DNA of 64,000 bases. Origin: Paracoccaceae bacterium. Its GTDB lineage: Bacteria; Pseudomonadota; Alphaproteobacteria; Rhodobacterales; Rhodobacteraceae. The notes under the pieces are model-generated. The model was not told the DNA's origin and did no database searches. It saw only the letters and a list, made by a program, of their open reading frames with translations. A program made the translations under genes and the position numbers. Positions 1-64,000 of the stretch are shown here, in pieces; position 1 is the first letter of the stretch; each line of letters begins with the position of its first letter. The stretch covers positions 978,136 through 1,042,135 of the forward strand of contig JAWPMR010000001.1 of NCBI GenBank assembly GCA_033344815.1, written 5' to 3'.

Positions 1-1
1 C

Positions 2-121
2 GCTGGCATGAAAGCGATCCATTTGGAAGTTGATCGGACAGCGGAAAAAACACAGAGGCTTTATACACGCGCCGGTTTTGCTATGAGACCGCATTACATG
101 CTGATGACCCGCAAACTGTAG
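2..121 (+). CDS. GNAT-family acetyltransferase, C-terminal fragment
   Basis: Only the last 39 codons lie in the window; the gene enters from the left edge and stops at TAG. The visible tail contains 'RLYTRAGF', the usual final motif of GNAT N-acetyltransferases, in which a Tyr near the acetyl-CoA thiol is followed by the G-F turn before the last strand. It probably transfers an acetyl group from acetyl-CoA to a small molecule or protein, but the substrate cannot be inferred. The large TTTGCAAA palindrome begins 4 bp after the stop codon. Confidence 0.6.
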   Translation, partial: AGMKAIHLEVDRTAEKTQRLYTRAGFAMRPHYMLMTRKL

Positions 122-125
122 AAGG

Positions 126-194
126 TTTGCAAATTTGATAATGTTATTTGCAAAGTTAATAAAACTTTGCAAATAACATTATCAAATTTGCAAA
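126..194. promoter_or_regulatory. 32-bp perfect palindrome with four TTTGCAAA boxes
   Basis: Positions 126-157 and 163-194 are exact reverse complements around the 5-bp spacer AATAA. TTTGCAAA, itself a palindrome, occurs at 126-133, 147-154, 166-173 and 187-194, so start-to-start spacing is 21, 19 and 21 bp, close to two helical turns each. The element is far more AT-rich than its surroundings and lies between the GNAT stop and selo (start 241). TTTGCAAA pairs are the reported target of ScfR-type short-chain acyl-CoA regulators (RamB, PccR), usually with a 4-bp gap; the wider spacing here is different. It could also fold as a transcript-end hairpin, but no U-run follows. Confidence 0.75.
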
Positions 195-240
195 TGTCAC
201 ACCGCTGGAAGGCCGGTAGAAAAGTGCTTATATCCATCAA

Positions 241-1653
241 ATGACATTCACCGCTCCATTTGAAAACAGCTATGCGCGCCTGCCGGACTCTTTTTACACG
301 CGGCTCGACCCTAAGCCCGTAAGGGAACCCAAAGTGCTGGCCTACAACGATGTTTTAGGCAAGTTACTTGGATTGCCGCAGGCGCAGGAAGCTGAGCGTG
401 CCGCAGTATTTTCCGGCAATCAGGTGCCGGAAGGCGCTGAACCGCTTGCGCAACTCTATGCCGGTCATCAATTTGGCAGTTTCAATCCGCAATTGGGTGA
501 CGGGCGCGCGCTCCTGTTGGGTGAAATCATCGCTTCGGACGGTGTCCGCAGGGACATCCAGTTGAAGGGATCGGGTCCGACACCCTATTCCAGGATGGGG
601 GATGGGCGTGCGTGGCTTGGTCCTGTGCTGCGAGAATATGTTGTCTCTGAAGCGATGCACGCACTTGGCGTTCCAACGACGCGCGCCCTTGCCGCTGTCC
701 TGACAGGTGAAAATATCGTGCGCGAAACGGTTCTGCCTGGTGCTGTGCTCACAAGAGTTGCGAGAAGCCATTTGCGGGTCGGTACGTTTGAGGTTTTTGC
801 ACATCGCGGACAGAAAGCGGAACTTCAACGCCTGACAGAGTACGCGATCGCAAGGCATTATCCGCAAGCGGAAGGACCAATGGACCTGCTGCGCGAGGTC
901 TGCATCGCTCAGGCTGAACTCATTGCCGCATGGATGTCCGTGGGTTTTATCCACGGTGTCATGAATACGGACAATTGCGCCATTTCCGGCGAAACGATCG
1001 ATTATGGTCCATGTGCTTTTATTGACGACTACCATGCAGATACCGTGTTCAGCTCTATCGACCGAACCGGTCGCTATGCCTATTCAAACCAGCCCCGGAT
1101 TGTCGTCTGGAATATGGCACAACTGGCGACGTCACTTTTGCAGCTGTATGACGATCCCAAATCTGTTCTGGATGAGGCAAGCGAGATCGTGCATGGCACG
1201 CCGGATTTAGTGGATGAGTCCTGGCGACGATTGTTCGGCGCGAAATTGGGTCTTGCCGCCCCGACACCCGAAGACGCGACCTTGATTGATAAGTTGCTGA
1301 GCCTGATGCAGCAGGATGGGGCCGATTTCATCAATACCTTTGATGCGCTTGCACGTGGTGACGCGCGCGACCAGTTCGTGGACCGGTCCTCTTTCGACAC
1401 CTGGTCTGAACAGTGGCGCGCGCGGTTGGCCAGCGAAAAAAAACCCGAAGCAATCATGCAGGCAGCGTCGCCACGGATCATCCCACGCAATCACCGCGTT
1501 GAGGAAATGATCAATGCTGCTGTGGCAGGGGACTACGCGCCTTTTGAACGTTTGATGAAGGCGTTTTCCGATCCCTACAATACGAAGGACATCGATTTGA
1601 TGCGGCCACCGACAAAAGCGCAACGGGTGCCGGCGACATTCTGCGGCACCTAA
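241..1653 (+). CDS. selO: SelO/YdiU family protein adenylyltransferase
   Basis: The 470-residue product is close to the usual bacterial SelO length. SelO is a pseudokinase-fold enzyme that transfers AMP from ATP to Ser/Thr/Tyr of target proteins and is linked to redox stress. Visible family motifs are GHQFG (75-79), GDGRA (86-90), LKGSGPTPYSR (108-118) and, near 240-262, MNTDN followed by DYGP and FIDDY, which fit the metal and nucleotide site. The protein ends in Cys-Gly-Thr; this Cys sits three residues from the end, where animal SelO has selenocysteine. The stop overlaps the stop of the convergent exporter gene by 3-4 bp. The TTTGCAAA palindrome ends 46 bp upstream and may control it. Confidence 0.93.
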   Translation: MTFTAPFENSYARLPDSFYTRLDPKPVREPKVLAYNDVLGKLLGLPQAQEAERAAVFSGNQVPEGAEPLAQLYAGHQFGSFNPQLGDGRALLLGEIIASDGVRRDIQLKGSGPTPYSRMGDGRAWLGPVLREYVVSEAMHALGVPTTRALAAVLTGENIVRETVLPGAVLTRVARSHLRVGTFEVFAHRGQKAELQRLTEYAIARHYPQAEGPMDLLREVCIAQAELIAAWMSVGFIHGVMNTDNCAISGETIDYGPCAFIDDYHADTVFSSIDRTGRYAYSNQPRIVVWNMAQLATSLLQLYDDPKSVLDEASEIVHGTPDLVDESWRRLFGAKLGLAAPTPEDATLIDKLLSLMQQDGADFINTFDALARGDARDQFVDRSSFDTWSEQWRARLASEKKPEAIMQAASPRIIPRNHRVEEMINAAVAGDYAPFERLMKAFSDPYNTKDIDLMRPPTKAQRVPATFCGT

Positions 1654-2543
1654 AGTTCTGGCTTTTGGGGCCGCCGATTGATCAGGTAAATTCCCACGGC
1701 GACCATCACCAAAGCCGCCCAGACCTTTGGTCCAACATTTTCGCCAAGCAGCAACCACCCCAAGATGACCGCAAAGACCGGCGATAAAAAGCTGAAGGAT
1801 GCGACCGAAGACGCGGGATAGATCGACAAAAGCCAGAACCACGCCAGGAATCCAAGACTCGCAATCGCGACGATCTGGAACAGCAAACCGGCGATGTGGA
1901 TGGGTTGCAAGTCCCGGATGAAGTCGCCGAAAAACAGCGAGGCAATCAACAGAATTGGCGCGGATACGATCAACTGGAACAAAAGCTGCTGCGCAGGTGG
2001 CACAGTGCTGAGCGGCGTGACCTTCACACAAAGCGCGATTCCGGCCCAGCACATCGCCGACGTCAGCGCCAGAATGTCACCGGTCAGGCTGGCGGTCGTG
2101 TCGCTCCGATCAAGCAAGGCGATTGCCACTCCTCCCATGGCCAGCAGCAAACCCACGCTACGCAGGCCACTCAGACGGTCTGACGGATTCAGAAAATGGC
2201 TCGCGATGGCAAGCCATACCGGCATGGAGTAGAAGATCACAGAGGCGCGGCTTACGGTTGTGAAATCCAAGGCAGAAAAAAGACACATGAATTCAAAGCC
2301 AAAGAGGGATCCGCTCAGAACGCCCGGCGCAATTGCCGAAGACGGCACGCGAAAACTCACACCGCGCAGATGCATCCAGAGCAGCAACACGAACACCCCG
2401 CCCAAAGATCGTAAACCAGCCGCAAAGACCGGTCCAAACCCACCATTGGTGATCTTGATAACCACTTGATTAAACGCCAGATGCAAGGCAAATGCGATCA
2501 ACGCCGCCGCGCCAAACGCGTCCATGTGCGATTTCTTTTCCAT
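1650..2543 (-). CDS. EamA/DMT-family membrane transporter
   Basis: A 297-residue, strongly hydrophobic protein with about ten predicted membrane segments arranged as two EamA repeats. The second ends in a typical 'SFSFLSPVFAVILGWLLLGE' helix. Members export metabolites or amino acids across the inner membrane; the substrate is unknown. The ATG at 2543 has a poorly spaced GAGG, whereas an ATG at 2525 (MDAFG) has GGAAAAG upstream, so the real start may be 18 bp further in. It converges with selO through overlapping stop codons. Confidence 0.85.
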   Translation of the reverse strand: MEKKSHMDAFGAAALIAFALHLAFNQVVIKITNGGFGPVFAAGLRSLGGVFVLLLWMHLRGVSFRVPSSAIAPGVLSGSLFGFEFMCLFSALDFTTVSRASVIFYSMPVWLAIASHFLNPSDRLSGLRSVGLLLAMGGVAIALLDRSDTTASLTGDILALTSAMCWAGIALCVKVTPLSTVPPAQQLLFQLIVSAPILLIASLFFGDFIRDLQPIHIAGLLFQIVAIASLGFLAWFWLLSIYPASSVASFSFLSPVFAVILGWLLLGENVGPKVWAALVMVAVGIYLINRRPQKPEL

Positions 2544-2707
2544 GCCTCAGATGGCGACCGGCGCAAAGGAATGTCAATCGCCCAGAACAAACCAGTTCGC
2601 AGCCAAAACCAGCAAAAAGGTGCCATGACGCGATTATTCCCCTTTCAGCGCAGGCAAATGATGGCACACTTGTCCAATATTGGTTGAAGAGATGGGGAAA
2701 ATCCAAA

Positions 2708-3508
2708 ATGAGTTTGATGAAAACACTGGCCAAGGTCGCAATTGGGGTGGCCGTTGCGAAAGGTGCGCAAAGCATGATGGGGGGCGGCGGTGGCGGTCTC
2801 GGCGGGCTGATGCGCAATGCCACCGCAGGCACAGGTGGTGGGCAAAGCGCCTCGGGTGGCGATTTGCAGAGCATGCTCGGTGGCCTTCTGGGCGGTGCAT
2901 CCGGTGCAGGTTCTGCAGGCGGTTTGCCCGGCGGGCTGGGTGGTTTGCTTGAAAACCTGGGCGGCGCGCAGGGCGGAGGACTACAAGGCATGCTGTCAGG
3001 TCTTGCTGGCGGCGCTGGCGCTGGGGGACTCTTGGGCGCACTGACGGGTCAGGCACAAGCTCGGCCCCAGGCCAGCAATGCCAGCTTTGGCGATGTCTTG
3101 AATTCGGCCTTTGATGCAACGCCACAAGCCGAAATTGAACCCAGCGCCGATCAGGAAGCAGCGGCGGCTCTCATGCTGCGGGCGATGATTCAGGCTGCGA
3201 AGTCGGACGGCAAACTTGATGACGGGGAACGCGAAAAACTACTGGGTCAATTGGGGGATGACGTTGACGCGGAAGAAGCCGCTTTTGTGCAAAACGAGAT
3301 GGCGAAACCCGTCGATATTGAGGCGCTGGTCAAGGAAACGCCGCGCGGCATGGAAAGCCAGATTTACGCAGTTTCCGTGATGGGTATTAACCTGGATGAT
3401 CAGGCCGAGGCGCAATATCTGCATCAACTGGCGCAGGCCTATGGCTTGGAGGCGCGTGCGGTGAATGGCATCCACGAACAGCTTGGCGTGCCTTCTCTCT
3501 ACACCTGA
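2708..3508 (+). CDS. DUF533/TerB-like (YebE-type) protein
   Basis: 266 residues if started at the ATG preceded by GGGGAAAA; the longer open frame upstream overlaps the neighbouring promoter. The N-terminal 130 residues are a Gly/Ala/Met-rich low-complexity stretch with runs of Gly, typical of DUF533 proteins such as YebE. The C-terminal half (about 150-266) is an acidic helical TerB-like domain with 'AAAALMLRAMIQAAKSDGKLDDGEREKL', here split as AALMLRAMIQAAKSDGKLDD and following residues. The TerB fold binds metal or membranes in tellurite and stress systems; the function of YebE itself is unknown. It is divergent from the DMT gene. Confidence 0.8.
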   Translation: MSLMKTLAKVAIGVAVAKGAQSMMGGGGGGLGGLMRNATAGTGGGQSASGGDLQSMLGGLLGGASGAGSAGGLPGGLGGLLENLGGAQGGGLQGMLSGLAGGAGAGGLLGALTGQAQARPQASNASFGDVLNSAFDATPQAEIEPSADQEAAAALMLRAMIQAAKSDGKLDDGEREKLLGQLGDDVDAEEAAFVQNEMAKPVDIEALVKETPRGMESQIYAVSVMGINLDDQAEAQYLHQLAQAYGLEARAVNGIHEQLGVPSLYT

Positions 3509-3572
3509 TTTTGACCAGACCCGCGGCCGCAGTGAGGTCGCCGGTCTGGTCTATTTCATCAATAGTTGCGGA

Positions 3573-4880
3573 TCACGCGGCGCGTTGTCCGCCGCCACCA
3601 GACTTACTCCGACGGCGACGGTTACGCCCGCCACCGGGTTTTTTGCCCTGTGGTGTCTGACCTGCACCGCCATTGCCACCACCCTGCGGGCGACCACCGC
3701 GTCCACGGCCCCGCCCTTTTGGCTTGGTCCCCGCCGGAATATCAGCACCTTCCCAAGGACGGCCAGACCCGACGGGAATGCTGACGCCCATGGTTTTTTG
3801 GATTGCCTTCAATTCGCCCATCTCGTCCGGGGCGCAAAATGCAATCGCGGCACCGTCTTTGCCCGCACGCGCGGTCCGCCCGATCCGGTGCACGTAATTG
3901 TCCGGCACATTGGGCAGATCAAAGTTATAGACGTGTTTCACATCTGGAATATCAAGACCGCGCGCAGCCACATCCGTGGCCACCAGAACTTTGATTTCAC
4001 CGGATTTAAAGGCCGCAATCGCCCGGTCACGTTGACCTTGGGATTTATTCCCGTGAATGGATCCAGCGGCATACCCCGCCTTCACCAGTGTTTTCATCAG
4101 CTTTTCCGAGCCGTGTTTGGTGCGGCCAAAAACCAGCGCACGCTCTTCGCGGTGTTTGTCCAGCATCTCGATCAACAGGCCCGCTTTTTCGGATTTCGCG
4201 ATAAAATGCACTTCTTGCGTGACTTTATCGGCAGCCTTGCCCGGAGGCGACACCTCTACCCGGATCGGGCTGCGCAAATAGCTTTGCGCCAATTCGTTCA
4301 TTTGCTTTGGCATGGTGGCCGAAAACAACATGGTCTGGCGTTCCTTGGGGATCACATTCGCGATCTTGCGCAAATCATGAATGAAACCCATGTCCAGCAT
4401 CTGATCGGCCTCATCCAGCACCAGAAACACCGCCTCATCGAGACGCACGGCCCGACGGTCCATCAGGTCCAGTAAGCGCCCCGGCGTTGCGACCAGCAGA
4501 TCGACACCGCGCTCGAGGCGTTTGATCTGGTTGTTGATGGATTGGCCGCCCACAACCATCGCCACCTTGATCGGGGTGGTTTCGGCAAAGGCACGCAAGT
4601 TCACGCTGATCTGCGTGGCCAACTCGCGTGTTGGCGCCAGCACCAACCCCCGCACTGACCTGGGCGCCGGACGCCCCTCAAGGGCCATCATCTGCGCCAC
4701 AATCGGCACGCCAAAGGCTGCCGTCTTACCGGTACCCGTTTGGGCCAGCCCCATCACATCCCGACCATTCAGCGCGTGTGGGATCGCCTGCTTCTGGATC
4801 GGGGTCGGTTCCTTCAGACCCATTTCAGTCAGACGTGCCACCAATTTGGCTGGCAGGTCCATCATATCAAAATCGCTCAT
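3573..4880 (-). CDS. DEAD-box ATP-dependent RNA helicase (RhlE-like)
   Basis: 435 residues. The Q motif (PTPIQ, near 26), Walker A AQTGTGKT (46-53), PTRELA, DEAD near 155, SAT and the C-terminal HRIGRTAR motif are all present in order, giving two RecA domains. Residues from about 375 on form a Gly/Arg/Lys-rich tail that likely binds RNA non-specifically. Such helicases unwind short RNA duplexes in ribosome assembly and RNA decay and are often cold-induced. The ATG is preceded by GGAAAG. The gene stands alone, divergent from mur across 346 bp. Confidence 0.95.
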   Translation of the reverse strand: MSDFDMMDLPAKLVARLTEMGLKEPTPIQKQAIPHALNGRDVMGLAQTGTGKTAAFGVPIVAQMMALEGRPAPRSVRGLVLAPTRELATQISVNLRAFAETTPIKVAMVVGGQSINNQIKRLERGVDLLVATPGRLLDLMDRRAVRLDEAVFLVLDEADQMLDMGFIHDLRKIANVIPKERQTMLFSATMPKQMNELAQSYLRSPIRVEVSPPGKAADKVTQEVHFIAKSEKAGLLIEMLDKHREERALVFGRTKHGSEKLMKTLVKAGYAAGSIHGNKSQGQRDRAIAAFKSGEIKVLVATDVAARGLDIPDVKHVYNFDLPNVPDNYVHRIGRTARAGKDGAAIAFCAPDEMGELKAIQKTMGVSIPVGSGRPWEGADIPAGTKPKGRGRGRGGRPQGGGNGGAGQTPQGKKPGGGRNRRRRSKSGGGGQRAA

Positions 4881-5226
4881 TCGTTTCTTTCCAGCGTGTC
4901 ACTTGAGACACGCATTGCATATTTGCCATGCCACCTCTGGGCACCGCTTGGGACACGCAAAACGGATCACACGCGCGGCCAAATGCCGACACCTGTTCGT
5001 TGCGCTTGGACCCACGCGTGATTTTGGGAACATCAACGAGCCTTGAGATAGGAGCGCATCTTGCGGGGTTTCACCCGGGCACTCAGAACTGCTCACGCGG
5101 CAGAAGGCTTCGCTTGAGTTGCAAATGGGGCCTGCTTGCGCAAAAGTCAACTGATCCTTCAAAACGTATCTGGCAGCGTGTTACAAATACCGCTACACCT
5201 GCAGGCCACGATCAAAGGGCGCATGC
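4881..5226. other. intergenic region between helicase and mur genes
   Basis: 346 bp separating two divergent genes. Short frames here are out of step with any recognisable motif and lack ribosome-binding sites, so it probably holds the two promoters. A weak AAAGGG lies just before the mur ATG. I see no clear manganese- or iron-box palindrome. Confidence 0.5.
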
Positions 5227-5640
5227 ATGAGCAAATCCATCATCAAACGCTGCGAGGCCAAGGGCCTGCGCATGACCGGGCAGCGACGCGTGATTGCTCA
5301 GGTGCTTGAAGACAGCGCAGATCATCCGGATGTCGAGGAGCTTTATGCACGTGCTTCTGCCATCGATGCGGGCATCTCGATTGCCACCGTCTATCGCACA
5401 GTGAAGCTTTTCGAAGAAGCGGGGATCCTCGACAAGCTCGAATTTGGCGATGGCCGCGCACGGTACGAGGACGCCGAGCGCGATCATCATGACCACCTGA
5501 TCGACATGAATTCCGGCAAAGTGATTGAATTTGTGGACGCCGAGATCGAAGAATTACAGGACCGGATCGCGCGAAAACTCGGATATGAATTGCGCGGGCA
5601 CCGGTTGGAACTCTACGGCGTTCCTTTGAAAAAGCGCTGA
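5227..5640 (+). CDS. Fur-family metalloregulator, Mur type
   Basis: 137 residues: a winged helix with recognition segment 'ISIATVYRTVKLFEE' (50-64) and a C-terminal dimerisation domain with the HHDH metal ligands at 87-90. Classical Fur has CxxC just after this motif; here the place reads MNSG (94-97), as in alphaproteobacterial Mur proteins, which sense Mn(II) rather than Fe(II) and repress manganese uptake genes such as sitABCD or mntH. No manganese transporter is adjacent. Mur is the better call than Fur or Irr, but the metal specificity is inferred. Confidence 0.82.
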   Translation: MSKSIIKRCEAKGLRMTGQRRVIAQVLEDSADHPDVEELYARASAIDAGISIATVYRTVKLFEEAGILDKLEFGDGRARYEDAERDHHDHLIDMNSGKVIEFVDAEIEELQDRIARKLGYELRGHRLELYGVPLKKR

Positions 5641-6419
5641 AACAGAAAATTATCTGGCGCGCCGCCTTTTCCTGAGTACCGGCAAATTGTGCCACCGATT
5701 GTCGCCAAAATGCGGCGTGACGACGGGCCCTTACTGGCTGGTGTATTACAGCACCCGACGTGTTGATCTCGCATCGTTTCAGCAAAACTACATGCCAAAG
5801 CGTTTATGTTTTTGAGCCCGGTTTGGCGAGGACCGGGCTTGGGCAACGGCAAATTCGGTAAATTCGGTAAATTCGATAAAGATACCATCTGAAGACACTG
5901 GCAAACCCTGCCTGACGCTGATTGGCTTGACGCTCAACCCGTCGTACAGACCCGCGCTCCGCGTAGAGCGCCAAGTATTTTTTTAAAAACCGGAGTTGCA
6001 TGCCATCTATCGTTGATCTGTGCAGGCTCAAAAAATCCGGCCAATGCGAAGTTGCCAAACCGGGACCAGCGTGACCTTGCAGAGGTGACAACACAGCAGA
6101 AAAACGTCGAGACCGGTATATGGATCCATCCCCACTCCTGTGGCGCACAGGGCCCGTGCGATTTCCGGATATGGGTTTCGCACCTGAATTGGGCGCAGTC
6201 GTTCCAAAAACCTCCCATACAAGGGTTCCTTACCCATTTTGACATCACAGAGTCCCAAGAATCATAATGTTCACGGAGCAAACGGTTGATGGGCTGACGC
6301 CGCCCAACGCATCCTTTTGCGATCGCCGCGCGCTGGCGATCACAAGATACAGCCTTGACCTCGCCGGGCAATTCTGGGACGCCAGCGAGAACGCACAAAG
6401 GTGCTTCAAAGGAACCTTC
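5641..6419. other. 779-bp region with no supported gene
   Basis: Frames here are short, Cys/Trp-rich and without motif or ribosome-binding site, so I call no gene. The region contains an inverted repeat at 5815-5822/5832-5839 and a threefold 9-bp tandem repeat at 5851-5877 (see separate entry). An open frame from 6267 runs into the DMT gene, but its first 51 codons lack membrane-protein character, so I treat them as upstream DNA. Confidence 0.5.
5815..5877. repeat. hairpin plus 3x 9-bp tandem repeat
   Basis: AGCCCGGT (5815-5822) is the reverse complement of ACCGGGCT (5832-5839), a GC-rich stem with a 9-nt loop; it lies 175 bp after mur and may end transcription. It is followed by AAATTCGGT, AAATTCGGT, AAATTCGAT at 5851-5859, 5860-5868 and 5869-5877. 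The role of the tandem copies is unknown. Confidence 0.5.
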
Positions 6420-7292
6420 ATGGACAACTTTCGCGGCGCGGCCTTCATGGTGCTGGCTATGCTTGGCTTTGCGATGGAGGATATGTTGATAAAACTGATG
6501 GCAGTTGACCTGCCCGTCGGCCAGATTGTCGGTATGCTGGGTTTGGGCAGCGCCATGTTGGTGGCCGGTATATTGATCGCACAGGGTCAACCGCTTTTTA
6601 CAAGGGCAATGTTGACACCGGCGATCGGCCTGCGTGCAATTGGCGAATTGATCGGCACATTGGGGTTTGTGACTGCAATCGCTTTGACGCCGCTGTCCTC
6701 GGCTTCGGCCATCCTTCAGGCAACGCCCCTGTTTGTCACGCTGGGGGCGGCGCTCTTTTTGCAGGAATCGGTTGGTTGGCGGCGTTGGTCTGCCATTCTT
6801 GTGGGGTTCATTGGCGTCCTGCTGATCATTCGTCCCGGCATGGCAACGTTTGACTGGCTTTCGCTTTTTGCACTGCAAGGTGTGATCGGGCTTGGAATCC
6901 GTGACCTTGCCACCCGACGCGTGCCGAAAGAAACATCAACCCTGCAGTTAAGTTTTCTCGCCTTTCTGGTGCTGATCCCAGCCGCGGGCGTGTTCATGTG
7001 GATCAACGAATCCTCCTTGGTGGCGTTGTCACGCTCCAATTGGGTCTATTTCGCCATCGCGACGCTGATCGGCATCTTTGCCTATTACGGCATTGTGGCC
7101 GCCATGCGCATCGGTGAGGTCAGTTTCGTAACGCCTTTCCGCTATTCACGGATTGTATTCGCGCTGATCGTGGGTGTCTTCGTTTTTGGCGAACGCCCAG
7201 ACGCCTGGACCCTTCTTGGCGCAACCATCATTGTCGGATCGGGTCTTTATACGCTGTGGCGCGAACGGAATGTTCGCGCTAACAGCACCTGA
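6420..7292 (+). CDS. EamA/DMT-family membrane transporter
   Basis: 290 residues from the ATG with AAGGAA six bases upstream. About ten hydrophobic segments form two EamA halves; the second ends in a helix with 'VFGERPDAWTLLGATII', the common GE(R/K)P signature of drug/metabolite exporters. The protein starts 'MDNFRGAAFMVLAMLGFAME', a typical first helix. It is an inner-membrane exporter of unknown substrate and not closely similar to the DMT protein at 1.65 kb. It is followed by eno after 61 bp, probably a separate transcript. Confidence 0.83.
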   Translation: MDNFRGAAFMVLAMLGFAMEDMLIKLMAVDLPVGQIVGMLGLGSAMLVAGILIAQGQPLFTRAMLTPAIGLRAIGELIGTLGFVTAIALTPLSSASAILQATPLFVTLGAALFLQESVGWRRWSAILVGFIGVLLIIRPGMATFDWLSLFALQGVIGLGIRDLATRRVPKETSTLQLSFLAFLVLIPAAGVFMWINESSLVALSRSNWVYFAIATLIGIFAYYGIVAAMRIGEVSFVTPFRYSRIVFALIVGVFVFGERPDAWTLLGATIIVGSGLYTLWRERNVRANST

Positions 7293-7338
7293 GCCTTCCC
7301 TTAAGCCCCCTGTCCCGCTATGACGCGATTAACTGTGA

Positions 7339-8627
<1,289 letters not shown>

Positions 8628-8628
<1 letters not shown>

Positions 8629-9140
8629 TGAGCGATTTCACTGTACGCGCGGCCGAGATGCCGCGCGAATTGCCAATCGTACAGAAGCTCTGTTGGGAAT
8701 ACCGCGATTTTTTGCTCAACTTCAATGAGGACATGCGACAGATCGTCGAAGCCTTTTATCCAGAGCAACCCTACGCGGCACTAATGGACGAACTGCCGGA
8801 AAAACACAGGCGTCCACGCGGGATAATCATGGTGGCGGAACAGGGCGGCGCGCCATTTGGCTGTGGCATGACGCATCCGCTGAACGCGAATGATGCGGAG
8901 GTCAAACGTGTATTTGTCCGCCGCCAAACACGGGGCAACGGCGCCGGGTTTGAACTCTCCAAGGCTCTGATCGCACAGGCACGGGCTGACGGCTACAAAC
9001 GATTGCTTCTGGACACGTCTGTTCACTTCACTGCCGCGCAAAAACTATATGAAAAGCTTGGTTTCACATCGCGCGGCCCCTACTCTGAGTTGCCCCCAGA
9101 TACAGAAAATCAACTGGTTTTTTACGAGCTTATGCTATGA
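8628..9140 (+). CDS. GNAT-family N-acetyltransferase
   Basis: 170 residues. The acetyl-CoA site is seen in 'VKRVFVRRQTRGNGAG' (V-x-R-x2-RG-x-G/A motif), followed by the closing 'AQKLYEKLGFTSRGPYSELP'. Substrate unknown; the N-terminal region matches no specific subfamily I recognise. It starts within the eno stop codon and its 3' end overlaps the convergent oxidoreductase gene by 11 bp. Confidence 0.85.
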
Positions 9141-10209
9141 ATCTGCCCGCGCGATAGGGCGATAAAAGGGCCGATTGCACATTGCTCAGCGGGACGTCCA
9201 TGACTTCGGCTGCAGCCAATTCTCCGACCAAAGCGGCCAGCGTCGCGCCCGAATGCATGACCGTCACATAAAGACCCGCAGGCCCGCAGGCGCCGATTAC
9301 CGGCAACCCATCTTCAGGCACGGGCCGGTGTGCCAAAGTGGCGGTTTCCCAAGCGATATCCCGCCCGACTATGTCACGCACCCGGGCCATTGTTTGATCC
9401 GCAAGCCCCTCAATTTCCTCAGAAATCGTTTCGCTATCATCACTTTGGTGACTGGCCGTTCCAGGCGCGAGGATATGCCCCTGTTGAGTTTGTCGTACTT
9501 CTTGCCCAGGGCCAACCAACACATGGCGCAACAGCGGTTGCAGCGGTTCAGAACGCACCATCACACCCGGTCGTTTGAGCATTGGCAATGCAACATCGAC
9601 GCCCGCCAGCAACGATTGCGTGGCCACACCTGCGGCAATGACGACCCGGTCCGCCAAAATGGTCCCCGCCGTAGTATCTACACCACGGATGGTACCGTGT
9701 TTCTCGATCAATCCGGTCACGTTAACTCCGCAAATCGACCGCAGACCATAGCGCCGGGCCGCACGCCGGGCGTCAGATGCCAACGCAACAAGATCAACCA
9801 CGCCCTCGCTTGAAAAATGCAGAGCGCGTGAAGGCGCGACGGCGAAAGGCTCCATCTGCGCAAAAGCTATTGTTGATACTTCGGACACCGTATATCCCAT
9901 GTCTTTCAGCGCTTTGTATTGATCATCAAGCGCCTCACCCTCATGCTCCCAACACAAACAACCGGGCCACTGGATCGCGTCACTGTCTAAGTCCCGCGCC
10001 AGTCGCCTATGCGCCTCAATTCCAGCAACGCGCAGGTTAAAATGGTCTCGATCCGCATAGAAACTGGCGTTGATCCACCCGAAAGATGCCCCCGACGCCG
10101 CGCCAGTGGGCTGGCCCGCATCGATCATCGTCACCTGCGCCCCGGCTTGGACCAGACGATATGCCGTCAGAGTTCCGATGATCCCAGCGCCAACAACGAT
10201 AACCTTCAT
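9130..10209 (-). CDS. FAD-dependent amino acid/amine oxidoreductase (DAO family)
   Basis: 359 residues. The N-terminus has the dinucleotide-binding GAGIIG (6-11) with an acidic residue at the end of strand two (MIDAG), then 'GAASGASFGWI', typical of DadA/glycine-oxidase-like enzymes. A C-terminal segment 'HRPVPEDGLPVIGA' matches the DAO family's FAD-contacting end. It probably oxidises a D-amino acid, glycine derivative or N-methylated amine; the substrate cannot be fixed. GAGG precedes the ATG. It is divergent from the cupin gene with 46 bp between starts. Confidence 0.85.
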   Translation of the reverse strand: MKVIVVGAGIIGTLTAYRLVQAGAQVTMIDAGQPTGAASGASFGWINASFYADRDHFNLRVAGIEAHRRLARDLDSDAIQWPGCLCWEHEGEALDDQYKALKDMGYTVSEVSTIAFAQMEPFAVAPSRALHFSSEGVVDLVALASDARRAARRYGLRSICGVNVTGLIEKHGTIRGVDTTAGTILADRVVIAAGVATQSLLAGVDVALPMLKRPGVMVRSEPLQPLLRHVLVGPGQEVRQTQQGHILAPGTASHQSDDSETISEEIEGLADQTMARVRDIVGRDIAWETATLAHRPVPEDGLPVIGACGPAGLYVTVMHSGATLAALVGELAAAEVMDVPLSNVQSALLSPYRAGRFIA

Positions 10210-10255
10210 GAATTTGCCTCTTGGCCTGCATGTGTCACCAGACTAACGTGCTGTT

Positions 10256-10675
10256 ATGACAGCACAAGAGATCATCGCGCATCTGGGTTTGTTACCCCAT
10301 CCGGAGGGCGGTCATTACCGTCAAACCTGGCAGGCGGACAATCCCGGTCGCCCCAGTGGTACGTGCATCTATTTTCTGTTGGCTGAGAGCGAAGCCAGCC
10401 ACTGGCACCGCGTTGATGCCACTGAAATCTGGCTCTTTCACGCGGGTGCGCCCCTTATCTTGTCCATTAGTGCCACGGATGAGGGACCGGCCACAGACCA
10501 CATGCTGAGTCCCGATCTTGCAACCGGATCGCCTCAATTGATTGTGCCGAAAGGCCATTGGCAGGCCGCAAAAACCACCGGTGCTTTTACCTTGGTCAGC
10601 TGCACTGTCTCGCCGGGCTTCCAGTTTTCTGGGTTCACGCTCGCTTCTGAGACTTTCGACATTCCACGCGCATAG
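10256..10675 (+). CDS. cupin-fold DUF985 family protein
   Basis: 139 residues. 'LLPHPEGGHYRQTW' near the N-terminus and 'SHWHRVDATEIWLFHAGAPL' form the double-glycine jelly-roll core of the DUF985 cupins, a group that includes epimerase-like sugar-binding proteins. His and Glu of the second segment may bind a metal or sugar nucleotide. There is no clear ribosome-binding site, so the transcript may be leaderless or weakly translated. Confidence 0.8.
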   Translation: MTAQEIIAHLGLLPHPEGGHYRQTWQADNPGRPSGTCIYFLLAESEASHWHRVDATEIWLFHAGAPLILSISATDEGPATDHMLSPDLATGSPQLIVPKGHWQAAKTTGAFTLVSCTVSPGFQFSGFTLASETFDIPRA

Positions 10676-10723
10676 AATCGAAGTCATTTAAACGTGCATG
10701 CAATCAATAACCGCGTGTCCGGT

Positions 10724-11848
10724 TTAAACTGCGATTGTCTTGGGAGGCGGGTGACTGACAGTGCCACCCCCGATGCATTTCCGCGCTCCCGTGGTTCCTG
10801 GACATGACGTCGGCAAGCCACGTAAAACCCGCACAGCAAGGTATCCAAAAGCTTGCGCCTCCAGCATATCACCATTCAACACGACGTCCTCAACAGGGGC
10901 GACTGTACAAGCCAATGACTCCGTAAGCATCTGCATCAGAACGGGATTATGTCGCCCACCGCCTGTGATCAGAATACGTGACGGAGGGTGCGGGCAATGT
11001 TTGAGACCCTCTGCCACGCCCGTCGCGCACATCGCCGTCAGAGTTGCTGCTGCATCCGCGTCGCTTAGTTTTGCAACATAGTCATTCATTTTTGCAAAGT
11101 CATTCCGGTCGAGCGATTTCGGGGGCAGCCTGGTAAAATAGTCATTGGCAACAAAGCGCTCCAAAACAGATGGATCAGCTATGCCCTGTCGTGCAATTTT
11201 CCCGCCTTCATCATAGGACAGACCAAGACGGGCTTGAAGTAGGTCGTTCAACGGCGCATTTGCCGGGCCAGTATCAAAAGCAAGCAGCGCGCCCGGCTCT
11301 TCAGGCCGGGAAAAAGAGGGATCCACATAGGTGATATTGCCAACCCCTCCGAGGTTCAGAAATGCCAACGGTTGCGTCGCACTAATGTATTTTGCGCAGG
11401 CAAAGTGAAAAAACGGTGCCAGTGGCGCACCTTCTCCGCCTGATGCGACATCTGCACTGCGGAAATCCCATACTACAGGACACTCAAGGGACCGCGACAG
11501 CCAATCACCGTCGCCCACTTGCAACGTGCCTGCTTCGCGCGGTGCATGCGCCAGTGTTTGACCGTGAAACCCGATCAAATCAAAGCTGTCAAACTGCTTG
11601 AGTAAGGCCAGATGCGCCTGTTCGACCACCCGTGTCGCAGCGTCCACTGCTTCCCCAGACCATTGGCCGAGAGCCGCGCGCAGAACCCTCTGCTCTTCGT
11701 CAGAATACCCGCGATAGGCAGTGGGCCCAAACCCTTCAATCCGGTGGCCATCCGTGCGCACAACCGCCGCGTCCACGCCATCCAGGGAGGTGCCACTCAT
11801 AGTGCCCAGTGCCGTGAGAACCGGCGTTTTTTCGATGGCGTTTTTCAA
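10724..11848 (-). CDS. anmK: anhydro-N-acetylmuramic acid kinase
   Basis: 374 residues from a TTG at 11848 preceded by AGGAAAAGG; an ATG at 11911 would add 21 unusual residues and abut the tyrS start by 1-2 bp, so I prefer the TTG. AnmK opens and phosphorylates 1,6-anhydro-MurNAc to MurNAc-6-phosphate during wall recycling. The ATP-binding signature '[14 protein letters not shown]' lies at the N-terminus, 'FHGQTL' (about 112) and 'NLGGVGNIT' follow, and 'ITGGGRHNP' is near the C-terminus. nagZ, which acts one step earlier in the same pathway, lies 15 kb away. Divergent from tyrS. Confidence 0.93.
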
Positions 11849-11912
11849 AGCCTTTTCCTTTGCCTGCTCACCGCCTATAGAGTGGGCGCAATTCAACCCG
11901 AGAGCAAGCAAG

Positions 11913-13163
11913 ATGACCTATCACCCGAAATCAGATTTTGTTGCCGTGATGATGGAGCGTGGGTTTCTCGCCGATTGCACGGATTATCAGGGGCTGGATG
12001 ATGTCCTGCTCAAAGGCGGGCAACCTGGGTACATCGGCTTTGATGCGACGGCGAAATCACTGCATGTGGGCTCCCTCATACAGATCATGATGCTGCGTTG
12101 GTTGCAGAAAACCGGCAACAAACCAATCACACTGATGGGCGGTGGAACAACCAAAGTAGGTGATCCAAGTTTCCGAGCGGATGAACGCCCGCTGCTGGAT
12201 GCGCAATCCATTGATGACAATATCGCCGGCATCAAGAAGGTGTTCAGCGCCTATCTGACCTATGGTGATGGCGCGACAGATGCGATGATGATTAACAATG
12301 CCGAATGGCTGGATGATCTCAATTACCTTGATTTTCTGCGCGACATCGGGCGGCATTTCTCGATCAACCGAATGTTGTCATTTGAGAGCGTGAAATCGCG
12401 CTTGGATCGTGAACAATCGCTGTCCTTTCTCGAATTCAACTACATGATCCTGCAGGCCTATGATTTCATGGAATTGCACCGGCGGTACGGCTGCGTTTTG
12501 CAAATGGGCGGGTCGGATCAGTGGGGCAATATCGTCAACGGGATCGACCTCACGAGGCGTGTGATTGATGGCGAGGTTTATGGTCTGACGTCGCCACTTC
12601 TGACCACGTCGGATGGAAAGAAAATGGGCAAATCGCAAGCCGGTGCCATCTGGCTGAATGGCGACATGCTGAGCCCCTATGAATTCTGGCAATTCTGGCG
12701 CAATACCACGGATGCGGATGTGGGGCGCTTTCTGAAACTCTACACCGAATTGCCAGTGGATGAATGTGATCGCCTGGGCACATTGCAGGGCTCTGAGATC
12801 AATGAAGCCAAAGTCCGACTGGCAAATGAAATCACCACGCTTTTGCACGGATCAGACGCCGCAGCTGCAGCCGAATCCACAGCCCGTGAGGTCTTTGAAA
12901 AGGGTGGTGTAGGGGATGATCTGCCAACATTGACTTTGTCCGCAAATGATCTGGGTGACGGCATTTCCATCGTGCAACTGATCGTGAGATCCGGGCTTGC
13001 CGGGTCCGGCAAGGAAGCCAAACGTCTGATTGCTGAAAACGGCGCGCGACTGGATGACCAGCCCCTGACCAACGCGGGTATGATGATTGACGCTGGCGCT
13101 CTTTCAAACCCGATCAAACTGAGTGCCGGTAAAAAACGTCACGCCTTGGTGCAACTCGGTTAA
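11913..13163 (+). CDS. tyrS: tyrosyl-tRNA synthetase
   Basis: 416 residues from the ATG that begins MTYHPKSDF; the longer open frame upstream lies opposite anmK. Class I synthetase that charges tRNA-Tyr. The HIGH-type sequence is HVGS, in '[11 protein letters not shown]'; the KMSKS-type loop is '[10 protein letters not shown]'; '[11 protein letters not shown]' binds tyrosine; a C-terminal S4-like RNA-binding domain ends the protein (about 345-416). Its TAA overlaps the TAA of the small convergent membrane-protein gene. Confidence 0.97.
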
Positions 13164-13291
13164 AACCAGAGCCAATCCACAAGCGTCAGGATCACAAATA
13201 CCGGGAAAGACACTCCGGCTGCGATAAGAAATGCGGCAGTTTTTGTCATGCGAGGTGCGGGGGCGCTTACGCCTTGGACAGTTTTTTTCAT
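13160..13291 (-). CDS. small single-span membrane protein (43 aa)
   Basis: A 43-codon frame from ATG (13291) to TAA (13160-13162). The product has a basic N-terminal stretch ([18 protein letters not shown]) and one hydrophobic helix '[20 protein letters not shown]' ending in DWLWF, the composition of a real small inner-membrane protein. Its stop overlaps the tyrS stop. It is divergent from the FemAB-like gene, with a TTAA-N7-TTAG motif (13299-13313) just upstream. No function is known to me. A frame this short could arise by chance, but the clean helix and tight packing argue for a gene. Confidence 0.5.
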
Positions 13292-13337
13292 GTAACGATT
13301 AACCTGCAGTTAGGTAAAGGCCCGGTTAATAGCCCCC

Positions 13338-14222
13338 ATGTTTGATGCTGCATTTCCGCCTGCCCCGTTGCCCCTCCAACAAAGCGATGCTTTTGAGCGT
13401 GCATTGACCAGTGCTGGGACACTCACACGACGTGTTGATGATGGAACGCTGGTTTTGCGCCGCAAATTCAGATCGTTGCCGGTCCATATGATCACGCGCC
13501 CGCGCACTGGGTCGCCCGAACTTCTTGTGGAAACTGCAAAAGCGCTCGGCACCAAGGGACCAGTGATTTTGACGCCCAACACCTCTATGTCATTACATAA
13601 ATTCGGCGCGATACCTTTGGTCAGCCCCAATACGGTTGCGTGCCTTGATTTGGGACCGGACACGGATGAGCTGATGTCGGGCCTTCATCAAAAATGGCGC
13701 AACCGACTGAAACACGCGCAGCGCCAAGACCTGCGCCTGACGCGCCAGAACATGCCCGATGATCCGGACCATTGGTTGTTGCAGGCCGATGCATTGCAGC
13801 AAACGCGGCGACGCTATCGCAGTTGGCCCATTGCCCTGACCCTTGCCTTTGGGCGTGAAAACCGAGGCCAATCCAAACTCTTCACTGCCTTTTGGGGTCG
13901 TGAGCCTGTCGCCGCGATTTTGATCCTGCGTCATGGGGCATCTGCCAGCTATCACATCGGGCATGCGCGCGCCTCCGGGCGGGTGGCATCAGCGCATACG
14001 GCCTTGCTGTGGAACGCCATATGCTGGTGCAAGAAAAAGGGTGTTGAGCAGTTGGAACTGGGCGTGATTGACACCGAGGAAGGCCAGGGATTGGCCCGGT
14101 TCAAACTCGGCACCGGGGCGCAGCCGCAGACGCTTGGCGGGACCTGGGTTTGGTGGCCTCCCTTCAGCACGTTGTTGCGGCCTGTCGCGCGTTTGGATCA
14201 ACGGCTCATGGGCTGTGCCTAG
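13338..14222 (+). CDS. FemAB/GNAT-like acyltransferase
   Basis: 294 residues. The central part 'LHQKWRNRLKHAQRQDLRL' is the helix typical of FemAB-type proteins (consensus 'kwR..lrkA'), and 'SAHTALLWNAICWCKKKGVEQLELG' followed by 'GLARFKLGTGAQPQTLGG' is the acyl-CoA-binding half (KxgfG-like) of the GNAT fold. Homologues transfer aminoacyl or acyl groups in envelope polymers, but the substrate here is unknown. It stands alone between tyrS and the SDR gene. Confidence 0.78.
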   Translation: MFDAAFPPAPLPLQQSDAFERALTSAGTLTRRVDDGTLVLRRKFRSLPVHMITRPRTGSPELLVETAKALGTKGPVILTPNTSMSLHKFGAIPLVSPNTVACLDLGPDTDELMSGLHQKWRNRLKHAQRQDLRLTRQNMPDDPDHWLLQADALQQTRRRYRSWPIALTLAFGRENRGQSKLFTAFWGREPVAAILILRHGASASYHIGHARASGRVASAHTALLWNAICWCKKKGVEQLELGVIDTEEGQGLARFKLGTGAQPQTLGGTWVWWPPFSTLLRPVARLDQRLMGCA

Positions 14223-14246
14223 ACAGGTGTGAATCCGCATGATTAA

Positions 14247-14262
14247 ATGAACAATCGTTCAT
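14247..14262. promoter_or_regulatory. ATGAAC-N4-GTTCAT dyad upstream of SDR gene
   Basis: A 16-bp perfect dyad (arms 14247-14252 and 14257-14262, centre AATC) ends 15 bp before the SDR ATG. Its size and position suit a TetR-family operator, common for genes of fatty-acid or branched-chain acyl-CoA breakdown. No TetR gene is adjacent, so the regulator is unknown. Confidence 0.45.
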
Positions 14263-14277
14263 ATCGTGGAGACGTCA

Positions 14278-15033
14278 ATGCACCTTGAAACCACTGCAGC
14301 ACTCATTACGGGTGGGGCCTCTGGATTGGGCGAAGCAACAGCACGCCACTTTGCGGCGCAAGGTGCGAAAGTGACGCTGCTTGACCGTGATGCCAAACGC
14401 GCCGCTCAAATCGCCAAAGAAATCGGCGGCAATTATTTTGAAACCGATGTCACCGATGAGCACTCGGTTCAATCTGCTGTGGCCTTCGCCTTGGAAAAAA
14501 TGGGCCGGATCACGGCCGCCGTGAACTGCGCAGGCATAGCTGACGCGATGAAAACGATTGGGCGCGACGGGCCGCACCCGCTGGCCACATTTCAGCGCAC
14601 CATCGACATCAATCTTGTCGGCTCATTCAATGTCGCACGCCTCGCGGCGGACGCGATGCAAACCAATGAACCAGAAGCGGACGGCGCGCGCGGGGTCATC
14701 ATCAACACAGCCTCCATCGCCGCATTTGATGGTCAAAAGGGCCAAGCGGCCTATGCTGCCTCCAAGGGGGGTGTCGTCGGATTATGCCTGCCCATGGCGC
14801 GGGATTTGGCCAAAACAGGCATCCGCGTGATGACGATTGCACCCGGCATTTTCATGACCCCGATGCTCGCCGGTTTGGGAGAAGATGTTCAAGCGCAACT
14901 GGCCGCTGATGTGCCCTGCCCGCCACGTTTGGGCGATCCGGCTGAATATGGTCGTCTTGCCGCTTTCATTGTCGAATCGGGATATCTGAACGGCGAAGTG
15001 ATCCGCATCGACGGTGCCCTGCGCATGCGTTAA
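14278..15033 (+). CDS. SDR-family dehydrogenase, 3-hydroxyacyl-CoA dehydrogenase type 2-like
   Basis: 251 residues from ATG 14278 (GGAGAC upstream); an in-frame GTG at 14266 is less likely. The NAD site is TGGASGLGEAT near the N-terminus; the catalytic triad is visible as Ser in 'NTASIAAFDG' and the YAASKGG motif (Tyr/Lys). The C-terminal 'NGEVIRIDGALRMR' and overall pattern resemble HSD17B10-type 3-hydroxy-2-methylbutyryl-CoA dehydrogenases of isoleucine and fatty-acid breakdown. The dyad just upstream supports an acyl-CoA regulon. The exact substrate is inferred. Confidence 0.83.
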   Translation: MHLETTAALITGGASGLGEATARHFAAQGAKVTLLDRDAKRAAQIAKEIGGNYFETDVTDEHSVQSAVAFALEKMGRITAAVNCAGIADAMKTIGRDGPHPLATFQRTIDINLVGSFNVARLAADAMQTNEPEADGARGVIINTASIAAFDGQKGQAAYAASKGGVVGLCLPMARDLAKTGIRVMTIAPGIFMTPMLAGLGEDVQAQLAADVPCPPRLGDPAEYGRLAAFIVESGYLNGEVIRIDGALRMR

Positions 15034-15058
15034 CATCCGCGAAAAAGGAACTGCTCTG

Positions 15059-15475
15059 ATGTGGCAAGGCAAATTGCTCGACATACACACCACGCCCGAA
15101 GCCCGCGCGCCGATGATCGCGCAGGACAGCGCGCATCTGCACGCCGGTGTGGGAATTGAAGGCGATCGTTACGCCAAGGGTATCGATCGAGGCACCTATT
15201 CGTCACAACCTGATGTGCGCGAAGTCACTCTGATTGAACAGGAAACTCTGGAAGCGTTGTTGCGCGATCATGACATCACGCTGAGCCCACAGGAACATCG
15301 CCGCAACCTCACCACACGGGACGTGCCGCTGAACCACCTTGTCGGTAAACGCTTTTTGGTTGGCGATGTCGTGTTGGAGGGCGGTCGTTTGAACACTCCC
15401 TGTCGCTATATCGACATGATCACAAAGAAAACGATCTGTGACCTGCTGGAACATCGCTCCGGGGCTCAATTGTAG
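15059..15475 (+). CDS. MOSC-domain protein with frameshifted C-terminus
   Basis: 139 residues from ATG 15059 with AAGGAA upstream. MOSC domains bind molybdenum cofactor sulfur or N-hydroxylated substrates; 'GIEGDRYAKG' and 'RNLTTRDVPLNHLVGKRFLV' are typical, and the conserved Cys is present in 'NTPCRYID'. The frame stops at TAG (15473-15475), but the +1 frame immediately continues as 'RIITGGVLRVGDAIRLA' to a stop at 15527, which is the normal MOSC ending. One extra or two missing bases near 15470 therefore cut off about 18 residues. This may be a real mutation, a sequencing error or, less likely, programmed frameshifting. Confidence 0.8.
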   Translation: MWQGKLLDIHTTPEARAPMIAQDSAHLHAGVGIEGDRYAKGIDRGTYSSQPDVREVTLIEQETLEALLRDHDITLSPQEHRRNLTTRDVPLNHLVGKRFLVGDVVLEGGRLNTPCRYIDMITKKTICDLLEHRSGAQL

Positions 15476-15523
15476 AATCATCACCGGCGGTGTTTTGCGC
15501 GTGGGCGATGCCATCCGTCTGGC

Positions 15524-17332
15524 TTAGGCGCTGGCTTTTTCCTCCAGCAGCAACCATTCTTCCTCGGCGCTCTGTAACTTCTCATGTCTTTCGACCAGCG
15601 CATCTGTCGCTTTTTGGAACTTCACTGGATGATCGGTGAAAAGCGCTGGGTCGCTCAAAAGCTCCTCGAGCTTGGCAATCTCTGCTTCTAATCGCGCAAT
15701 CTCGGCGGGCAGAGCCTCCAATCGGTGCTTTTCGGTGAAACTCAACCCGGCCTTTGGGCTGGATTTCGGTTTTTCGGAGGGTGCCGAGGTTTTGGCCGTG
15801 ACCACACTGCCTGCAAAATCGTCCTGGCCACGCTGGCGAATGTAATCCGTCCACCCGCCCGCATAGACCGTCGCCTTGCCATCGCCCTCCATCGCGATGG
15901 TAGTGGCCGCCACACGGTCCAGAAAATCACGGTCGTGACTGACCAGCAGGACGGTACCGTCATATGTACCCAACAATTCCTGCATCAGATCAAGCGTTTC
16001 CACATCAAGATCGTTGGTCGGTTCATCGAGCACCAGAAGGTTGCTGGGCCGCGCCATGATCTTGGCCAATAGCAAGCGCGCCTTTTCTCCACCGGACAGG
16101 GAACGCACCGGCGCGCGGGCCTGCGCCTCGTCAAACAGAAACTCCTTGAGGTAGCCCACGACATGTTTTGGCATGCCGCGCACCATGACCTGATCGGCCT
16201 TGCCTGACACACGCATGTCGGGATCCCCGGTGAGGCTGTCCCACAGGCTCATTTCGGGATCAAGTCGCGCGCGGGCTTGATCAAACAGAGCAATTTCCAA
16301 ATTGGTGCCCAATTTGACGGTGCCGCTGTCCGGGTCTTCGCGCCCGATCAACATGTTGAGCAGTGTGGTTTTACCCACCCCGTTGGGACCGACAAAAGCG
16401 ATCCGATCCCCGCGTTGCACCGTCAGCGAAAACGGCTTGAGGATTGATTTTTCACCGAAGGCCTTGGTGATGCCGCTGACTTCGACGACTTTACGACCGG
16501 ATTTCGGCCCTGCATCCAAGGCCATGGCTGCCGTGCCTTGCCGTTTGATTTGAGCCCCGCGTTCGGCGCGCAATTCCTGCAAGGCGCGCACCCGGCCCTG
16601 ATTGCGCTTGCGACGCGCTGAAATGCCCTCCACCGCCCAGCGTGCTTCGGATTTGATCTTGCGGTTGAGCTTGTGGCGCTGGGTGTCTTCTTCTTCCCAG
16701 GTCTGATCGCGCCAGGCTTCGAAATCAGCGAACCCCTTTTCCTGACGTCGCACGGCACCGCGATCCACCCAAAGTGTTGCGCGGGTCAGTGCACGCAGGA
16801 ACGCCCTGTCGTGGCTGATGATGATGTAACCCTTACGGCTTTGTTTCAGCTCGTTTTCCAGCCAGGCAATGGCCTCAATGTCGAGATGGTTGGTCGGTTC
16901 GTCGAGCAGCATTAGATCAGGGCTGCCCGCCATCAGGCGCGCCAAGGCCGCACGTCGTCGCTCGCCGCCGCTGGCGGTTTTCACTGGGCGTGCGGGATCA
17001 AACTTCAATCCCTCTCCTGCCCGCTCAACAAGATACATCTCGGAAGGCTCCAACCCATGGGCAGCAAATTCGCCCAACGTTTCAAACCCGGTCAAATCAG
17101 GATCCTGCTCCATGTACCCCACGGAAACACCGGGGCCCGGCACAACACCGCCCGCGTCTGCTTCGACCAGCCCTGCCATGACCTTCATCAAGGTTGATTT
17201 GCCCGAGCCGTTGCGGCCTACCAAAGCCAAACGATCCCCGGGCTGCACCACAAGGCTGAGGTCATCGAAGATCGGGTCGCCCCCGAATGTCAGAGAAATC
17301 TCATTGAGCTGTAACAAAGGAATGCGCGCCAT
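15524..17332 (-). CDS. uup: ABC-F ATPase, Uup type
   Basis: 602 residues with two ABC domains and no membrane segments. Walker A GRNGSGKS (about 39) and GPNGVGKT (about 315), signatures SGGERRR and SGGEKAR, and Walker B LLDEPTNHLD and VLDEPTNDLD are all visible. A linker between them and a Lys/Glu-rich coiled-coil C-terminus (about 535-602) mark the Uup branch. ABC-F proteins act on ribosomes or, for Uup, on branched DNA and ribosome assembly. The 3' end overlaps the reconstructed MOSC stop. Confidence 0.9.
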   Translation of the reverse strand: MARIPLLQLNEISLTFGGDPIFDDLSLVVQPGDRLALVGRNGSGKSTLMKVMAGLVEADAGGVVPGPGVSVGYMEQDPDLTGFETLGEFAAHGLEPSEMYLVERAGEGLKFDPARPVKTASGGERRRAALARLMAGSPDLMLLDEPTNHLDIEAIAWLENELKQSRKGYIIISHDRAFLRALTRATLWVDRGAVRRQEKGFADFEAWRDQTWEEEDTQRHKLNRKIKSEARWAVEGISARRKRNQGRVRALQELRAERGAQIKRQGTAAMALDAGPKSGRKVVEVSGITKAFGEKSILKPFSLTVQRGDRIAFVGPNGVGKTTLLNMLIGREDPDSGTVKLGTNLEIALFDQARARLDPEMSLWDSLTGDPDMRVSGKADQVMVRGMPKHVVGYLKEFLFDEAQARAPVRSLSGGEKARLLLAKIMARPSNLLVLDEPTNDLDVETLDLMQELLGTYDGTVLLVSHDRDFLDRVAATTIAMEGDGKATVYAGGWTDYIRQRGQDDFAGSVVTAKTSAPSEKPKSSPKAGLSFTEKHRLEALPAEIARLEAEIAKLEELLSDPALFTDHPVKFQKATDALVERHEKLQSAEEEWLLLEEKASA

Positions 17333-17417
17333 GCTGGGCAGCTAAGCTGCATCACGGCGAGCGTCAACGCATCTTGTCTGTCAGATCGCATTTATATGCT
17401 GACACGCAGCAAAATCT

Positions 17418-18149
17418 CTACGCCAATGCGCGCAGAAGTCGTCTGCGTGTCGCCGGGATAACGTCAATCTCCAGTCCGGTGAACACATGCAGTGTTTCCA
17501 TATGACGATCCACGACCGCGTGATCACTGACCCAGGCACCCATCTTGAGGTAACTGCGCAGCAGTGGCGGCATTTCCGCCATGGCTTTTTCTTGATTGGG
17601 TTTGCGACGCACCCTTTCGGCATAATGAAAAACATCCGGCGCTTTCACCTCGGGCGCCCGGTTTGCGGGTGCGAGGTGCCGATCCTTGAGTAAAGCAAAA
17701 GCATCAAGGTAAGCTGTCCCATCCATGCCAGCAAAAGAGGCGCATCCAAACAAGAGTTTTATGTGGTTTGCATCCACATGCGTGGTCAATTCCGCCCAGG
17801 CGATGCGCAAAATATCCGGATCTTTGAACCGCGGATCAATGCAAAACCGACCCATCTCCGAAATCCGCCCGTCAAAGTGTTGCAAAGCGGACAGATCGTA
17901 ATATTGAGCTGCATGGCTGGCAGCAATATCCGCAGGGCAAAGATCAAATAGGCGAAACGTGCAAACCATCACCCCGCTGCGACGATCATGAATGGTGATA
18001 TGAGTACAGCGGGCATCAAAAGCGTCTTCATCCACGCTCCGGTTCAATGCAAAACAACGTGCTCGCAGCGCCTGCGCACTTCGAATCTCTGCCTTATTTG
18101 CAGCGCGGCGCACTACGTAACGCCGACGTGGACCTCCATCCTCACTCAT
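17418..18149 (-). CDS. olsB: L-ornithine N-alpha-acyltransferase
   Basis: 243 residues. OlsB transfers a 3-hydroxyacyl chain from acyl carrier protein to ornithine, giving lyso-ornithine lipid. The GNAT-related core shows 'SEMGRFCIDPRFKD' and 'LLFGCASFAGMDG', both characteristic of OlsB, and the C-terminal 'LLRSYLKMGAWVSDHAVVD' with 'LHVFTGLEI' also matches. The partner olsA, often next to olsB in Rhodobacteraceae, is not adjacent: uup lies downstream and bamE upstream. Confidence 0.88.
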   Translation of the reverse strand: MSEDGGPRRRYVVRRAANKAEIRSAQALRARCFALNRSVDEDAFDARCTHITIHDRRSGVMVCTFRLFDLCPADIAASHAAQYYDLSALQHFDGRISEMGRFCIDPRFKDPDILRIAWAELTTHVDANHIKLLFGCASFAGMDGTAYLDAFALLKDRHLAPANRAPEVKAPDVFHYAERVRRKPNQEKAMAEMPPLLRSYLKMGAWVSDHAVVDRHMETLHVFTGLEIDVIPATRRRLLRALA

Positions 18150-18197
18150 TTCACTGCCGGTGGGCGTATCACGTGAGTCTGAACAGACTGTAACGAA

Positions 18198-18680
18198 TCA
18201 ATTATTCAGAGCGGACGTATCAGGCCCAAAGTTGCCGATATTTCCAATGAGTTGTCGCAGGAACGATTTATCCTGCACACCGGAATCAGTGACACGGCGG
18301 GCCAAAGGTACGACTTGGCCCCTTTCAAGGCCAAACGTTTCCACGTTGGAGACGATGCCGCCGCCGTCAAAGCTGATGGCAACGACTTGGCGCTCGACAA
18401 CTTCCGGTGCGAGCATTGCAAAAGTGCGCACGCGGCTGCGGACGAAGTAAATGCTTCCTTCATCCACGACAGATTGTGAAGAGGCCGACCCCAGTGTTTC
18501 TTCGACGCTTGCACGGGTATCAATGCCCACTACAACCTGTTCCAGATCCTCAGGAGGTGGTACATATCCATGATCGCGATAACGCCCGCTACAAGCAACA
18601 AGCGTCAGACAAAGAAGCGCCGCAACGCCCCAACGCGCACATTTGGGCGCGCTCTGTTTAACTGCCTTCGCCAGACCCAT
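18198..18680 (-). CDS. bamE: BamE-type outer-membrane assembly lipoprotein
   Basis: 160 residues from ATG 18680; the longer frame would overlap the divergent yceD start. A signal peptide ends in the lipobox LVAC with the lipid Cys at 30. The mature domain (about 45-130) has the SmpA/OmlA pattern: 'ASVEETLGSAS' and 'SIYFVRSRV', then 'VVAISFDGGGIVSNVE'. BamE helps the BAM complex insert beta-barrel proteins into the outer membrane. It shares an 87-bp promoter region with yceD. Confidence 0.85.
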   Translation of the reverse strand: MGLAKAVKQSAPKCARWGVAALLCLTLVACSGRYRDHGYVPPPEDLEQVVVGIDTRASVEETLGSASSQSVVDEGSIYFVRSRVRTFAMLAPEVVERQVVAISFDGGGIVSNVETFGLERGQVVPLARRVTDSGVQDKSFLRQLIGNIGNFGPDTSALNN

Positions 18681-18767
18681 ATGATGTGACCTCTTGCCCT
18701 TGTCCTTGTCGCCTTTTATCCCGCTTACACCATTCAGCGCCCATGGTACAAGAAACGAAAGCATCAT

Positions 18768-19331
18768 ATGTCCAAGCAAACCGCCCCGAGTCCACACGCC
18801 CTGCGGGTATCAGACCTAAAGCAGAACCGCGCGACGGTTTTTGCGCTGCGCCCTGAGAGTGACGTGCTCGAGGCCCTCGCGCAGGATCTCGACTTGCTGG
18901 GCTTGCGTAAACTTTCTTTTGGCGGAGAAGTGACGGCGCAAGGAACCAGCGACTGGCTGCTGTCGGCCAAATTGGGCGCAACCGTGGTGCAGCCCTGCGG
19001 CGTAACGCTCGAACCTGTCACGACGCGCATAGATGTCCCGGTGCGGCGGACTTACCTCAGTGCACCTTTTGAGGAGGACGCGCCCGAGGTCGAAATGCCC
19101 GAAGACGACAGTACTGAACCCTTGGGCCAGTGGATTGACCCGGAGCAGGTGATGACAGAGGCGCTGATTCTGGCTTTGCCGCTTTATCCGCGCAGTGCGG
19201 AGGCTGAATTGGGCGAGAAGGTTTATGCCGCACCGGGCGTGACGCCGATGCGTGATGAAGATGCACGTCCCTTTGCCGGGCTCGCCGCTTTCAGAAAACA
19301 GCTGTCAGATCCAGAGGATGACACCTCGTAG
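18768..19331 (+). CDS. yceD: YceD/DUF177 family protein
   Basis: 187 residues. The DUF177 core is seen in 'WLLSAKLGATVVQPCGVTLE' and 'TRIDVPVRRTYL', followed by an acidic stretch and 'EQVMTEALILALPLYPR', the family's conserved segment. YceD proteins are found upstream of rpmF in many bacteria and affect 23S rRNA accumulation. Here rpmF follows after 200 bp, as expected. Confidence 0.9.
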   Translation: MSKQTAPSPHALRVSDLKQNRATVFALRPESDVLEALAQDLDLLGLRKLSFGGEVTAQGTSDWLLSAKLGATVVQPCGVTLEPVTTRIDVPVRRTYLSAPFEEDAPEVEMPEDDSTEPLGQWIDPEQVMTEALILALPLYPRSAEAELGEKVYAAPGVTPMRDEDARPFAGLAAFRKQLSDPEDDTS

Positions 19332-19531
19332 CTGCGACCCTTGACGGCCTCCAAGAAATGCCTTGCGCTGCGGCTTTTTATGAGTATTTTGCGCCGCTCA
19401 TCCAATTAGGGTTGGACAAGACGCGGGCTTGGGCCTAAACGCACGTCACACCCGATCACTGGGAACGAATTTTAAACTCGGCCGCGCGCCTGTTTGTGCG
19501 ATTGGCCCCGAATGACAAAAGGCCCAAGACA

Positions 19532-19738
19532 ATGGCTGTTCAACAGAACAAAGTCTCCAAATCGCGCCGCAACAATCGTCGTGCGCATGATTCTCTGGTT
19601 GCGGCAAACCCCAACGAGTGCACAAATTGTGGCGAGTTGAAGCGCCCTCATCACGTTTGCGCGGCCTGTGGCCATTATGACGACAAAGAAGTCGTTGCGC
19701 TCACAGAAGAGATTGATCTGGAAGACGACGCAGCCTAA
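19532..19738 (+). CDS. rpmF: 50S ribosomal protein L32
   Basis: 68 residues from the ATG beginning [19 protein letters not shown]. The zinc-ribbon cysteines are intact as CTNC and CAAC, so this is the zinc-binding (C+) form. L32 is part of the large subunit near the peptide exit region. It is preceded by AAAGGCCC, and the gene order yceD-rpmF-plsX-fabH is conserved widely. Confidence 0.97.
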
Positions 19739-19770
19739 ACCTGTCCCTTAAACAATAAGGGGCAAAGGTT
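19738..19770. terminator. hairpin between rpmF and plsX
   Basis: AACCT (19738-19742) and CCCTTA (19745-19750) pair with TAAGGG (19756-19761) and AGGTT (19766-19770) around AACAA. There is no long U-run, so it may attenuate rather than end transcription, raising rpmF output relative to plsX-fabH. Confidence 0.5.
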
Positions 19771-19786
19771 TGGGGAGCAGTCGCAG

Positions 19787-20860
19787 ATGACGGCACAGAC
19801 CGATCCGGCAGACGCGCAGGCCAGACGCATCACTTTGTCAGTGGATGCTATGGGCGGAGATGAAGGCCCCGCAGCCATCGTTGCGGGCTGTGACGCGTCT
19901 GCGCGCAAAAACCCTGACATCAAGTTCATTCTGCACGGGCCAAAGACGGAATTGATCGCGTTGGTGGATCGACGTCATGCTCTGCAGGGGCGCACTGAGA
20001 TCCGCGACGCCGCCGGCGTGGTCACTATGGATGACAAACCCAGCCACATCGTGCGCAATGGCAAGGATACCTCGATGTGGTCCGCCATCGAGGCGGTCCG
20101 TGAAGGTTCCGCTACAGTGGCAATTTCATGCGGCAACACCGGTGCGTTGATGGCCTTGTCGATGATCCGCTTGCGCAAATTGCCCGGTGTCAACAGACCG
20201 GCCATTGCAGTGCTATACCCTTCTTCGAACCCGCAGGGATTCAACGTGATGCTGGATGTCGGGGCGGATGTAAAAGCAGATGCTGAAGACTTGCTGCGAT
20301 ATGCGCTGATGGGCATGTCCTATGCGCGCAATGGTCTGGATTTGCCCCGTCCGCGGGTTGGGTTGTTGAATGTTGGTACTGAAGAACACAAGGGCCGCAC
20401 GGAACTCAAGGAAGCTTACGAGCTGATTCGTGACCAGCGCGACGCGGCTGGTTTCGAATTTGTGGGTTTCGTGGAGGGAGGCGATATTTCGGGCGACGTT
20501 TGTGATGTGATCGTGACCGATGGGTTTACCGGCAATGTCGCAATCAAGACCGGCGAAGGCACGGCAAGCCTGATCGGGGATCGATTGCGCGAAGCGTTTA
20601 AATACTCGCCCCTGTCACGTCTGGCCTCCGTCCTTGCCTATACATCCCTCAACCGCCTGAAAAAGAAAATTGACCCGCGCCGCGTCAATGGGGGTGTCTT
20701 TTTGGGCCTCAATGGGACAGTCGTGAAGTCTCATGGTGCCGCTGATGCAACCGGTATCTCAGCGGCCATCAAACTTGCCGCGCAATTGGCAGATATCAAG
20801 TTTACAGATAAACTGGCCGCCCGAGTTGCTGCCCTGCCCGCAGAGGAGCACGATACATGA
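19787..20860 (+). CDS. plsX: phosphate acyltransferase PlsX
   Basis: 357 residues. PlsX turns acyl-ACP into acyl-phosphate for the first step of glycerophospholipid synthesis. 'LSVDAMGGDEGP' at the N-terminus, 'SCGNTGALMA', 'PRVGLLNVGTEEHKG' and 'VGFVEGGDI' are family signatures. The start is preceded by GGGGAG. Its TGA overlaps the fabH ATG (ATGA), so the two are translationally coupled. Confidence 0.97.
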   Translation: MTAQTDPADAQARRITLSVDAMGGDEGPAAIVAGCDASARKNPDIKFILHGPKTELIALVDRRHALQGRTEIRDAAGVVTMDDKPSHIVRNGKDTSMWSAIEAVREGSATVAISCGNTGALMALSMIRLRKLPGVNRPAIAVLYPSSNPQGFNVMLDVGADVKADAEDLLRYALMGMSYARNGLDLPRPRVGLLNVGTEEHKGRTELKEAYELIRDQRDAAGFEFVGFVEGGDISGDVCDVIVTDGFTGNVAIKTGEGTASLIGDRLREAFKYSPLSRLASVLAYTSLNRLKKKIDPRRVNGGVFLGLNGTVVKSHGAADATGISAAIKLAAQLADIKFTDKLAARVAALPAEEHDT

Positions 20861-21828
20861 CCCTTCGAGCCGTGGTAAAAGGTGTCGGTCACTATCTGCC
20901 AGAGCGCGTTGTACCCAACTCCGAGTTTGAGGCCACGCTCGACACCAATGACGAATGGATCAGGGCCCGCTCCGGCATCGAGAGACGCCATTTCGCGGCT
21001 GAGAATGAAACCACCTCTTCAATGGCCAGTGCCGCTGCGCGCGCGGCTTTGAAAAATGCAGATCTGGAGCCGGGTGACGTCGATGCGATTGTCGTGGCAA
21101 CTTCGACCCCAGACCTGACCTTCCCTTCGGTCGCAACGATGGTTCAGGCGGACCTTGGCATGAACAGTGGGTTCGCCTTTGATGTGCAAGCTGTATGCGC
21201 AGGGTTCGTTTATGCTTTGAGCACGGCCAATGCGTTGATCCTTGCAGGTCAGGCACAGCGCGTGATTGTGATTGGTGCCGAGACCTTCAGCCGCATCATG
21301 GATTGGACTGATCGCGGGACTTGCGTGCTGTTTGGTGATGGCGCCGGGGCTATTGTCATTGAAGCCGAAGAGGGTGCAGGCACACCAGAGGATCGCGGAA
21401 TACTCTCTACGGATCTGAACTCGGATGGTCGCCACAAGGACTTGCTATATGTCGATGGCGGTGTGTCCACCGGGACAACAGGCCACTTACGGATGCAGGG
21501 AAATCAGGTTTTCCGTCATGCCGTCGAAAAACTTGCCGCGACCGCGACCAAGGCGATTGAGCGCGCGGGAGTAAGCGCAGAGGACGTGGACTGGATCGTC
21601 CCGCACCAGGCCAACATCCGGATCATCCAAGGCACCGCAAAAAAGCTGGGACTGCCGATGGAAAAGGTCGTGGTGACCGTTCAGGACCATGGCAACACCT
21701 CTGCCGCATCGATTCCCCTGGCCCTGTCGGTGGGCCATGCGCGCGGGCAAATTCAGGACGGAGACCTCATCGTAACCGAAGCAATCGGCGGCGGTTTGGC
21801 CTGGGGCGCGGTGGTGTTGCGTTGGTAG
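20857..21828 (+). CDS. fabH: beta-ketoacyl-ACP synthase III
   Basis: 323 residues. It condenses acetyl-CoA with malonyl-ACP to start fatty-acid chains. The active-site Cys114 lies in 'VQAVCAGFVYAL'; His in 'PHQANIRII' and Asn in 'HGNTSAAS' complete the triad. 'TNDEWIRARSGIERR' is the typical N-terminal segment. It is coupled to plsX and followed by ihfA after 97 bp. Confidence 0.97.
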   Translation: MTLRAVVKGVGHYLPERVVPNSEFEATLDTNDEWIRARSGIERRHFAAENETTSSMASAAARAALKNADLEPGDVDAIVVATSTPDLTFPSVATMVQADLGMNSGFAFDVQAVCAGFVYALSTANALILAGQAQRVIVIGAETFSRIMDWTDRGTCVLFGDGAGAIVIEAEEGAGTPEDRGILSTDLNSDGRHKDLLYVDGGVSTGTTGHLRMQGNQVFRHAVEKLAATATKAIERAGVSAEDVDWIVPHQANIRIIQGTAKKLGLPMEKVVVTVQDHGNTSAASIPLALSVGHARGQIQDGDLIVTEAIGGGLAWGAVVLRW

Positions 21829-21925
21829 CGTAATAATCACGCCTAAACACCATCCGCCAAGCCATTGATATTGACTCTGAAAATCCCTGTCCCCTATTGT
21901 CGTCGGAAATCAAGAGGGGGATACC

Positions 21926-22228
21926 ATGGCCGAAAAGACGTTGACACGAATGGATCTGAGCGAGGCCGTCTTCCGTGAAGTTGGATTGTCCCGCAATGAA
22001 AGTGCGCAACTTGTTGAATCTGTGTTGGAACATCTATCGGACGCACTGGTAAGCGGCGAGCAGGTGAAGATCTCCTCTTTTGGCACTTTCTCTGTACGCG
22101 ACAAGTCAGCGCGCATTGGACGCAACCCCAAAACGGGCGAAGAGGTACCCATCAACCCGCGCCGTGTGTTGACGTTCCGCCCCTCGCATCTGATGAAAGA
22201 TCGCGTGGCAGACGGGAACAAGTCCTGA
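21926..22228 (+). CDS. ihfA: integration host factor subunit alpha
   Basis: 100 residues. A DNABII histone-like protein that bends DNA as a heterodimer with IhfB. '[20 protein letters not shown]', with the beta-arm Pro in '[18 protein letters not shown]', identifies the family, and the N-terminal '[17 protein letters not shown]' marks the alpha subunit. GAGGGGG precedes the start. The MerR-type gene begins 4 bp after its stop. Confidence 0.95.
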
Positions 22229-22232
22229 ACTG

Positions 22233-23777
22233 ATGCCCAAGTCTCCCGATGCTTTTCGCACGATCTCGGAGGTCGCTGACTGGCTGGGCGTCCAGGCACA
22301 TGTCCTGCGGTTCTGGGAGAGTAAATTCACCCAGGTGAAACCGGTCAAACGTGCTGGTGGCCGTCGCTATTATAGACCGGCGGATATGTTGCTGTTGGGA
22401 GGCATCAAAAAACTGCTGCATGAAGATGGTTTGACCATCAAGGGCGTGCAGAAGATCCTGCGTGAGCAGGGCGTCAGCCATGTCGGCGATCAGTCACAAG
22501 CGCTTGATGATCTGACAATGGCGGTGATTGAGGGGAACGCGGCGCAAAAAACCGAGGCAGACGCGTCACCCCTTCCAACCGAACCCTTTTCACAAACAGA
22601 CGACATCTCCGAAGGCGATTCTGCTCCTGAAGCGGCAGATCTATCCACGTCGGCAGAGGTAGCGGAACCGGCAGCCGTCGATGAAGACGGGCCCGCTTCC
22701 TTGGAAACAGACGAACCCGCCCCTGTAGAAATGGATGAACCGGCTCCATTGGAAATTGAACAGCCAACCGTTGAGGAACCGGACATACAGCCGCCGGCAA
22801 GCGAAGCAGAAGCGCCTGAAGCGGAACCTTTGGCTGCGATGGCAAATCCGGAGCCGGCCACAGAAGCCGCGCCTGAGCCAGAGCCCGACATTGCGCCAGA
22901 ACTCGACTTGGCCCCTGCGCCCCAGGCTGAACCCGATCCGGCGCCTTCTGAAGAAGCTGAACCGCTCGCCAGCGCGGGATCGGAAGCCGAGGACCTCGCC
23001 GCAGTGCCCGCCGATGCAGCGCCCGAACTTTCAATAGCAGAAGAGGAATCAAAAGCCCCGATTGTTGAGGATCCTGGAGAAAGGGCCGCTCCATTGGCCG
23101 AAGAACAGTCCGAAACCGTGGCCCCTTCAGCCCCGTTGCAAACGAGTGAAACCGAAGCTGAGGACCACGCACCGACCAGCGCGGGACCAGACGATATCCC
23201 GATGGCAGAGACCGAAGCCTCAGACCTCGCGGCGCCGGAAACTGAAGAGACAGAAGCTCTGGATACGCCGGAAACCGCCGCACAGCCTCTGGCGGATTTG
23301 CCGGATGATATCGTAGAGGCTGAACCCGACACGGATGCCGCGCCAGAAGAAGTTGAACCCGATGAGGCGTCGGATGCAGAGGTGGTGCCAAGCTTTGTGC
23401 GTCGCCCCCGCGACACTGTCCCTTCCGAAGACCCGGTAGGCGCGGAGCCTGTACCGCAAGATACAGGTGTGCCGGAAGCTCCCGCTGCGACAGATGCAGA
23501 TACGACTGAACCGGCCACACCGCCTGAACCAGAAAGCGTCGCAGCGGCACCATCACCCCCTGAGGCAGAAACGACGAAGCCGAAGATCCCTGTGGTCGAG
23601 GTTCTAATGCCCCCTGCGGAGGCTGATATTGAGGCAAAGCCGTCGGCACTCTCGGCCGTCTCTAAATCGAAAACCCTGGACGCTGGACAGCGCGAAGCGG
23701 TCAAACCCCTGCTTGCAGAACTTATGCGTTTGCGGGAGAGCATGGTCAGCGCGGGCGAAGATGCCCGCAAAGACTGA
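22233..23777 (+). CDS. MerR-type regulator with long acidic tail
   Basis: 514 residues. The first 80 or so form a MerR-like winged helix: '[20 protein letters not shown]' followed by '[10 protein letters not shown]' and '[16 protein letters not shown]'. Residues from about 105 to 470 are Ala/Glu/Pro/Asp-rich with very little else, probably disordered. The last 35 residues ('[20 protein letters not shown]') form a short helix that looks conserved. MerR genes after ihfA are usual in Rhodobacteraceae; the target is unknown. The tail is longer than I would expect for the family. Confidence 0.82.
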
Positions 23778-23833
23778 GGGATGACAATTCGCGCTTGCCT
23801 CGGCTCCCAGATCGGGTATGAAGCGCGGTGTGT

Positions 23834-23910
23834 CGGGCTATGGCGCAGCCTGGTAGCGCGTCCGTCTGGGGGACGGAAGGTCGCAGGTTCGAGTCCTGCT
23901 AGCCCGACCA
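23834..23910 (+). tRNA. tRNA-Pro (GGG anticodon)
   Basis: A 77-nt cloverleaf with CCA encoded. The acceptor CGGGCTA pairs with TAGCCCG, the anticodon stem TCCGT pairs with ACGGA around loop CTGGGGG (anticodon GGG, proline), and the T loop TTCGAGT is normal. It reads proline CCC/CCU codons. Confidence 0.95.
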
Positions 23911-23930
23911 ACATCCGACATATGCCAAGT

Positions 23931-23953
23931 GCCCGTGCAACCCATGCGCGGGC
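23931..23953 (+). terminator. hairpin after tRNA-Pro(GGG)
   Basis: GCCCGTGC (23931-23938) pairs with GCGCGGGC (23946-23953), one G-U pair, loop AACCCAT, followed by CTTTG. It lies 21 nt after the tRNA and probably ends its transcript. Confidence 0.55.
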
Positions 23954-23977
23954 CTTTGCACATTCAGGAGAGACAAC

Positions 23978-25054
23978 ATGAGCGGCGTGCTGCCCAACCA
24001 ATATATCAAAGGCATGATCGCCAACGGCCAGATCGCTTCAACGCGCCGTATCAGTGATGCCCAGATCCAACCGGCCAGTCTCGATCTGCGTTTGGGAACA
24101 CTTGCATATCGCGTGCGCGCGTCTTTCCTGGCGGGGCATGGCGAGCGGGTCTCTGATCGTCTGACGGAATTCGAAATGCACCGTGTGGACCTTTCCGAGG
24201 GCGCGGTTCTGGAAAAAGGCTGCGTTTATGTCGTGCCTTTGATGGAATCGCTGGCGCTGCCGGACGGTGTTCAGGCCGTGGCCAATGCCAAAAGCTCCAC
24301 GGGTCGACTGGACCTGCTGACCCGCACGATCACTGATGGCGGCACGGAGTTCGACCGCATCGCGCCGGGTTATGGGGGCCCGCTTTATGCCGAGATTTGC
24401 CCGCGCTCTTTCTCGGTTCTGGTCCGTCCGGGCATGCGGTTGAACCAGATCCGGTTTGGCCATGGTCAGGCAATTCTGGATGATGACGAACTCCATGCCT
24501 TGCACCAAAAAACACCTCTCGTGGATGGGACCGCCGTGATTGATGATGGTTTGGGCTTCTCGGTCGATCTGCGTTTGCCCGACACGACACTTGTGGGGTA
24601 CCGCGCCAAACCGCATACCGGCGTTATTGATCTGGACCTTATCAACCATTATCCGCCTGCCGAGTATTGGGAAGAAGTGCATAGCGCCAATGGCCAGATC
24701 ATACTGGACCCCGGTGCGTTTTACATTCTGGTCAGCCGTGAAGCCGTCACGATCCCGCCGGAATATGCCGCTGAAATGGCGCCTTTTCTGGCGATGGTCG
24801 GTGAATTTAGGGTCCATTATGCGGGCTTTTTCGACCCCGGATTTGGTCATGATGCGGCTGGAGGCGCCGGATCACGTGGGGTTCTCGAAGTGCGTTGTCA
24901 TGAGGCCCCCTTCGTGTTGGAACACGGTCAGGTGGTCGGGCGCCTCGTCTATGAACGCATGACCGAAACGCCCACACAGCTTTATGGCGCAGGGATCGCA
25001 TCAAACTATCAGGGTCAGGGCCTGAAGCTCAGCAAACATTTTCAATCCATCTGA
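23978..25054 (+). CDS. dcd: 2'-deoxycytidine 5'-triphosphate deaminase, long form
   Basis: 358 residues, nearly twice the length of E. coli Dcd, and built as two dUTPase-like beta folds. 'QIQPASLDLRLG' and 'ANAKSSTGRLDLLTR' in the first half and 'VTIPPEYAAEMAPFLAMVGE' in the second match the Dcd/Dut family. It should deaminate dCTP to dUTP for thymidylate synthesis. The duplicated form is typical of alphaproteobacteria. GGAG precedes the start. It is separate from the tRNA. Confidence 0.88.
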   Translation: MSGVLPNQYIKGMIANGQIASTRRISDAQIQPASLDLRLGTLAYRVRASFLAGHGERVSDRLTEFEMHRVDLSEGAVLEKGCVYVVPLMESLALPDGVQAVANAKSSTGRLDLLTRTITDGGTEFDRIAPGYGGPLYAEICPRSFSVLVRPGMRLNQIRFGHGQAILDDDELHALHQKTPLVDGTAVIDDGLGFSVDLRLPDTTLVGYRAKPHTGVIDLDLINHYPPAEYWEEVHSANGQIILDPGAFYILVSREAVTIPPEYAAEMAPFLAMVGEFRVHYAGFFDPGFGHDAAGGAGSRGVLEVRCHEAPFVLEHGQVVGRLVYERMTETPTQLYGAGIASNYQGQGLKLSKHFQSI

Positions 25055-25205
25055 GATACATGGATCGAAACAGCGTGATCCTTTCAGTCTGACACATAGT
25101 GGGTATTGTACTGCTCGCAACTTTTGGGATTACCAGATCCCTGCCCGGGAACAGAACAACCAAGACCACCAGAACGTGATGATCACGCGCCGGGAACAAA
25201 ACCGC

Positions 25206-25871
25206 TTATTCGTCTTCAAACAGCTCGCTTTGCCCTTCGGTGCTTTCATCTTCCTTGTCCTCTTCAGACCCGGGCATCCCAAGGCCCGGCGGTGGCCGGT
25301 TCTCCAGCAAACCGGCGGCGCGCAACTCTTTCAGGCCAGGTAAATCGCGCGCGTTCTCAAGGCCAAAGTGATCGAGGAAACCTTCGGTCACAACAAACGT
25401 CACCGGGCGACCCGGGGTCATCTTGCGACGCCCGAACCGGATCCATTCCATTTCCAGCAATTGATCCACGGTGCCCCGACTGACAGAAACGCCGCGAATT
25501 TCTTCGATTTCGGCCCGCGTAACCGGTTGGTGATAGGCAATGATGGCCAGTGTTTCGATGGCCGCGCGCGACAGTTTGCGCGTCTCAACCGTTTCGCGCT
25601 GCATCAGAAAACCCAGATCAGGGGCGGTGCGCAGGGCCCAGGCATCCCCGATCCGGCACAGGTTTACCCCCCGCCCCTCATAGCGTTTGCGCAGATGCAC
25701 CATCGCTTCGGCCGGATCTGATCCGTGCGGCATGCGTGTCGCTAGTTCACGCAGGGTTATCGGTTCGGCAGTCGCGAATAAAATGGCCTCAATCATACGT
25801 TCCTGTTCACCCATGGGGGGCGCTTCAAACAGGCTTTCCTCGATCTGACTGGCGGGCGCATCATCGGTCAC
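25206..25871 (-). CDS. scpB: segregation and condensation protein B
   Basis: 221 residues, GTG start at 25871 overlapping the scpA TGA (GTGA). ScpB, with ScpA and Smc, compacts and separates chromosomes. Two winged helices are visible: 'MIEAILFATAEPITLRELA' and 'LSRAAIETLAIIAYHQPVTR' followed by 'IEEIRGVSVSRGTVDQLLE'. The acidic C-terminus ('EDKEDESTEGQSELFEDE') is unstructured. This is the last gene of the argS-nagZ-scpAB block. Confidence 0.93.
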   Translation of the reverse strand: MTDDAPASQIEESLFEAPPMGEQERMIEAILFATAEPITLRELATRMPHGSDPAEAMVHLRKRYEGRGVNLCRIGDAWALRTAPDLGFLMQRETVETRKLSRAAIETLAIIAYHQPVTRAEIEEIRGVSVSRGTVDQLLEMEWIRFGRRKMTPGRPVTFVVTEGFLDHFGLENARDLPGLKELRAAGLLENRPPPGLGMPGSEEDKEDESTEGQSELFEDE

Positions 25872-26659
25872 TGCGGTTTATCCTTCTTGCGCAGTTGAAG
25901 CGGCGCAAATGTCTCTGATTGTCGGATCTCCAGATGACCCTCTTTGACCAGTTCCAGCGATGCCGCAAAAGTCGACGCTGTTGCGGAGCGTCGCCGCACT
26001 GGATCAAGCTCCCAACCCTCGGGCAAATAGCTTGAAATATCCGTCCAGTCACCGCTAAATCCAATCAACCCGCGCATCCGGTCCAGCGCTTGTTCCATGG
26101 TGAAAACAGCATCCCGATCCATGACAAACGGGCGAAAATCATCGCGGGTTCGGATGCGAGCATATCCCTGCATCAGGTCCAGCAAGGTCGCGGTGTATTG
26201 CACTTTGCGGGTGCGCGTGACCTCGTGGGTCTGACCGCGCGCAAAGAAGTCACGCCCCAGGCGATCCCGCCCCATCAGACGCGCTGCTGCGTCGCGCATG
26301 GCCTGCAGACGTTCCAGTTGAAACGCAAGATGCGCGGCCAGTTCTTCGCCAGTCGGGCCATCCTCTGTCGGGTCAGGTGGCAGCAACAAGCGGGATTTCA
26401 GAAAAGCCAGCCAGGCGGCCATCACCAGATAGTCTGCCGCCAGTTCCAACCGCAAAGCTTTGGCGCGTTCAACAAATGCCAGATATTGCTTTGCCAGCGC
26501 CAGTACAGAGATCTTGCGCAAGTCAACTTTCTGGGTACGGCTCAGCGTCAGCAGCAAATCAAGGGGGCCTTCAAAACCATCGACATCGACAATCAGCGCC
26601 TCGGCAGCAAGCCGATCCGTAACGGATATTTTGTCTTCCTCAAAGGAGTCTTCAGTCAT
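25868..26659 (-). CDS. scpA: segregation and condensation protein A
   Basis: 263 residues from ATG 26659; an in-frame TTG at 26668 is a weaker alternative. ScpA is the kleisin that bridges Smc heads. 'VDGFEGPLDLLLTLSRTQKVDL' (shown in part) is its N-terminal signature, and 'YLVMAAWLAFLKSRLLLP' follows. The C-terminal winged helix includes 'FAASLELVKEGHLEIRQSET'. It overlaps scpB by the GTGA junction. Confidence 0.92.
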   Translation of the reverse strand: MTEDSFEEDKISVTDRLAAEALIVDVDGFEGPLDLLLTLSRTQKVDLRKISVLALAKQYLAFVERAKALRLELAADYLVMAAWLAFLKSRLLLPPDPTEDGPTGEELAAHLAFQLERLQAMRDAAARLMGRDRLGRDFFARGQTHEVTRTRKVQYTATLLDLMQGYARIRTRDDFRPFVMDRDAVFTMEQALDRMRGLIGFSGDWTDISSYLPEGWELDPVRRRSATASTFAASLELVKEGHLEIRQSETFAPLQLRKKDKPQ

Positions 26660-26674
26660 GCCCGACAACGATTT

Positions 26675-27673
26675 TTACGCTCCGTTCAACAGCGTCTCAA
26701 GCTGCGCGCGTGCGGCCGCAATGTCAATATCTACGGGGGTTTTACGCATGGCCAAGGCACGTTCCGCGCGCAACTGGGCTGCATTGGTCATCTCTCCAGC
26801 GGCGTCTGCAACGCGACGTCGGTCTTCCAGCGGTCCGTTGCAATAGAGGATCACATCACAACCCGCAGTCAAAGCGTCATGGGTGATTTCGCTCAGTGAA
26901 CCCCGCAGCGCCTTCATGCTGATATCATCAGTCATGATCAGGTTGTCAAAACCGATCTCATCCCGGATCACCGCCATCACTTTGGGCGACAGTGTGGCGG
27001 GGCGATCATCCAGCGTATCATAAACCAAATGCGCGGTCATTCCCATCGGCAGGTCTTTCAGCGCGGCGAAGGGCGCAAAATCCTGAGTGCTCAGCGTTGC
27101 ATGATCCGCCTCAATACGGGGCAGGTCAAAATGGCTGTCCAACGTTGCGCGTCCATGGCCGGGAATGTGTTTCACAACTGGTAAAACGCCGCCATCCAAC
27201 AACCCGTTAGCCACAGCGCGCCCCAAAACGCCTACTGCATTTGGCTCCGTCCCATAGCACCGATTGCGCAGAAACTCATGTGTCTCGCTCCCGGCAAGAT
27301 CGACCATCGGTGCGCAGTTGCTGTCGATGCCGATCTCTTTCAGCTCTTGCGCGATCAGGCGGTAGCGCAGATACATCGCATGTGCAGCAGCCTCCCCGCT
27401 GGCGGCCACAAAATCCAGCGGCGGCAGCCATTCCGTCCAATGCGGGGCACGCAATCGCTGAACACGTCCGCCTTCCTGATCGATCGTGATCAGGGCCTCG
27501 CGCCCGACACAGTCGCGCATCTCGGCACATAGCGCGCGCACCTGATCGGGAGTGTCGATATTGCGGGCAAATAAAATGAAGCCAAATGGATTGGCGTCGC
27601 GAAAAAAAGCCTTTTCATCTGGTGTCAGGCGCAGCCCGTCCGCATCAAGGATTGTTGCACCAAAATGGGTCAC
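26675..27673 (-). CDS. nagZ: beta-N-acetylhexosaminidase
   Basis: 332 residues from a GTG at 27673 whose TGA overlap with the upstream SPOR gene (GTGA) fits the pattern of this operon; an upstream ATG at 27694 is possible. NagZ, glycoside hydrolase family 3, removes GlcNAc from 1,6-anhydro-muropeptides in the cytoplasm. The family signature 'KHIPGHGRATLDSHFDLP' holds the catalytic His; the nucleophile Asp is in 'LIMTDDISMKAL'. It feeds anmK in this window. Confidence 0.93.
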   Translation of the reverse strand: MTHFGATILDADGLRLTPDEKAFFRDANPFGFILFARNIDTPDQVRALCAEMRDCVGREALITIDQEGGRVQRLRAPHWTEWLPPLDFVAASGEAAAHAMYLRYRLIAQELKEIGIDSNCAPMVDLAGSETHEFLRNRCYGTEPNAVGVLGRAVANGLLDGGVLPVVKHIPGHGRATLDSHFDLPRIEADHATLSTQDFAPFAALKDLPMGMTAHLVYDTLDDRPATLSPKVMAVIRDEIGFDNLIMTDDISMKALRGSLSEITHDALTAGCDVILYCNGPLEDRRRVADAAGEMTNAAQLRAERALAMRKTPVDIDIAAARAQLETLLNGA

Positions 27674-28650
27674 TTCACGGCAACAGGGATGCAATCGACC
27701 CCTTCTGCTTTGAAGGCGGAACAGAACCGACGCGCATCGGCGATATCCACAAACCCCATAGCCCGCAGGCGATAGAATGTACGTCCACCCGATTGCGCTT
27801 GTTGCACCACACGGGATTTATCTTGCAGGTAATCGCCAAAACGTGTTTCCAGACGGGCCCATTCTGCACGTGCCACATCGGCGCTGTCAAAAGCGCCGAG
27901 TTGCGCCAGCCGGGTACCAGCAGGAATGGCCGATGCATCCACTTCAGAGGCCGGTGTTTCCACGGTAAGTGACGCTTTTTGCAAGGTTGCGATGTTGTCA
28001 GGCCGCAATTTCGGGCGCAGCACGATACGCTGTGCCAAGGCAGGCGTTGCCTTTTCGGTGGTGGGCACTGTGTCCGTGGCGGCGATATCGGTCGTAGCAT
28101 TCGAGTCCGCCTGCGCCTCAGCCAAAGGTTTGGTGCCAGCAGTAAGTTCGGCCACAACAGCGTCAATCGCGCCGTCCTGCAGATTTTCTACCACGCCCGG
28201 CGTCGCGCGCGTAATCACATCAGATGCAGGCGCGAGCGGTTTTGGTTGCGTAACAGGCGCCACCTTCGCGGCAGAAATGGGCTGGTCTTCATGTGACAGA
28301 TCAGTGTCTTTTGGCGCGAGAGTGACCTGATCAACCGGGCCTGAGGCCTGACCTTCTGCTGCGACCGCGTTCACCGCAAGCCCCTGATGACGCGCCAGTT
28401 GGCCGCCCGGAACCTCGGGACGTACCCGCATCTCGCCCTCCGCAGCCTGAACAATTGGAATACCGCTCACATCGCGTGCCATCAGCTCATAGCCCCAAAC
28501 ACCTATACCAGCGATCAGTGCAAGCGATACGACGGCGCCAGCGACATTCGTTATCATCGTCAGAGCGCCAGATGGCAACGCCTCGTCTTGCGCGTCCTCG
28601 GACTCGCGCCCGTAGGCCCCCATTCCATGGGAGAATTGAATATCCGCCAT
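27670..28650 (-). CDS. SPOR-domain membrane protein
   Basis: 326 residues from ATG 28650. One membrane helix lies near residues 35-57 ('MITNVAGAVVSLALIAGIGV'), followed by a Pro/Ala/Thr-rich periplasmic linker and a C-terminal SPOR domain (about 245-326) with 'GTRLAQLGAFDSADVARAEW' and 'GRTFYRLRAMGF'. SPOR domains bind denuded peptidoglycan at the division site. It sits between argS and nagZ, as in other Rhodobacteraceae. Confidence 0.88.
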   Translation of the reverse strand: MADIQFSHGMGAYGRESEDAQDEALPSGALTMITNVAGAVVSLALIAGIGVWGYELMARDVSGIPIVQAAEGEMRVRPEVPGGQLARHQGLAVNAVAAEGQASGPVDQVTLAPKDTDLSHEDQPISAAKVAPVTQPKPLAPASDVITRATPGVVENLQDGAIDAVVAELTAGTKPLAEAQADSNATTDIAATDTVPTTEKATPALAQRIVLRPKLRPDNIATLQKASLTVETPASEVDASAIPAGTRLAQLGAFDSADVARAEWARLETRFGDYLQDKSRVVQQAQSGGRTFYRLRAMGFVDIADARRFCSAFKAEGVDCIPVAVK

Positions 28651-28728
28651 TTTCGCCTCGCTGCCGTCGGGATACATGCCCCGATGGTCTGTCTTAGATC
28701 CGTCTGCTCTGGCGAAGGCAGCGATTTG

Positions 28729-30471
28729 CTATCGCATTTCCTCAGCCGGTGTAACACCAAGAATACCAAGACCGGCTGCAATTACAACGCTCGTAGCCCG
28801 CGCCAGCGCGATTTTCGCCGTTGTGACTTTTGGGTCATCCTGCACAAAGCGCAATGAGGTCACATCATTCCCCTTGTTCCAGAGCGCGTGAAACGTGCCT
28901 GCCAGCTCGTAAAGATAAAACGCCACCCTGTGCGGTTCATTGCTGCGTGCAGCCGTTTCAACCAAGCGGGGCCACTCGGCAAGCTTGGCCGCAAGCCCCA
29001 ATTCGGCAGCATGATCCAAAAGGCTCAGATCCGCGTCCTGCAAGGCAGCCGCATCCACAGCCATACCCGCCTCGCGCGCCCTGCGCATCACCGAGGCCAC
29101 CCGCGCATGGGCATATTGTACGTAAAATACTGGATTTTCGCGGCTTTGCTCCATGACCTTGTCAAAATCAAAATCAAGCATCGCATCATTTTTACGCGTC
29201 AGCATCACGAACCGGGTCACGTCCGGACCAACCTGATCAACCACGTCGCGCAGGGTCACAAAGGTCCCTGCCCGCTTGGACATCTTGAACGGCTCACCGT
29301 TCTTGAACAGTTTGACCAATTGCGTAAGTTTTATATCCAGCGTAACCGCGCCGCCGGATAATGCAGACACCGCAGCTTTCATCCGTTTGACGTAACCGCC
29401 ATGATCCGCACCAAAGATGTCAATCAACGCGTCATAGCCTCGGTTCACCTTATCGTAGTGATAGGCGATATCGGGCGCAAAATAGGTCCAGTTGCCATCC
29501 GATTTCTGCACCGGCCGGTCTACATCGTCACCGTGTTCAGTGGAGGCAAAAAGGGTTTGTTCGCGTGGCTCCCAATCCTCGGGCTTCTTACCCTTCGGAG
29601 GTTCCAACACGCCCTCATAAATGAGGCCTTTGCCGCGCAGATCCTCAATGGCCGCCTCGATCCGGCCCGTGCCATAAAGCGATTTTTCGGAGTAAAACAC
29701 ATCCATCTCAACGCCGAGCGCTTTGAGATCCGCCCGGATCAGATCCATCATCGCGTCGGTGGCAAAATTGCGCACGTCCTCGAGCCAGAACTGTTCGCCC
29801 TTGTCCAGATAGGCATCGCCAACCTTTTCCTTCAGCGACTCCCCCACTGCGATCAGATAGTCGCCCGGGTAGGTGCCATCGGGAAAGGCGACCTCTTGTC
29901 CGTGCGCTTCCAGGTAGCGCAGATAGACAGAGCGTGCGAGCACATCGACCTGCGCACCGCCATCGTTGATGTAATATTCCCGCGTCACATCATATCCGGC
30001 AAAATCCAGCAGGGACGCCAGCGCATCGCCGAAAACGGCACCGCGCGTATGGCCCACATGCAAGGGTCCGGTTGGGTTGGCCGACACATATTCAACATTG
30101 ACCTTTTTGCCCTGCCCCAAAGCGGCACGACCAAAATCTGTCCCTTCAGACAGCGCAGACGCGACAACGCCCTGCCAGACAGAGGCCGCAAGCCGCAGGT
30201 TCAAAAAACCGGGACCGGCCAACTCGGCAGTGGTGATACGCGCGTCCGCGCGCAACCGCGTCGCCAAAGCTTCCGCAATTTCGCGCGGCTTGAGACCTGC
30301 CGATTTGGCCAGAACCATCGCCGCATTGGTCGCCATATCGCCATGGGCAGGATCGCGTGGCGGCTCGACGGTCACATTGTCAAACGCAAGGCCCTCAGGC
30401 AACTGGCCAGCTGCAACCATCTCCTGCAAACAGTCCAATACAAAGGCGCGGATATCAGCGAAGAGGTTCAT
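28729..30471 (-). CDS. argS: arginyl-tRNA synthetase
   Basis: 580 residues. Class I enzyme that charges tRNA-Arg. The N-terminal additional domain is present; the HIGH motif appears as '[19 protein letters not shown]', and KMSKS as '[13 protein letters not shown]'. The C-terminal DALR anticodon-binding helix bundle ends with '[18 protein letters not shown]'. It begins the minus-strand block argS-SPOR-nagZ-scpA-scpB. Confidence 0.97.
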
Positions 30472-30637
30472 CGTTGGGTCCCTATAGAAGCTCAGCGCGG
30501 TTTATCACGCCCAAAGGTCGGGTCAACCGCGCAAGATGGAAGCATCCTGGCTGGACCTACCGTCCATTGGACAAATCGCCCTAGATGACACCATCACGAT
30601 AACCCGCCGGGGCACCCGAGGATGTATCCCTTGTGGC

Positions 30638-31774
30638 TCAAGGTATCAGGCGTTCATGTTCCTGCAGGGCAAACCGATCCGTCATGCCAGAAATGTAATC
30701 TGATACGATCCGGGCCAAAGCAGTCTCGCCCTTGGCCGCTTCGACGTCCTTGCGCCATTGCTTGGGCAGTTGATCCGGGTGAGCCATGAAATAAGGGAAA
30801 AGTTCATTGACGACCTGGGTCACCTGTCCGCGCATTTCGACCACACTCGGCGCGCGATACATACGGTCAAACAGAAAGGACCTGATTACTTTGAGATCGG
30901 CAAAAACATCATCAGAGAACCGGATCATTGTGCGCCCTGCGGAGCGAATATCATCCACCGACTGCGGTTGCAGTTCCATCAGTCGAGTCTCTGCAAAGTG
31001 GATGACGTCCTCCACCAATACGCCAAAAAACCGGCGCAGGGCCTCGTGGCGACGGCGATAATAATTGAGCCCCGGATAGATCCCGTCCACCTCTTCAAAA
31101 CAGGCATTCAGGATTGGCAAGGCAGCCAGTTCGTCCGTGGAAAACAGCTCTGCGCGCAAACCGTCATGCAAATCATGGTGATTGTAGGCAACATCATCGG
31201 CTATTGCGGCGACCTGCGCTTCGGCACTGGCATATGTCTCCAGCTCAAGATCGTATCGATCGTTGTATTCCTCCAGAGCCCAGGGGATCTTGCCAGTAAC
31301 GGGTCCGTTGTGCTTGGCCAGTCCTTCAAGCGTGTCCCAGGTCAGGTTCAACCCGTCAAAATCAGCATAGTGACGCTCCAGATTTGTCACGATCCGAATT
31401 GCCTGCGCATTATGGTCAAACCCGCCGTAGGGTTGCATCAGGGAAGACAGAGCATCTTCACCGGTATGACCAAATGGCGTGTGACCCAAATCATGTGCCA
31501 AAGCCACGGCTTCCGTGAGTTCAGGATTAAGCTGCAAGGCCCCGGCGATGGTGCGCGCGACCTGCGCGACCTCAATCGAGTGGGTCAGGCGCGTGCGATA
31601 ATAGTCGCCTTCATGTTCGATGAAGACCTGGGTCTTGTGCTTGAGCCGGCGGAAAGCGCTGGCGTGAATTATTCTATCCCGATCCCTTTGAAAACAGGAT
31701 CGAAACGTACTTTCCTCTTCCGGCACAAGGCGTCCCCGGCTGTGGCTCGGATTTGAGGCAAATTGAGCCGTCAT
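30638..31774 (-). CDS. dgt: deoxyguanosinetriphosphate triphosphohydrolase-like HD protein
   Basis: 378 residues. HD-domain enzyme that splits triphosphate from dNTPs. The metal ligands are visible in 'TRLTHSIEVAQVARTIAG' and 'VALAHDLGHTPFGHTGEDAL'; 'ADDVAYNHHDLHDGLRA' adds the later His/Asp. 'STFRSCFQRDRDRIIHASAF' is the usual Dgt N-terminus. Shorter than E. coli Dgt, as is common for the type 2 subgroup. It is divergent from the HesB/IscA gene by 83 bp. Confidence 0.92.
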   Translation of the reverse strand: MTAQFASNPSHSRGRLVPEEESTFRSCFQRDRDRIIHASAFRRLKHKTQVFIEHEGDYYRTRLTHSIEVAQVARTIAGALQLNPELTEAVALAHDLGHTPFGHTGEDALSSLMQPYGGFDHNAQAIRIVTNLERHYADFDGLNLTWDTLEGLAKHNGPVTGKIPWALEEYNDRYDLELETYASAEAQVAAIADDVAYNHHDLHDGLRAELFSTDELAALPILNACFEEVDGIYPGLNYYRRRHEALRRFFGVLVEDVIHFAETRLMELQPQSVDDIRSAGRTMIRFSDDVFADLKVIRSFLFDRMYRAPSVVEMRGQVTQVVNELFPYFMAHPDQLPKQWRKDVEAAKGETALARIVSDYISGMTDRFALQEHERLIP

Positions 31775-31857
31775 TTTTGGCTGGTCCTTGTGGCCTGTCC
31801 TGAGAGTTTCTATATTGCACGCGAAGCCTTAATGAAACCGCTTGAGAGAGCACGCAC

Positions 31858-32181
31858 ATGCAACTTCCTCCGACTGTCACACCCCGCGCCTTCGACCGCC
31901 TCGTTGAAATTGGTGCCGCGATTGAGGGAAAAGCTTTGCGGATCGCTGTGGAAGGCGGCGGATGTTCCGGATTTCATTACGAAATTGCGCTGGATGATCC
32001 GCGCGAGGATGATTTGGTTTTGGAAGGATCCGGACAAAAAGTTGTCGTTGATGCGGTGTCCCTGCCGTTTCTCGGCGGTGCCACAATTGATTTCACGGAA
32101 GAACTGATTGGTGCTCGCTTCGTGATCGACAATCCGAATGCGTCGAGCTCATGTGGATGCGGCACGTCTTTTTCGATGTAA
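31858..32181 (+). CDS. HesB/IscA-family iron-sulfur carrier
   Basis: 107 residues. A-type carrier that delivers Fe-S clusters to target proteins. The three ligand cysteines are in place: C36 in 'GGGCSGFHY' and C99/C101 in 'SSSCGCGTSF'. ErpA and IscA cannot be separated by eye. It is a single gene. Confidence 0.93.
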   Translation: MQLPPTVTPRAFDRLVEIGAAIEGKALRIAVEGGGCSGFHYEIALDDPREDDLVLEGSGQKVVVDAVSLPFLGGATIDFTEELIGARFVIDNPNASSSCGCGTSFSM

Positions 32182-32227
32182 CTTTAAGTTCCATTCTTAA
32201 GGCATTGTTTCAAAATCGCTTTAGCGC

Positions 32228-33271
32228 CTAAGCACGGGAAAACCCCTCAAAGAATTCACCGAACCTGTCAGAGGATTGCTCGGCGCCGCTCAGGATGTCA
32301 ACGCCATCCACGCCGACGACATCCGTCATCGTTTCACGCATTCTTTCCCAGTCGCCGCTGCGCGCTGACCCTAAACTGAACATGTATTCCGACATGATGC
32401 GCAATGGGCCCGGCCTGTTTGTGCGGCGCGCGATATGCAATCCGTTTTCGCAAGGCGCGCCTGGGAAACTGCGGTGATCGGCAAGTTCGGCCCACCAAGA
32501 GGTTACCAAATAGGGATGATAGGCGTCGCTTTGTCCGTCGCCCGTCGCTTTCAACTGAAATTCGCCCATTTCTTGAACGATCCACTCTTCCCAGATCGCG
32601 CTTGGAATACGCCCTGCAAAGCGCAATGCAACACAGACCTCAGCCAGCAAATCGACATCCTGATCCAAATATGCAAGCAATCCGACGAATTCGAGGCTGG
32701 CAATTGCAGCCTCGTCCAGACTGGGATCCACAAGGCCGTAGTCGGACAGGTAAAACACAATGTGCGTTAATTCATAAGCCGCTTTTTTATTCGGTAGAAC
32801 AAAGGTTTCCGACCGGTTCATAAAGCGGTGAAGCCGTTCATTCAACGCCGGATCCATTAAATCCAATCCACGCCGGCGCATCAAACGAATTGCCTCGGCG
32901 CGCTGCAAATCCGAAAGCTCTGCCTCTGCCAACTCCGACTGTGCCGCCCAATGACACAGCGCCGTCCCTTTACCAGTTCCAATACCCAGATCCTCAAGGT
33001 CGAGACAGATCGAAATCAGGAATCTGTAATACTGCGGGAAAAACTTCAGCCTTTCCTCCAGCCCGGCATAAACGGGCACATAGGGCTCAAGCGCACCCTC
33101 GCCCAGCAGCGCTCCTGTGGCCGCCAGAACATTCAAGACTTCGGCGTTCTCCTTGAGCCAGAACACGTCTTCTTTGTTGCGTCGGTTGCAAGCAAAGTTG
33201 CGGATCAAAAGAGCCTGGCGCTCTGCCAGATTTGGCCTGTGCGGCAGACCCAGAGTGATTACGTTAGACAT
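32228..33271 (-). CDS. protein of unknown function paired with repeat peptide
   Basis: 347 residues, ATG with AAAGGAAG upstream. No signal peptide or membrane helix; mostly alpha-helical, acidic. Noticeable segments: 'TALCHWAAQSEL' (103-114), 'YELTHIVFYLSDYG' (166-179) with a T-H-x2-F-Y-x2-D-x-G pattern, and 'YHPYLVTSWWAEL' (251-263). I believe Rhodobacteraceae homologues carry a DUF label (DUF6902), and the ELTH-FY-D-G pattern recalls other helical DUF proteins, but this is memory, not search. It follows the 69-aa peptide gene by 90 bp across a hairpin and is probably co-transcribed. A role in modifying or handling the peptide is inferred from context only. Confidence 0.75.
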   Translation of the reverse strand: MSNVITLGLPHRPNLAERQALLIRNFACNRRNKEDVFWLKENAEVLNVLAATGALLGEGALEPYVPVYAGLEERLKFFPQYYRFLISICLDLEDLGIGTGKGTALCHWAAQSELAEAELSDLQRAEAIRLMRRRGLDLMDPALNERLHRFMNRSETFVLPNKKAAYELTHIVFYLSDYGLVDPSLDEAAIASLEFVGLLAYLDQDVDLLAEVCVALRFAGRIPSAIWEEWIVQEMGEFQLKATGDGQSDAYHPYLVTSWWAELADHRSFPGAPCENGLHIARRTNRPGPLRIMSEYMFSLGSARSGDWERMRETMTDVVGVDGVDILSGAEQSSDRFGEFFEGFSRA

Positions 33272-33315
33272 TGGGGGTTCTTCCTTTCAGCACTGGATCT
33301 GCCGCAAATGTTTGG

Positions 33316-33347
33316 CTGGCGCCAACACCTAAACCGGTTGGCGTCAG
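33316..33347 (-). terminator. hairpin between peptide gene and its partner
   Basis: Positions 33316-33326 and 33337-33347 pair as an 11-bp stem with one mismatch and a 10-nt loop. No U-run follows, so it may act as a partial terminator or RNA-stabilising element that raises peptide output over the downstream gene. Such intergenic hairpins are common after peptide-precursor genes. Confidence 0.5.
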
Positions 33348-33361
33348 CGAAGTCGCGGCCT

Positions 33362-33571
33362 TTACATGGAAGTCGTGAATAGACCTGTTTTGCCGCCTAC
33401 CAGAATGTTTTCTTCGACGTCCACTGAGGCGGAGGTGAACATTTCTGTGCCTGCGCCGCATGTAACAGAGGCAGAAGTGAACATTTCTGTTCCTGCACCG
33501 CTGTGAAGGTCATTTTCGGTGCCAGAAAACTCGTGAGCGGCTGGCACTGCGATCATTGCGTTCGTCTTCAT
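33362..33571 (-). CDS. 69-aa peptide with 14-residue tandem repeats
   Basis: ATG at 33571 preceded by AAAGGGA. Residues 1-24 form a leader-like region; residues 25-38 and 39-52 are two repeats, GAGTEMFTSASV followed by TC or DV; residues 59-69 (GGKTGLFTTSM) are a degenerate third copy. The two copies are encoded by 32-bp DNA segments differing at four third positions, all synonymous, so the peptide sequence itself is selected. Rich in Ser/Thr/Gly with a single Cys at 38 and no membrane helix or signal peptide. It could be a modified-peptide precursor or a small structural protein. I recall related small Rhodobacteraceae proteins under a DUF label (DUF6749) but cannot verify this. Confidence 0.75.
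   Translation of the reverse strand: MKTNAMIAVPAAHEFSGTENDLHSGAGTEMFTSASVTCGAGTEMFTSASVDVEENILVGGKTGLFTTSM
33426..33499. repeat. two 32-bp direct repeats inside peptide gene
   Basis: 33426-33457 and 33468-33499 match at 28 of 32 positions, period 42 bp (14 codons). All four differences fall on synonymous third positions. Confidence 0.9.
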
Positions 33572-33921
33572 AGTCTATCCCTTTCAAATGAAGTTTCGCG
33601 CCTTAACGCTTGCCCGTTTATCTAGAATTTCCAAGAATATTTCGCGTTAAGAATGTGTTAACCACTTGTTATCCACAGGAGAAATCTCAGATACCGACCC
33701 CAAGTCTCACAGAACTCACTTGTGCAAACTTCGTTAATTTTTTTTTATCCACAGTCGCCAAATCTGTGGATATTAACCATTTGGGGGATGCGGGCGTTAA
33801 CCTTTAACGAGAATCAGGTGCAAACTGCGCGTCGGTATGGCCCGGATTTGACGGCCAAGTCTCTTGCTCTGCTCCAAAGCTTGGGCGATAGCTGGCGGGG
33901 TCGGACAATGGGAGCGTTCAC
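33572..33921. promoter_or_regulatory. AT-rich spacer with CtrA-type site and DnaA-box-like sequences
   Basis: 350 bp between the divergent peptide gene and xthA. It contains TTAA-N7-TTAAC at 33647-33662 (the CtrA full-site pattern), TTATCCACA at 33669-33677 and 33745-33753 (exact DnaA-box consensus) and TGTGGATAT at 33764-33772 (one mismatch, opposite strand). No supported gene. It is probably a shared regulatory region. Confidence 0.55.
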
Positions 33922-34704
33922 ATGAAAATCGCCACATTCAATATCAACGGTATCAAAGCACGCATCAATGCCTTGCCGCAATGGCTTGATGAGGCCCAGC
34001 CCGACATCGCACTGTTGCAGGAAATCAAGTCAGTCGATGACGCCTTCCCCACCGAGATTTTTGAGGAGCGTGGCTACAACGTCGAAACCCACGGCCAGAA
34101 GGGTTTCAATGGTGTTGCCATACTGTCAAAACACCCGCTTGAAGATGTCACCCGTGGCCTGCCCGGTGATGACAGTGACGAACAGGCGCGCTGGATCGAA
34201 GCGACCGTCATGGGCGATACGCATCCCATCAGAGTTTGTGGGCTTTATCTACCGAATGGCAATCCAGCACCGGGACCTAAATATGAGTACAAACTCGACT
34301 GGATGGCGCGGCTCTTGACACACGCAGAACGCCTGTTGGCCGAGGAGACACCGTTCTTGATGGCGGGGGATTACAACATTATCCCACAGGCAGAAGACGC
34401 CGCGACGCCCGATACCTGGCGTGAGGATGCTCTTTTTCGATCCGAAAGCCGAGCGGCATTTCGCAAATTGCTCAATCTCGGCCTCACCGAGGCGTTTCGC
34501 GCCCGCACACAAGGCCCGGGACATTACAGCTTTTGGGATTATCAGGCCGGTGCCTGGAACCGGAACAACGGTATTCGCATTGACCACTTTCTCTTATGCC
34601 CCCAAGCGGCGGATATGCTCACCGACTGCGCGATCGACAAAGATGTGCGCGGGCGCGACAAACCTTCCGATCACGTGCCAGTCTGGGTCAATCTGGCCGC
34701 CTGA
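33922..34704 (+). CDS. xthA: exodeoxyribonuclease III
   Basis: 260 residues. AP endonuclease/3'-exonuclease of base-excision repair. Catalytic segments: 'IATFNINGIKAR', 'LLQEIKS' (metal Glu), 'FNGVAILSKHP', 'MAGDYNIIP', 'IRIDHFLL' and final 'DKPSDHVPVWV' with the catalytic His. Length is normal. It is separated from the peptide operon by the AT-rich spacer. Confidence 0.95.
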   Translation: MKIATFNINGIKARINALPQWLDEAQPDIALLQEIKSVDDAFPTEIFEERGYNVETHGQKGFNGVAILSKHPLEDVTRGLPGDDSDEQARWIEATVMGDTHPIRVCGLYLPNGNPAPGPKYEYKLDWMARLLTHAERLLAEETPFLMAGDYNIIPQAEDAATPDTWREDALFRSESRAAFRKLLNLGLTEAFRARTQGPGHYSFWDYQAGAWNRNNGIRIDHFLLCPQAADMLTDCAIDKDVRGRDKPSDHVPVWVNLAA

Positions 34705-36060
34705 GAATTCACAGAAACCACGCGCGCCCACATAAACAATTTGTTCCTTGGGATCACCCCGATGTGCTGTCGGCCCGACCCTCAAAGGAGATTTATTGAA
34801 AACGCAAATGCTGCACGGACGGATTGCAACACCAACTCGGCCAGCCCAAAGCAGCCATGCAAACGTTCTGCCGGCATAGCCTGAGCCAATCGCTCTTGAG
34901 CAAAATGCGCAAGATCGGCAACCGGTCGGGGATCCGCGTCTCTCGCAACGCAGCGCCGATCAAATGGCCACCGTCGCGCCACCGATCCAACGTGACAAAG
35001 TATTGGCCTTGGAGCCACGGACCTCGCCCATGACACACCTGGGTCAGACGCGTTTGGCAAGACCAGCGCTTCTAAGGGCAATCTGTCCAACTTTTATGAT
35101 ACCAAAGAAACGCAAGTACCTGCGATTTTGTCAAAAGTGTCGCAAGCCAGCGCCAAGGATCCAACCAAATTTTATTGCCGGGATCAAAACAGCGATAGAG
35201 CAGTTTTTGACCATCAGACATAATCCTGCAGGGTGGACACAAGGCCAGATTGACCGCGCGCGCTTCGATGAAACCAACGCTGCGAAAACATCCGTTTCGG
35301 CGTAAAACGATTGTGACAAAATCACCGCGGAACTCAGGTTTCCCATGGGCGAAATGACGATGGACCTCGGTTTCAGCAAAGTTAATGCGCAAATTCAGCG
35401 TGGGCACTGAGTCATATGCTGCGTAACCAAACGCTCTTTGACCAAGCCGAATTTTGTGGGTCTGACACATCCGACGATGTCTCAAACTTTGTTACTCTGT
35501 CTTCCGCAGATCCTGATGCGAAAGACATCCAACTCAGGGAAGACGACCTCAAATCTCCGGCCAAACTTGGCATAGAAGCGCCGAACGGACCTTCAAAAGG
35601 CAATTGGTTTGCCAACCTTTTTTGGGGGTGCTGTGACGGGAAATGCCAAATGACACAGTCTTTGGCCCAACTCGTCAAGATCAAGCTGTTTCGCGATTAT
35701 GATTGCAGGTCACACGAGACGGTGGCCTGCAACGACCCGGCGGCCAAGACTTAAAACACCACGGTGATAGTTTGATAGCAACCAATTTGGGACAAAGTCG
35801 AATTGCAAACATATCTGCGTGTAAGCCAGCCAATTTTGCTGAATTCGCCCGCCGTTGTCAGGATTCCGATGCGCAAGATGAGCGCATTGGTTTGGGCGTT
35901 CTGGGACGTTTTGAGCAAACAGAACAGTTGTCTCACATGATTTGCGCGGCCCGGCCACCGGACCAACCGAAGAGACCAGATCCCTTAATCACCGCGATTG
36001 GAAAGAATGGACACGCGTAAATGGCCTGACGATAACAGGGCGCAATATCCACCTATTCCG
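34705..36060. other. 1.36-kb region with no supported gene
   Basis: Several short frames exist on both strands (for example + 35416-35754 and - 34782-35090), but none has a motif, consistent codon bias or a good ribosome-binding site, and the stretch looks less GC-rich than its neighbours. It may be a decayed gene region. I cannot name the original content. Confidence 0.45.
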
Positions 36061-36648
36061 TTAAGCCTGCAGTTCAGCATCCCAATACAAGAAATCCATC
36101 CAGCTTTCGTGCAAGTGGCCCGGTGGAAATTTCCGACCCATGTTGCGCAGTTCTTCCGCGCCGGGTTGGCGTGGTGGTTTGCGCAGGTTCATGCCTGTCC
36201 GGTGCAAGGGTTTCGACCCCTTCTTGAGGTTGCACGGGCTACAAGCGGCTACGACGTTTTGCCAACTGGTCACACCACCGCTGGCACGCGGCACCACGTG
36301 GTCAAAGGTAAGTTCCCCTTTTGCGCCGCAATATTGGCAGCAGAATTCATCCCTCAGAAACAAATTAAAGCGCGTGAAGGCCACGCGCTTTTGAGGTTTT
36401 ACATAGTCTTTCAGAACGACGACGGAAGGTATCCTGATTTCCGTGCTCGGGCTGCGGACAATGTCGTCATATTCAGCGACGATATCCACCCGGTCCAACC
36501 ACGCGGCTTTGATGGCGTCCTGCCAGGGCCAAAGCGACAGAGGATAATAACTCAGTGGCCTGTAATCCGCATTCAGAACCAACGCGGGGCGGTGCCGCAG
36601 GCTCGCCGGGTTCCGGGTAAATTCAGTTCTGAAATTGCCATCCATCAT
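36061..36648 (-). CDS. HNH endonuclease
   Basis: 195 residues. A single HNH domain (about 80-150) with zinc cysteines in 'CQYCGAKG' and 'CSPCNLKKG' and the core 'LTFDHVVPRASGG'. N-terminal 'PALVLNADYRPLSYYPLSLW' is typical of a widespread housekeeping HNH group of unknown substrate. No toxin-immunity or restriction partner is adjacent. Two consecutive ATGs are possible starts. Confidence 0.9.
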   Translation of the reverse strand: MMDGNFRTEFTRNPASLRHRPALVLNADYRPLSYYPLSLWPWQDAIKAAWLDRVDIVAEYDDIVRSPSTEIRIPSVVVLKDYVKPQKRVAFTRFNLFLRDEFCCQYCGAKGELTFDHVVPRASGGVTSWQNVVAACSPCNLKKGSKPLHRTGMNLRKPPRQPGAEELRNMGRKFPPGHLHESWMDFLYWDAELQA

Positions 36649-36846
36649 TAAGCGTACCCTTTGCCGTTCCGCGTCCGGTCCGGCGTGTTCTTCGCGCCGA
36701 TAGGGTGACTATATCTCGTGGTTTGCATCTGGCAAGCCCCTCGTTGACCACAACATGTCGCAGGTTGCTTAGGCCGCTTAAGTAACGGGCACGTGACAGT
36801 TATCCACTGATGCGCCCGACCCTTAAAGGCCGGGCAAGTGTTGCCA

Positions 36847-37905
36847 CTACTCCGCGATAACGCCTGTGCGTTGTAGATGGGTCATGATCAGTTCAAAAAT
36901 GCGATCCTGTTGCGCTTCGCGTTCCGACATACCTTTAACGCAAACGATCTCATCGCCGGGTTCTTCGCGTTTCAGAATGTCATATCCACCCTCGACACAG
37001 ACACCCATGAAGTCGAAATGACCGACATCTTCCATTTCTTCATGGGTGACCCGCTCTGAAGGAAGCGCGCTTGCCAAAGCACGCGACTCAATGTCCTGCT
37101 CCAGCATGTCCTGCCGCCCCGACCCAAGTACCAATACCGGCATGTCAATCGCCGCCAGACTGGCAGGATCAAATGTTTGGGTTCCCCCCAAATCCAAAGG
37201 AATGACAGTGCGGATGCGTGGATCGGACCGGTCGCTTTGCAACAGCTCCAGATCATCCGGGCTGTGCCCCACTTTCCACATGTCCAGCGCCTGGCAATCA
37301 GGACGTTCCATAGCAGCCGAGCAGCTATCGTTGAAATGGGCCACATCGTGACGTGCACCTGCCGCCGCCATGACGGTATACCCCCCCAATGAGTGACCGA
37401 TTGCAGCAACCCGAGTGGGGTCCATATGATCCGCCACACGGGGATCGGTCAAAAGTCCGTCAAAACTGACGCTCAGATCCGTCGCACGCAGCCAAAGCTG
37501 ACGGGCCTGTTCCGGGTCACGTCCAAAGCTGGTGGTGCCGGGATGGTTCGGCATCACCGAGATGATGCCCTCAGCCGCCAGCCGTTTGGCGAGCCATGCC
37601 TGATTGAGCGAATTGCCGTACATGCCGTGCGAGATCAGAACCACCGGGAAAACGCCCGGTGCGATACGCGCATCCAAATGGCCAGAAACATCTCGCCACA
37701 CGGCACTGCCGCGCAACAACCCTTCCTCGCCTTCGGCCAGCGTTGGATACCAAAAATGTCCGGCCAGCGCGCGTTCGACCCTGGTGTGTGCGGCCTTGAA
37801 TTCGGCAACGGCAGGGCGAAACTCTTGCGCTTGGGCAAATCCCGGCACCAGCGTGATCAAAGCAAAGCTCAGACTGGCGGTCAGGGTGTAGAGTTGGCGT
37901 CTCAT
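36847..37905 (-). CDS. secreted alpha/beta hydrolase (dienelactone hydrolase-like)
   Basis: 352 residues from ATG 37905 (AAGGA upstream); an ATG at 37914 is also in frame. A signal peptide ('LTASLSFALITLVPGFAQAQ') precedes a hydrolase fold. 'PVVLISHGMYGN' is the oxyanion region, GHSLGG in 'VAAIGHSLGGYTVMAAAG' has the nucleophile Ser, and the later His is in 'DVGHFDFMG'. Several Cys residues could form disulfides in the periplasm. Substrate unknown; related proteins hydrolyse esters. It is divergent from the AraC-type gene by 128 bp, which may regulate it. Confidence 0.85.
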   Translation of the reverse strand: MRRQLYTLTASLSFALITLVPGFAQAQEFRPAVAEFKAAHTRVERALAGHFWYPTLAEGEEGLLRGSAVWRDVSGHLDARIAPGVFPVVLISHGMYGNSLNQAWLAKRLAAEGIISVMPNHPGTTSFGRDPEQARQLWLRATDLSVSFDGLLTDPRVADHMDPTRVAAIGHSLGGYTVMAAAGARHDVAHFNDSCSAAMERPDCQALDMWKVGHSPDDLELLQSDRSDPRIRTVIPLDLGGTQTFDPASLAAIDMPVLVLGSGRQDMLEQDIESRALASALPSERVTHEEMEDVGHFDFMGVCVEGGYDILKREEPGDEIVCVKGMSEREAQQDRIFELIMTHLQRTGVIAE

Positions 37906-38033
37906 GAAAAGCATCCTTTCATTGGTTGTCGTGATGCTCCTGACTTGAGCCGCTTTGCAATTTCAGGCAAGGAAGGGGCTGTCCTGAAAGCTGTTTCAGG
38001 ACAGATCGGCGCCGCTAAAGAGCAGGAAAGACA

Positions 38034-39035
38034 GTGATTTCCGTCCCCCTACCGCTTCTTTTGACCGGATGTGCAGCACTCATGATGGCATTGGTTGTCA
38101 CGCGCCCGTGGCTGACGCACCGTGCGAAAATACTGTTCGCAACGCTGGCGGTCCTGATGATAGTGGAAACCGTTCTCGTTTCTTTGCGCTTTGCCTATCA
38201 GATAGGAAGCGTTCTGGCTCTGCAGCGTCTGCTGCCTTTCTGGATCGGGCCTTTGCTTTATCTTGGCTATGTCGCGCTTTCTGATCGTGCGGAACGTATG
38301 CAGATGATCATGCTTGGGCATTTGAGCTGTGCTGCGGTGATAAACATTGTGATCGCCAGTATTCCACAAACCCGCGTCGCGCTTGATCTACTGATTGGGC
38401 TCAGCTACGCAACTTATGCGGTTTTCCTGATGCGGCTTTGGCGCGGGGGACCCGATTTGCTGTCCCAGCTCCCGGTGGCGCATATCCCCAAGATGCGGCG
38501 TTTGTTGCTGCTTGGCGTCCTGCTGCTTGCTGTGACGTGTGTGATGGATACCGTGATCGCTGTGGATTTTGCGAGAAACGCAGGAGAGAACGTCTCGCGG
38601 CTCCTCTCCATCGGCAGCGCGATATTGATCCTGAGTTTTTGCATCGCCGCATTCTGGGTTGCACGCGCTCCAAAACACATACCGCTTGGGGTGCGCGCGC
38701 CCGAGGATCAGGATACGGCAATCTTGCGCCAGGCCACGCGGTTCCTGCATGAAAGCCGCCTGTTCACCGACCCAGACCTGTCCCTGACGCGGCTGGCCCG
38801 GCGGATTGGTGTCACCGATCGTGCATTGTCCACTGCGATCAATCGTGAAACCGGCAACAATGTGTCACAGTTTATCAACGGTTTTCGTGTTGCTGAAGCT
38901 GCCCGCTTGCTGCGCGCAACCAAAGATCCGGTTGGCACAATTGGCGAGGCATCAGGCTTTCTGACGCGCTCGAACTTTTACACAGAGTTTCAGCGCGTTC
39001 ATGACCAAAGCCCCGGTGCGTACCGCAAAGGGTAA
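38034..39035 (+). CDS. AraC-family regulator with membrane domain
   Basis: 333 residues, GTG start with AGGAAAG upstream. About six or seven hydrophobic helices fill the first 215 residues, then a C-terminal AraC domain (about 235-333) with 'SLTRLARRIGVTDRALSTAI' and the second helix-turn-helix ending 'SNFYTEFQRVHDQSPGAYRK'. The membrane part may sense a signal in the envelope. It is divergent from the secreted hydrolase gene, a likely target. Confidence 0.87.
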   Translation: MISVPLPLLLTGCAALMMALVVTRPWLTHRAKILFATLAVLMIVETVLVSLRFAYQIGSVLALQRLLPFWIGPLLYLGYVALSDRAERMQMIMLGHLSCAAVINIVIASIPQTRVALDLLIGLSYATYAVFLMRLWRGGPDLLSQLPVAHIPKMRRLLLLGVLLLAVTCVMDTVIAVDFARNAGENVSRLLSIGSAILILSFCIAAFWVARAPKHIPLGVRAPEDQDTAILRQATRFLHESRLFTDPDLSLTRLARRIGVTDRALSTAINRETGNNVSQFINGFRVAEAARLLRATKDPVGTIGEASGFLTRSNFYTEFQRVHDQSPGAYRKG

Positions 39036-39044
39036 GCACCGGGG
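39011..39044 (+). terminator. hairpin at the 3' end of AraC-type gene
   Basis: CCCCGGTGC (39011-39019) and GCACCGGGG (39036-39044) form a 9-bp GC-rich stem spanning the stop codon, followed by TTTG. It probably terminates transcription; the stem uses coding bases. Confidence 0.6.
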
Positions 39045-39127
39045 TTTGTGCGATTGAACAGGGCATGGGAGGCCTTTGCCCTTGCCAACGCGACATGTCT
39101 GCCATCATCAAAAAGGCAGGCTGACTA

Positions 39128-39616
39128 CTATCCGCCGACCGCTTTGCGGTACTTTTTGTAGTCAGCTTTGATCGTGTTGCCGGCCGTTATTTTTTCGGGG
39201 CCGGGCTTGTACCATTCTTCTTTTTCGTGATTGCGCTGCCAAACCTGCCCTTCTTTGTCGACAACATGCCGCCAGCAGATTTTCTCCAGCTTGTCCGCCT
39301 CATCCTTGTTTTCCCATTCCCAAACGGCTTCATAGCAAAGGGTGCCTTTTGAGGTCACATACCACTTACCATCCGCATAGGATTTGTTGCCGTCTTTCTC
39401 ACTCGTCCAGACCGCCTGAAATGCGCCCCCACCGCCCCAATAAGAGCCACCGCGCGACCAATTCCAAGTATTTCCCAAATAGGTTTGAATGATCTGGTTC
39501 GGATCAGCAGGTTTTGATCCACGTGGTTTTTTATCCGCCAGCGCAGCACTCCCGACGAGCACGAGTGATATGGTGGCAACAGCGCTCAATGCGCCCTTCA
39601 TTGTTTTAAAAATCAT
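39128..39616 (-). CDS. secreted DUF995-like protein
   Basis: 162 residues from ATG 39616 with GGAGAAA upstream. A signal peptide ('SAVATISLVLVGSAALA') is followed by a Trp-, Lys- and Gly-rich domain: 'YLGNTWNWSRGGSYWGGGGA', 'GKWYVTSKGTLCYEAVWEWE' and 'ICWRHVVDKEGQVW'. This matches my memory of DUF995, a periplasmic family of unknown role common in rhizobia and Rhodobacteraceae. Two Cys may form a disulfide. Confidence 0.72.
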   Translation of the reverse strand: MIFKTMKGALSAVATISLVLVGSAALADKKPRGSKPADPNQIIQTYLGNTWNWSRGGSYWGGGGAFQAVWTSEKDGNKSYADGKWYVTSKGTLCYEAVWEWENKDEADKLEKICWRHVVDKEGQVWQRNHEKEEWYKPGPEKITAGNTIKADYKKYRKAVGG

Positions 39617-39720
39617 ATTTTTCTCCAAATTAATCGTCTTTGGAGCGTAACTGACCCTCTGGGTGCGTTTCATGATCCATATGGACTATGAAATTAGCTT
39701 TTTTGCAAAAGACACCCCAA

Positions 39721-39783
39721 AAATCTGCGCCCGAGTGACAGGCACCGGTGTCATGCGCCGCAACTGGACGCAGGCGCAGATTT
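39721..39783 (-). terminator. nested hairpin after the cobK-alkA-esterase operon
   Basis: AAATCTGCGCC (39721-39731) pairs with GGCGCAGATTT (39773-39783); an inner TGACA/TGTCA dyad lies near 39736-39753. On the minus strand the outer stem is followed by a run of T, so it can end the upstream operon. Confidence 0.6.
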
Positions 39784-39803
39784 ATAAATGATGTGGCCTG
39801 GAT

Positions 39804-40469
39804 TTAGAGGCTGAGCTTGTCGCGCATGAAGGCCAGCGCCACAGACAGGCCATCCGGTGCAATTCCGTGACCCGTACCTTTCATGATATGAGCATAGACG
39901 TCTTTCCACCCGGCCTCCTGCAAGGCTTCGGCGGCTTGTGGCAAGGACTGTGGCGGCACAACATCATCTGCATCACCGTGGACCAAAAGAATGGGCGGGC
40001 GCACCACGACATCATCGCCTAGCGTCTCCGGGCTGAGCAAACGGCCCGAAAAGCCGACGACCCCGGCGATCTCGTCTTCACGACGCGGTGCCACGTGCAG
40101 GGCCATCATCGTGCCTTGGGAAAACCCAAAGAGCACAACCTGTTCAGGCAGCACGTCTTCATCTACCATCAGCGCGTCCAGAAAGGCGTTCAGATCTTCC
40201 ACGGATTGCGCCATGCCGCGCATGGATTCTTCCTCGGACGAGCCATCAATCCAGGGGATCGGAAACCACTGAAATCCCATGGGGGCCCCGGCACAATCCT
40301 CCGGCGCATCCGGCGCGACAAAGAGCGTATCGGGCAAATGTTCTCCCAACGGATCGGCCAACCCCAACAAATCCGCGCCATTGGCGCCGTAGCCATGCAG
40401 GAAAACCACAACAGAGCGTGTGTCGCCCGACGTCGGCGCGCGGCGTTCTGCATTCAATACCCGTGTCAT
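39804..40469 (-). CDS. carboxylesterase/phospholipase family hydrolase
   Basis: 221 residues from ATG 40469, which overlaps the TGA of the upstream glycosylase gene (ATGA). The abhydrolase_2 fold shows 'VVVFLHGYGANG' and the nucleophile in 'VVLFGFSQGTMMAL' (GFSQG), with Asp in 'LVHGDADDVVP' and His in 'GTGHGI'. It hydrolyses carboxylic esters or lysophospholipids in the cytoplasm. Third gene of the cobK-alkA operon. Confidence 0.9.
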   Translation of the reverse strand: MTRVLNAERRAPTSGDTRSVVVFLHGYGANGADLLGLADPLGEHLPDTLFVAPDAPEDCAGAPMGFQWFPIPWIDGSSEEESMRGMAQSVEDLNAFLDALMVDEDVLPEQVVLFGFSQGTMMALHVAPRREDEIAGVVGFSGRLLSPETLGDDVVVRPPILLVHGDADDVVPPQSLPQAAEALQEAGWKDVYAHIMKGTGHGIAPDGLSVALAFMRDKLSL

Positions 40470-41098
40470 GTAATCCCGTCCCTTTGCTTTGCGTGTCTGT
40501 AGTAGGCAAAGAGCAGCCGCGCCGCAACCGACCGCCAGGGCGACCAAGCCTCTGCCATCTGCCGCAGCGCGCGTTCCTTGGGCCGCTCTGGCAGATCATA
40601 TAGAATTCGGGCGGCCTCTTGCAGCGCAAGATCTCCGGGCGCGAACACATCCGCCCGTCCCAGGGAGAACATGGCATAAATCTCTGCAGTCCACACACCG
40701 ATGCCTGTAACCGCGGTGAGGGTCTTTATCACGTCGCCATCAGATGCAGTGCGCAGGGCACCATAATCTATTCGCGCCTCCGCCAGCGCATGCGCATATC
40801 GCGCCTTTTGACGGCTCAGACCCAGATCACGTAACGCCGCTTCGCTGTGATCCTGCACGGACTGTGCATCAAGGACACCGGCATTTCCCAATTTCTCCCA
40901 AAGCGCGCGCGCCGAGGCGGTGGACACCTGTTGGCTGACAATCGCGCTGAACAGCTCTGAAAAACCATCAGGTTTACGGCGCAGGGGCAACGGTCCTGTC
41001 GCCTGATAGGCGGCAGCCAGGACAGGATCACGCTGCGCAAGCCAAGTGGCTCCTTCCGACACATCCTCGTCAGTTTCAATAATGCGCCCAGGACTCAC
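40466..41098 (-). CDS. DNA-3-methyladenine glycosylase (AlkA-like)
   Basis: 210 residues, GTG start overlapping the cobK stop (GTGA). HhH-GPD family: 'FSELFSAIVSQQVSTASARA', hairpin 'LTAVTGIGVWTAEIYAMFSL' and catalytic Asp in 'FAPGDLALQEAARI'. It removes alkylated purines in base-excision repair. It lies between cobK and an esterase with overlapping ends, although the three functions are unrelated. Confidence 0.9.
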   Translation of the reverse strand: MSPGRIIETDEDVSEGATWLAQRDPVLAAAYQATGPLPLRRKPDGFSELFSAIVSQQVSTASARALWEKLGNAGVLDAQSVQDHSEAALRDLGLSRQKARYAHALAEARIDYGALRTASDGDVIKTLTAVTGIGVWTAEIYAMFSLGRADVFAPGDLALQEAARILYDLPERPKERALRQMAEAWSPWRSVAARLLFAYYRHAKQRDGIT

Positions 41099-41838
41099 GG
41101 GTTGGCTTCCCAGGCCATGGCTTCGGCAACGCTGGTGACCAGAGGCATGCCTTCAGGCGTGTCGGGGCGTTCAATCATTGACACGCGGATGCCCAAACGC
41201 CGCGCGGCCAGAAGCTTTGACTTGCTCGCGATCCCACCCACGTTTCTGCATATCAATCTGGATACCTTCAATTCCCGCAACAGATTTTCCTCAGCTTGCT
41301 GAGAAAAAGGCGGTGTTCCAACGACGAATTTTACAAAATGGAACGGTGGCGGACGGGAGGATTTTTGCGTCTGGCGCAAGAACAAAGCCTCACCTTTGAA
41401 ATCAGCAAACTCCGGCAGAGACGCCCGTCCTGTATTGCTGAAGGCGCGGGCGTTTCGGGGCAGGTCAATTGCGGCCTGCGCGATGGATGGGTAGTTGGTC
41501 CAACTGTCCTGCTGGGTGGGGAGCCATGCTGTGCGCAGCACCCGCACATAGCGTATGTTGCACGACAGGCAGACTTGCGCAGCCTGATCGGAGACCTCCG
41601 CATCAAAAGCATGGCTGGCATCAATCACGCAGCTTACATTTTCTGCGAGAAGCCAGCTCTCCAGCGCGTCGGTGTTCGGAAATACTCCCAAACGGGTTGG
41701 CACCGGCAGAGCATCAAACATCCGCTCCGGCTCGGGCAAACTTGCGATCACAGATCGCCCTCGCCCCAGCAAACCTGTGATGATCCCTTGCGCCTCCCGC
41801 GCGCCCGCCATCACCAGAGTTGTCACACCGCCGTTCAT
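41095..41838 (-). CDS. cobK: cobalt-precorrin-6A/precorrin-6A reductase
   Basis: 247 residues. CobK/CbiJ reduces the macrocycle of precorrin-6A with NADPH in cobalamin synthesis. 'CVIDASHAFDAEVSDQAAQV' (core DA(S/T)HPFA-like), the R-xx-R-x-AW segment 'RVLRTAWLP' and 'RNVGGIASKSKLLAARRLGI' match the family. It is isolated from other cob genes here. Divergent from the MFS gene by 75 bp. Confidence 0.88.
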   Translation of the reverse strand: MNGGVTTLVMAGAREAQGIITGLLGRGRSVIASLPEPERMFDALPVPTRLGVFPNTDALESWLLAENVSCVIDASHAFDAEVSDQAAQVCLSCNIRYVRVLRTAWLPTQQDSWTNYPSIAQAAIDLPRNARAFSNTGRASLPEFADFKGEALFLRQTQKSSRPPPFHFVKFVVGTPPFSQQAEENLLRELKVSRLICRNVGGIASKSKLLAARRLGIRVSMIERPDTPEGMPLVTSVAEAMAWEANP

Positions 41839-41913
41839 GCGCAGACCTTATGCCAGATCACGCGCGGCGCAAGAGGGCTTGCTCAGACCTGCCAAGAGGA
41901 ATACGCAAGTCCC

Positions 41914-43137
41914 ATGCAACACGTAGATGATACCCGCGCAAAGCGTAATGTGGCCGTTCTGGTCATGGCGCAGGCCTTTCTGGGCAGTCAGATCACGATG
42001 ATTTTTGTGATCGGCGGGTTGGCGGGTCAACAAATGGCGGTGAATGCCTGTCTGGCCACTCTGCCGATCTCGATGATCGTGTTTGGGTCCATGACCACCG
42101 CGCCGTGGCTGTCAGCCCTGATGCAGCGCTTTGGGCGTCGCGCAGGTTTCATTGTTGGCGCTCTGGGAGGTCTGATCGGGGCTGCGATTTGTGCCTATGC
42201 GCTGACCCTATCGAATTTCTGGGTCTTTCTGGTAGGCAGTTATTTGACCGGCATCTATATGTCCTCGCAGGGTTTTTTCCGCTTTGCTGCGGCGGATACG
42301 GCCTCTGAGGCGTTCCGGCCAAAGGCGATTTCCTATGTCATGGCAGGAGGACTCTTATCTGCCATCATCGGGCCGCAGATCGTGGCTTATATGACGGGCA
42401 ACAACGCCGATGCGACGGTGATGAGGTTCTTTCCGATCTATATGGCCGCTATGGCGCTGAATGTCATGGGCATGTTCCTGTTTGCCTTTTTAGACATTCC
42501 CAAACCCCCAAAGCGCACCGAGGACAGCCCACATGGCCGATCCTTGATGGAACTTTTAAAAACACCACGCATCGCCGTGGCGGTGATCTGCGCCATGGTG
42601 TCTTATGCGTTGATGAATCTTGTGATGACTGCGACTCCGCTGGCGGTCGTAGGATGTGGTTTTACTGAACCCAATGCAGCGCATGTGGTCACGGGCCACG
42701 TTTTGGCGATGTTTGCGCCGTCCTTTTTTACTGGTCATCTAATTGTGCGTTTTGGCGTGGAAAAGATCATGGGGCTGGGCATCCTGATCCTCGGAGCTGC
42801 GGGCATGGTCGCTCTATCGGGCGTGGAATTAAGTCACTTCTTTATCGCCCTGATCCTATTGGGCTTGGGGTGGAATTTCGGTTTCATCGGAGCAACGACG
42901 ATGCTCGCGGGGGCGCATAGACCAGAAGAGCGTGGACGGATGCAAGGGTTGAATGACCTTTTGGTCTTTGGTGGAGTCACGCTTGCCTCCCTCTCCTCGG
43001 GCGGTTTGATGAATTGCTCAGGAGGCACACCGCAAGAAGGATGGGCCGCTGTGAACATCGCCATGGTGCCATTCTTGGTACTCGCAGGGGCTGCGCTAAT
43101 CTGGCTGATGTTGCGCCCCAAAGCACAGACCGCGTGA
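41914..43137 (+). CDS. MFS transporter
   Basis: 407 residues from ATG 41914 (AAGAGGAA upstream region); the longer open frame upstream is opposite cobK and lacks hydrophobic character. About twelve membrane helices; the A-like motif 'LMQRFGRRAGFIVGALGGLI' follows helix 2. 'PEERGRMQGLNDLLVFGGVT' is a later signature of a group of exporters of unknown substrate. Ends 2 bp before the convergent synthase gene. Confidence 0.87.
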   Translation: MQHVDDTRAKRNVAVLVMAQAFLGSQITMIFVIGGLAGQQMAVNACLATLPISMIVFGSMTTAPWLSALMQRFGRRAGFIVGALGGLIGAAICAYALTLSNFWVFLVGSYLTGIYMSSQGFFRFAAADTASEAFRPKAISYVMAGGLLSAIIGPQIVAYMTGNNADATVMRFFPIYMAAMALNVMGMFLFAFLDIPKPPKRTEDSPHGRSLMELLKTPRIAVAVICAMVSYALMNLVMTATPLAVVGCGFTEPNAAHVVTGHVLAMFAPSFFTGHLIVRFGVEKIMGLGILILGAAGMVALSGVELSHFFIALILLGLGWNFGFIGATTMLAGAHRPEERGRMQGLNDLLVFGGVTLASLSSGGLMNCSGGTPQEGWAAVNIAMVPFLVLAGAALIWLMLRPKAQTA

Positions 43138-43139
43138 GG

Positions 43140-43910
43140 TCAGGACCACTTCCACAGCAGATAGGAACGCCTCAAAGGGTGTACGGCGATGGCGTCATCT
43201 GCCACGCGCTGCGGCTCTTTCGCAATCTGGCTCAACACCGGGTTTGTCAGAAAGGCTTCTGTCATGGCTGGCCGTGCCGTCTTGGTCAAAATGCTTTTGA
43301 CTTCACGCGCTGACGGGCAATCTGCCTGCATGGTTTGCGCCAATAGGCTGATCGCCTCTGCGCGCCCATCCACAAGCGGAATACGTCCCTGTGCCTCAAG
43401 TGCAGGCACCGCCTGCAAAAATCGCGCCAGACCCGTGGCGCGCCCGAGTTTACGAATAGCGCCCTCACCCCCTGTGTCGGTCACGCCCAAAGCCCGCGCT
43501 GCCACCCACATCAAACCAGCGGCAGTTTCATTCAGATAGCTCTCGAAATGGCCTGCGTCCTCAAAGGCATCTTTGTAAATGTCCCAGCGCCGCGCCGCGA
43601 CCAGCCGATCCAACACTTTGGCCCCCTCTGCATCAATGATCGACGCCAATGGCGTGACGACCTCATGACGGCGCACCACAGCACCTGTGCCAATTTCCTC
43701 CAAGGCATCGCGCCACCATTGCAGGCGCATTTCCGCGATCATGGGTTCCTGCGTCACCCAAGGCGCGCGGGACACTTCGACGTTGAACGCATAGAGCGGA
43801 AACAAAACCCGGCGTGCAGCCACAGGGCTGGCCATTGCGGCGGCAAAGCGGTCGGGATCACCCTTTTCGACCAAGGCCGCGCAGGCGGTCAGGTCCGCGT
43901 CAAAACGCAT
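43140..43910 (-). CDS. squalene/phytoene synthase family protein
   Basis: 256 residues. It has the all-helical isoprenoid synthase pattern, with 'EMRLQWWRDALEEIG' carrying the first Asp segment and 'GRATGLARFLQAVPAL' the second region. The second DxxxD is not obvious, as in the mitochondrial NDUFAF6-like branch, so catalysis on geranylgeranyl or farnesyl diphosphate is uncertain. Its start overlaps the end of the upstream methyltransferase gene by 11 bp. Confidence 0.78.
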   Translation of the reverse strand: MRFDADLTACAALVEKGDPDRFAAAMASPVAARRVLFPLYAFNVEVSRAPWVTQEPMIAEMRLQWWRDALEEIGTGAVVRRHEVVTPLASIIDAEGAKVLDRLVAARRWDIYKDAFEDAGHFESYLNETAAGLMWVAARALGVTDTGGEGAIRKLGRATGLARFLQAVPALEAQGRIPLVDGRAEAISLLAQTMQADCPSAREVKSILTKTARPAMTEAFLTNPVLSQIAKEPQRVADDAIAVHPLRRSYLLWKWS

Positions 43911-44628
43911 TCGGGCGCACCACGCTCAGCAAATAGCCGAAACTGTCGCGATGCGCGCGCCAGCACGCGGCCTCATTCTCTGCTTCCTCAAGAACCTGCA
44001 CCATCGCGCCCGTGGCACCGGGACGTAATTGAGCAATGCGCGTATCCAGCGGTCCAAAGTAGTCTTCCCACGCAGCATCGGAGAGTTTTCGCGTGGCCAG
44101 TGTTTCGAAACCTGCCGCCCGCACGTTTTTTGCGACGCCCTGAATATCCGTCATGGCAGGGTAGTCAGCCCAAAGCTTCACAGCGGCCTCGGGACGCGCA
44201 TCGCTGAACCAGCAAACCTCAGAAAAGGCAACCACACCGCCCTGCGCAAGGGCTGAGCGCCATTCCTGCAACCCTTGGGTGATACCCAGAAAGTACATCG
44301 CACCCGCGCACCAGATCATGTCATAAGGCCCGGTGATCTCTGACATATCGGCGACCGCGAGCGTAACATTTGGATCATCGTCGTACCGTGTGCGCGCCTG
44401 ATCGACAAACGCGCTCACCTTGTCCATGGCCGTGATGTGCCCCTCTGGCGCCACTGCGCGCAAGGCCGCAATATCCGCGCCCGGTCCGCAAGCGGCATCA
44501 CAGATGCGCGCGTCCGGCTTCAGCTTGGCAATGCCAGCAGCCCATTCAACATCCGCCACCTCTCCCGGCCCTTCGCGGGGCAAATCGCGGTGTAGTTGAA
44601 AAAACGCATCCCAGTAAGCTTCGCTCAT
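43900..44628 (-). CDS. SAM-dependent methyltransferase
   Basis: 242 residues from ATG 44628, overlapping the cimA TGA (ATGA). The SAM site is 'ARICDAACGPGADIAALRAV' with an acidic residue at the end of strand two ('ITAMDKV'); 'YDMIWCAGAMYFLGITQGL' is strand four. Class I fold; substrate unknown. Coupling to cimA upstream and the synthase downstream suggests one transcript. Confidence 0.85.
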   Translation of the reverse strand: MSEAYWDAFFQLHRDLPREGPGEVADVEWAAGIAKLKPDARICDAACGPGADIAALRAVAPEGHITAMDKVSAFVDQARTRYDDDPNVTLAVADMSEITGPYDMIWCAGAMYFLGITQGLQEWRSALAQGGVVAFSEVCWFSDARPEAAVKLWADYPAMTDIQGVAKNVRAAGFETLATRKLSDAAWEDYFGPLDTRIAQLRPGATGAMVQVLEEAENEAACWRAHRDSFGYLLSVVRPNAF

Positions 44629-46244
44629 TCTGCCACCTTTCTGTCGCGCAGCAGTTTCCAACGGATCGCGTCCAGCAATGCCTCAAAGGAGGCATCAACT
44701 ATGTTCGCAGACACGCCCACGGTGGACCAACGCCGCCCCTGCCCGTCCTCTGAGTCAATGATCACGCGCGTTACAGCCTCTGTACCGCCCTGCGTGATGC
44801 GCACCTTGAAATCCACCAGACGCAGGTCGTCGATGATCTGCTGATAGCGACCCAGATCCTTGGCGAGCGCCTTGGCCAAAGCGTTGACCGGACCCCGATC
44901 CGACCCGGTTTCATCCATCGACTCACTGACGGAGAGTTTCTTGACGCCGTCCACCTTCACCACAACCACAGCTTCGGACAGGCTGATCATCTTGTCATAT
45001 TTGTTTTTGCGTCTTTCTATGGTCACACGGTAACGCTTGACCTCAAAAAACGTGGGCATCTGTCCCAATATGTCACGCGCCAGCAATTCGAAACTCGCCT
45101 GTGCCGTGTCATAGGAATAGCCCTCCGCCTCACGCGCCTTGATCTGATCAAGGATCAGGCCCAGCGCCGGGTCGCCCTTGGCCACGCTGATCCCGGCCCC
45201 GTTTAAGCGTTCGCGCAGGTTGGATTGTCCCGCCTGATTGGACATCGGGATGATCCGCGCATTACCGACATCCCCCGGCAGGATATGTTCATAGGTTGTT
45301 GGATCCTTGAGGATCGCGGAAGCATGAAGACCCGCCTTATGAGCAAAGGCGGAGGACCCAACAAAGGCGGCCTGGCGAAACGGAACGCGGTTCAGGATTT
45401 CATCCAACATGCGGCTGGTGCGTGTCAGATCTTTGAGCGCTTCCCGTGTCACGCCGATCTCATAGCGGCTCGCATAGGGTTCTTTGAGCAAAAGGATCGG
45501 AATGAGCGAGGTCAGGTTGGCGTTGCCACAGCGCTCACCCAGACCGTTCAGCGTGCCTTGGATCTGGCGCGCGCCCGCATCAACGGCCGCGAGCGTACAG
45601 GCCACAGCGTTTTCGGTATCGTTGTGGGTGTGGATGCCCAAGCGATCACCCGGAATGCCTGAAGCGATGACTTGCGCCGTGATGTCGGCCACTTCGTCGG
45701 GCAATGTACCACCGTTTGTGTCACATAAAACGATCCAGCGCGCGCCGGCATCACAGGCCGCATGCACGGCTTTCAGCGCGTAATCCGGATTGGCGCGATA
45801 GCCGTCAAAAAAGTGCTCCGCATCAAAAAGCGGTTCACGCCCAGCGCTTTTGAGATGCGCAATGGAGCGCGCGATGTTGTCGGTGTTTTCTTCCAGCGAG
45901 ATACCAAGAGCAGCACTTACATGAAAATCATGCGTCTTGCCGACAAGGCAAACGGCCGGGGTCGCCGCGTTCATCACGGCGGCCAGAACATCATCGTTTT
46001 CCGCGGACATCCCCGCGCGCTTGGTCATGCCAAAGGCCGTCATGGTGGCGCGGATCTTGGGCGCGTCGTCGAAAAACGCGCTGTCAGTGGGATTGGCACC
46101 CGGCCAGCCGCCTTCGATGTAATCGACACCCAATGTGTCCAACGCCTCCGCAATGGCCCGTTTCTCTTCGGTGGAGAACTGTACGCCCTGCGTCTGCTGT
46201 CCATCACGCAGGGTGGTGTCATAGAGATATATGCGTTCCTTCAT
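44625..46244 (-). CDS. cimA: (R)-citramalate synthase
   Basis: 539 residues from ATG 46244. It condenses pyruvate with acetyl-CoA to citramalate, an isoleucine route that bypasses threonine deaminase. 'YDTTLRDGQQTQGVQFS' and 'LGIHTHNDTENAVACTLAAV' (metal-binding HxH) mark the DRE-TIM family; the C-terminal LeuA-type allosteric domain (about 400-539) is present. It is longer than 2-isopropylmalate synthase and starts with the CimA-type N-terminus 'MKERIYLYDTTLRDG'. First gene of a small minus-strand operon. Confidence 0.9.
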   Translation of the reverse strand: MKERIYLYDTTLRDGQQTQGVQFSTEEKRAIAEALDTLGVDYIEGGWPGANPTDSAFFDDAPKIRATMTAFGMTKRAGMSAENDDVLAAVMNAATPAVCLVGKTHDFHVSAALGISLEENTDNIARSIAHLKSAGREPLFDAEHFFDGYRANPDYALKAVHAACDAGARWIVLCDTNGGTLPDEVADITAQVIASGIPGDRLGIHTHNDTENAVACTLAAVDAGARQIQGTLNGLGERCGNANLTSLIPILLLKEPYASRYEIGVTREALKDLTRTSRMLDEILNRVPFRQAAFVGSSAFAHKAGLHASAILKDPTTYEHILPGDVGNARIIPMSNQAGQSNLRERLNGAGISVAKGDPALGLILDQIKAREAEGYSYDTAQASFELLARDILGQMPTFFEVKRYRVTIERRKNKYDKMISLSEAVVVVKVDGVKKLSVSESMDETGSDRGPVNALAKALAKDLGRYQQIIDDLRLVDFKVRITQGGTEAVTRVIIDSEDGQGRRWSTVGVSANIVDASFEALLDAIRWKLLRDRKVAE

Positions 46245-46295
46245 GGCCGCACTTCCAGCAGCGATGGCCTGAAAGCATACCTTACGGCGCATGAG

Positions 46296-46320
46296 GTAGG
46301 GTGGGCTTTAGGCCACCATC
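46296..46320. repeat. REP-like palindromic repeat, copy 1
   Basis: A 25-bp GTAGGGTGGGC...GGCCACCATC unit between cimA and cysS, identical to one arm of the inverted pair at 53000-53063. Inner bases can form a hairpin (GGTGG/CCACC with CT/AG). Confidence 0.75.
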
Positions 46321-46326
46321 TGCCGG

Positions 46327-47877
46327 TCATTTAAGGGCCTCGAGTTTAGCGGGGTCGAAATTTGCCTGCCTTTCCCATTTCGTACCTTCCGAAGTATTTT
46401 TCACAACAACTCCCGCTTCGGTCAGCCCTTCCCTGAGACGATCTGCTTCGCCGAAGTTCTTCTCGGCTCTGGCTCGGTCCAACAGCTCCACAATCAGTTC
46501 GATGCCGTCGACGGTAGCAAATGCACTGGAAACAACGCCACGGCGTTCATCGGTGTTGCGCGCTGTATCTCCCGCAGTAGCCGAGCCCTGAAGATCGAAA
46601 CCAAGAATAAGCTGGCTTGCATATATCTGATCTAGAGCAGCAACTCTTTCTTCCGGAGCGGCAGGAAGGTTCTTGAGGTGTTCGCGAATTGATCTGATGG
46701 CCTTTGGAGTGTCCAGATCATCTTTTAGGGCATTCATTACACCCGGTATCGGACAATTCCCCTTTAAGGTCTGAAGCGTTTCTGATCCGTCCCTGCCCAA
46801 GCCTTGGGCGAACTCTCTCACTATAGCTTGCGCTTCGCGTCGTCTTTGCACGCCAAAATCCATGACTGAACGGTAGTGAGACAATAAAAACGCAGCACGT
46901 ATTTCGTCACCATTCATTTGAATAGACATAGTCGCATCGATTGTATCATGGAGATTCGATAAGCCATCAAGAACCTGCCGCACAGTGAAGAAATTGCCCA
47001 AAGACTTGGACATCTTCTTGCCCTCGACTTGCAACATCTCGTTGTGCATCCAGACATTGGCCATCGCCTCGGTGTCATTGGCACAGCAGCTTTGCGCGAT
47101 CTCGTTTTCATGGTGCGGAAATTGCAGATCCAATCCGCCGCCATGAATATCAAATGTGTCCCCGAGTAGCGCTTTTGCCATAGCGGAACACTCAATGTGC
47201 CACCCTGGCCTGCCATAACCCCAGGGGCTTTCCCAGCCCGGTTCATCAACGTTTGAAGGCTTCCACAAAACAAAGTCCATGGGATTTTCTTTTCCTTCGC
47301 CGACTTCTGATCTCAGACCAGCGATCATGTCATCGATAGTTCGGCCTGATAACTCCCCATATTTTTTGTCAGCTTCGACATTGAAGAATGAGTGTTCGGG
47401 TGCCTTGGATGCTTTGAAGTAGACGGCGCGCGAATTGTGGCCATAACTAATCGGCTTTGAATACGCATAACCCTTTTCAATGAGCGTTTTTATCATAGCA
47501 ATCATCTCAGTGATATACTGCGTTGCGCGGGGCATTTCGTTTGGCTCCATCGCGCCCACCGCGGCCATATCTTCAAGAAACCACTCGATTGTCTCATCCG
47601 TGATATCGTTGATGGCACGACCGGTTTCTGCGGCACGCGCGTTGATCTTGTCCTCCACATCCGTGAAATTCCGCACGTAGGTCACATGCGCATCCCCGTA
47701 GACATGACGCAGCAACCTAAAGAGCACATCAAACACAATCACCGGACGCGCATTGCCAAGATGGGCACGGTCATAGACCGTAGGGCCGCAGACATACATC
47801 CGCACATTTTGAGGATCGATCGGCACGAAATCCTCTTTGGTCCGGGTTTTGGTGTTGTAGAGCTTGAGTGTCGTCAT
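46327..47877 (-). CDS. cysS: cysteinyl-tRNA synthetase
   Basis: 516 residues; class I enzyme for tRNA-Cys. The zinc/cysteine site 'MYVCGPTVYDRAHLGNARP' contains HLGN (HIGH-type), 'CCANDTEAM' and 'HHENEIAQS' follow, and 'EGKKMSKSLGNFFTV' is the KMSKS loop. The C-terminal part (about 370-516) is longer than in E. coli. The DNA in parts of the gene (for example 46680-46740, 46920-46980 and 47340-47400) is clearly less GC-rich than that of neighbours. Confidence 0.96.
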   Translation of the reverse strand: MTTLKLYNTKTRTKEDFVPIDPQNVRMYVCGPTVYDRAHLGNARPVIVFDVLFRLLRHVYGDAHVTYVRNFTDVEDKINARAAETGRAINDITDETIEWFLEDMAAVGAMEPNEMPRATQYITEMIAMIKTLIEKGYAYSKPISYGHNSRAVYFKASKAPEHSFFNVEADKKYGELSGRTIDDMIAGLRSEVGEGKENPMDFVLWKPSNVDEPGWESPWGYGRPGWHIECSAMAKALLGDTFDIHGGGLDLQFPHHENEIAQSCCANDTEAMANVWMHNEMLQVEGKKMSKSLGNFFTVRQVLDGLSNLHDTIDATMSIQMNGDEIRAAFLLSHYRSVMDFGVQRRREAQAIVREFAQGLGRDGSETLQTLKGNCPIPGVMNALKDDLDTPKAIRSIREHLKNLPAAPEERVAALDQIYASQLILGFDLQGSATAGDTARNTDERRGVVSSAFATVDGIELIVELLDRARAEKNFGEADRLREGLTEAGVVVKNTSEGTKWERQANFDPAKLEALK

Positions 47878-48097
47878 GACAGTCGTCCTTGCGCGGGGTG
47901 ACGCGGGCTTAGCAATCTTGTGGAGGTATGGAAACGACCTAAAAACGCCCGCTGGGTGCGATTAGCAAATAATACAGCAAATGAGCGTGGTTTTGGTCAT
48001 GCGCCATGCCTAACCCGCCCCTGCGTCTGTGGTCAAGGGTGATTGACGAATCAAACGCCCTCTGCGCCCCTGCGACCAAGGCAGGAAAGGACAGACC

Positions 48098-49273
48098 ATG
48101 CAATTATCTCAGCGCATTACCGGGCTGACGGGGGGCGGCTCTGACGGATGGGACGTGTTTCTGAAAGCCCGCGAGATGATCGCTGATGGCATCAATGTCA
48201 TCGAACTGACCATTGGTGAGCATGACATTCGCACCGCAGACCCCATTTTGCAGGACATGCATAAGGCCGCTATAAACGGGCACACGGGTTATGCCGCCGT
48301 TCCGGGCACAAAAGCACTGCGTGAAACGGTTGCTGCGCGGGTCGAGGCGCGCACGGGCATCCCAACGACGGCGGACAACGTCCTGATCACGCCCGGCGGC
48401 CAAGCTGCCCTTTTTGCCGCGCATATGGCAGCTTGTGATCCCGGCGATACCGCACTTTACGTTGATCCCTATTACGCAACCTACCCCGGCACGTTACGCG
48501 GTGCGGGCGCTGTTCCACAGGTGATCGAAACCCGCGCAGAAGACGCGTTTCAGCCCCGCGCTGACGCGATCAGGGCGCATTCTAAAACGGCGCGCTCCCT
48601 GCTGATCAACTCCCCCAACAACCCCACTGGCGTGGTCTATTCCGATGCGACGTTGCAGGCGATTGCAGATGTCTGTCAGGAGGATGATCTGTGGCTCATT
48701 TCTGACGAGGTCTATGACACGCAAGTCTGGGAAGGACGTCACCTGTCGCCCCGCGCCCTGCCAGGTATGGCCGAGCGCACGCTCGTGGTCGGGTCCATGT
48801 CCAAATCACACGCGATGACCGGATCGCGGTGCGGATGGATCATCGGCCCAAAAGCCGCGATCGCGAACCTGATCACATTGGCCACGCATACCACCTATGG
48901 GGTGCCGGGCTTCATTCAGGACGCAAGCCGGTTTGCCTTGGATCAGGGTGCTGAATTTGAAGCCGACATTGCGCGCCCGTTTCAACGCAGACGCGCCATC
49001 GCAACCGAGGTTTTGGCGCGCCAGAACACTGTCGCGCTCGTCCCGGCGCAGGGGGCGATGTATCTGATGCTCGATATCCGCGCGACGGGCATGACGGGCG
49101 AGGCTTTTGCTTATGACTTGTTGGAAGCACACAATATTGCGGTAATGCCCGGTGAGAGCTTTGGCGCCTGCGCGGCGGGACATATCCGTGTCGCAATGAC
49201 GATTGAGGATGAGGCTTTCGGGAACGCTCTGGAAATGCTCTGCGCGCATGCCGAAACACGCGCGGCCGCGTAA
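48098..49273 (+). CDS. class I/II pyridoxal-phosphate aminotransferase
   Basis: 391 residues. 'INSPNNPTGVVYSD' and the PLP-lysine segment 'VGSMSKSHAMTGSRCGWIIG' are visible; C-terminal Arg for the substrate carboxylate lies in 'AAGHIRVAMTIEDE'. Aspartate/aromatic aminotransferase fold type I; the amino-donor specificity is unknown. AAGGACAG precedes the ATG. A strong bidirectional terminator follows at once. Confidence 0.9.
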   Translation: MQLSQRITGLTGGGSDGWDVFLKAREMIADGINVIELTIGEHDIRTADPILQDMHKAAINGHTGYAAVPGTKALRETVAARVEARTGIPTTADNVLITPGGQAALFAAHMAACDPGDTALYVDPYYATYPGTLRGAGAVPQVIETRAEDAFQPRADAIRAHSKTARSLLINSPNNPTGVVYSDATLQAIADVCQEDDLWLISDEVYDTQVWEGRHLSPRALPGMAERTLVVGSMSKSHAMTGSRCGWIIGPKAAIANLITLATHTTYGVPGFIQDASRFALDQGAEFEADIARPFQRRRAIATEVLARQNTVALVPAQGAMYLMLDIRATGMTGEAFAYDLLEAHNIAVMPGESFGACAAGHIRVAMTIEDEAFGNALEMLCAHAETRAAA

Positions 49274-49307
49274 AAAAGGCCCGGCGGATTGCGCCGCCGG
49301 ACCTTTT
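49274..49307. terminator. bidirectional terminator between aminotransferase and OmpA-like gene
   Basis: AAAAGG-C-CCGGCGG and CCGCCGG-A-CCTTTT flank ATTGCG: a GC-rich stem with A-run on the left and T-run on the right, so it can end both convergent transcripts. Confidence 0.8.
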
Positions 49308-49324
49308 CAGAAACGGTCAGGCTA

Positions 49325-49942
49325 TCAGAACTGCCATGACGCGCGGATGGTGAAGGTATCAGCATCCGCATCAAGGCCGGATGTGCCCCCAAGATCGCTG
49401 AAACTGTGTTTGAGGTATTCACCGCTGATGATGACCTGTTCTGTGGCTTTGTACGACACGCCGACGCCGTAGAAATCGCCGGTATCTCCGCCTACGGAGG
49501 TGTCAACATCTGCAAGGCCAACCGTGCCGTAAAACAACGTGCGACCAAAGTCATATCCGCCGCGCAGCTTGGCACGCCAGACGGAATCGATGGATTGACC
49601 AATCGGCGCACCCGCCGATTCAAGGTCGACGCTGGCATCATCATAATCGACCTCGCCGCCGACAACCCAGGACCCGAAGTCGTAGTTATACCCGGCATGC
49701 AAACCAAAGGTCGTGTCATCACCGCCGACGCCCGCGAGGCCGCTTTCGCCATCCGCATCCAGATTACCGATCTGGGCACCTGCGTAGAAACCGGTCCAGT
49801 TGCCGCCGCTATAAACCGGCGCGGGTGGCGGGGCCGCCGGCGCGGGCGCAAGTACGGGTTCATCCAACGCGCCCGCAAAGGCGGGCACTGTCACCGCCGC
49901 CGTGACGGCCAAGGCGGCTGCTGCACTCAAGATAATCTTCAT
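49325..49942 (-). CDS. outer-membrane beta-barrel protein
   Basis: 205 residues from ATG 49942. Signal peptide 'MKIILSAAAALAVTAAVTVP' is followed by a Pro/Ala stretch and an eight-strand OmpA/Opa-like barrel: 'YSGGNWTGFYAGAQIGNLDA', 'TFGLHAGYNYDFGSWVVGGE', and a C-terminal Phe ('TIRASWQF') as recognised by the BAM machinery. It resembles the small porin-like surface proteins of alphaproteobacteria. Confidence 0.88.
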   Translation of the reverse strand: MKIILSAAAALAVTAAVTVPAFAGALDEPVLAPAPAAPPPAPVYSGGNWTGFYAGAQIGNLDADGESGLAGVGGDDTTFGLHAGYNYDFGSWVVGGEVDYDDASVDLESAGAPIGQSIDSVWRAKLRGGYDFGRTLFYGTVGLADVDTSVGGDTGDFYGVGVSYKATEQVIISGEYLKHSFSDLGGTSGLDADADTFTIRASWQF

Positions 49943-50342
49943 TCTCGTATCCTCGATCTGAGTTTTGGACGCTTTTTTCGCGTTCCTGCCGTTCAAATTG
50001 GTCACGCGCGACACGGGTTCAATGCACGTTTGCTCAATGAAATGTGATCCCGGCAAAACCGGCCAGAAGCTGCGCAGCCAAGCATGGAAAAACGGCAAGG
50101 CTCCGCTTTGAGGCGGAAACCACGCGGACTCTCAATAACGACATGAGGTCGCAAACAAGCTTGACCGATGCAAAGATTTGGCCGCAGGTTGACGCAGGGA
50201 GAAGGCCGCCGAAGATGCAGGATGACCTGAGTAAAATCAAACTGGTGGTACGCACGATTGGTGCCGAGCGCGGTCGCGCGGCCCGTGGACGCCCTGTGCT
50301 GGAATAGACAATTTCCAGCAACTCTTCTCTCAGGATGATCCG
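49943..50342. other. 400-bp region upstream of MttB-family gene
   Basis: Mostly non-coding, between the divergent barrel gene and the MttB homologue. A 30-codon frame at 50215-50307 (MQDDLSKIKLVVRTIGAERG and ten more residues) has GGGAGAAGG upstream at longer than ideal distance; it may be a small gene but I rate it weakly. Confidence 0.4.
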
Positions 50343-51881
50343 ATGACTCAAAAAACACAAACACGCAGCGGTGGACGCGCGGCACGCAGAGCAGCGCGCG
50401 CGGCCCCTCTTGCATCACACCTGCGCCCGATCCGACCGGGCATGAATGGCGGGACCTATACCCCGCTGACGCCCGCACAAATGGACCGTATTCACGCCAC
50501 GGCATTGGATGCTTTGGAACAGATTGGTCTGGCGGATGCGCCGCCCTCTGGTATTGCCTATTTGACCGAGGCCGGTGCAGTTTTGGGCGATGACGGGCGC
50601 ATTCGATTTCCCCGCGCCCTGATTGAGGATACCATTGCGCGCGCAAACCGCACCGTCACTTTGATGGCACGCGATCCACAGCACGATCTGGAATTGTCTG
50701 GTCACCGGGTGCACTATGGAACGGCCGGTGCTGCGGTACACCTTGTGGAAGCCGATGGCCGGAATTACCGCGAATGCGGCGTTCAGGATTTGCATGATGC
50801 AGCGCGCATCGCGAACACGCTCGACAATATCCACTTTCTACAGCGTCCGATGGTGTGCCGCGATATCACCGATAATCTGGAAATGGACGTGAACTCCATC
50901 TATGCCTGTTGCGCTGGGACAACGAAACATATTGGCACCTCTTTCACGCAACCCCAATACGTCAAACACGGCATTGAATTGCTGCATATGATCGCGGGCG
51001 GCGAGGACAAATGGCGCGAACGCCCTTTTGTCAGCAATACCAATTGCTTTGTTGTCCCACCGATGAAATTCGCCACTGAGTCCTGTCAGGTGATGGAGGA
51101 ATGCATCAAGGCGGGCATGCCTGTGTTGCTCCTGTCGGCGGGCATGGCAGGTGCGACGGCTCCCTCGACTGTTGCCGGCGCAATCGTTCAAGCGGTGTCG
51201 GAGTGTCTTGCCGGACTGGTCTATGTGAACGCGGTCAAACCGGGGCATCCGGCGGTTTTTGGGACCTGGCCATTTGGCCTGGATTTGCGCACCGGGGCGA
51301 TGACCGGGGGGTCTGGCGAACAGGCCTTGCTGACGGCCGGATGCTCTCAGATGCACAAATACTATGATTTGCCAGGAGGCGCTGCCGCTGGGATATCAGA
51401 TTCCAAACTGCCGGACATGCAGGCGGGCTGGGAACAAATGTGTTCCAACGTCATGGCCGGTTTGTCCGGGTTGAACATGGTTTATGAAGCCGCCGGGATG
51501 CACGCCTCGCTGTTGGGTTTTTGTCATGAGTCGCTGATTTTGGGGAATGACCTGATCGGACAGGCAATGCGCTGTGTCCGCGGGATCGAGATCACCGATG
51601 ATACGCTGGCACTGGATCAAATCCGGGAAGTCTGTATCGGTGGGCCGGGTCACTATCTGGGCACCGAACAAACGCTTGGACGCATGGAGCAGGATCACGT
51701 TTATCCGAGCTTTGGCGATCGCACATCACCTAAGGAATGGAACGAGTTGGGCAAGCCCGATCTCATCGAAAAAGCCACAGCGCGTAAAGACGAGATCCTC
51801 GCACAGCGCGCGACCGCACGCTTTGATCCAATGCTGGATGCTGACATTCGACAACGATTCAACATTCACTTGCCGGGTTAA
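50343..51881 (+). CDS. MttB-family corrinoid methyltransferase (non-pyrrolysine)
   Basis: 512 residues with no in-frame TAG, so this is the non-pyrrolysine branch that includes glycine-betaine methyltransferase MtgB. After a basic N-terminus (residues 1-25, Arg-rich) the TIM-barrel begins: 'RIHATALDALEQIGLADAPP', 'VHYGTAGAAVHLVEADGRNY', and 'CSQMHKYYDLPGGAAAGISD' and 'IGGPGHYLGTEQTL' are typical. It should transfer a methyl group from a quaternary amine to a corrinoid protein. No corrinoid partner or amine genes are adjacent, so the substrate is unknown. Confidence 0.85.
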   Translation: MTQKTQTRSGGRAARRAARAAPLASHLRPIRPGMNGGTYTPLTPAQMDRIHATALDALEQIGLADAPPSGIAYLTEAGAVLGDDGRIRFPRALIEDTIARANRTVTLMARDPQHDLELSGHRVHYGTAGAAVHLVEADGRNYRECGVQDLHDAARIANTLDNIHFLQRPMVCRDITDNLEMDVNSIYACCAGTTKHIGTSFTQPQYVKHGIELLHMIAGGEDKWRERPFVSNTNCFVVPPMKFATESCQVMEECIKAGMPVLLLSAGMAGATAPSTVAGAIVQAVSECLAGLVYVNAVKPGHPAVFGTWPFGLDLRTGAMTGGSGEQALLTAGCSQMHKYYDLPGGAAAGISDSKLPDMQAGWEQMCSNVMAGLSGLNMVYEAAGMHASLLGFCHESLILGNDLIGQAMRCVRGIEITDDTLALDQIREVCIGGPGHYLGTEQTLGRMEQDHVYPSFGDRTSPKEWNELGKPDLIEKATARKDEILAQRATARFDPMLDADIRQRFNIHLPG

Positions 51882-51899
51882 TGGTGCGACAAAAAATAT

Positions 51900-51926
51900 G
51901 CCCGGTTCCTGGGGGAGGAACCGGGC
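51900..51926. terminator. terminator after MttB-family gene
   Basis: GCCCGGTTCCT and AGGAACCGGGC form an 11-bp perfect stem around GGGGG. No T-run on the plus strand, but the stem is strong and lies 19 bp after the stop. Confidence 0.6.
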
Positions 51927-51988
51927 ACCTGTAACCTCAATCGCCTGCTGATCTGCAACAGTCAGACGGCTTCAGGTCTTTGGCCTGT

Positions 51989-52225
51989 TTAGGCTGGCAT
52001 CAATCCGGCTTCCTGTGCGGACTGCACCTCTGCTTCGTCAAGTGCGCCGTCTGCATTCAGATCCATTGTGGTGAATGCTTCGGCTGTGACGTCAGGATAA
52101 ACGGCCTGCACCTCGTCGATGGTCAAAACGCCGTCCCCATTCGCATCGGCACTCAAGGCTGCCACTGCGGCGGATGCCGACAGAAGAGCGATCAGAGCGA
52201 TGGTTGGTTTGTTGAACAGTGTCAT
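51989..52225 (-). CDS. small secreted EF-hand protein
   Basis: 78 residues. A signal peptide ('IALIALLSASAAVAALS') precedes two EF-hand loops, D27-E38 (DANGDGVLTIDE) and D55-E66 (DLNADGALDEAE), with the D-x-N/D-x-D-G pattern for Ca2+. It would be a periplasmic calcium-binding protein. It lies divergent from an ECF sigma factor with 264 bp between starts. Confidence 0.85.
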   Translation of the reverse strand: MTLFNKPTIALIALLSASAAVAALSADANGDGVLTIDEVQAVYPDVTAEAFTTMDLNADGALDEAEVQSAQEAGLMPA

Positions 52226-52489
52226 GTGGGGTCTCCCATTTAAGTTTGAACGTAAGTGTTCTGAAACGCTGTTGTGCGCTTCATTAAGACAGATGCAGGA
52301 AAGGCGGGTTCCGTCCCTGCCGCAGGACGCTTATGCCCAATCGCGCCATTCCCCGCCGATCCGGCGCACGCGCAGTGGCGAGGCGTTGCCGAAAAAGGGC
52401 GCAAAGGTGCCATCGGCAAAAACCCCCCGTCTGGTACAACTTTAAAGACATGCCATGTTTGGAGAGTTCCATCAAAACAGGAGCTCGAT

Positions 52490-52993
52490 ATGCACCAACT
52501 GCGTGATATTCCCGACGACCTGAATGCCCTGCTGCCCCGTCTGGCGAAACGTGCCCGGCGATTGAGTGACAGCCAGAGTGATGCTGACGATCTGGCACAG
52601 GAAGCAACGCTCAGTCTCTGGTCTGCCTTGTTGAAAGGCACCGAGGTCGATGATCTGGAGCGTTATGCCATGACTGTCCTGCGCAACCTCGCGCGCCAGA
52701 GGTGGCGTTCAGACAAACCAACCGACCCCTTGGAGGAAGACAGCATGTCTGTTTTGCCCGAAGCGCCCGCGCGCATGGCCTGCGCCGAAATTGCAGCGGC
52801 GGTCGGGCGGCTCCCGCAAAATCAGGCTCTGCTGATCCAGATGATTGCAGCGGGTGAAACCAGCCCATCAGCCCTCGCGAAAAATACGGGCCTGCCTTTG
52901 GGCACCGTGATGTCTCGGCTGGCAAGAGCACGTGCAAAACTGCGCAAAGAAATGGGTATAAAGCAAAAAACGCCGATCTCGGAACTCTTCTGA
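52490..52993 (+). CDS. ECF-type sigma factor
   Basis: 167 residues from ATG 52490 with ACAGGAG upstream. Region 2 is 'SQSDADDLAQEATLSLWSAL' and region 4 'SPSALAKNTGLPLGTVMSRL' followed by 'ARARAKLRKEM', a short sigma-70 family member. No anti-sigma factor is adjacent. The inverted REP-like pair follows 10 bp after the stop. Confidence 0.85.
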   Translation: MHQLRDIPDDLNALLPRLAKRARRLSDSQSDADDLAQEATLSLWSALLKGTEVDDLERYAMTVLRNLARQRWRSDKPTDPLEEDSMSVLPEAPARMACAEIAAAVGRLPQNQALLIQMIAAGETSPSALAKNTGLPLGTVMSRLARARAKLRKEMGIKQKTPISELF

Positions 52994-52999
52994 AGGGAT

Positions 53000-53063
53000 G
53001 ATGGTGGCCTAAAGCCCACCCTACGGCGGCAAGCACGCCACGTAGGGTGGGCTTTAGGCCACC
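53000..53063. repeat. inverted pair of REP-like repeats
   Basis: 53003-53025 and 53041-53063 are exact 23-bp reverse complements with a 15-bp spacer. Each matches the unit at 46296. It could form a large hairpin and act as a terminator for the sigma gene. Confidence 0.85.
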
Positions 53064-53454
53064 TTTGCCAAACGCGCGCAGCAACGGTGCCTCCGATCAG
53101 GCGCTGGCAAAATCGGATAACGCTACGAAAAAAGGGGCCCCGAAGGACCCCACTTAGTTTCGCCGTTCAAGCTCAATTTGTTAACCGCTCGGTATTTTTT
53201 TGCCTGCGGCCTGAACGTCGTCGGGGGCGAGCGCACCCGCCCCGGATATCAGAGAGGCCAAGGTCCCACCCTGCCCGTCCCCAATTACGTTGGAAATCCA
53301 AAGGATTTCCGACGGGCCGGACAAAGTGGAAAACGTCTTCGTTTTCTGCGGAACCCGGCCCCGCTGCTTGTTGAAAGTGGCGTAGTTATCTGCTCACTTC
53401 CGTATTCGTCGGGATGCCGATCGGTCTTGGTCGATCGACACCCCTGCGCATCCC
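53064..53454. other. intergenic region with terminator and stems
   Basis: Holds a minus-strand terminator at 53128-53151 and two further stems: 53288-53314 (about 12 bp, loop AAA) and 53329-53346 (GAAAACG/CGTTTTC, loop TCTT). Between 53152 and 53454 there is no supported gene; it may be a long 3' UTR or a small RNA from the nrdJ transcript. Confidence 0.45.
53128..53151 (-). terminator. terminator of the nrdJ operon
   Basis: On the minus strand GGGGTCC-TTCG-GGGCCCC is followed by six T: a stem with a UUCG-type loop and U-run, the textbook intrinsic terminator. It is 300 bp after the last gene of the nrdJ unit. Confidence 0.8.
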
Positions 53455-53850
53455 TTAAGACGCGTGTCCTTTGCTATGGGTTGGCGCGTCCGGTTTCTCT
53501 GATCCGCCAGTCCTCGCTTTCTTTTGCACGTTCAACTGAGGTCGAAGCTCGTTGATCAATAGCGCCTCCGCATCCTTCAGGCCCACAACCGGACGTTTTG
53601 GTTGCGAGTGAACAAGAAGTTTGGTGGCACCTTTCCTCTTGGGGCCTTCGAGAACGTCATCCCCCTGCAAGTCTTTCGCATTGCTTATAAAAACCGGATT
53701 GAACCCGAAAATGCCTTCTGTGCAGAACAGATAGATGTCATTCTCTCCAGCAGGGTCCGCATCAATCTCATACTCCGCAAAGTCGAACTTTTGACCGGTC
53801 GAACTGATATAGATCGGCGGTGAAAGAGAATTGATAGACCGTTCAATCAT
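53455..53850 (-). CDS. degenerate GIY-YIG-like protein downstream of nrdJ
   Basis: 131 residues from ATG 53850, preceded by GAGGAGGGC; it starts 13 bp after the nrdJ stop. The middle 'NDIYLFCTEG', 'NPVFISNAKDL', 'GATKLLVHSQP' and 'KDAEALLINELRPQLN' follow the order of a GIY-YIG nuclease fold, with the C-terminal Glu retained but the GIY and YIG tyrosines altered. It is probably inactive as a nuclease or binds nucleic acid only. Linkage to nrdJ in one transcript is inferred. Confidence 0.65.
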   Translation of the reverse strand: MIERSINSLSPPIYISSTGQKFDFAEYEIDADPAGENDIYLFCTEGIFGFNPVFISNAKDLQGDDVLEGPKRKGATKLLVHSQPKRPVVGLKDAEALLINELRPQLNVQKKARTGGSEKPDAPTHSKGHAS

Positions 53851-53863
53851 GTCAGCGCCCTCC

Positions 53864-56800
53864 TCAGCTGCAGCCACTTGTTCCGCCGCAGGTGTTGCAC
53901 TTCATGCAAGTCCCGTTGCGCACCAGCGTGTAGTTGCCGCATTCGCCGCAGGCTTCGCCCTCATAGCCTTGCATCTTTGCCTTTGTGCGGGCGTCCATGC
54001 TAACCGATCCGCTTGCAACAGCCGTTGTTGTGGCCATCGCAACAGCGATACTGCCGTCAGCCGCTGGAGCAAGACCGTCATAGGCCGTTTCGCCATCGCC
54101 AAAGCCCTGGGCGCCGCCCTGCAACACAACCAACTCCTGAGGCATCCGATTGCGCAGATATCCCGTTGAACTGATTTGCTTAAGCACTTCCAAAGACTTA
54201 GCCGCAGCGGTTTCAGAGAGCTCGGACACATTGCTGACACCGTCCTCTTCACCCCGGCCCAAATCATCAAAGGTGTGACCCGCAGGGGCAACATGCGCCA
54301 GATCCGTGCGATCCAAGTAAGATACCGCCAGCTCCCGGAACACATAGTCGAGGATCGAAGTTGCGTTCTTGATGGTCTCATTGCCTTGCACCATGCCCGC
54401 AGGCTCGAATTTGGTGAATGTAAAGGCATCCACGAACTCCTCCAAGGGCACGCCGTATTGCAGACCAACCGACACTGCGATGGCGAAGTTGTTCATCATC
54501 GCCCGGAAACCAGCGCCTTCTTTGTGCATATCGATGAAAATCTCACCGATCTTGCCGTCCTCGTATTCGCCGGTGCGCAGGTACACTTTGTGACCGCCGA
54601 CAATGGCCTTTTGCGTGTACCCCTTGCGGCGCTGTGGCATCTTTTCACGATGAGATTTCACGATCTCCTTGACGATGATCTTCTCAACAATTTTTTCAGC
54701 CAGAACGGTTGCCTTTTCGTGAGCGTTGCCGCTTTCGAGCGTCTCTTGGGCTTCCTCATCGTCCTCAACCAGGGCCGCGGCCAAAGGCTGCGAGAGCTTC
54801 GAGCCGTCGCGATAAAGCGCATTCGCTTTGACACCCAGCGACCAGCTGAGTTCATAAGCTTTTTGGCAATCCTCGATGGTCGCGTCGTTTGGCATGTTGA
54901 TCGTTTTGGAGATCGCGCCGGAGATAAACGATTGTGCAGCAGCCATCATGTAGATGTGGCTGTTCACAGACAAGAACCTCTTACCTTTTTTGCCACAAGG
55001 GTTGGCGCAGTCAAAGATGCTCAGATGTTCATCCTTGAGGAAGGGAGCCCCCTCCAGCGTCATGGTGCCGCAGACATGATCATTTGCCGCGTCAATGTCT
55101 TTCTTGGAGAACCCAAGGTGGCGCAGCAGATCAAAGGTCGGATCGTTCAGTTTTTCAGACGGGATGCCAAGCACTTGCGTGCAGAACTCTTCACCCAGCG
55201 TCCATTGGTTGAACACAAACCGGATGTCGAAGGCAGAGGCAAGTGCGCCATCCACCTTGGCCAGTTCATTCGCGCCAAACCCGTGACCCGCAAGCGACGT
55301 GTGGTTGATCCCCGGTGCATTTCCGATGGTGCCATGACCGACCGCATAGGAGACGATTTCTTCGATCTGTGCGGAACCATAGCCCAGTTTTTCAAGTGCT
55401 GCAGGCACGGATTGGTTGATGATCTTGAAGTAACCACCGCCGGCAAGTTTCTTGAATTTCACCAGCGCGAAGTCCGGCTCGATACCCGTGGTGTCGCAAT
55501 CCATCACCAGACCGATGGTCCCGGTGGGCGCGATAACGGAAACCTGCGCGTTGCGGTAACCGTGCTTTTCACCCAGTTCCAACGCCTGATCCCAAGTCCC
55601 CCGAGCGATCTCGATCAACCGTTGATCGGGGCAGCTGATGTAGTCCAGTGGCACGGGATTGACGGACAACTCTTCGTAGCCACCCACTTTGCCATTCGCC
55701 GCACTGCGGTGGTTCCGCATGACCCGCAACATGTGCGCGCTGTTCTTTTCATACCCGGGGAATGGGCCCAGCTCGCCAGCCATTTCGGCAGAGGTTGCAT
55801 AGGAGACACCGGTCATGATCGCCGTCAGCGCACCACAAAGAGCGCGGCCTTCGGTGCTGTCATAGGAATGCCCCATGTTCATCAGCAAGCCGCCGATGTT
55901 GGCATATCCAAGTCCCAAGGTGCGGAATTCGTAAGACCGCTGCGCAATTTCCTTGGAGGGGAACTGCGCCATCATCACCGAGATTTCCAGTGTTACGGTC
56001 CACAGACGGGCCGCATGCATGTAATCCTCAACTTGAAATTCACCGTCCTGCAAGAAGGTCAGCAGGTTCATCGACGCAAGGTTACAGGCCGTGTCATCCA
56101 GAAACATGTATTCTGAACACGGGTTGGAGCCGCGGATTGCGCCATCCTCTGGGCACGTGTGCCAGTCATTGACCGTGTCATGGTACTGGATGCCCGGATC
56201 AGCGCAGGCCCAGGCAGCGTGACCAATTTGCTCCCACAATTCACGCGCCTTGACGGTCTTGGTAACCTCGCCGTTGACGCGGTTGATCAATTCCCAGTCG
56301 GCGTCTTTTTCAACAGCTGTCAGGAAGGCGTTGGTCACGCGGATCGAATTGTTGGAGTTTTGCCCGGAGACCGAGTTATAGGCCTCGGAGTCCCAATCCG
56401 TATCATAGGTCGGGAATTCAATCGACGTGTGGCCCTGCTTGGCATAATCCAGCACCCGTTTGACGTATGTCTCTGGGATCGAAACCTTTTTCGCCTCGCG
56501 GATCGCCTGTTTTAGCGCATCGTTTTTGGCAGGGTCATAGGCGTCATCGACGGCGCCGTCCCATTCTCTGATAGCCGCGAACAGCAGATTCAGCTTCTGT
56601 TCGTGCATTTTGGAGCCCGCGACAATGCTCGCGACTTTTTGCTCTTCGATGACCTTCCAGTTGATGAAGTCCTCGATGTCGGGATGATCCGCGTCGACGA
56701 TGACCATCTTGGCCGCCCGGCGCGTCGTGCCGCCCGATTTGATCGCGCCCGCCGCGCGGTCTCCGATTTTGAGGAAGCCCATCAGGCCAGAGGATTTACC

Positions 56801-57520
56801 TCCGCCCGACAGGCTTTCCCCGGCGCCGCGCAGGGAGGAGAAGTTAGTTCCCGTTCCGGAGCCGTACTTAAACAGCCGCGCTTCGCGCACCCATAGGTCC
56901 ATGATGCCGCCGTCGTTTACGAGGTCGTCCGAGACTGACTGGATAAAGCAGGCATGGGGCTGTGGGTGTTCATATGAGGATTTTGATTTGGTCAGCTTGC
57001 CAGTCTTGTAATCGACATAGTGGTGGCCTTGGGCCGGACCGTCGATGCCGTACGCCCAATGCAAACCTGTGTTGAACCATTGTGGCGAATTGGGCGCGGC
57101 GCGCTGGCTGGCGAGCATGTGGCGCATTTCATCGAAATAGGCGCGGGCATCGGTCTCGGACGTGAAATAGCCTCCCTTCCAGCCCCAATACGCCCAGGCA
57201 CCGGCCAGACGATCAAACACCTGCTTGGAGGAGGTCTCTCCGCCCATCTCTGCGCCCTCAGCGGGCACCGAGCGCCACAGAAACTCAGGAACGCCCTTTT
57301 CTTTTACTTTCTTGGTCGCCGACGGCACGCCCGCCTTGCGGAAATACTTCTGCGCGATCACATCGCTTGCAACCTGGCTCCATGAATTCGGAACTTCCAC
57401 ATCATCGAGACGGAAAACAACCGTACCATCCGGATTGCGAATTTCGGATACGGTCGTCACGAAATCCAGTTCGGCATAAGCGTCTTGGTCGGTTTTGGTG
57501 AATTTACGTTCAATTTTCAT
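53864..57520 (-). CDS. nrdJ: class II (B12-dependent) ribonucleotide reductase
   Basis: 1218 residues from ATG 57520; the frame reaches 57553 but lacks support there. It reduces ribonucleotides using adenosylcobalamin, without oxygen dependence. '[20 protein letters not shown]' and '[20 protein letters not shown]' are typical of the catalytic barrel; the C-terminus carries a CxxC-rich tail ([15 protein letters not shown]) that likely binds zinc or relays electrons from thioredoxin. The upstream spacer has a NrdR box pair. Downstream gene is the GIY-YIG-like ORF. Confidence 0.95.
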
Positions 57521-58237
57521 TTTAGCTGCCTCATCTTCAGCGTCTTCATCCAAGAGCCGACCCTGTCATTGCAGGACGTCTCACTCATACCTCAGGTCAA
57601 AAACACAAAGCCTTGGTGTCCGGCTCCGCATATGGGTGCCGTTGGCTTGTCTTACAGCGATGATCTTTATCGTCTGTCTGCCCTTAACCCGCCGATGCAC
57701 CCCTGTGTGTTTAACCACTACATGTTGTGGCTGCATCGTCGGTCTGCACAACTTGACGTATCTACCCCTCATGGGTCAACGAATTTTTATACTTTTTTTG
57801 TGGATTACCAACTTGACGGATTGCGGTTTTTAAGCAGCGCGGCCTCGCCAGCGATTCAACATATTAACACCAGGTTAATATCCACATGTGCAGGTGTTTT
57901 GTCCGCAGCAAAGGCAAATAGAAATAAGCCATAATAACAGCAGATTTAGCGCATGCATTTGAAGCACTGCTTGACTTTGTCCACAGGCGACTGCGCCTGG
58001 GGGCCCTTCACCACAAAAAAGATCTTTGAACTTCGCAAAGAATTAACCTTAATCACGGCTTGTTACAATTTTGTGTCAGATGTTCCAAAACGCGCCCGAC
58101 CGTCCTCCCCATATGTAGCGAGTAAATGTGCGTTCTCGCCAAACTAGCACCGCATGTTGTGTTTGGCGGCTTAGCCTCATCGCGCCATATTCGTGGTGCC
58201 ACGACACTATGATTCCCGCCTGAAAGATTAGTGCAGC
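57521..58237. other. 717-bp upstream region of nrdJ
   Basis: Non-coding. It carries the NrdR-box pair (57715-57761), an imperfect dyad at 57603-57619, a TTAA-N7-TTAA motif at 57864-57878, and DnaA-box-like ATATCCACA (57878-57886) and TTGTCCACA (57977-57985). No cobalamin riboswitch could be recognised by eye. Confidence 0.5.
57715..57761 (-). promoter_or_regulatory. NrdR-box pair upstream of nrdJ
   Basis: CCACTACATGTTGTGG (57715-57730) fits the NrdR consensus core C-W-A-Y-A-T-R-T-W-G well; a weaker box (57746-57761) lies with centre 31 bp away, the three-turn spacing known for NrdR pairs. NrdR is the ATP/dATP-sensing repressor of ribonucleotide reductase genes. The nrdR gene is not in the window. 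Confidence 0.6.
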
Positions 58238-58390
58238 GGAGATTACGCAAGACCACTGGACAGAGACGGGACCATCAGGGGCGCCGCAGCCAGCGTCAAG
58301 CGACTTTGGAGTTTCGACACCGATGTGCGCATCGCACTCGTCGAGGCATCCGCGCGCGGCCTAGAAACGGCTTTTTATCGCCGGGCGTGA
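58238..58390 (+). pseudogene. possible gene remnant
   Basis: A 50-codon frame without start (a TAG lies 9 bp upstream) encodes a well-balanced sequence containing 'LWSFDTDVRIALVEASARGL'. It looks like a fragment of a real protein, but I cannot assign a family and chance cannot be excluded. Confidence 0.2.
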
Positions 58391-59020
58391 TTGAGTTTTC
58401 TGATCCCGGCGGAACCGTTAGCGGGTCGCGATGATGCGCTTCTTCTTTTACCGCGTGGCAAAGGCAGGACATTCATCGCTTTTCGTACTATTTACCCGCC
58501 GAAAAGCACGGGGCGATCAGTGCGAAACGAAACCGACCCCTGTCGGGTTGAACCTGACCCTTCAGGCCGACAAAGGCGTTGGTAAAACTTTCCCGCCCGA
58601 AGAAACCGTGGATAGGCCAACCGAAAACGAACCACCTCATAGGGCTGTCGATCCGAATACATCCCGAGCGAGGACACACTGTTTGGGCTCAGCCTTGGAT
58701 CCAGCCAAGATCGTCCCCGCTGGCTGAACTGTAGCTGCAATGCACCCCACACAACGAGCCCTAGTCGCAAAACGCTCAATCGATCGCTGAACTTTGTCGG
58801 CTGGAACACGCAACCCCACATCGGCATTTCAAACAACACCCGTGATGAAGCCACCAATGCCTCCTGCAGCCACGCATGGCTCAACCGATTTGCTCAAAAG
58901 CCAATTGGATTTCGACCTAAAAAGCTTGTTTCGACGCTCTGCCAGACGCCCCAACCGCAGCCTCTGAACACTCCGTTGCCCATTGGTGCAGAGTTCTCAG
59001 ATATTCCATATGGTTGAAAG
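58391..59020. other. 630-bp region next to tRNA-Pro(UGG), no supported gene
   Basis: Short frames on both strands lack motifs. The stretch ends at the tRNA 3' side, a common site for island insertion, but I see no integrase or tRNA-end direct repeat. Confidence 0.4.
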
Positions 59021-59097
59021 TGGTCGGAGCGAGAGGATTCGAACCTCCGACCCCCTGTACCCAAAACAGGTGCGCTACCAGGCTGCGCCACGCTCCG
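59021..59097 (-). tRNA. tRNA-Pro (UGG anticodon)
   Basis: 77-nt cloverleaf with CCA encoded. Acceptor CGGAGCG/CGCTCCG, anticodon stem CCTGT/ACAGG around TTTGGGT (anticodon TGG, proline), T loop TTCGAAT. It reads CCA/CCG and possibly all proline codons. Confidence 0.96.
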
Positions 59098-59138
59098 ACG
59101 AAGCACTCTTTAGACGGGGCGTGGGGATTTGAAAACCC

Positions 59139-59600
59139 CTAACAAGGCCATTCCGCCGCAAGATTTGAAAATGTTGGGTGGCGCAGCGTTGTACCAGGTG
59201 TAATTCCCATCGCTTTCGCAAGACCGCCGTTAATTTCCAGCACATGCGTCAAATCCTCGCCTCCGAGAATCGGTGTTTCATCCAGAGGCTGCGCTGAGTG
59301 ATGAATTTTCTGCACGCGCCCTGCGGCGTCAATAAAAAGCAAATCGAGCGGAATGAGCGTATTGCGCATCCAGAAAGACAGGAACTGTGGACGCTCATAT
59401 ACAAAAAGCATGCCGGAACTGCTGGGCATGCTTTCACGGTGCATCAGACCCTGCGCGCGTTCTTCCGTATCATCTGCGATCTCAACCGCAAAGCGCGCCT
59501 GCCCCCAGTCGCCTCTCAGATAGACCGTGTCGTCACGACACTCTTGCGCCGACACGCCTTGACCCAGAACACACAGGATCAAAGCCGCCCACCGCATCAT
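59139..59600 (-). CDS. DUF192 family secreted protein
   Basis: 153 residues. Signal peptide 'AALILCVLGQGVSA' then the DUF192 core: 'AQGLMHRESMPSSSGMLFVY', 'LSFWMRNTLIPLDLLFID', 'HVLEINGGLAKAMGITPG'. Small beta-barrel of unknown function. Its ATG overlaps the stop of the cold-shock gene (ATGA). Confidence 0.9.
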   Translation of the reverse strand: MMRWAALILCVLGQGVSAQECRDDTVYLRGDWGQARFAVEIADDTEERAQGLMHRESMPSSSGMLFVYERPQFLSFWMRNTLIPLDLLFIDAAGRVQKIHHSAQPLDETPILGGEDLTHVLEINGGLAKAMGITPGTTLRHPTFSNLAAEWPC

Positions 59601-60169
59601 ATGTCAGATGCGTCCAATGCAGCTTCCCATGCAAAGACTTCGGCGGCCATGTGACCGCGTTTTCCTTGGATCACGCGCAACGCCAAAGCTTCCCCCGGTG
59701 CAAGATCGGAAAGACCTGATCGGCGCAAGACCTCCATATGCAGGAATATGTCATCGCGCCGCCCAAATACATTGGCGAACCCGAACCCTTTGCCCTTGTC
59801 GAACCATTTCACCCGTGCAGGTTCCAATGGTGCTGCGGCGACTGTTTCTGGATCAAGGGCCGCGATATCCGACAGGCCAACGGTCTCACCAGCCTCCGGC
59901 GGAGACAGCGCAACAACATGGGTTGCCTGCACACCTCTGTCAGTTTTCTGAACTTCGAGCTCAACCCGTGCGCCGTCTGCAACCGAACTCTGCCCGAAAT
60001 TGCGCAGCACGTTGACGTGCAGTAAAATATCCGGCCCGCCAGCATCAGATACGACAAAGCCAAATCCTTTTACCGGGTCGAACCACTTAACCAGCCCTGA
60101 CACGCGGGGAGATATTTCTTCGGTCTCACTCACAAGTAATCTTTCAGTCGTCGTAACATTTTCTAACAT
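59597..60169 (-). CDS. double cold-shock-domain protein
   Basis: 190 residues with two CSDs: 'GLVKWFDPVKGFGFVVSD' (about 25-85) and 'ARVKWFDKGKGFGFANVF' (about 117-180), each with the RNP1-like KGFGF. Proteins with paired CSDs bind single-stranded RNA/DNA and act as RNA chaperones. The 241-bp spacer upstream, to the pdxH stop, may hold a long 5' leader, usual for cold-shock genes. Confidence 0.93.
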   Translation of the reverse strand: MLENVTTTERLLVSETEEISPRVSGLVKWFDPVKGFGFVVSDAGGPDILLHVNVLRNFGQSSVADGARVELEVQKTDRGVQATHVVALSPPEAGETVGLSDIAALDPETVAAAPLEPARVKWFDKGKGFGFANVFGRRDDIFLHMEVLRRSGLSDLAPGEALALRVIQGKRGHMAAEVFAWEAALDASDI

Positions 60170-60410
60170 ACTATCAGATGAATTAACGTTATTCTTCCAA
60201 GTTTACACAAAAAATTCAGTCGCCGTCGTCCGGTACAGAGCAAAACGCCCAAGCACAAGCTTCACAGGTCAGTGATAAGAGGGGATATTCCCGCCGGGGT
60301 TGAAGATTGCACGTCAAATACCTTACATTTCAATACAAGACGACCTTTGCACATAATAGTGTGCGCACACAAACACTGATTTCACTTCTTTTGTGGACGA
60401 AAAGCACCAA

Positions 60411-61016
60411 TCAGGGGTTCAATCTGGAAATCTCCCATGGATCTGCAAGCGCACCACGCTGCCATCGAAACCGATCGTGAAGGCGAAAATCACCATCCGC
60501 CCAAAACTCGATTTCCAGCGGTTTGATCCGGAATCCACCCCAAAAAGGTGGACGTTTGGGGTTCGTCCCATGGGTCGCCGTCACCTTGGCCACTTCTGCA
60601 AGCAGAGCGTTTCTGCTGGACAGTGGCCGCGATTGCTTTGACGCCCAGGCGCCCAGGCGGCTTTTCAAAGAACGCGAAGCGAAATAGGCATCAGCGGCGT
60701 CACCATCTTCCCGGCTCACCAGGCCGCGCACCCGCACCTGACGTCGCAGGCTCTTCCAATGCATCACAAATGCGGCTTTTCCAGCCCCGTCAAGTTCACG
60801 TGCCTTGGCGCTTTCGTAATTGGTGTAAAATACAAATGCGTCCGCTTCGATCCCTTTCAGCAAAACCATCCGGACGTTGGGCAGACCCTCTGCATCAACC
60901 GTGCTGAGGGCAATCGCGTTGGGATCGTTTGGTTCTGTTTTCTCGGCCTCAGCCAACCAGCTTTGCGCAATCTGGAACGGATTCTCACCGGCGAATTTAC
61001 CGTCTCGTTTGTCCAT
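60411..61016 (-). CDS. pdxH: pyridoxamine 5'-phosphate oxidase
   Basis: 201 residues. FMN enzyme forming pyridoxal 5'-phosphate. '[20 protein letters not shown]' with '[11 protein letters not shown]' is the FMN-binding segment; '[19 protein letters not shown]' and the closing 'WEISRLNP' match the family. Alone, divergent from fabI by 154 bp. It makes the cofactor of the aminotransferases found here. Confidence 0.95.
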
Positions 61017-61170
61017 TGGGTCCTCACTTTAATTGGGTTCACCAATTGGCGGAAGTCTTCAAAAGGTCAAGTCCTGCGTGGGTCAACCACCAACCAGTCT
61101 TGATGGGACTTGCGCAATCGCCTAAAGGTCTGACAGATGCAAAACACCAAAAGCAATCCGAGGGACCTAC

Positions 61171-61977
61171 ATGGGAAATGATCTTCTGGCAGGCAAACGC
61201 GGCCTCATCATGGGCCTTGCCAATGACAAATCAATTGCCTGGGGGATTGCCAAAACCTGCGCGGACGCAGGGGCTGAGCTTGCTTTTTCATATCAAGGCG
61301 ATGCTTTGAAAAAACGCGTCGGCCCCCTGGCTGCGCAATTGGGCAGCGACATTGTTCTGCCCTGCGATGTGGGCGACGAAGCCTCGCTGGATGCCCTGTT
61401 TGACAGCCTCAAGGATCACTGGGACAGGCTGGATTTTGTGGTGCATGCCATCGGGTTTTCGGACAAAAACGAACTGCGCGGGCGATATGTGGACACCAGC
61501 CGCGGCAATTTTGCCCTGTCGATGGACATTTCGGTTTATTCCTTCACGGCCGTAGTGCAGCGCGCCGAAAAGATGATGCCTCAAGGCGGATCATGCCTGA
61601 CGCTCACCTATTACGGCGCGGAGAAAGTCATGCCCCATTATAATGTGATGGGCGTGGCCAAGGCCGCACTGGAAGCGTCGGTGCAATATCTGGCCGAAGA
61701 TCTGGGCAAGGACGGCATCCGCGTGAACGCGATTTCTGCCGGTCCGATCAAAACATTGGCCGCGTCAGGCATTGGTGACTTCCGTTATATCATGAAGTGG
61801 AACGAGTATAATTCTCCCCTGCGCCGCAATGTGACCACCGAGGATGTCGGCAAGGCGGCTTTGTTCCTGCTGTCTGATCTGGGCTCCGGGACGACCGGGG
61901 AAAACCTGCATGTGGATGCAGGATACCACGTGGTCGGCATGAAGGCTGTAGATGCGCCAGACATGAGCAAGGGTTGA
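61171..61977 (+). CDS. fabI: enoyl-ACP reductase (FabI)
   Basis: 268 residues. NADH-dependent last step of fatty-acid elongation. 'GKRGLIMGLANDKSIAWGIA' is the nucleotide site; the Tyr-x6-Lys catalytic pair is in 'HYNVMGVAKAALEASVQYLA'; 'SAGPIKTLAASGI' follows. This FabI class is the triclosan target. Together with fabH and plsX it covers the start and end of the elongation cycle. Confidence 0.96.
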   Translation: MGNDLLAGKRGLIMGLANDKSIAWGIAKTCADAGAELAFSYQGDALKKRVGPLAAQLGSDIVLPCDVGDEASLDALFDSLKDHWDRLDFVVHAIGFSDKNELRGRYVDTSRGNFALSMDISVYSFTAVVQRAEKMMPQGGSCLTLTYYGAEKVMPHYNVMGVAKAALEASVQYLAEDLGKDGIRVNAISAGPIKTLAASGIGDFRYIMKWNEYNSPLRRNVTTEDVGKAALFLLSDLGSGTTGENLHVDAGYHVVGMKAVDAPDMSKG

Positions 61978-61981
61978 ACCA

Positions 61982-62584
61982 TTGAGTCTTGAAAGCCTTT
62001 TTGCCTTTAACCTCGTATTGCTCGCCGCATTGGCAAGTCCGGGTCCGGCGATGCTCTATTGTATCAGGACATCGGTCAGCGCCGGGCGGGTCGCGGGGCT
62101 TGCAGCGGGCCTTGGTCTGGCCACGGCTGCATCTCTCTGGTCGCTGTCAGCGCTCTTGGGGCTGGATGCGCTTTTTCGAGTATTTCCCTGGACATACACA
62201 CTTCTGAAAACGGTTGGTGCTCTTTATCTGATCTGGCTAGCGGTACAGACTTGGCGTCACGCGCGCGATCCGGTCGGGGCCTCTGATCGGCCTGCACGGC
62301 GCGCGTTTTTGGCGGGGCTCCTGATCAATGCGGGCAATCCCAAATCCATGCTCTTCGCCGCCGCTGTGATCGTTGTGGTTTTTCCGACCGGGCTGACGAT
62401 GGCGGAAATATCTCTGATCGTCACAAACCATTTTGCTTTGGAAGTTCTGTTCTACGGGCTTTTCGCAGCCCTGTTGTCCAGTACTCCAGCACGGCGCGGA
62501 TATATGAGCGCCAAACCCATTCTGGACCGCATAACCGCAACACTGCTGGGGGCTTTGGGATTGCGCCTGCTGACTGAAAGGTAA
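61982..62584 (+). CDS. LysE-family amino-acid exporter
   Basis: 200 residues, TTG start 5 bp after fabI. Six hydrophobic helices; '[20 protein letters not shown]' (the conserved PGP near helix 1) and '[20 protein letters not shown]' (NPK) are RhtB/LysE signatures. It exports amino acids or derivatives. Possible co-transcription with fabI and gpt. Confidence 0.87.
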
Positions 62585-62588
62585 AGAA

Positions 62589-63101
62589 ATGAGCAAAGAT
62601 TCAAGCCGTCTGCCCCATGAGAAGGGCTTTCACATCAGTTGGGACCAGATCCATCGCGATAGTCGTGCCTTGGCCTGGCGTCTGGATGGGCAAGGTCCGG
62701 ACGGTGGCGCATGGCGCGCAGTGGTGGCAATCACACGCGGCGGTATGGCCCCAGCCATGATTGCCGCGCGCGAATTGGACATTCGCACGGTCGATACGAT
62801 TTCGATAAAGTCCTATGACCATCAAAAACAATCCGAAGCCAAGATGCTGAAAGCGCCGGACAAGACGCTTATGGGAGATGGCACTGGCATCCTGATCATC
62901 GATGATCTGGTGGACAGCGGCAAGACACTTGAAGTCGTGCGCGCGATGTACCCCAAGGCCCATTTTGCCACGGTCTATGCCAAGCCTTCGGGCCGCCCGC
63001 AGGTAGATACATTTATCACCGAGGTCAGTCAGGACACATGGATCTTTTTCCCATGGGATATGGCGTTGCAATATGTTGAGCCTTATCGCGGCACTGATTG
63101 A
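62589..63101 (+). CDS. gpt: xanthine phosphoribosyltransferase
   Basis: 170 residues. Purine salvage: xanthine/guanine plus PRPP. '[20 protein letters not shown]' and the PRPP motif '[20 protein letters not shown]' are diagnostic; 'WIFFPWDM' holds the base-binding Trp-x-x-Phe-Pro-Trp segment. AAAG precedes the ATG. It follows the LysE gene by 4 bp. Confidence 0.93.
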
Positions 63102-63209
63102 ACCGCGCAAAAACTGAATGCCTCCGTCGAGAGTATTTGAGGCCAAAAGAACCCGATCCGCAAAAGACATCCGCACCCGTTGAACGGGATGCCGCCAGAC
63201 TGGAGCGAC

Positions 63210-64000
63210 ATGATGACGATTTCGAGAACCGCCGCAACTTTTGCGCCGCCAGTCATGGAGGCACGACGCTGGTTGGACGGGATTGATTTTCCCACCGATC
63301 GACCGCTGATAAACGTCAGTCAGGCCGCCCCTGTTGACCCTCCGCCCGACTCTCTGAGACAGGTTATGGCAGATGTGGCGCTGAGCCGTGATGATGCGCA
63401 TCTATACGGGCCGGTGCTGGGCTTGCCTGATTTGCGCACCGAACTCGCGCGGCAAACCAGCCGGATCTATGGCGGCGATGTCGATACCGCCCAAGTAGCG
63501 ATTACCTCCGGGTGCAATCAGGCTTTTGCTGCGGCCGTTGCGACGCTTTGTGCTGAGGGCGACGAAATCATTCTGCCAACGCCGTGGTATTTCAACCATA
63601 AAATGTGGCTCGATATGTCTGGTGTTAACGCTGTTCCGCTGAAAACCGATGCCGCCCTTATGCCCGATCCGGAAGTCGCACAGGGCCTGATCACGCCACG
63701 CACCCGCGCCATTGCGCTGGTGTCACCCAATAATCCGGCAGGTGTTGAATACCCCGGAGAGCTTCTGCAGGCGTTCCTCGAACTGGCGCGCCGCAACGGC
63801 ATCGCACTGATCCTTGATGAAACCTATCGCGATTTTCACAGTCAGATGGGTGCACCACATGGACTATTTGAAGATCCGGATTGGGACGACACACTGATCC
63901 ACCTCTATTCCTTTTCCAAAGCATACCGACTGACCGGGCATCGGGTCGGTGCCATCGTCACCTCGCCCGCACGCTTGTCAGAGGTTGAGAAATTTCTCGA
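63210..64000 (+). CDS. aminotransferase class I/II, N-terminal part
   Basis: The first 263 or so codons; the gene runs off the right edge. ATG 63210 (a second ATG follows) with TGGAGCG just upstream. 'HLYGPVLGLPDLRTELARQT', 'VSPNNPAGVEYPGE' and the PLP-lysine segment 'LYSFSKAYRLTGHRVGAIV' identify a fold type I aminotransferase. It is a different subgroup from the one at 48.1 kb; the substrate is unknown. Confidence 0.88.
   Translation, partial: MMTISRTAATFAPPVMEARRWLDGIDFPTDRPLINVSQAAPVDPPPDSLRQVMADVALSRDDAHLYGPVLGLPDLRTELARQTSRIYGGDVDTAQVAITSGCNQAFAAAVATLCAEGDEIILPTPWYFNHKMWLDMSGVNAVPLKTDAALMPDPEVAQGLITPRTRAIALVSPNNPAGVEYPGELLQAFLELARRNGIALILDETYRDFHSQMGAPHGLFEDPDWDDTLIHLYSFSKAYRLTGHRVGAIVTSPARLSEVEKFL

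Follow-up and report, generated by a model that had tools for sequence, protein, structure and literature searches.

The window, the 64,000-nucleotide stretch of Paracoccaceae DNA that was analysed, carries a two-gene unit on its minus strand. The unit is flanked by an erpA-like gene (31858-32181), convergent and beyond the 3' end of the second gene, and by an xthA-like gene (33922-34704), divergent and beyond the start of the first; both were named from sequence reading. Between these neighbours lie two genes only, with room for no others. The first (33362-33571, minus strand), defined by its ORF and translation, encodes a repeat-bearing, precursor-like peptide of 69 amino acids; read by eye, it starts at an ATG with a ribosome-binding-like stretch, AAAGGGA, on its 5' side. 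After a gap of 90 nt the second (32228-33271, minus strand) encodes a protein of 347 amino acids which is predicted to be almost all-helical and which was studied by Pfam, AlphaFold, hhalign and residue conservation. Both ORFs had been named in a preliminary description of this DNA and are present where it placed them.

The peptide contains two identical copies of GAGTEMFTSAS, at residues 25-35 (33467-33499, minus strand) and 39-49 (33425-33457, minus strand), and a third, degenerate unit, GGKTGLFTTSM, at residues 59-69 (33365-33397, minus strand). The first is made up of a recognition-like half, GAGTEM, and a tail, FTSAS; the tail of the third, FTTSM, is the exact C-terminus of the peptide and a common Roseobacter tail. 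These three units had been recognized in the preliminary description, together with a repeat length of 14 residues which holds for the first spacing and fails for the second, which is 20. In their coding DNA the two identical copies have diverged at 5 of 33 nucleotides, every difference being synonymous, and are therefore not a fresh DNA duplication. The window peptide had no match in NCBIfam, nor in Pfam at E ≤ 1, the models being searched without PF20534 (taken as DUF6749 from the numbering, PF20533 being DUF6748 and PF20535 DUF6750). PHROGs and PADLOC searches gave no match. Assignments of relatives' peptides to TMEM218_N, Cas9_a, COX8, MORN or DUF3994 were rejected as matches below cut-off.

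The larger protein is a full-length member of DUF6902 (PF21843; 463 bits against a cut-off of 27, residues 1-347), the family named in the preliminary description. It also scores over the curated cut-off of a second family, DUF6895 (PF21836; 70.1 bits, cut-off 23.8, Pfam E-value 2.6e-19). When DUF6902 was compared by hhalign with ten DUF6895 proteins, with no sequence shared between the two sides, 187 columns were aligned at 20% identity with a probability of 96.9 and an E-value of 1.4e-10; with the DUF6895-like protein of locus L024 on both sides the probability was 98.3, the lower figure being that without it. By sequence comparison, DUF6902 is a remote homolog of DUF6895. Common to both are Y166, H170, G179, D207, E211, Y251 and H252, with F173 in nearly all proteins, and these make up the shared motifs Y-x3-H, D-x3-E and YH. 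The segments T-H-x2-F-Y-x2-D-x-G and YHPY, which had drawn attention earlier, lie at residues 169-179 and 251-254. We regard H170, D177, D207, E211, Y251 and H252 (all encoded within 32228-33271) as candidate catalytic residues. At position 177 the ten DUF6895 proteins have D, as do most of a further set (L254 differs); DUF6902 has E there in 51/73 and D in 13/73 proteins, and since at least six carry A, Q or G the residue is not strictly needed. Pfam and NCBIfam returned nothing for DUF6902 but the two DUFs, hence no known cofactor-binding domain, and PDB sequence searches with the DUF6902 protein and with profiles of both families found no relative.

AlphaFold, given 74 sequences picked from 132 loci with a match (duplicates among them), produced an almost all-helical model of DUF6902 with a pLDDT of 96 and a pTM of 0.93. 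A Foldseek search of this model against the PDB gave 581 matches at E ≤ 10 and nothing at E ≤ 1e-3; by that search the protein falls into no known unrelated family, an outcome which the preliminary description had named as telling against its proposal. The weak matches, none at E ≤ 1e-3, include complement thioester domains and a squalene-hopene cyclase; the alpha/alpha-toroid-like layout that they suggest was not counted as evidence. Structure prediction had also been proposed for the complex. The helical model of the enzyme by itself is confident; when enzyme and peptide were modelled together, the peptide did not dock. The latter was a fused model, a peptide-spacer-enzyme read-through of locus L015 with TAA read as G, in which the peptide block is disordered and, with a pLDDT of 24-37, undocked, an outcome that speaks neither for nor against binding.

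The peptide and DUF6902 form a conserved unit. We gathered 178 non-redundant loci, one of them (L024) DUF6895-like, and left out those with less than 400 nt upstream (L074, L107, L108, L134, L135, L159 and L198), which gave 171. A repeat was scored where a hexamer occurred at least three times, one mismatch allowed, in an ORF no more than 700 nt upstream of DUF6902. This test was passed by 158/171 loci as against 4/171 shuffled ORFs and 4/172 control points, so the repeat peptides are beyond chance. A looser version (two mismatches in six) was unspecific, since 75/171 shuffles reached three or more. On the stricter test the peptide of the window itself reaches just 2, and it is the relatives that carry the statistical case. 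Among the 13 loci scoring below three, ten have two or three copies by eye (the window, L104, L112, L115, L118, L122, L130, L132, L219 and L221); the remaining three are the DUF6895-type L024 and two loci with no peptide, L111 and L133. Of the 170 DUF6902 loci with at least 400 nt upstream, 168 thus have a repeat peptide no farther than 700 nt upstream, which is the strict linkage of a short precursor gene to the gene of an inferred modifying enzyme by which a RiPP unit is recognized. Larger stretches round L111 and L133 (L232 and L233) contained two spurious repeat ORFs and none, respectively. At L065, L072, L073 and L104 the automatic choice of ORF fell on a wrong frame or on N runs, and these picks were kept in the input for the anatomy and codon counts given below; the L104 peptide was identified separately, and the other three loci have profile matches just 5' of DUF6902. 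The gap between peptide and DUF6902 has a median of 69 nt, measured on an earlier, looser choice of ORFs.

Directly downstream of DUF6902, 109/178 loci have an EamA-type transporter gene in the same orientation and no more than 600 nt away, the family being assigned by Pfam on one example (the L002 transporter lies at 2649-3518). This hints at export of the peptide in many relatives; the window has no EamA gene. The xthA-like gene is found in 104 of the 107 loci of at least 7 kb. Fifteen genomes that lack DUF6902 all have the erpA-like gene, with xthA no more than about 1.4 kb away in 14 of them (gap up to 1.35 kb). Since the erpA-xthA site is kept in these genomes, the unit appears to come and go whole.

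DUF6902 occurs in 108/394 sampled genomes of the family, which corresponds to 107/393 genera, and in 19/19 searched genomes of the window's own genus. A peptide profile made from 12 repeat peptides, themselves members of the 394-genome set, matched 99/394 genomes at E ≤ 0.001, all within the 108 with DUF6902; as the profile was seeded from this set, the matches in DUF6902 genomes arise partly by construction. At the same threshold there was none in the 286/394 genomes without DUF6902, an absence that is strong, not complete, because at most 14 first-look candidates were scored per genome. At E ≤ 0.01, 103/394 genomes matched, 100 with DUF6902 and three without (G342, G380 and G431), the last being marginal at E-values of about 0.005-0.01 (0.0046-0.0095). 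Eight DUF6902 genomes had no profile match: five have divergent repeats by eye, with the tails YIAGL, MMCCS, MMSCS, LSPSC and MPTSN, one is cut by a contig end and two (G329 and G081) have no peptide. The search for strict co-occurrence in family genomes that the preliminary description had called for thus finds a near-strict pairing, and among the candidates scored in these genomes the peptide is not widespread without its partner. Extra profile matches were seen on other contigs in three genomes (G069:C6, G095:C31 and G292:C4), two of them at contig ends; they stem either from the assembly breaking off within the repeat or from a second copy.

Each repeat consists of a conserved part, G-[DE]-x-[TV]-x-x, and a genome-specific pentapeptide tail such as FTTSM, FSSGS or FTSWS which is near-uniform within genomes and variable between them. 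The counts were made on 156/168 peptides (those with at least three units; L024, L111 and L133 dropped), with units anchored on the leading G, an anchor which fixes G and, loosely, F. At positions +1 to +4 after F, identity is 0.80-0.87 within a genome versus 0.34-0.60 between genomes; at positions -5 to -2 before F the values are 0.39-0.57 versus 0.32-0.46. Common tails are FSSGS, FTTSM, FTSWS and FTSGS, and the rare ones include MMCCS, MPTSN and YIAGL. In 110/171 cases the ORF ends exactly four residues past the last F. Two tail types are mixed in one precursor at L085, L185, L186, L191 and L219 (e.g. FSTSC with FSSGS). Between pairs of units, the tail codons at +1 to +4 show 40-46% synonymous and 13-20% non-synonymous differences, compared with 12% and 76% at the flanking position -7. 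The repeat tails are under purifying selection, and the mostly synonymous change in their codons indicates selection on protein sequence, not recent copying alone.

The same anatomy might be read differently. Tandem short motifs with variable linkers, near-uniform within a genome and differing between genera, would also suit a disordered scaffold or ligand which is bound many times over by DUF6902 and left unmodified, the tail being a motif that co-evolves with the binding pocket; in the AlphaFold prediction the peptide is disordered. Such a scaffold has no need of a tail placed exactly at the C-terminus. A further argument against it comes from the residues shared by the two DUF families. H170, D207, E211 and H252 are intact in 170/178 proteins (L024 included), and six of the eight deviating proteins are short fragments of 97-264 amino acids (L121, L124, L131, L134, L135 and L200). 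The other two are full-length DUF6902 proteins: that of L111 (G329) has H170R and D207S, and that of L133 (G081) has H170Q, D207L, E211R and H252T. The only two full-length proteins that deviate from the motif are exactly those of the two loci without a peptide (Fisher p = 7e-5, 2 versus 164, the test being picked after the pattern had been seen). The two proteins are far apart in score, and these are only two events, both in the same direction. The joint loss of motif and peptide is the best single argument that the four residues serve the peptide. Conserved H, D, E and H residues that are lost only where the peptide is lost look catalytic, and we regard an unmodified scaffold as quite improbable. 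Of the two peptide-less DUF6902 genes themselves, we note that they may be decaying or may have a new role.

For a precursor acted upon by its neighbour, the DUF6895 family offers the nearest comparison. An excerpt of a recent review (PMC13352647) cites Shi et al. 2026 for a distinct DUF6895 family epimerase in lasso-peptide modification. Our DUF6895 set comprised 13 loci in all, drawn from Pseudomonadota, Actinomycetota and Bacillota, with five below-cut-off loci outside it. The 2026 article in ACS Catal is said to call DUF6895 a lasso-peptide epimerase in its title. A precursor-like peptide lies directly upstream in 8/13 of our loci (L226, L227, L228, L229, L234, L235, L236 and L254, the last judged by eye), so pairing with such a peptide is frequent across the superfamily and is no peculiarity of roseobacters. 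These eight partners have a similar leader-like segment of the [SA]G[IL] type followed by one or two aromatic cores (GPWFVL, DWTFVSPNYVYKG, GYVLAWDKYVLVV and the like), which speaks once more against long scaffolds. DUF6902 resembles this family in its significant homology, in the Y-x3-H, D-x3-E and YH residues and in the upstream precursor-like peptide; it differs in forming its own Pfam family and in its partners, repeat peptides that carry an F-x-x-x-x tail and have no leader in common. A short DUF6895-like frame (39.8 bits) is present at L230 6422-7105 in G284, another genus of the window's family; it looks decayed, and no precursor-like ORF was found beside it. L230, L238 and three actinobacterial loci make up the rest of the 13.

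The superfamily may be broad in its chemistry. Three actinobacterial DUF6895 loci (L237 5833-9688, L255 5941-9907 and L256 2914-5909) have in common a cluster made up of a 62-69-amino acid ORF ending in LLLSPxxP..K, a 231-248-amino acid protein, one or two DUF6895 genes and a serine hydrolase; the DUF6895 genes are in tandem in L237 and L255, and a P450 is found in L237 only. It looks like an uncharacterised RiPP cluster. A serine hydrolase, tandem copies and a P450 leave room for the reading that the roseobacter unit is RiPP-like and that DUF6902 does something other than epimerisation: for instance, altering backbone or side chain at F, at S/T or at the free C-terminal end, or cutting the peptide between its cores. 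This reading is served equally well by the pairing, the selection and the active-site residues, and F, the S/T residues at +1/+2 and the exact C-terminus could all be sites of chemistry. Set against this, epimerisation is the sole activity named for the superfamily in the source excerpts, and the known cofactor-binding domains of Pfam and NCBIfam are missing from DUF6902. We consider another chemistry unlikely, while giving it real weight.

Epimerisation of a ribosomal peptide by acid/base catalysis does have a precedent outside this superfamily. According to an excerpt of PMC10406935, the lasso-peptide epimerase MslH adopts a calcineurin-like fold containing Ca(II) and uses two His/Asp pairs in acid/base epimerisation. 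Its reaction may be a functional parallel to that of DUF6902; its calcineurin-like metallo fold differs from the predicted, almost all-helical DUF6902, which has no PDB sequence match. The window unit, between the erpA-like and xthA-like genes, has neither a lasso B protease nor a C cyclase gene. Among epipeptides (YydF/EpeX with a radical SAM epimerase), going by the source excerpts, the pairing of a free-standing precursor with its own epimerase would match our idea; the window unit differs from them in its many tandem cores, and no radical SAM enzyme gene lies beside the precursor within it. FxSxx-COOH peptides are matured by a radical SAM maturase. Many relatives of the window peptide likewise end in F-x-S-x-x-COOH (e.g. 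FSSGS), whereas the window peptide itself ends in FTTSM, has no NCBIfam match and lacks a radical SAM partner in its unit. Among the matches listed for open-licence PubMed Central, no publication on the unit of DUF6902 and peptide was found by title or by the start of the abstract.

Upstream of the peptide there is a predicted site, TTAA-N7-TTAA (33647-33662, minus strand; 33634-33662 with the overlapped hexamer), which we take to be the CtrA consensus. It overlaps the -35-like hexamer of the sole promoter-like match in 31700-34000, where shuffles lead one to expect 1.5. The motif lies no more than 350 nt upstream of the peptide ORF in 31/161 loci, where dinucleotide shuffles predict 1.45; the window's own genus accounts for 18 of these loci, 13 of the 18 having it near -91. 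Other spacings between the TTAA halves are also raised, namely 6 (17 loci) and 3 (10 loci). Control of the peptide gene by CtrA, which would be regulation of a cell-cycle type, is a lead only, and it would sit well with a peptide that is an unmodified signal or regulator having DUF6902 as its receptor or immunity protein, as would the transporter in many relatives. DUF6902 has no DNA-binding or membrane family match in Pfam, and its DUF6895 homology and polar conserved motif point to an enzyme; we hold a signal of this kind to be very improbable.

Two further features of the window were recorded. An Rfam match to PYLIS_3, given there as the pyrrolysine insertion sequence of mttB, lies at 51393-51492 on the plus strand (45 bits versus a gathering score of 38). 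It is probably an mttB-family gene resembling the element. To our knowledge pyrrolysine is not expected in a marine alphaproteobacterium. A short tandem repeat at 5847-5880 has a period of 9 and 3.8 copies of CGGTAAATT.

We return to the reading that we prefer, in which the peptide and DUF6902 would be a RiPP-like multi-core precursor and its dedicated enzyme, most likely an epimerase; we put its probability at roughly 0.55. The small gene would encode the precursor, and DUF6902 would recognize the G-[DE]-x-[TV]-x-x stretch of each repeat. The core would be the F-x-x-x-x that follows it, FTSAS and FTTSM in the window, and DUF6902, as a helical enzyme of the DUF6895 superfamily, would act on each core. 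In the most likely chemistry the alpha proton of at least one core residue would be removed and returned, giving D-residues, with acid/base catalysis by the conserved His, Asp and Glu. We put epimerisation first on account of the DUF6895 precedent and of MslH, whose two His/Asp pairs serve the same reaction in an unrelated fold. The pairing, the repeat anatomy, the selection on the cores, the homology to DUF6895 and the joint loss are observed; inferred from them are an enzymatic action of DUF6902 on the peptide, epimerisation as its chemistry and the cores as the place of modification. The preliminary description had suggested that the larger protein handles or modifies its neighbour, and this is well supported, by indirect evidence, through the co-occurrence, the joint loss, the DUF6895 homology and the peptides on the DUF6895 side. 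Points against our reading are that the repeats, built of a conserved part and a genome-specific tail, are preceded by no classical leader, that no dedicated protease or exporter lies beside the precursor in the window unit, that the fused model is undocked and that the homology to DUF6895 is remote. A wider proposal, that DUF6902 and DUF6895 together are a widespread non-radical class of helical peptide epimerases with linked precursors, and that the multi-core F-x-x-x-x pentapeptides of roseobacters with their D-residues are an undescribed stand-alone RiPP class, is tentative and in our judgement somewhat short of an even chance.

In many marine Roseobacter-group bacteria the unit probably makes an undescribed kind of modified peptide. 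If the reading is true, it would give a function to a DUF carried by about one in four of the genera sampled from a major family of marine bacteria, and it would unite DUF6902 with the DUF6895 proteins of Actinomycetota, Bacillota and other Pseudomonadota as a superfamily of precursor-plus-enzyme pairs. The unit is compact, two genes and often a transporter, which brings its chemistry within reach of a single co-expression. Lastly, genome-specific pentapeptide tails under purifying selection raise the question of a lineage-specific use of the peptide.
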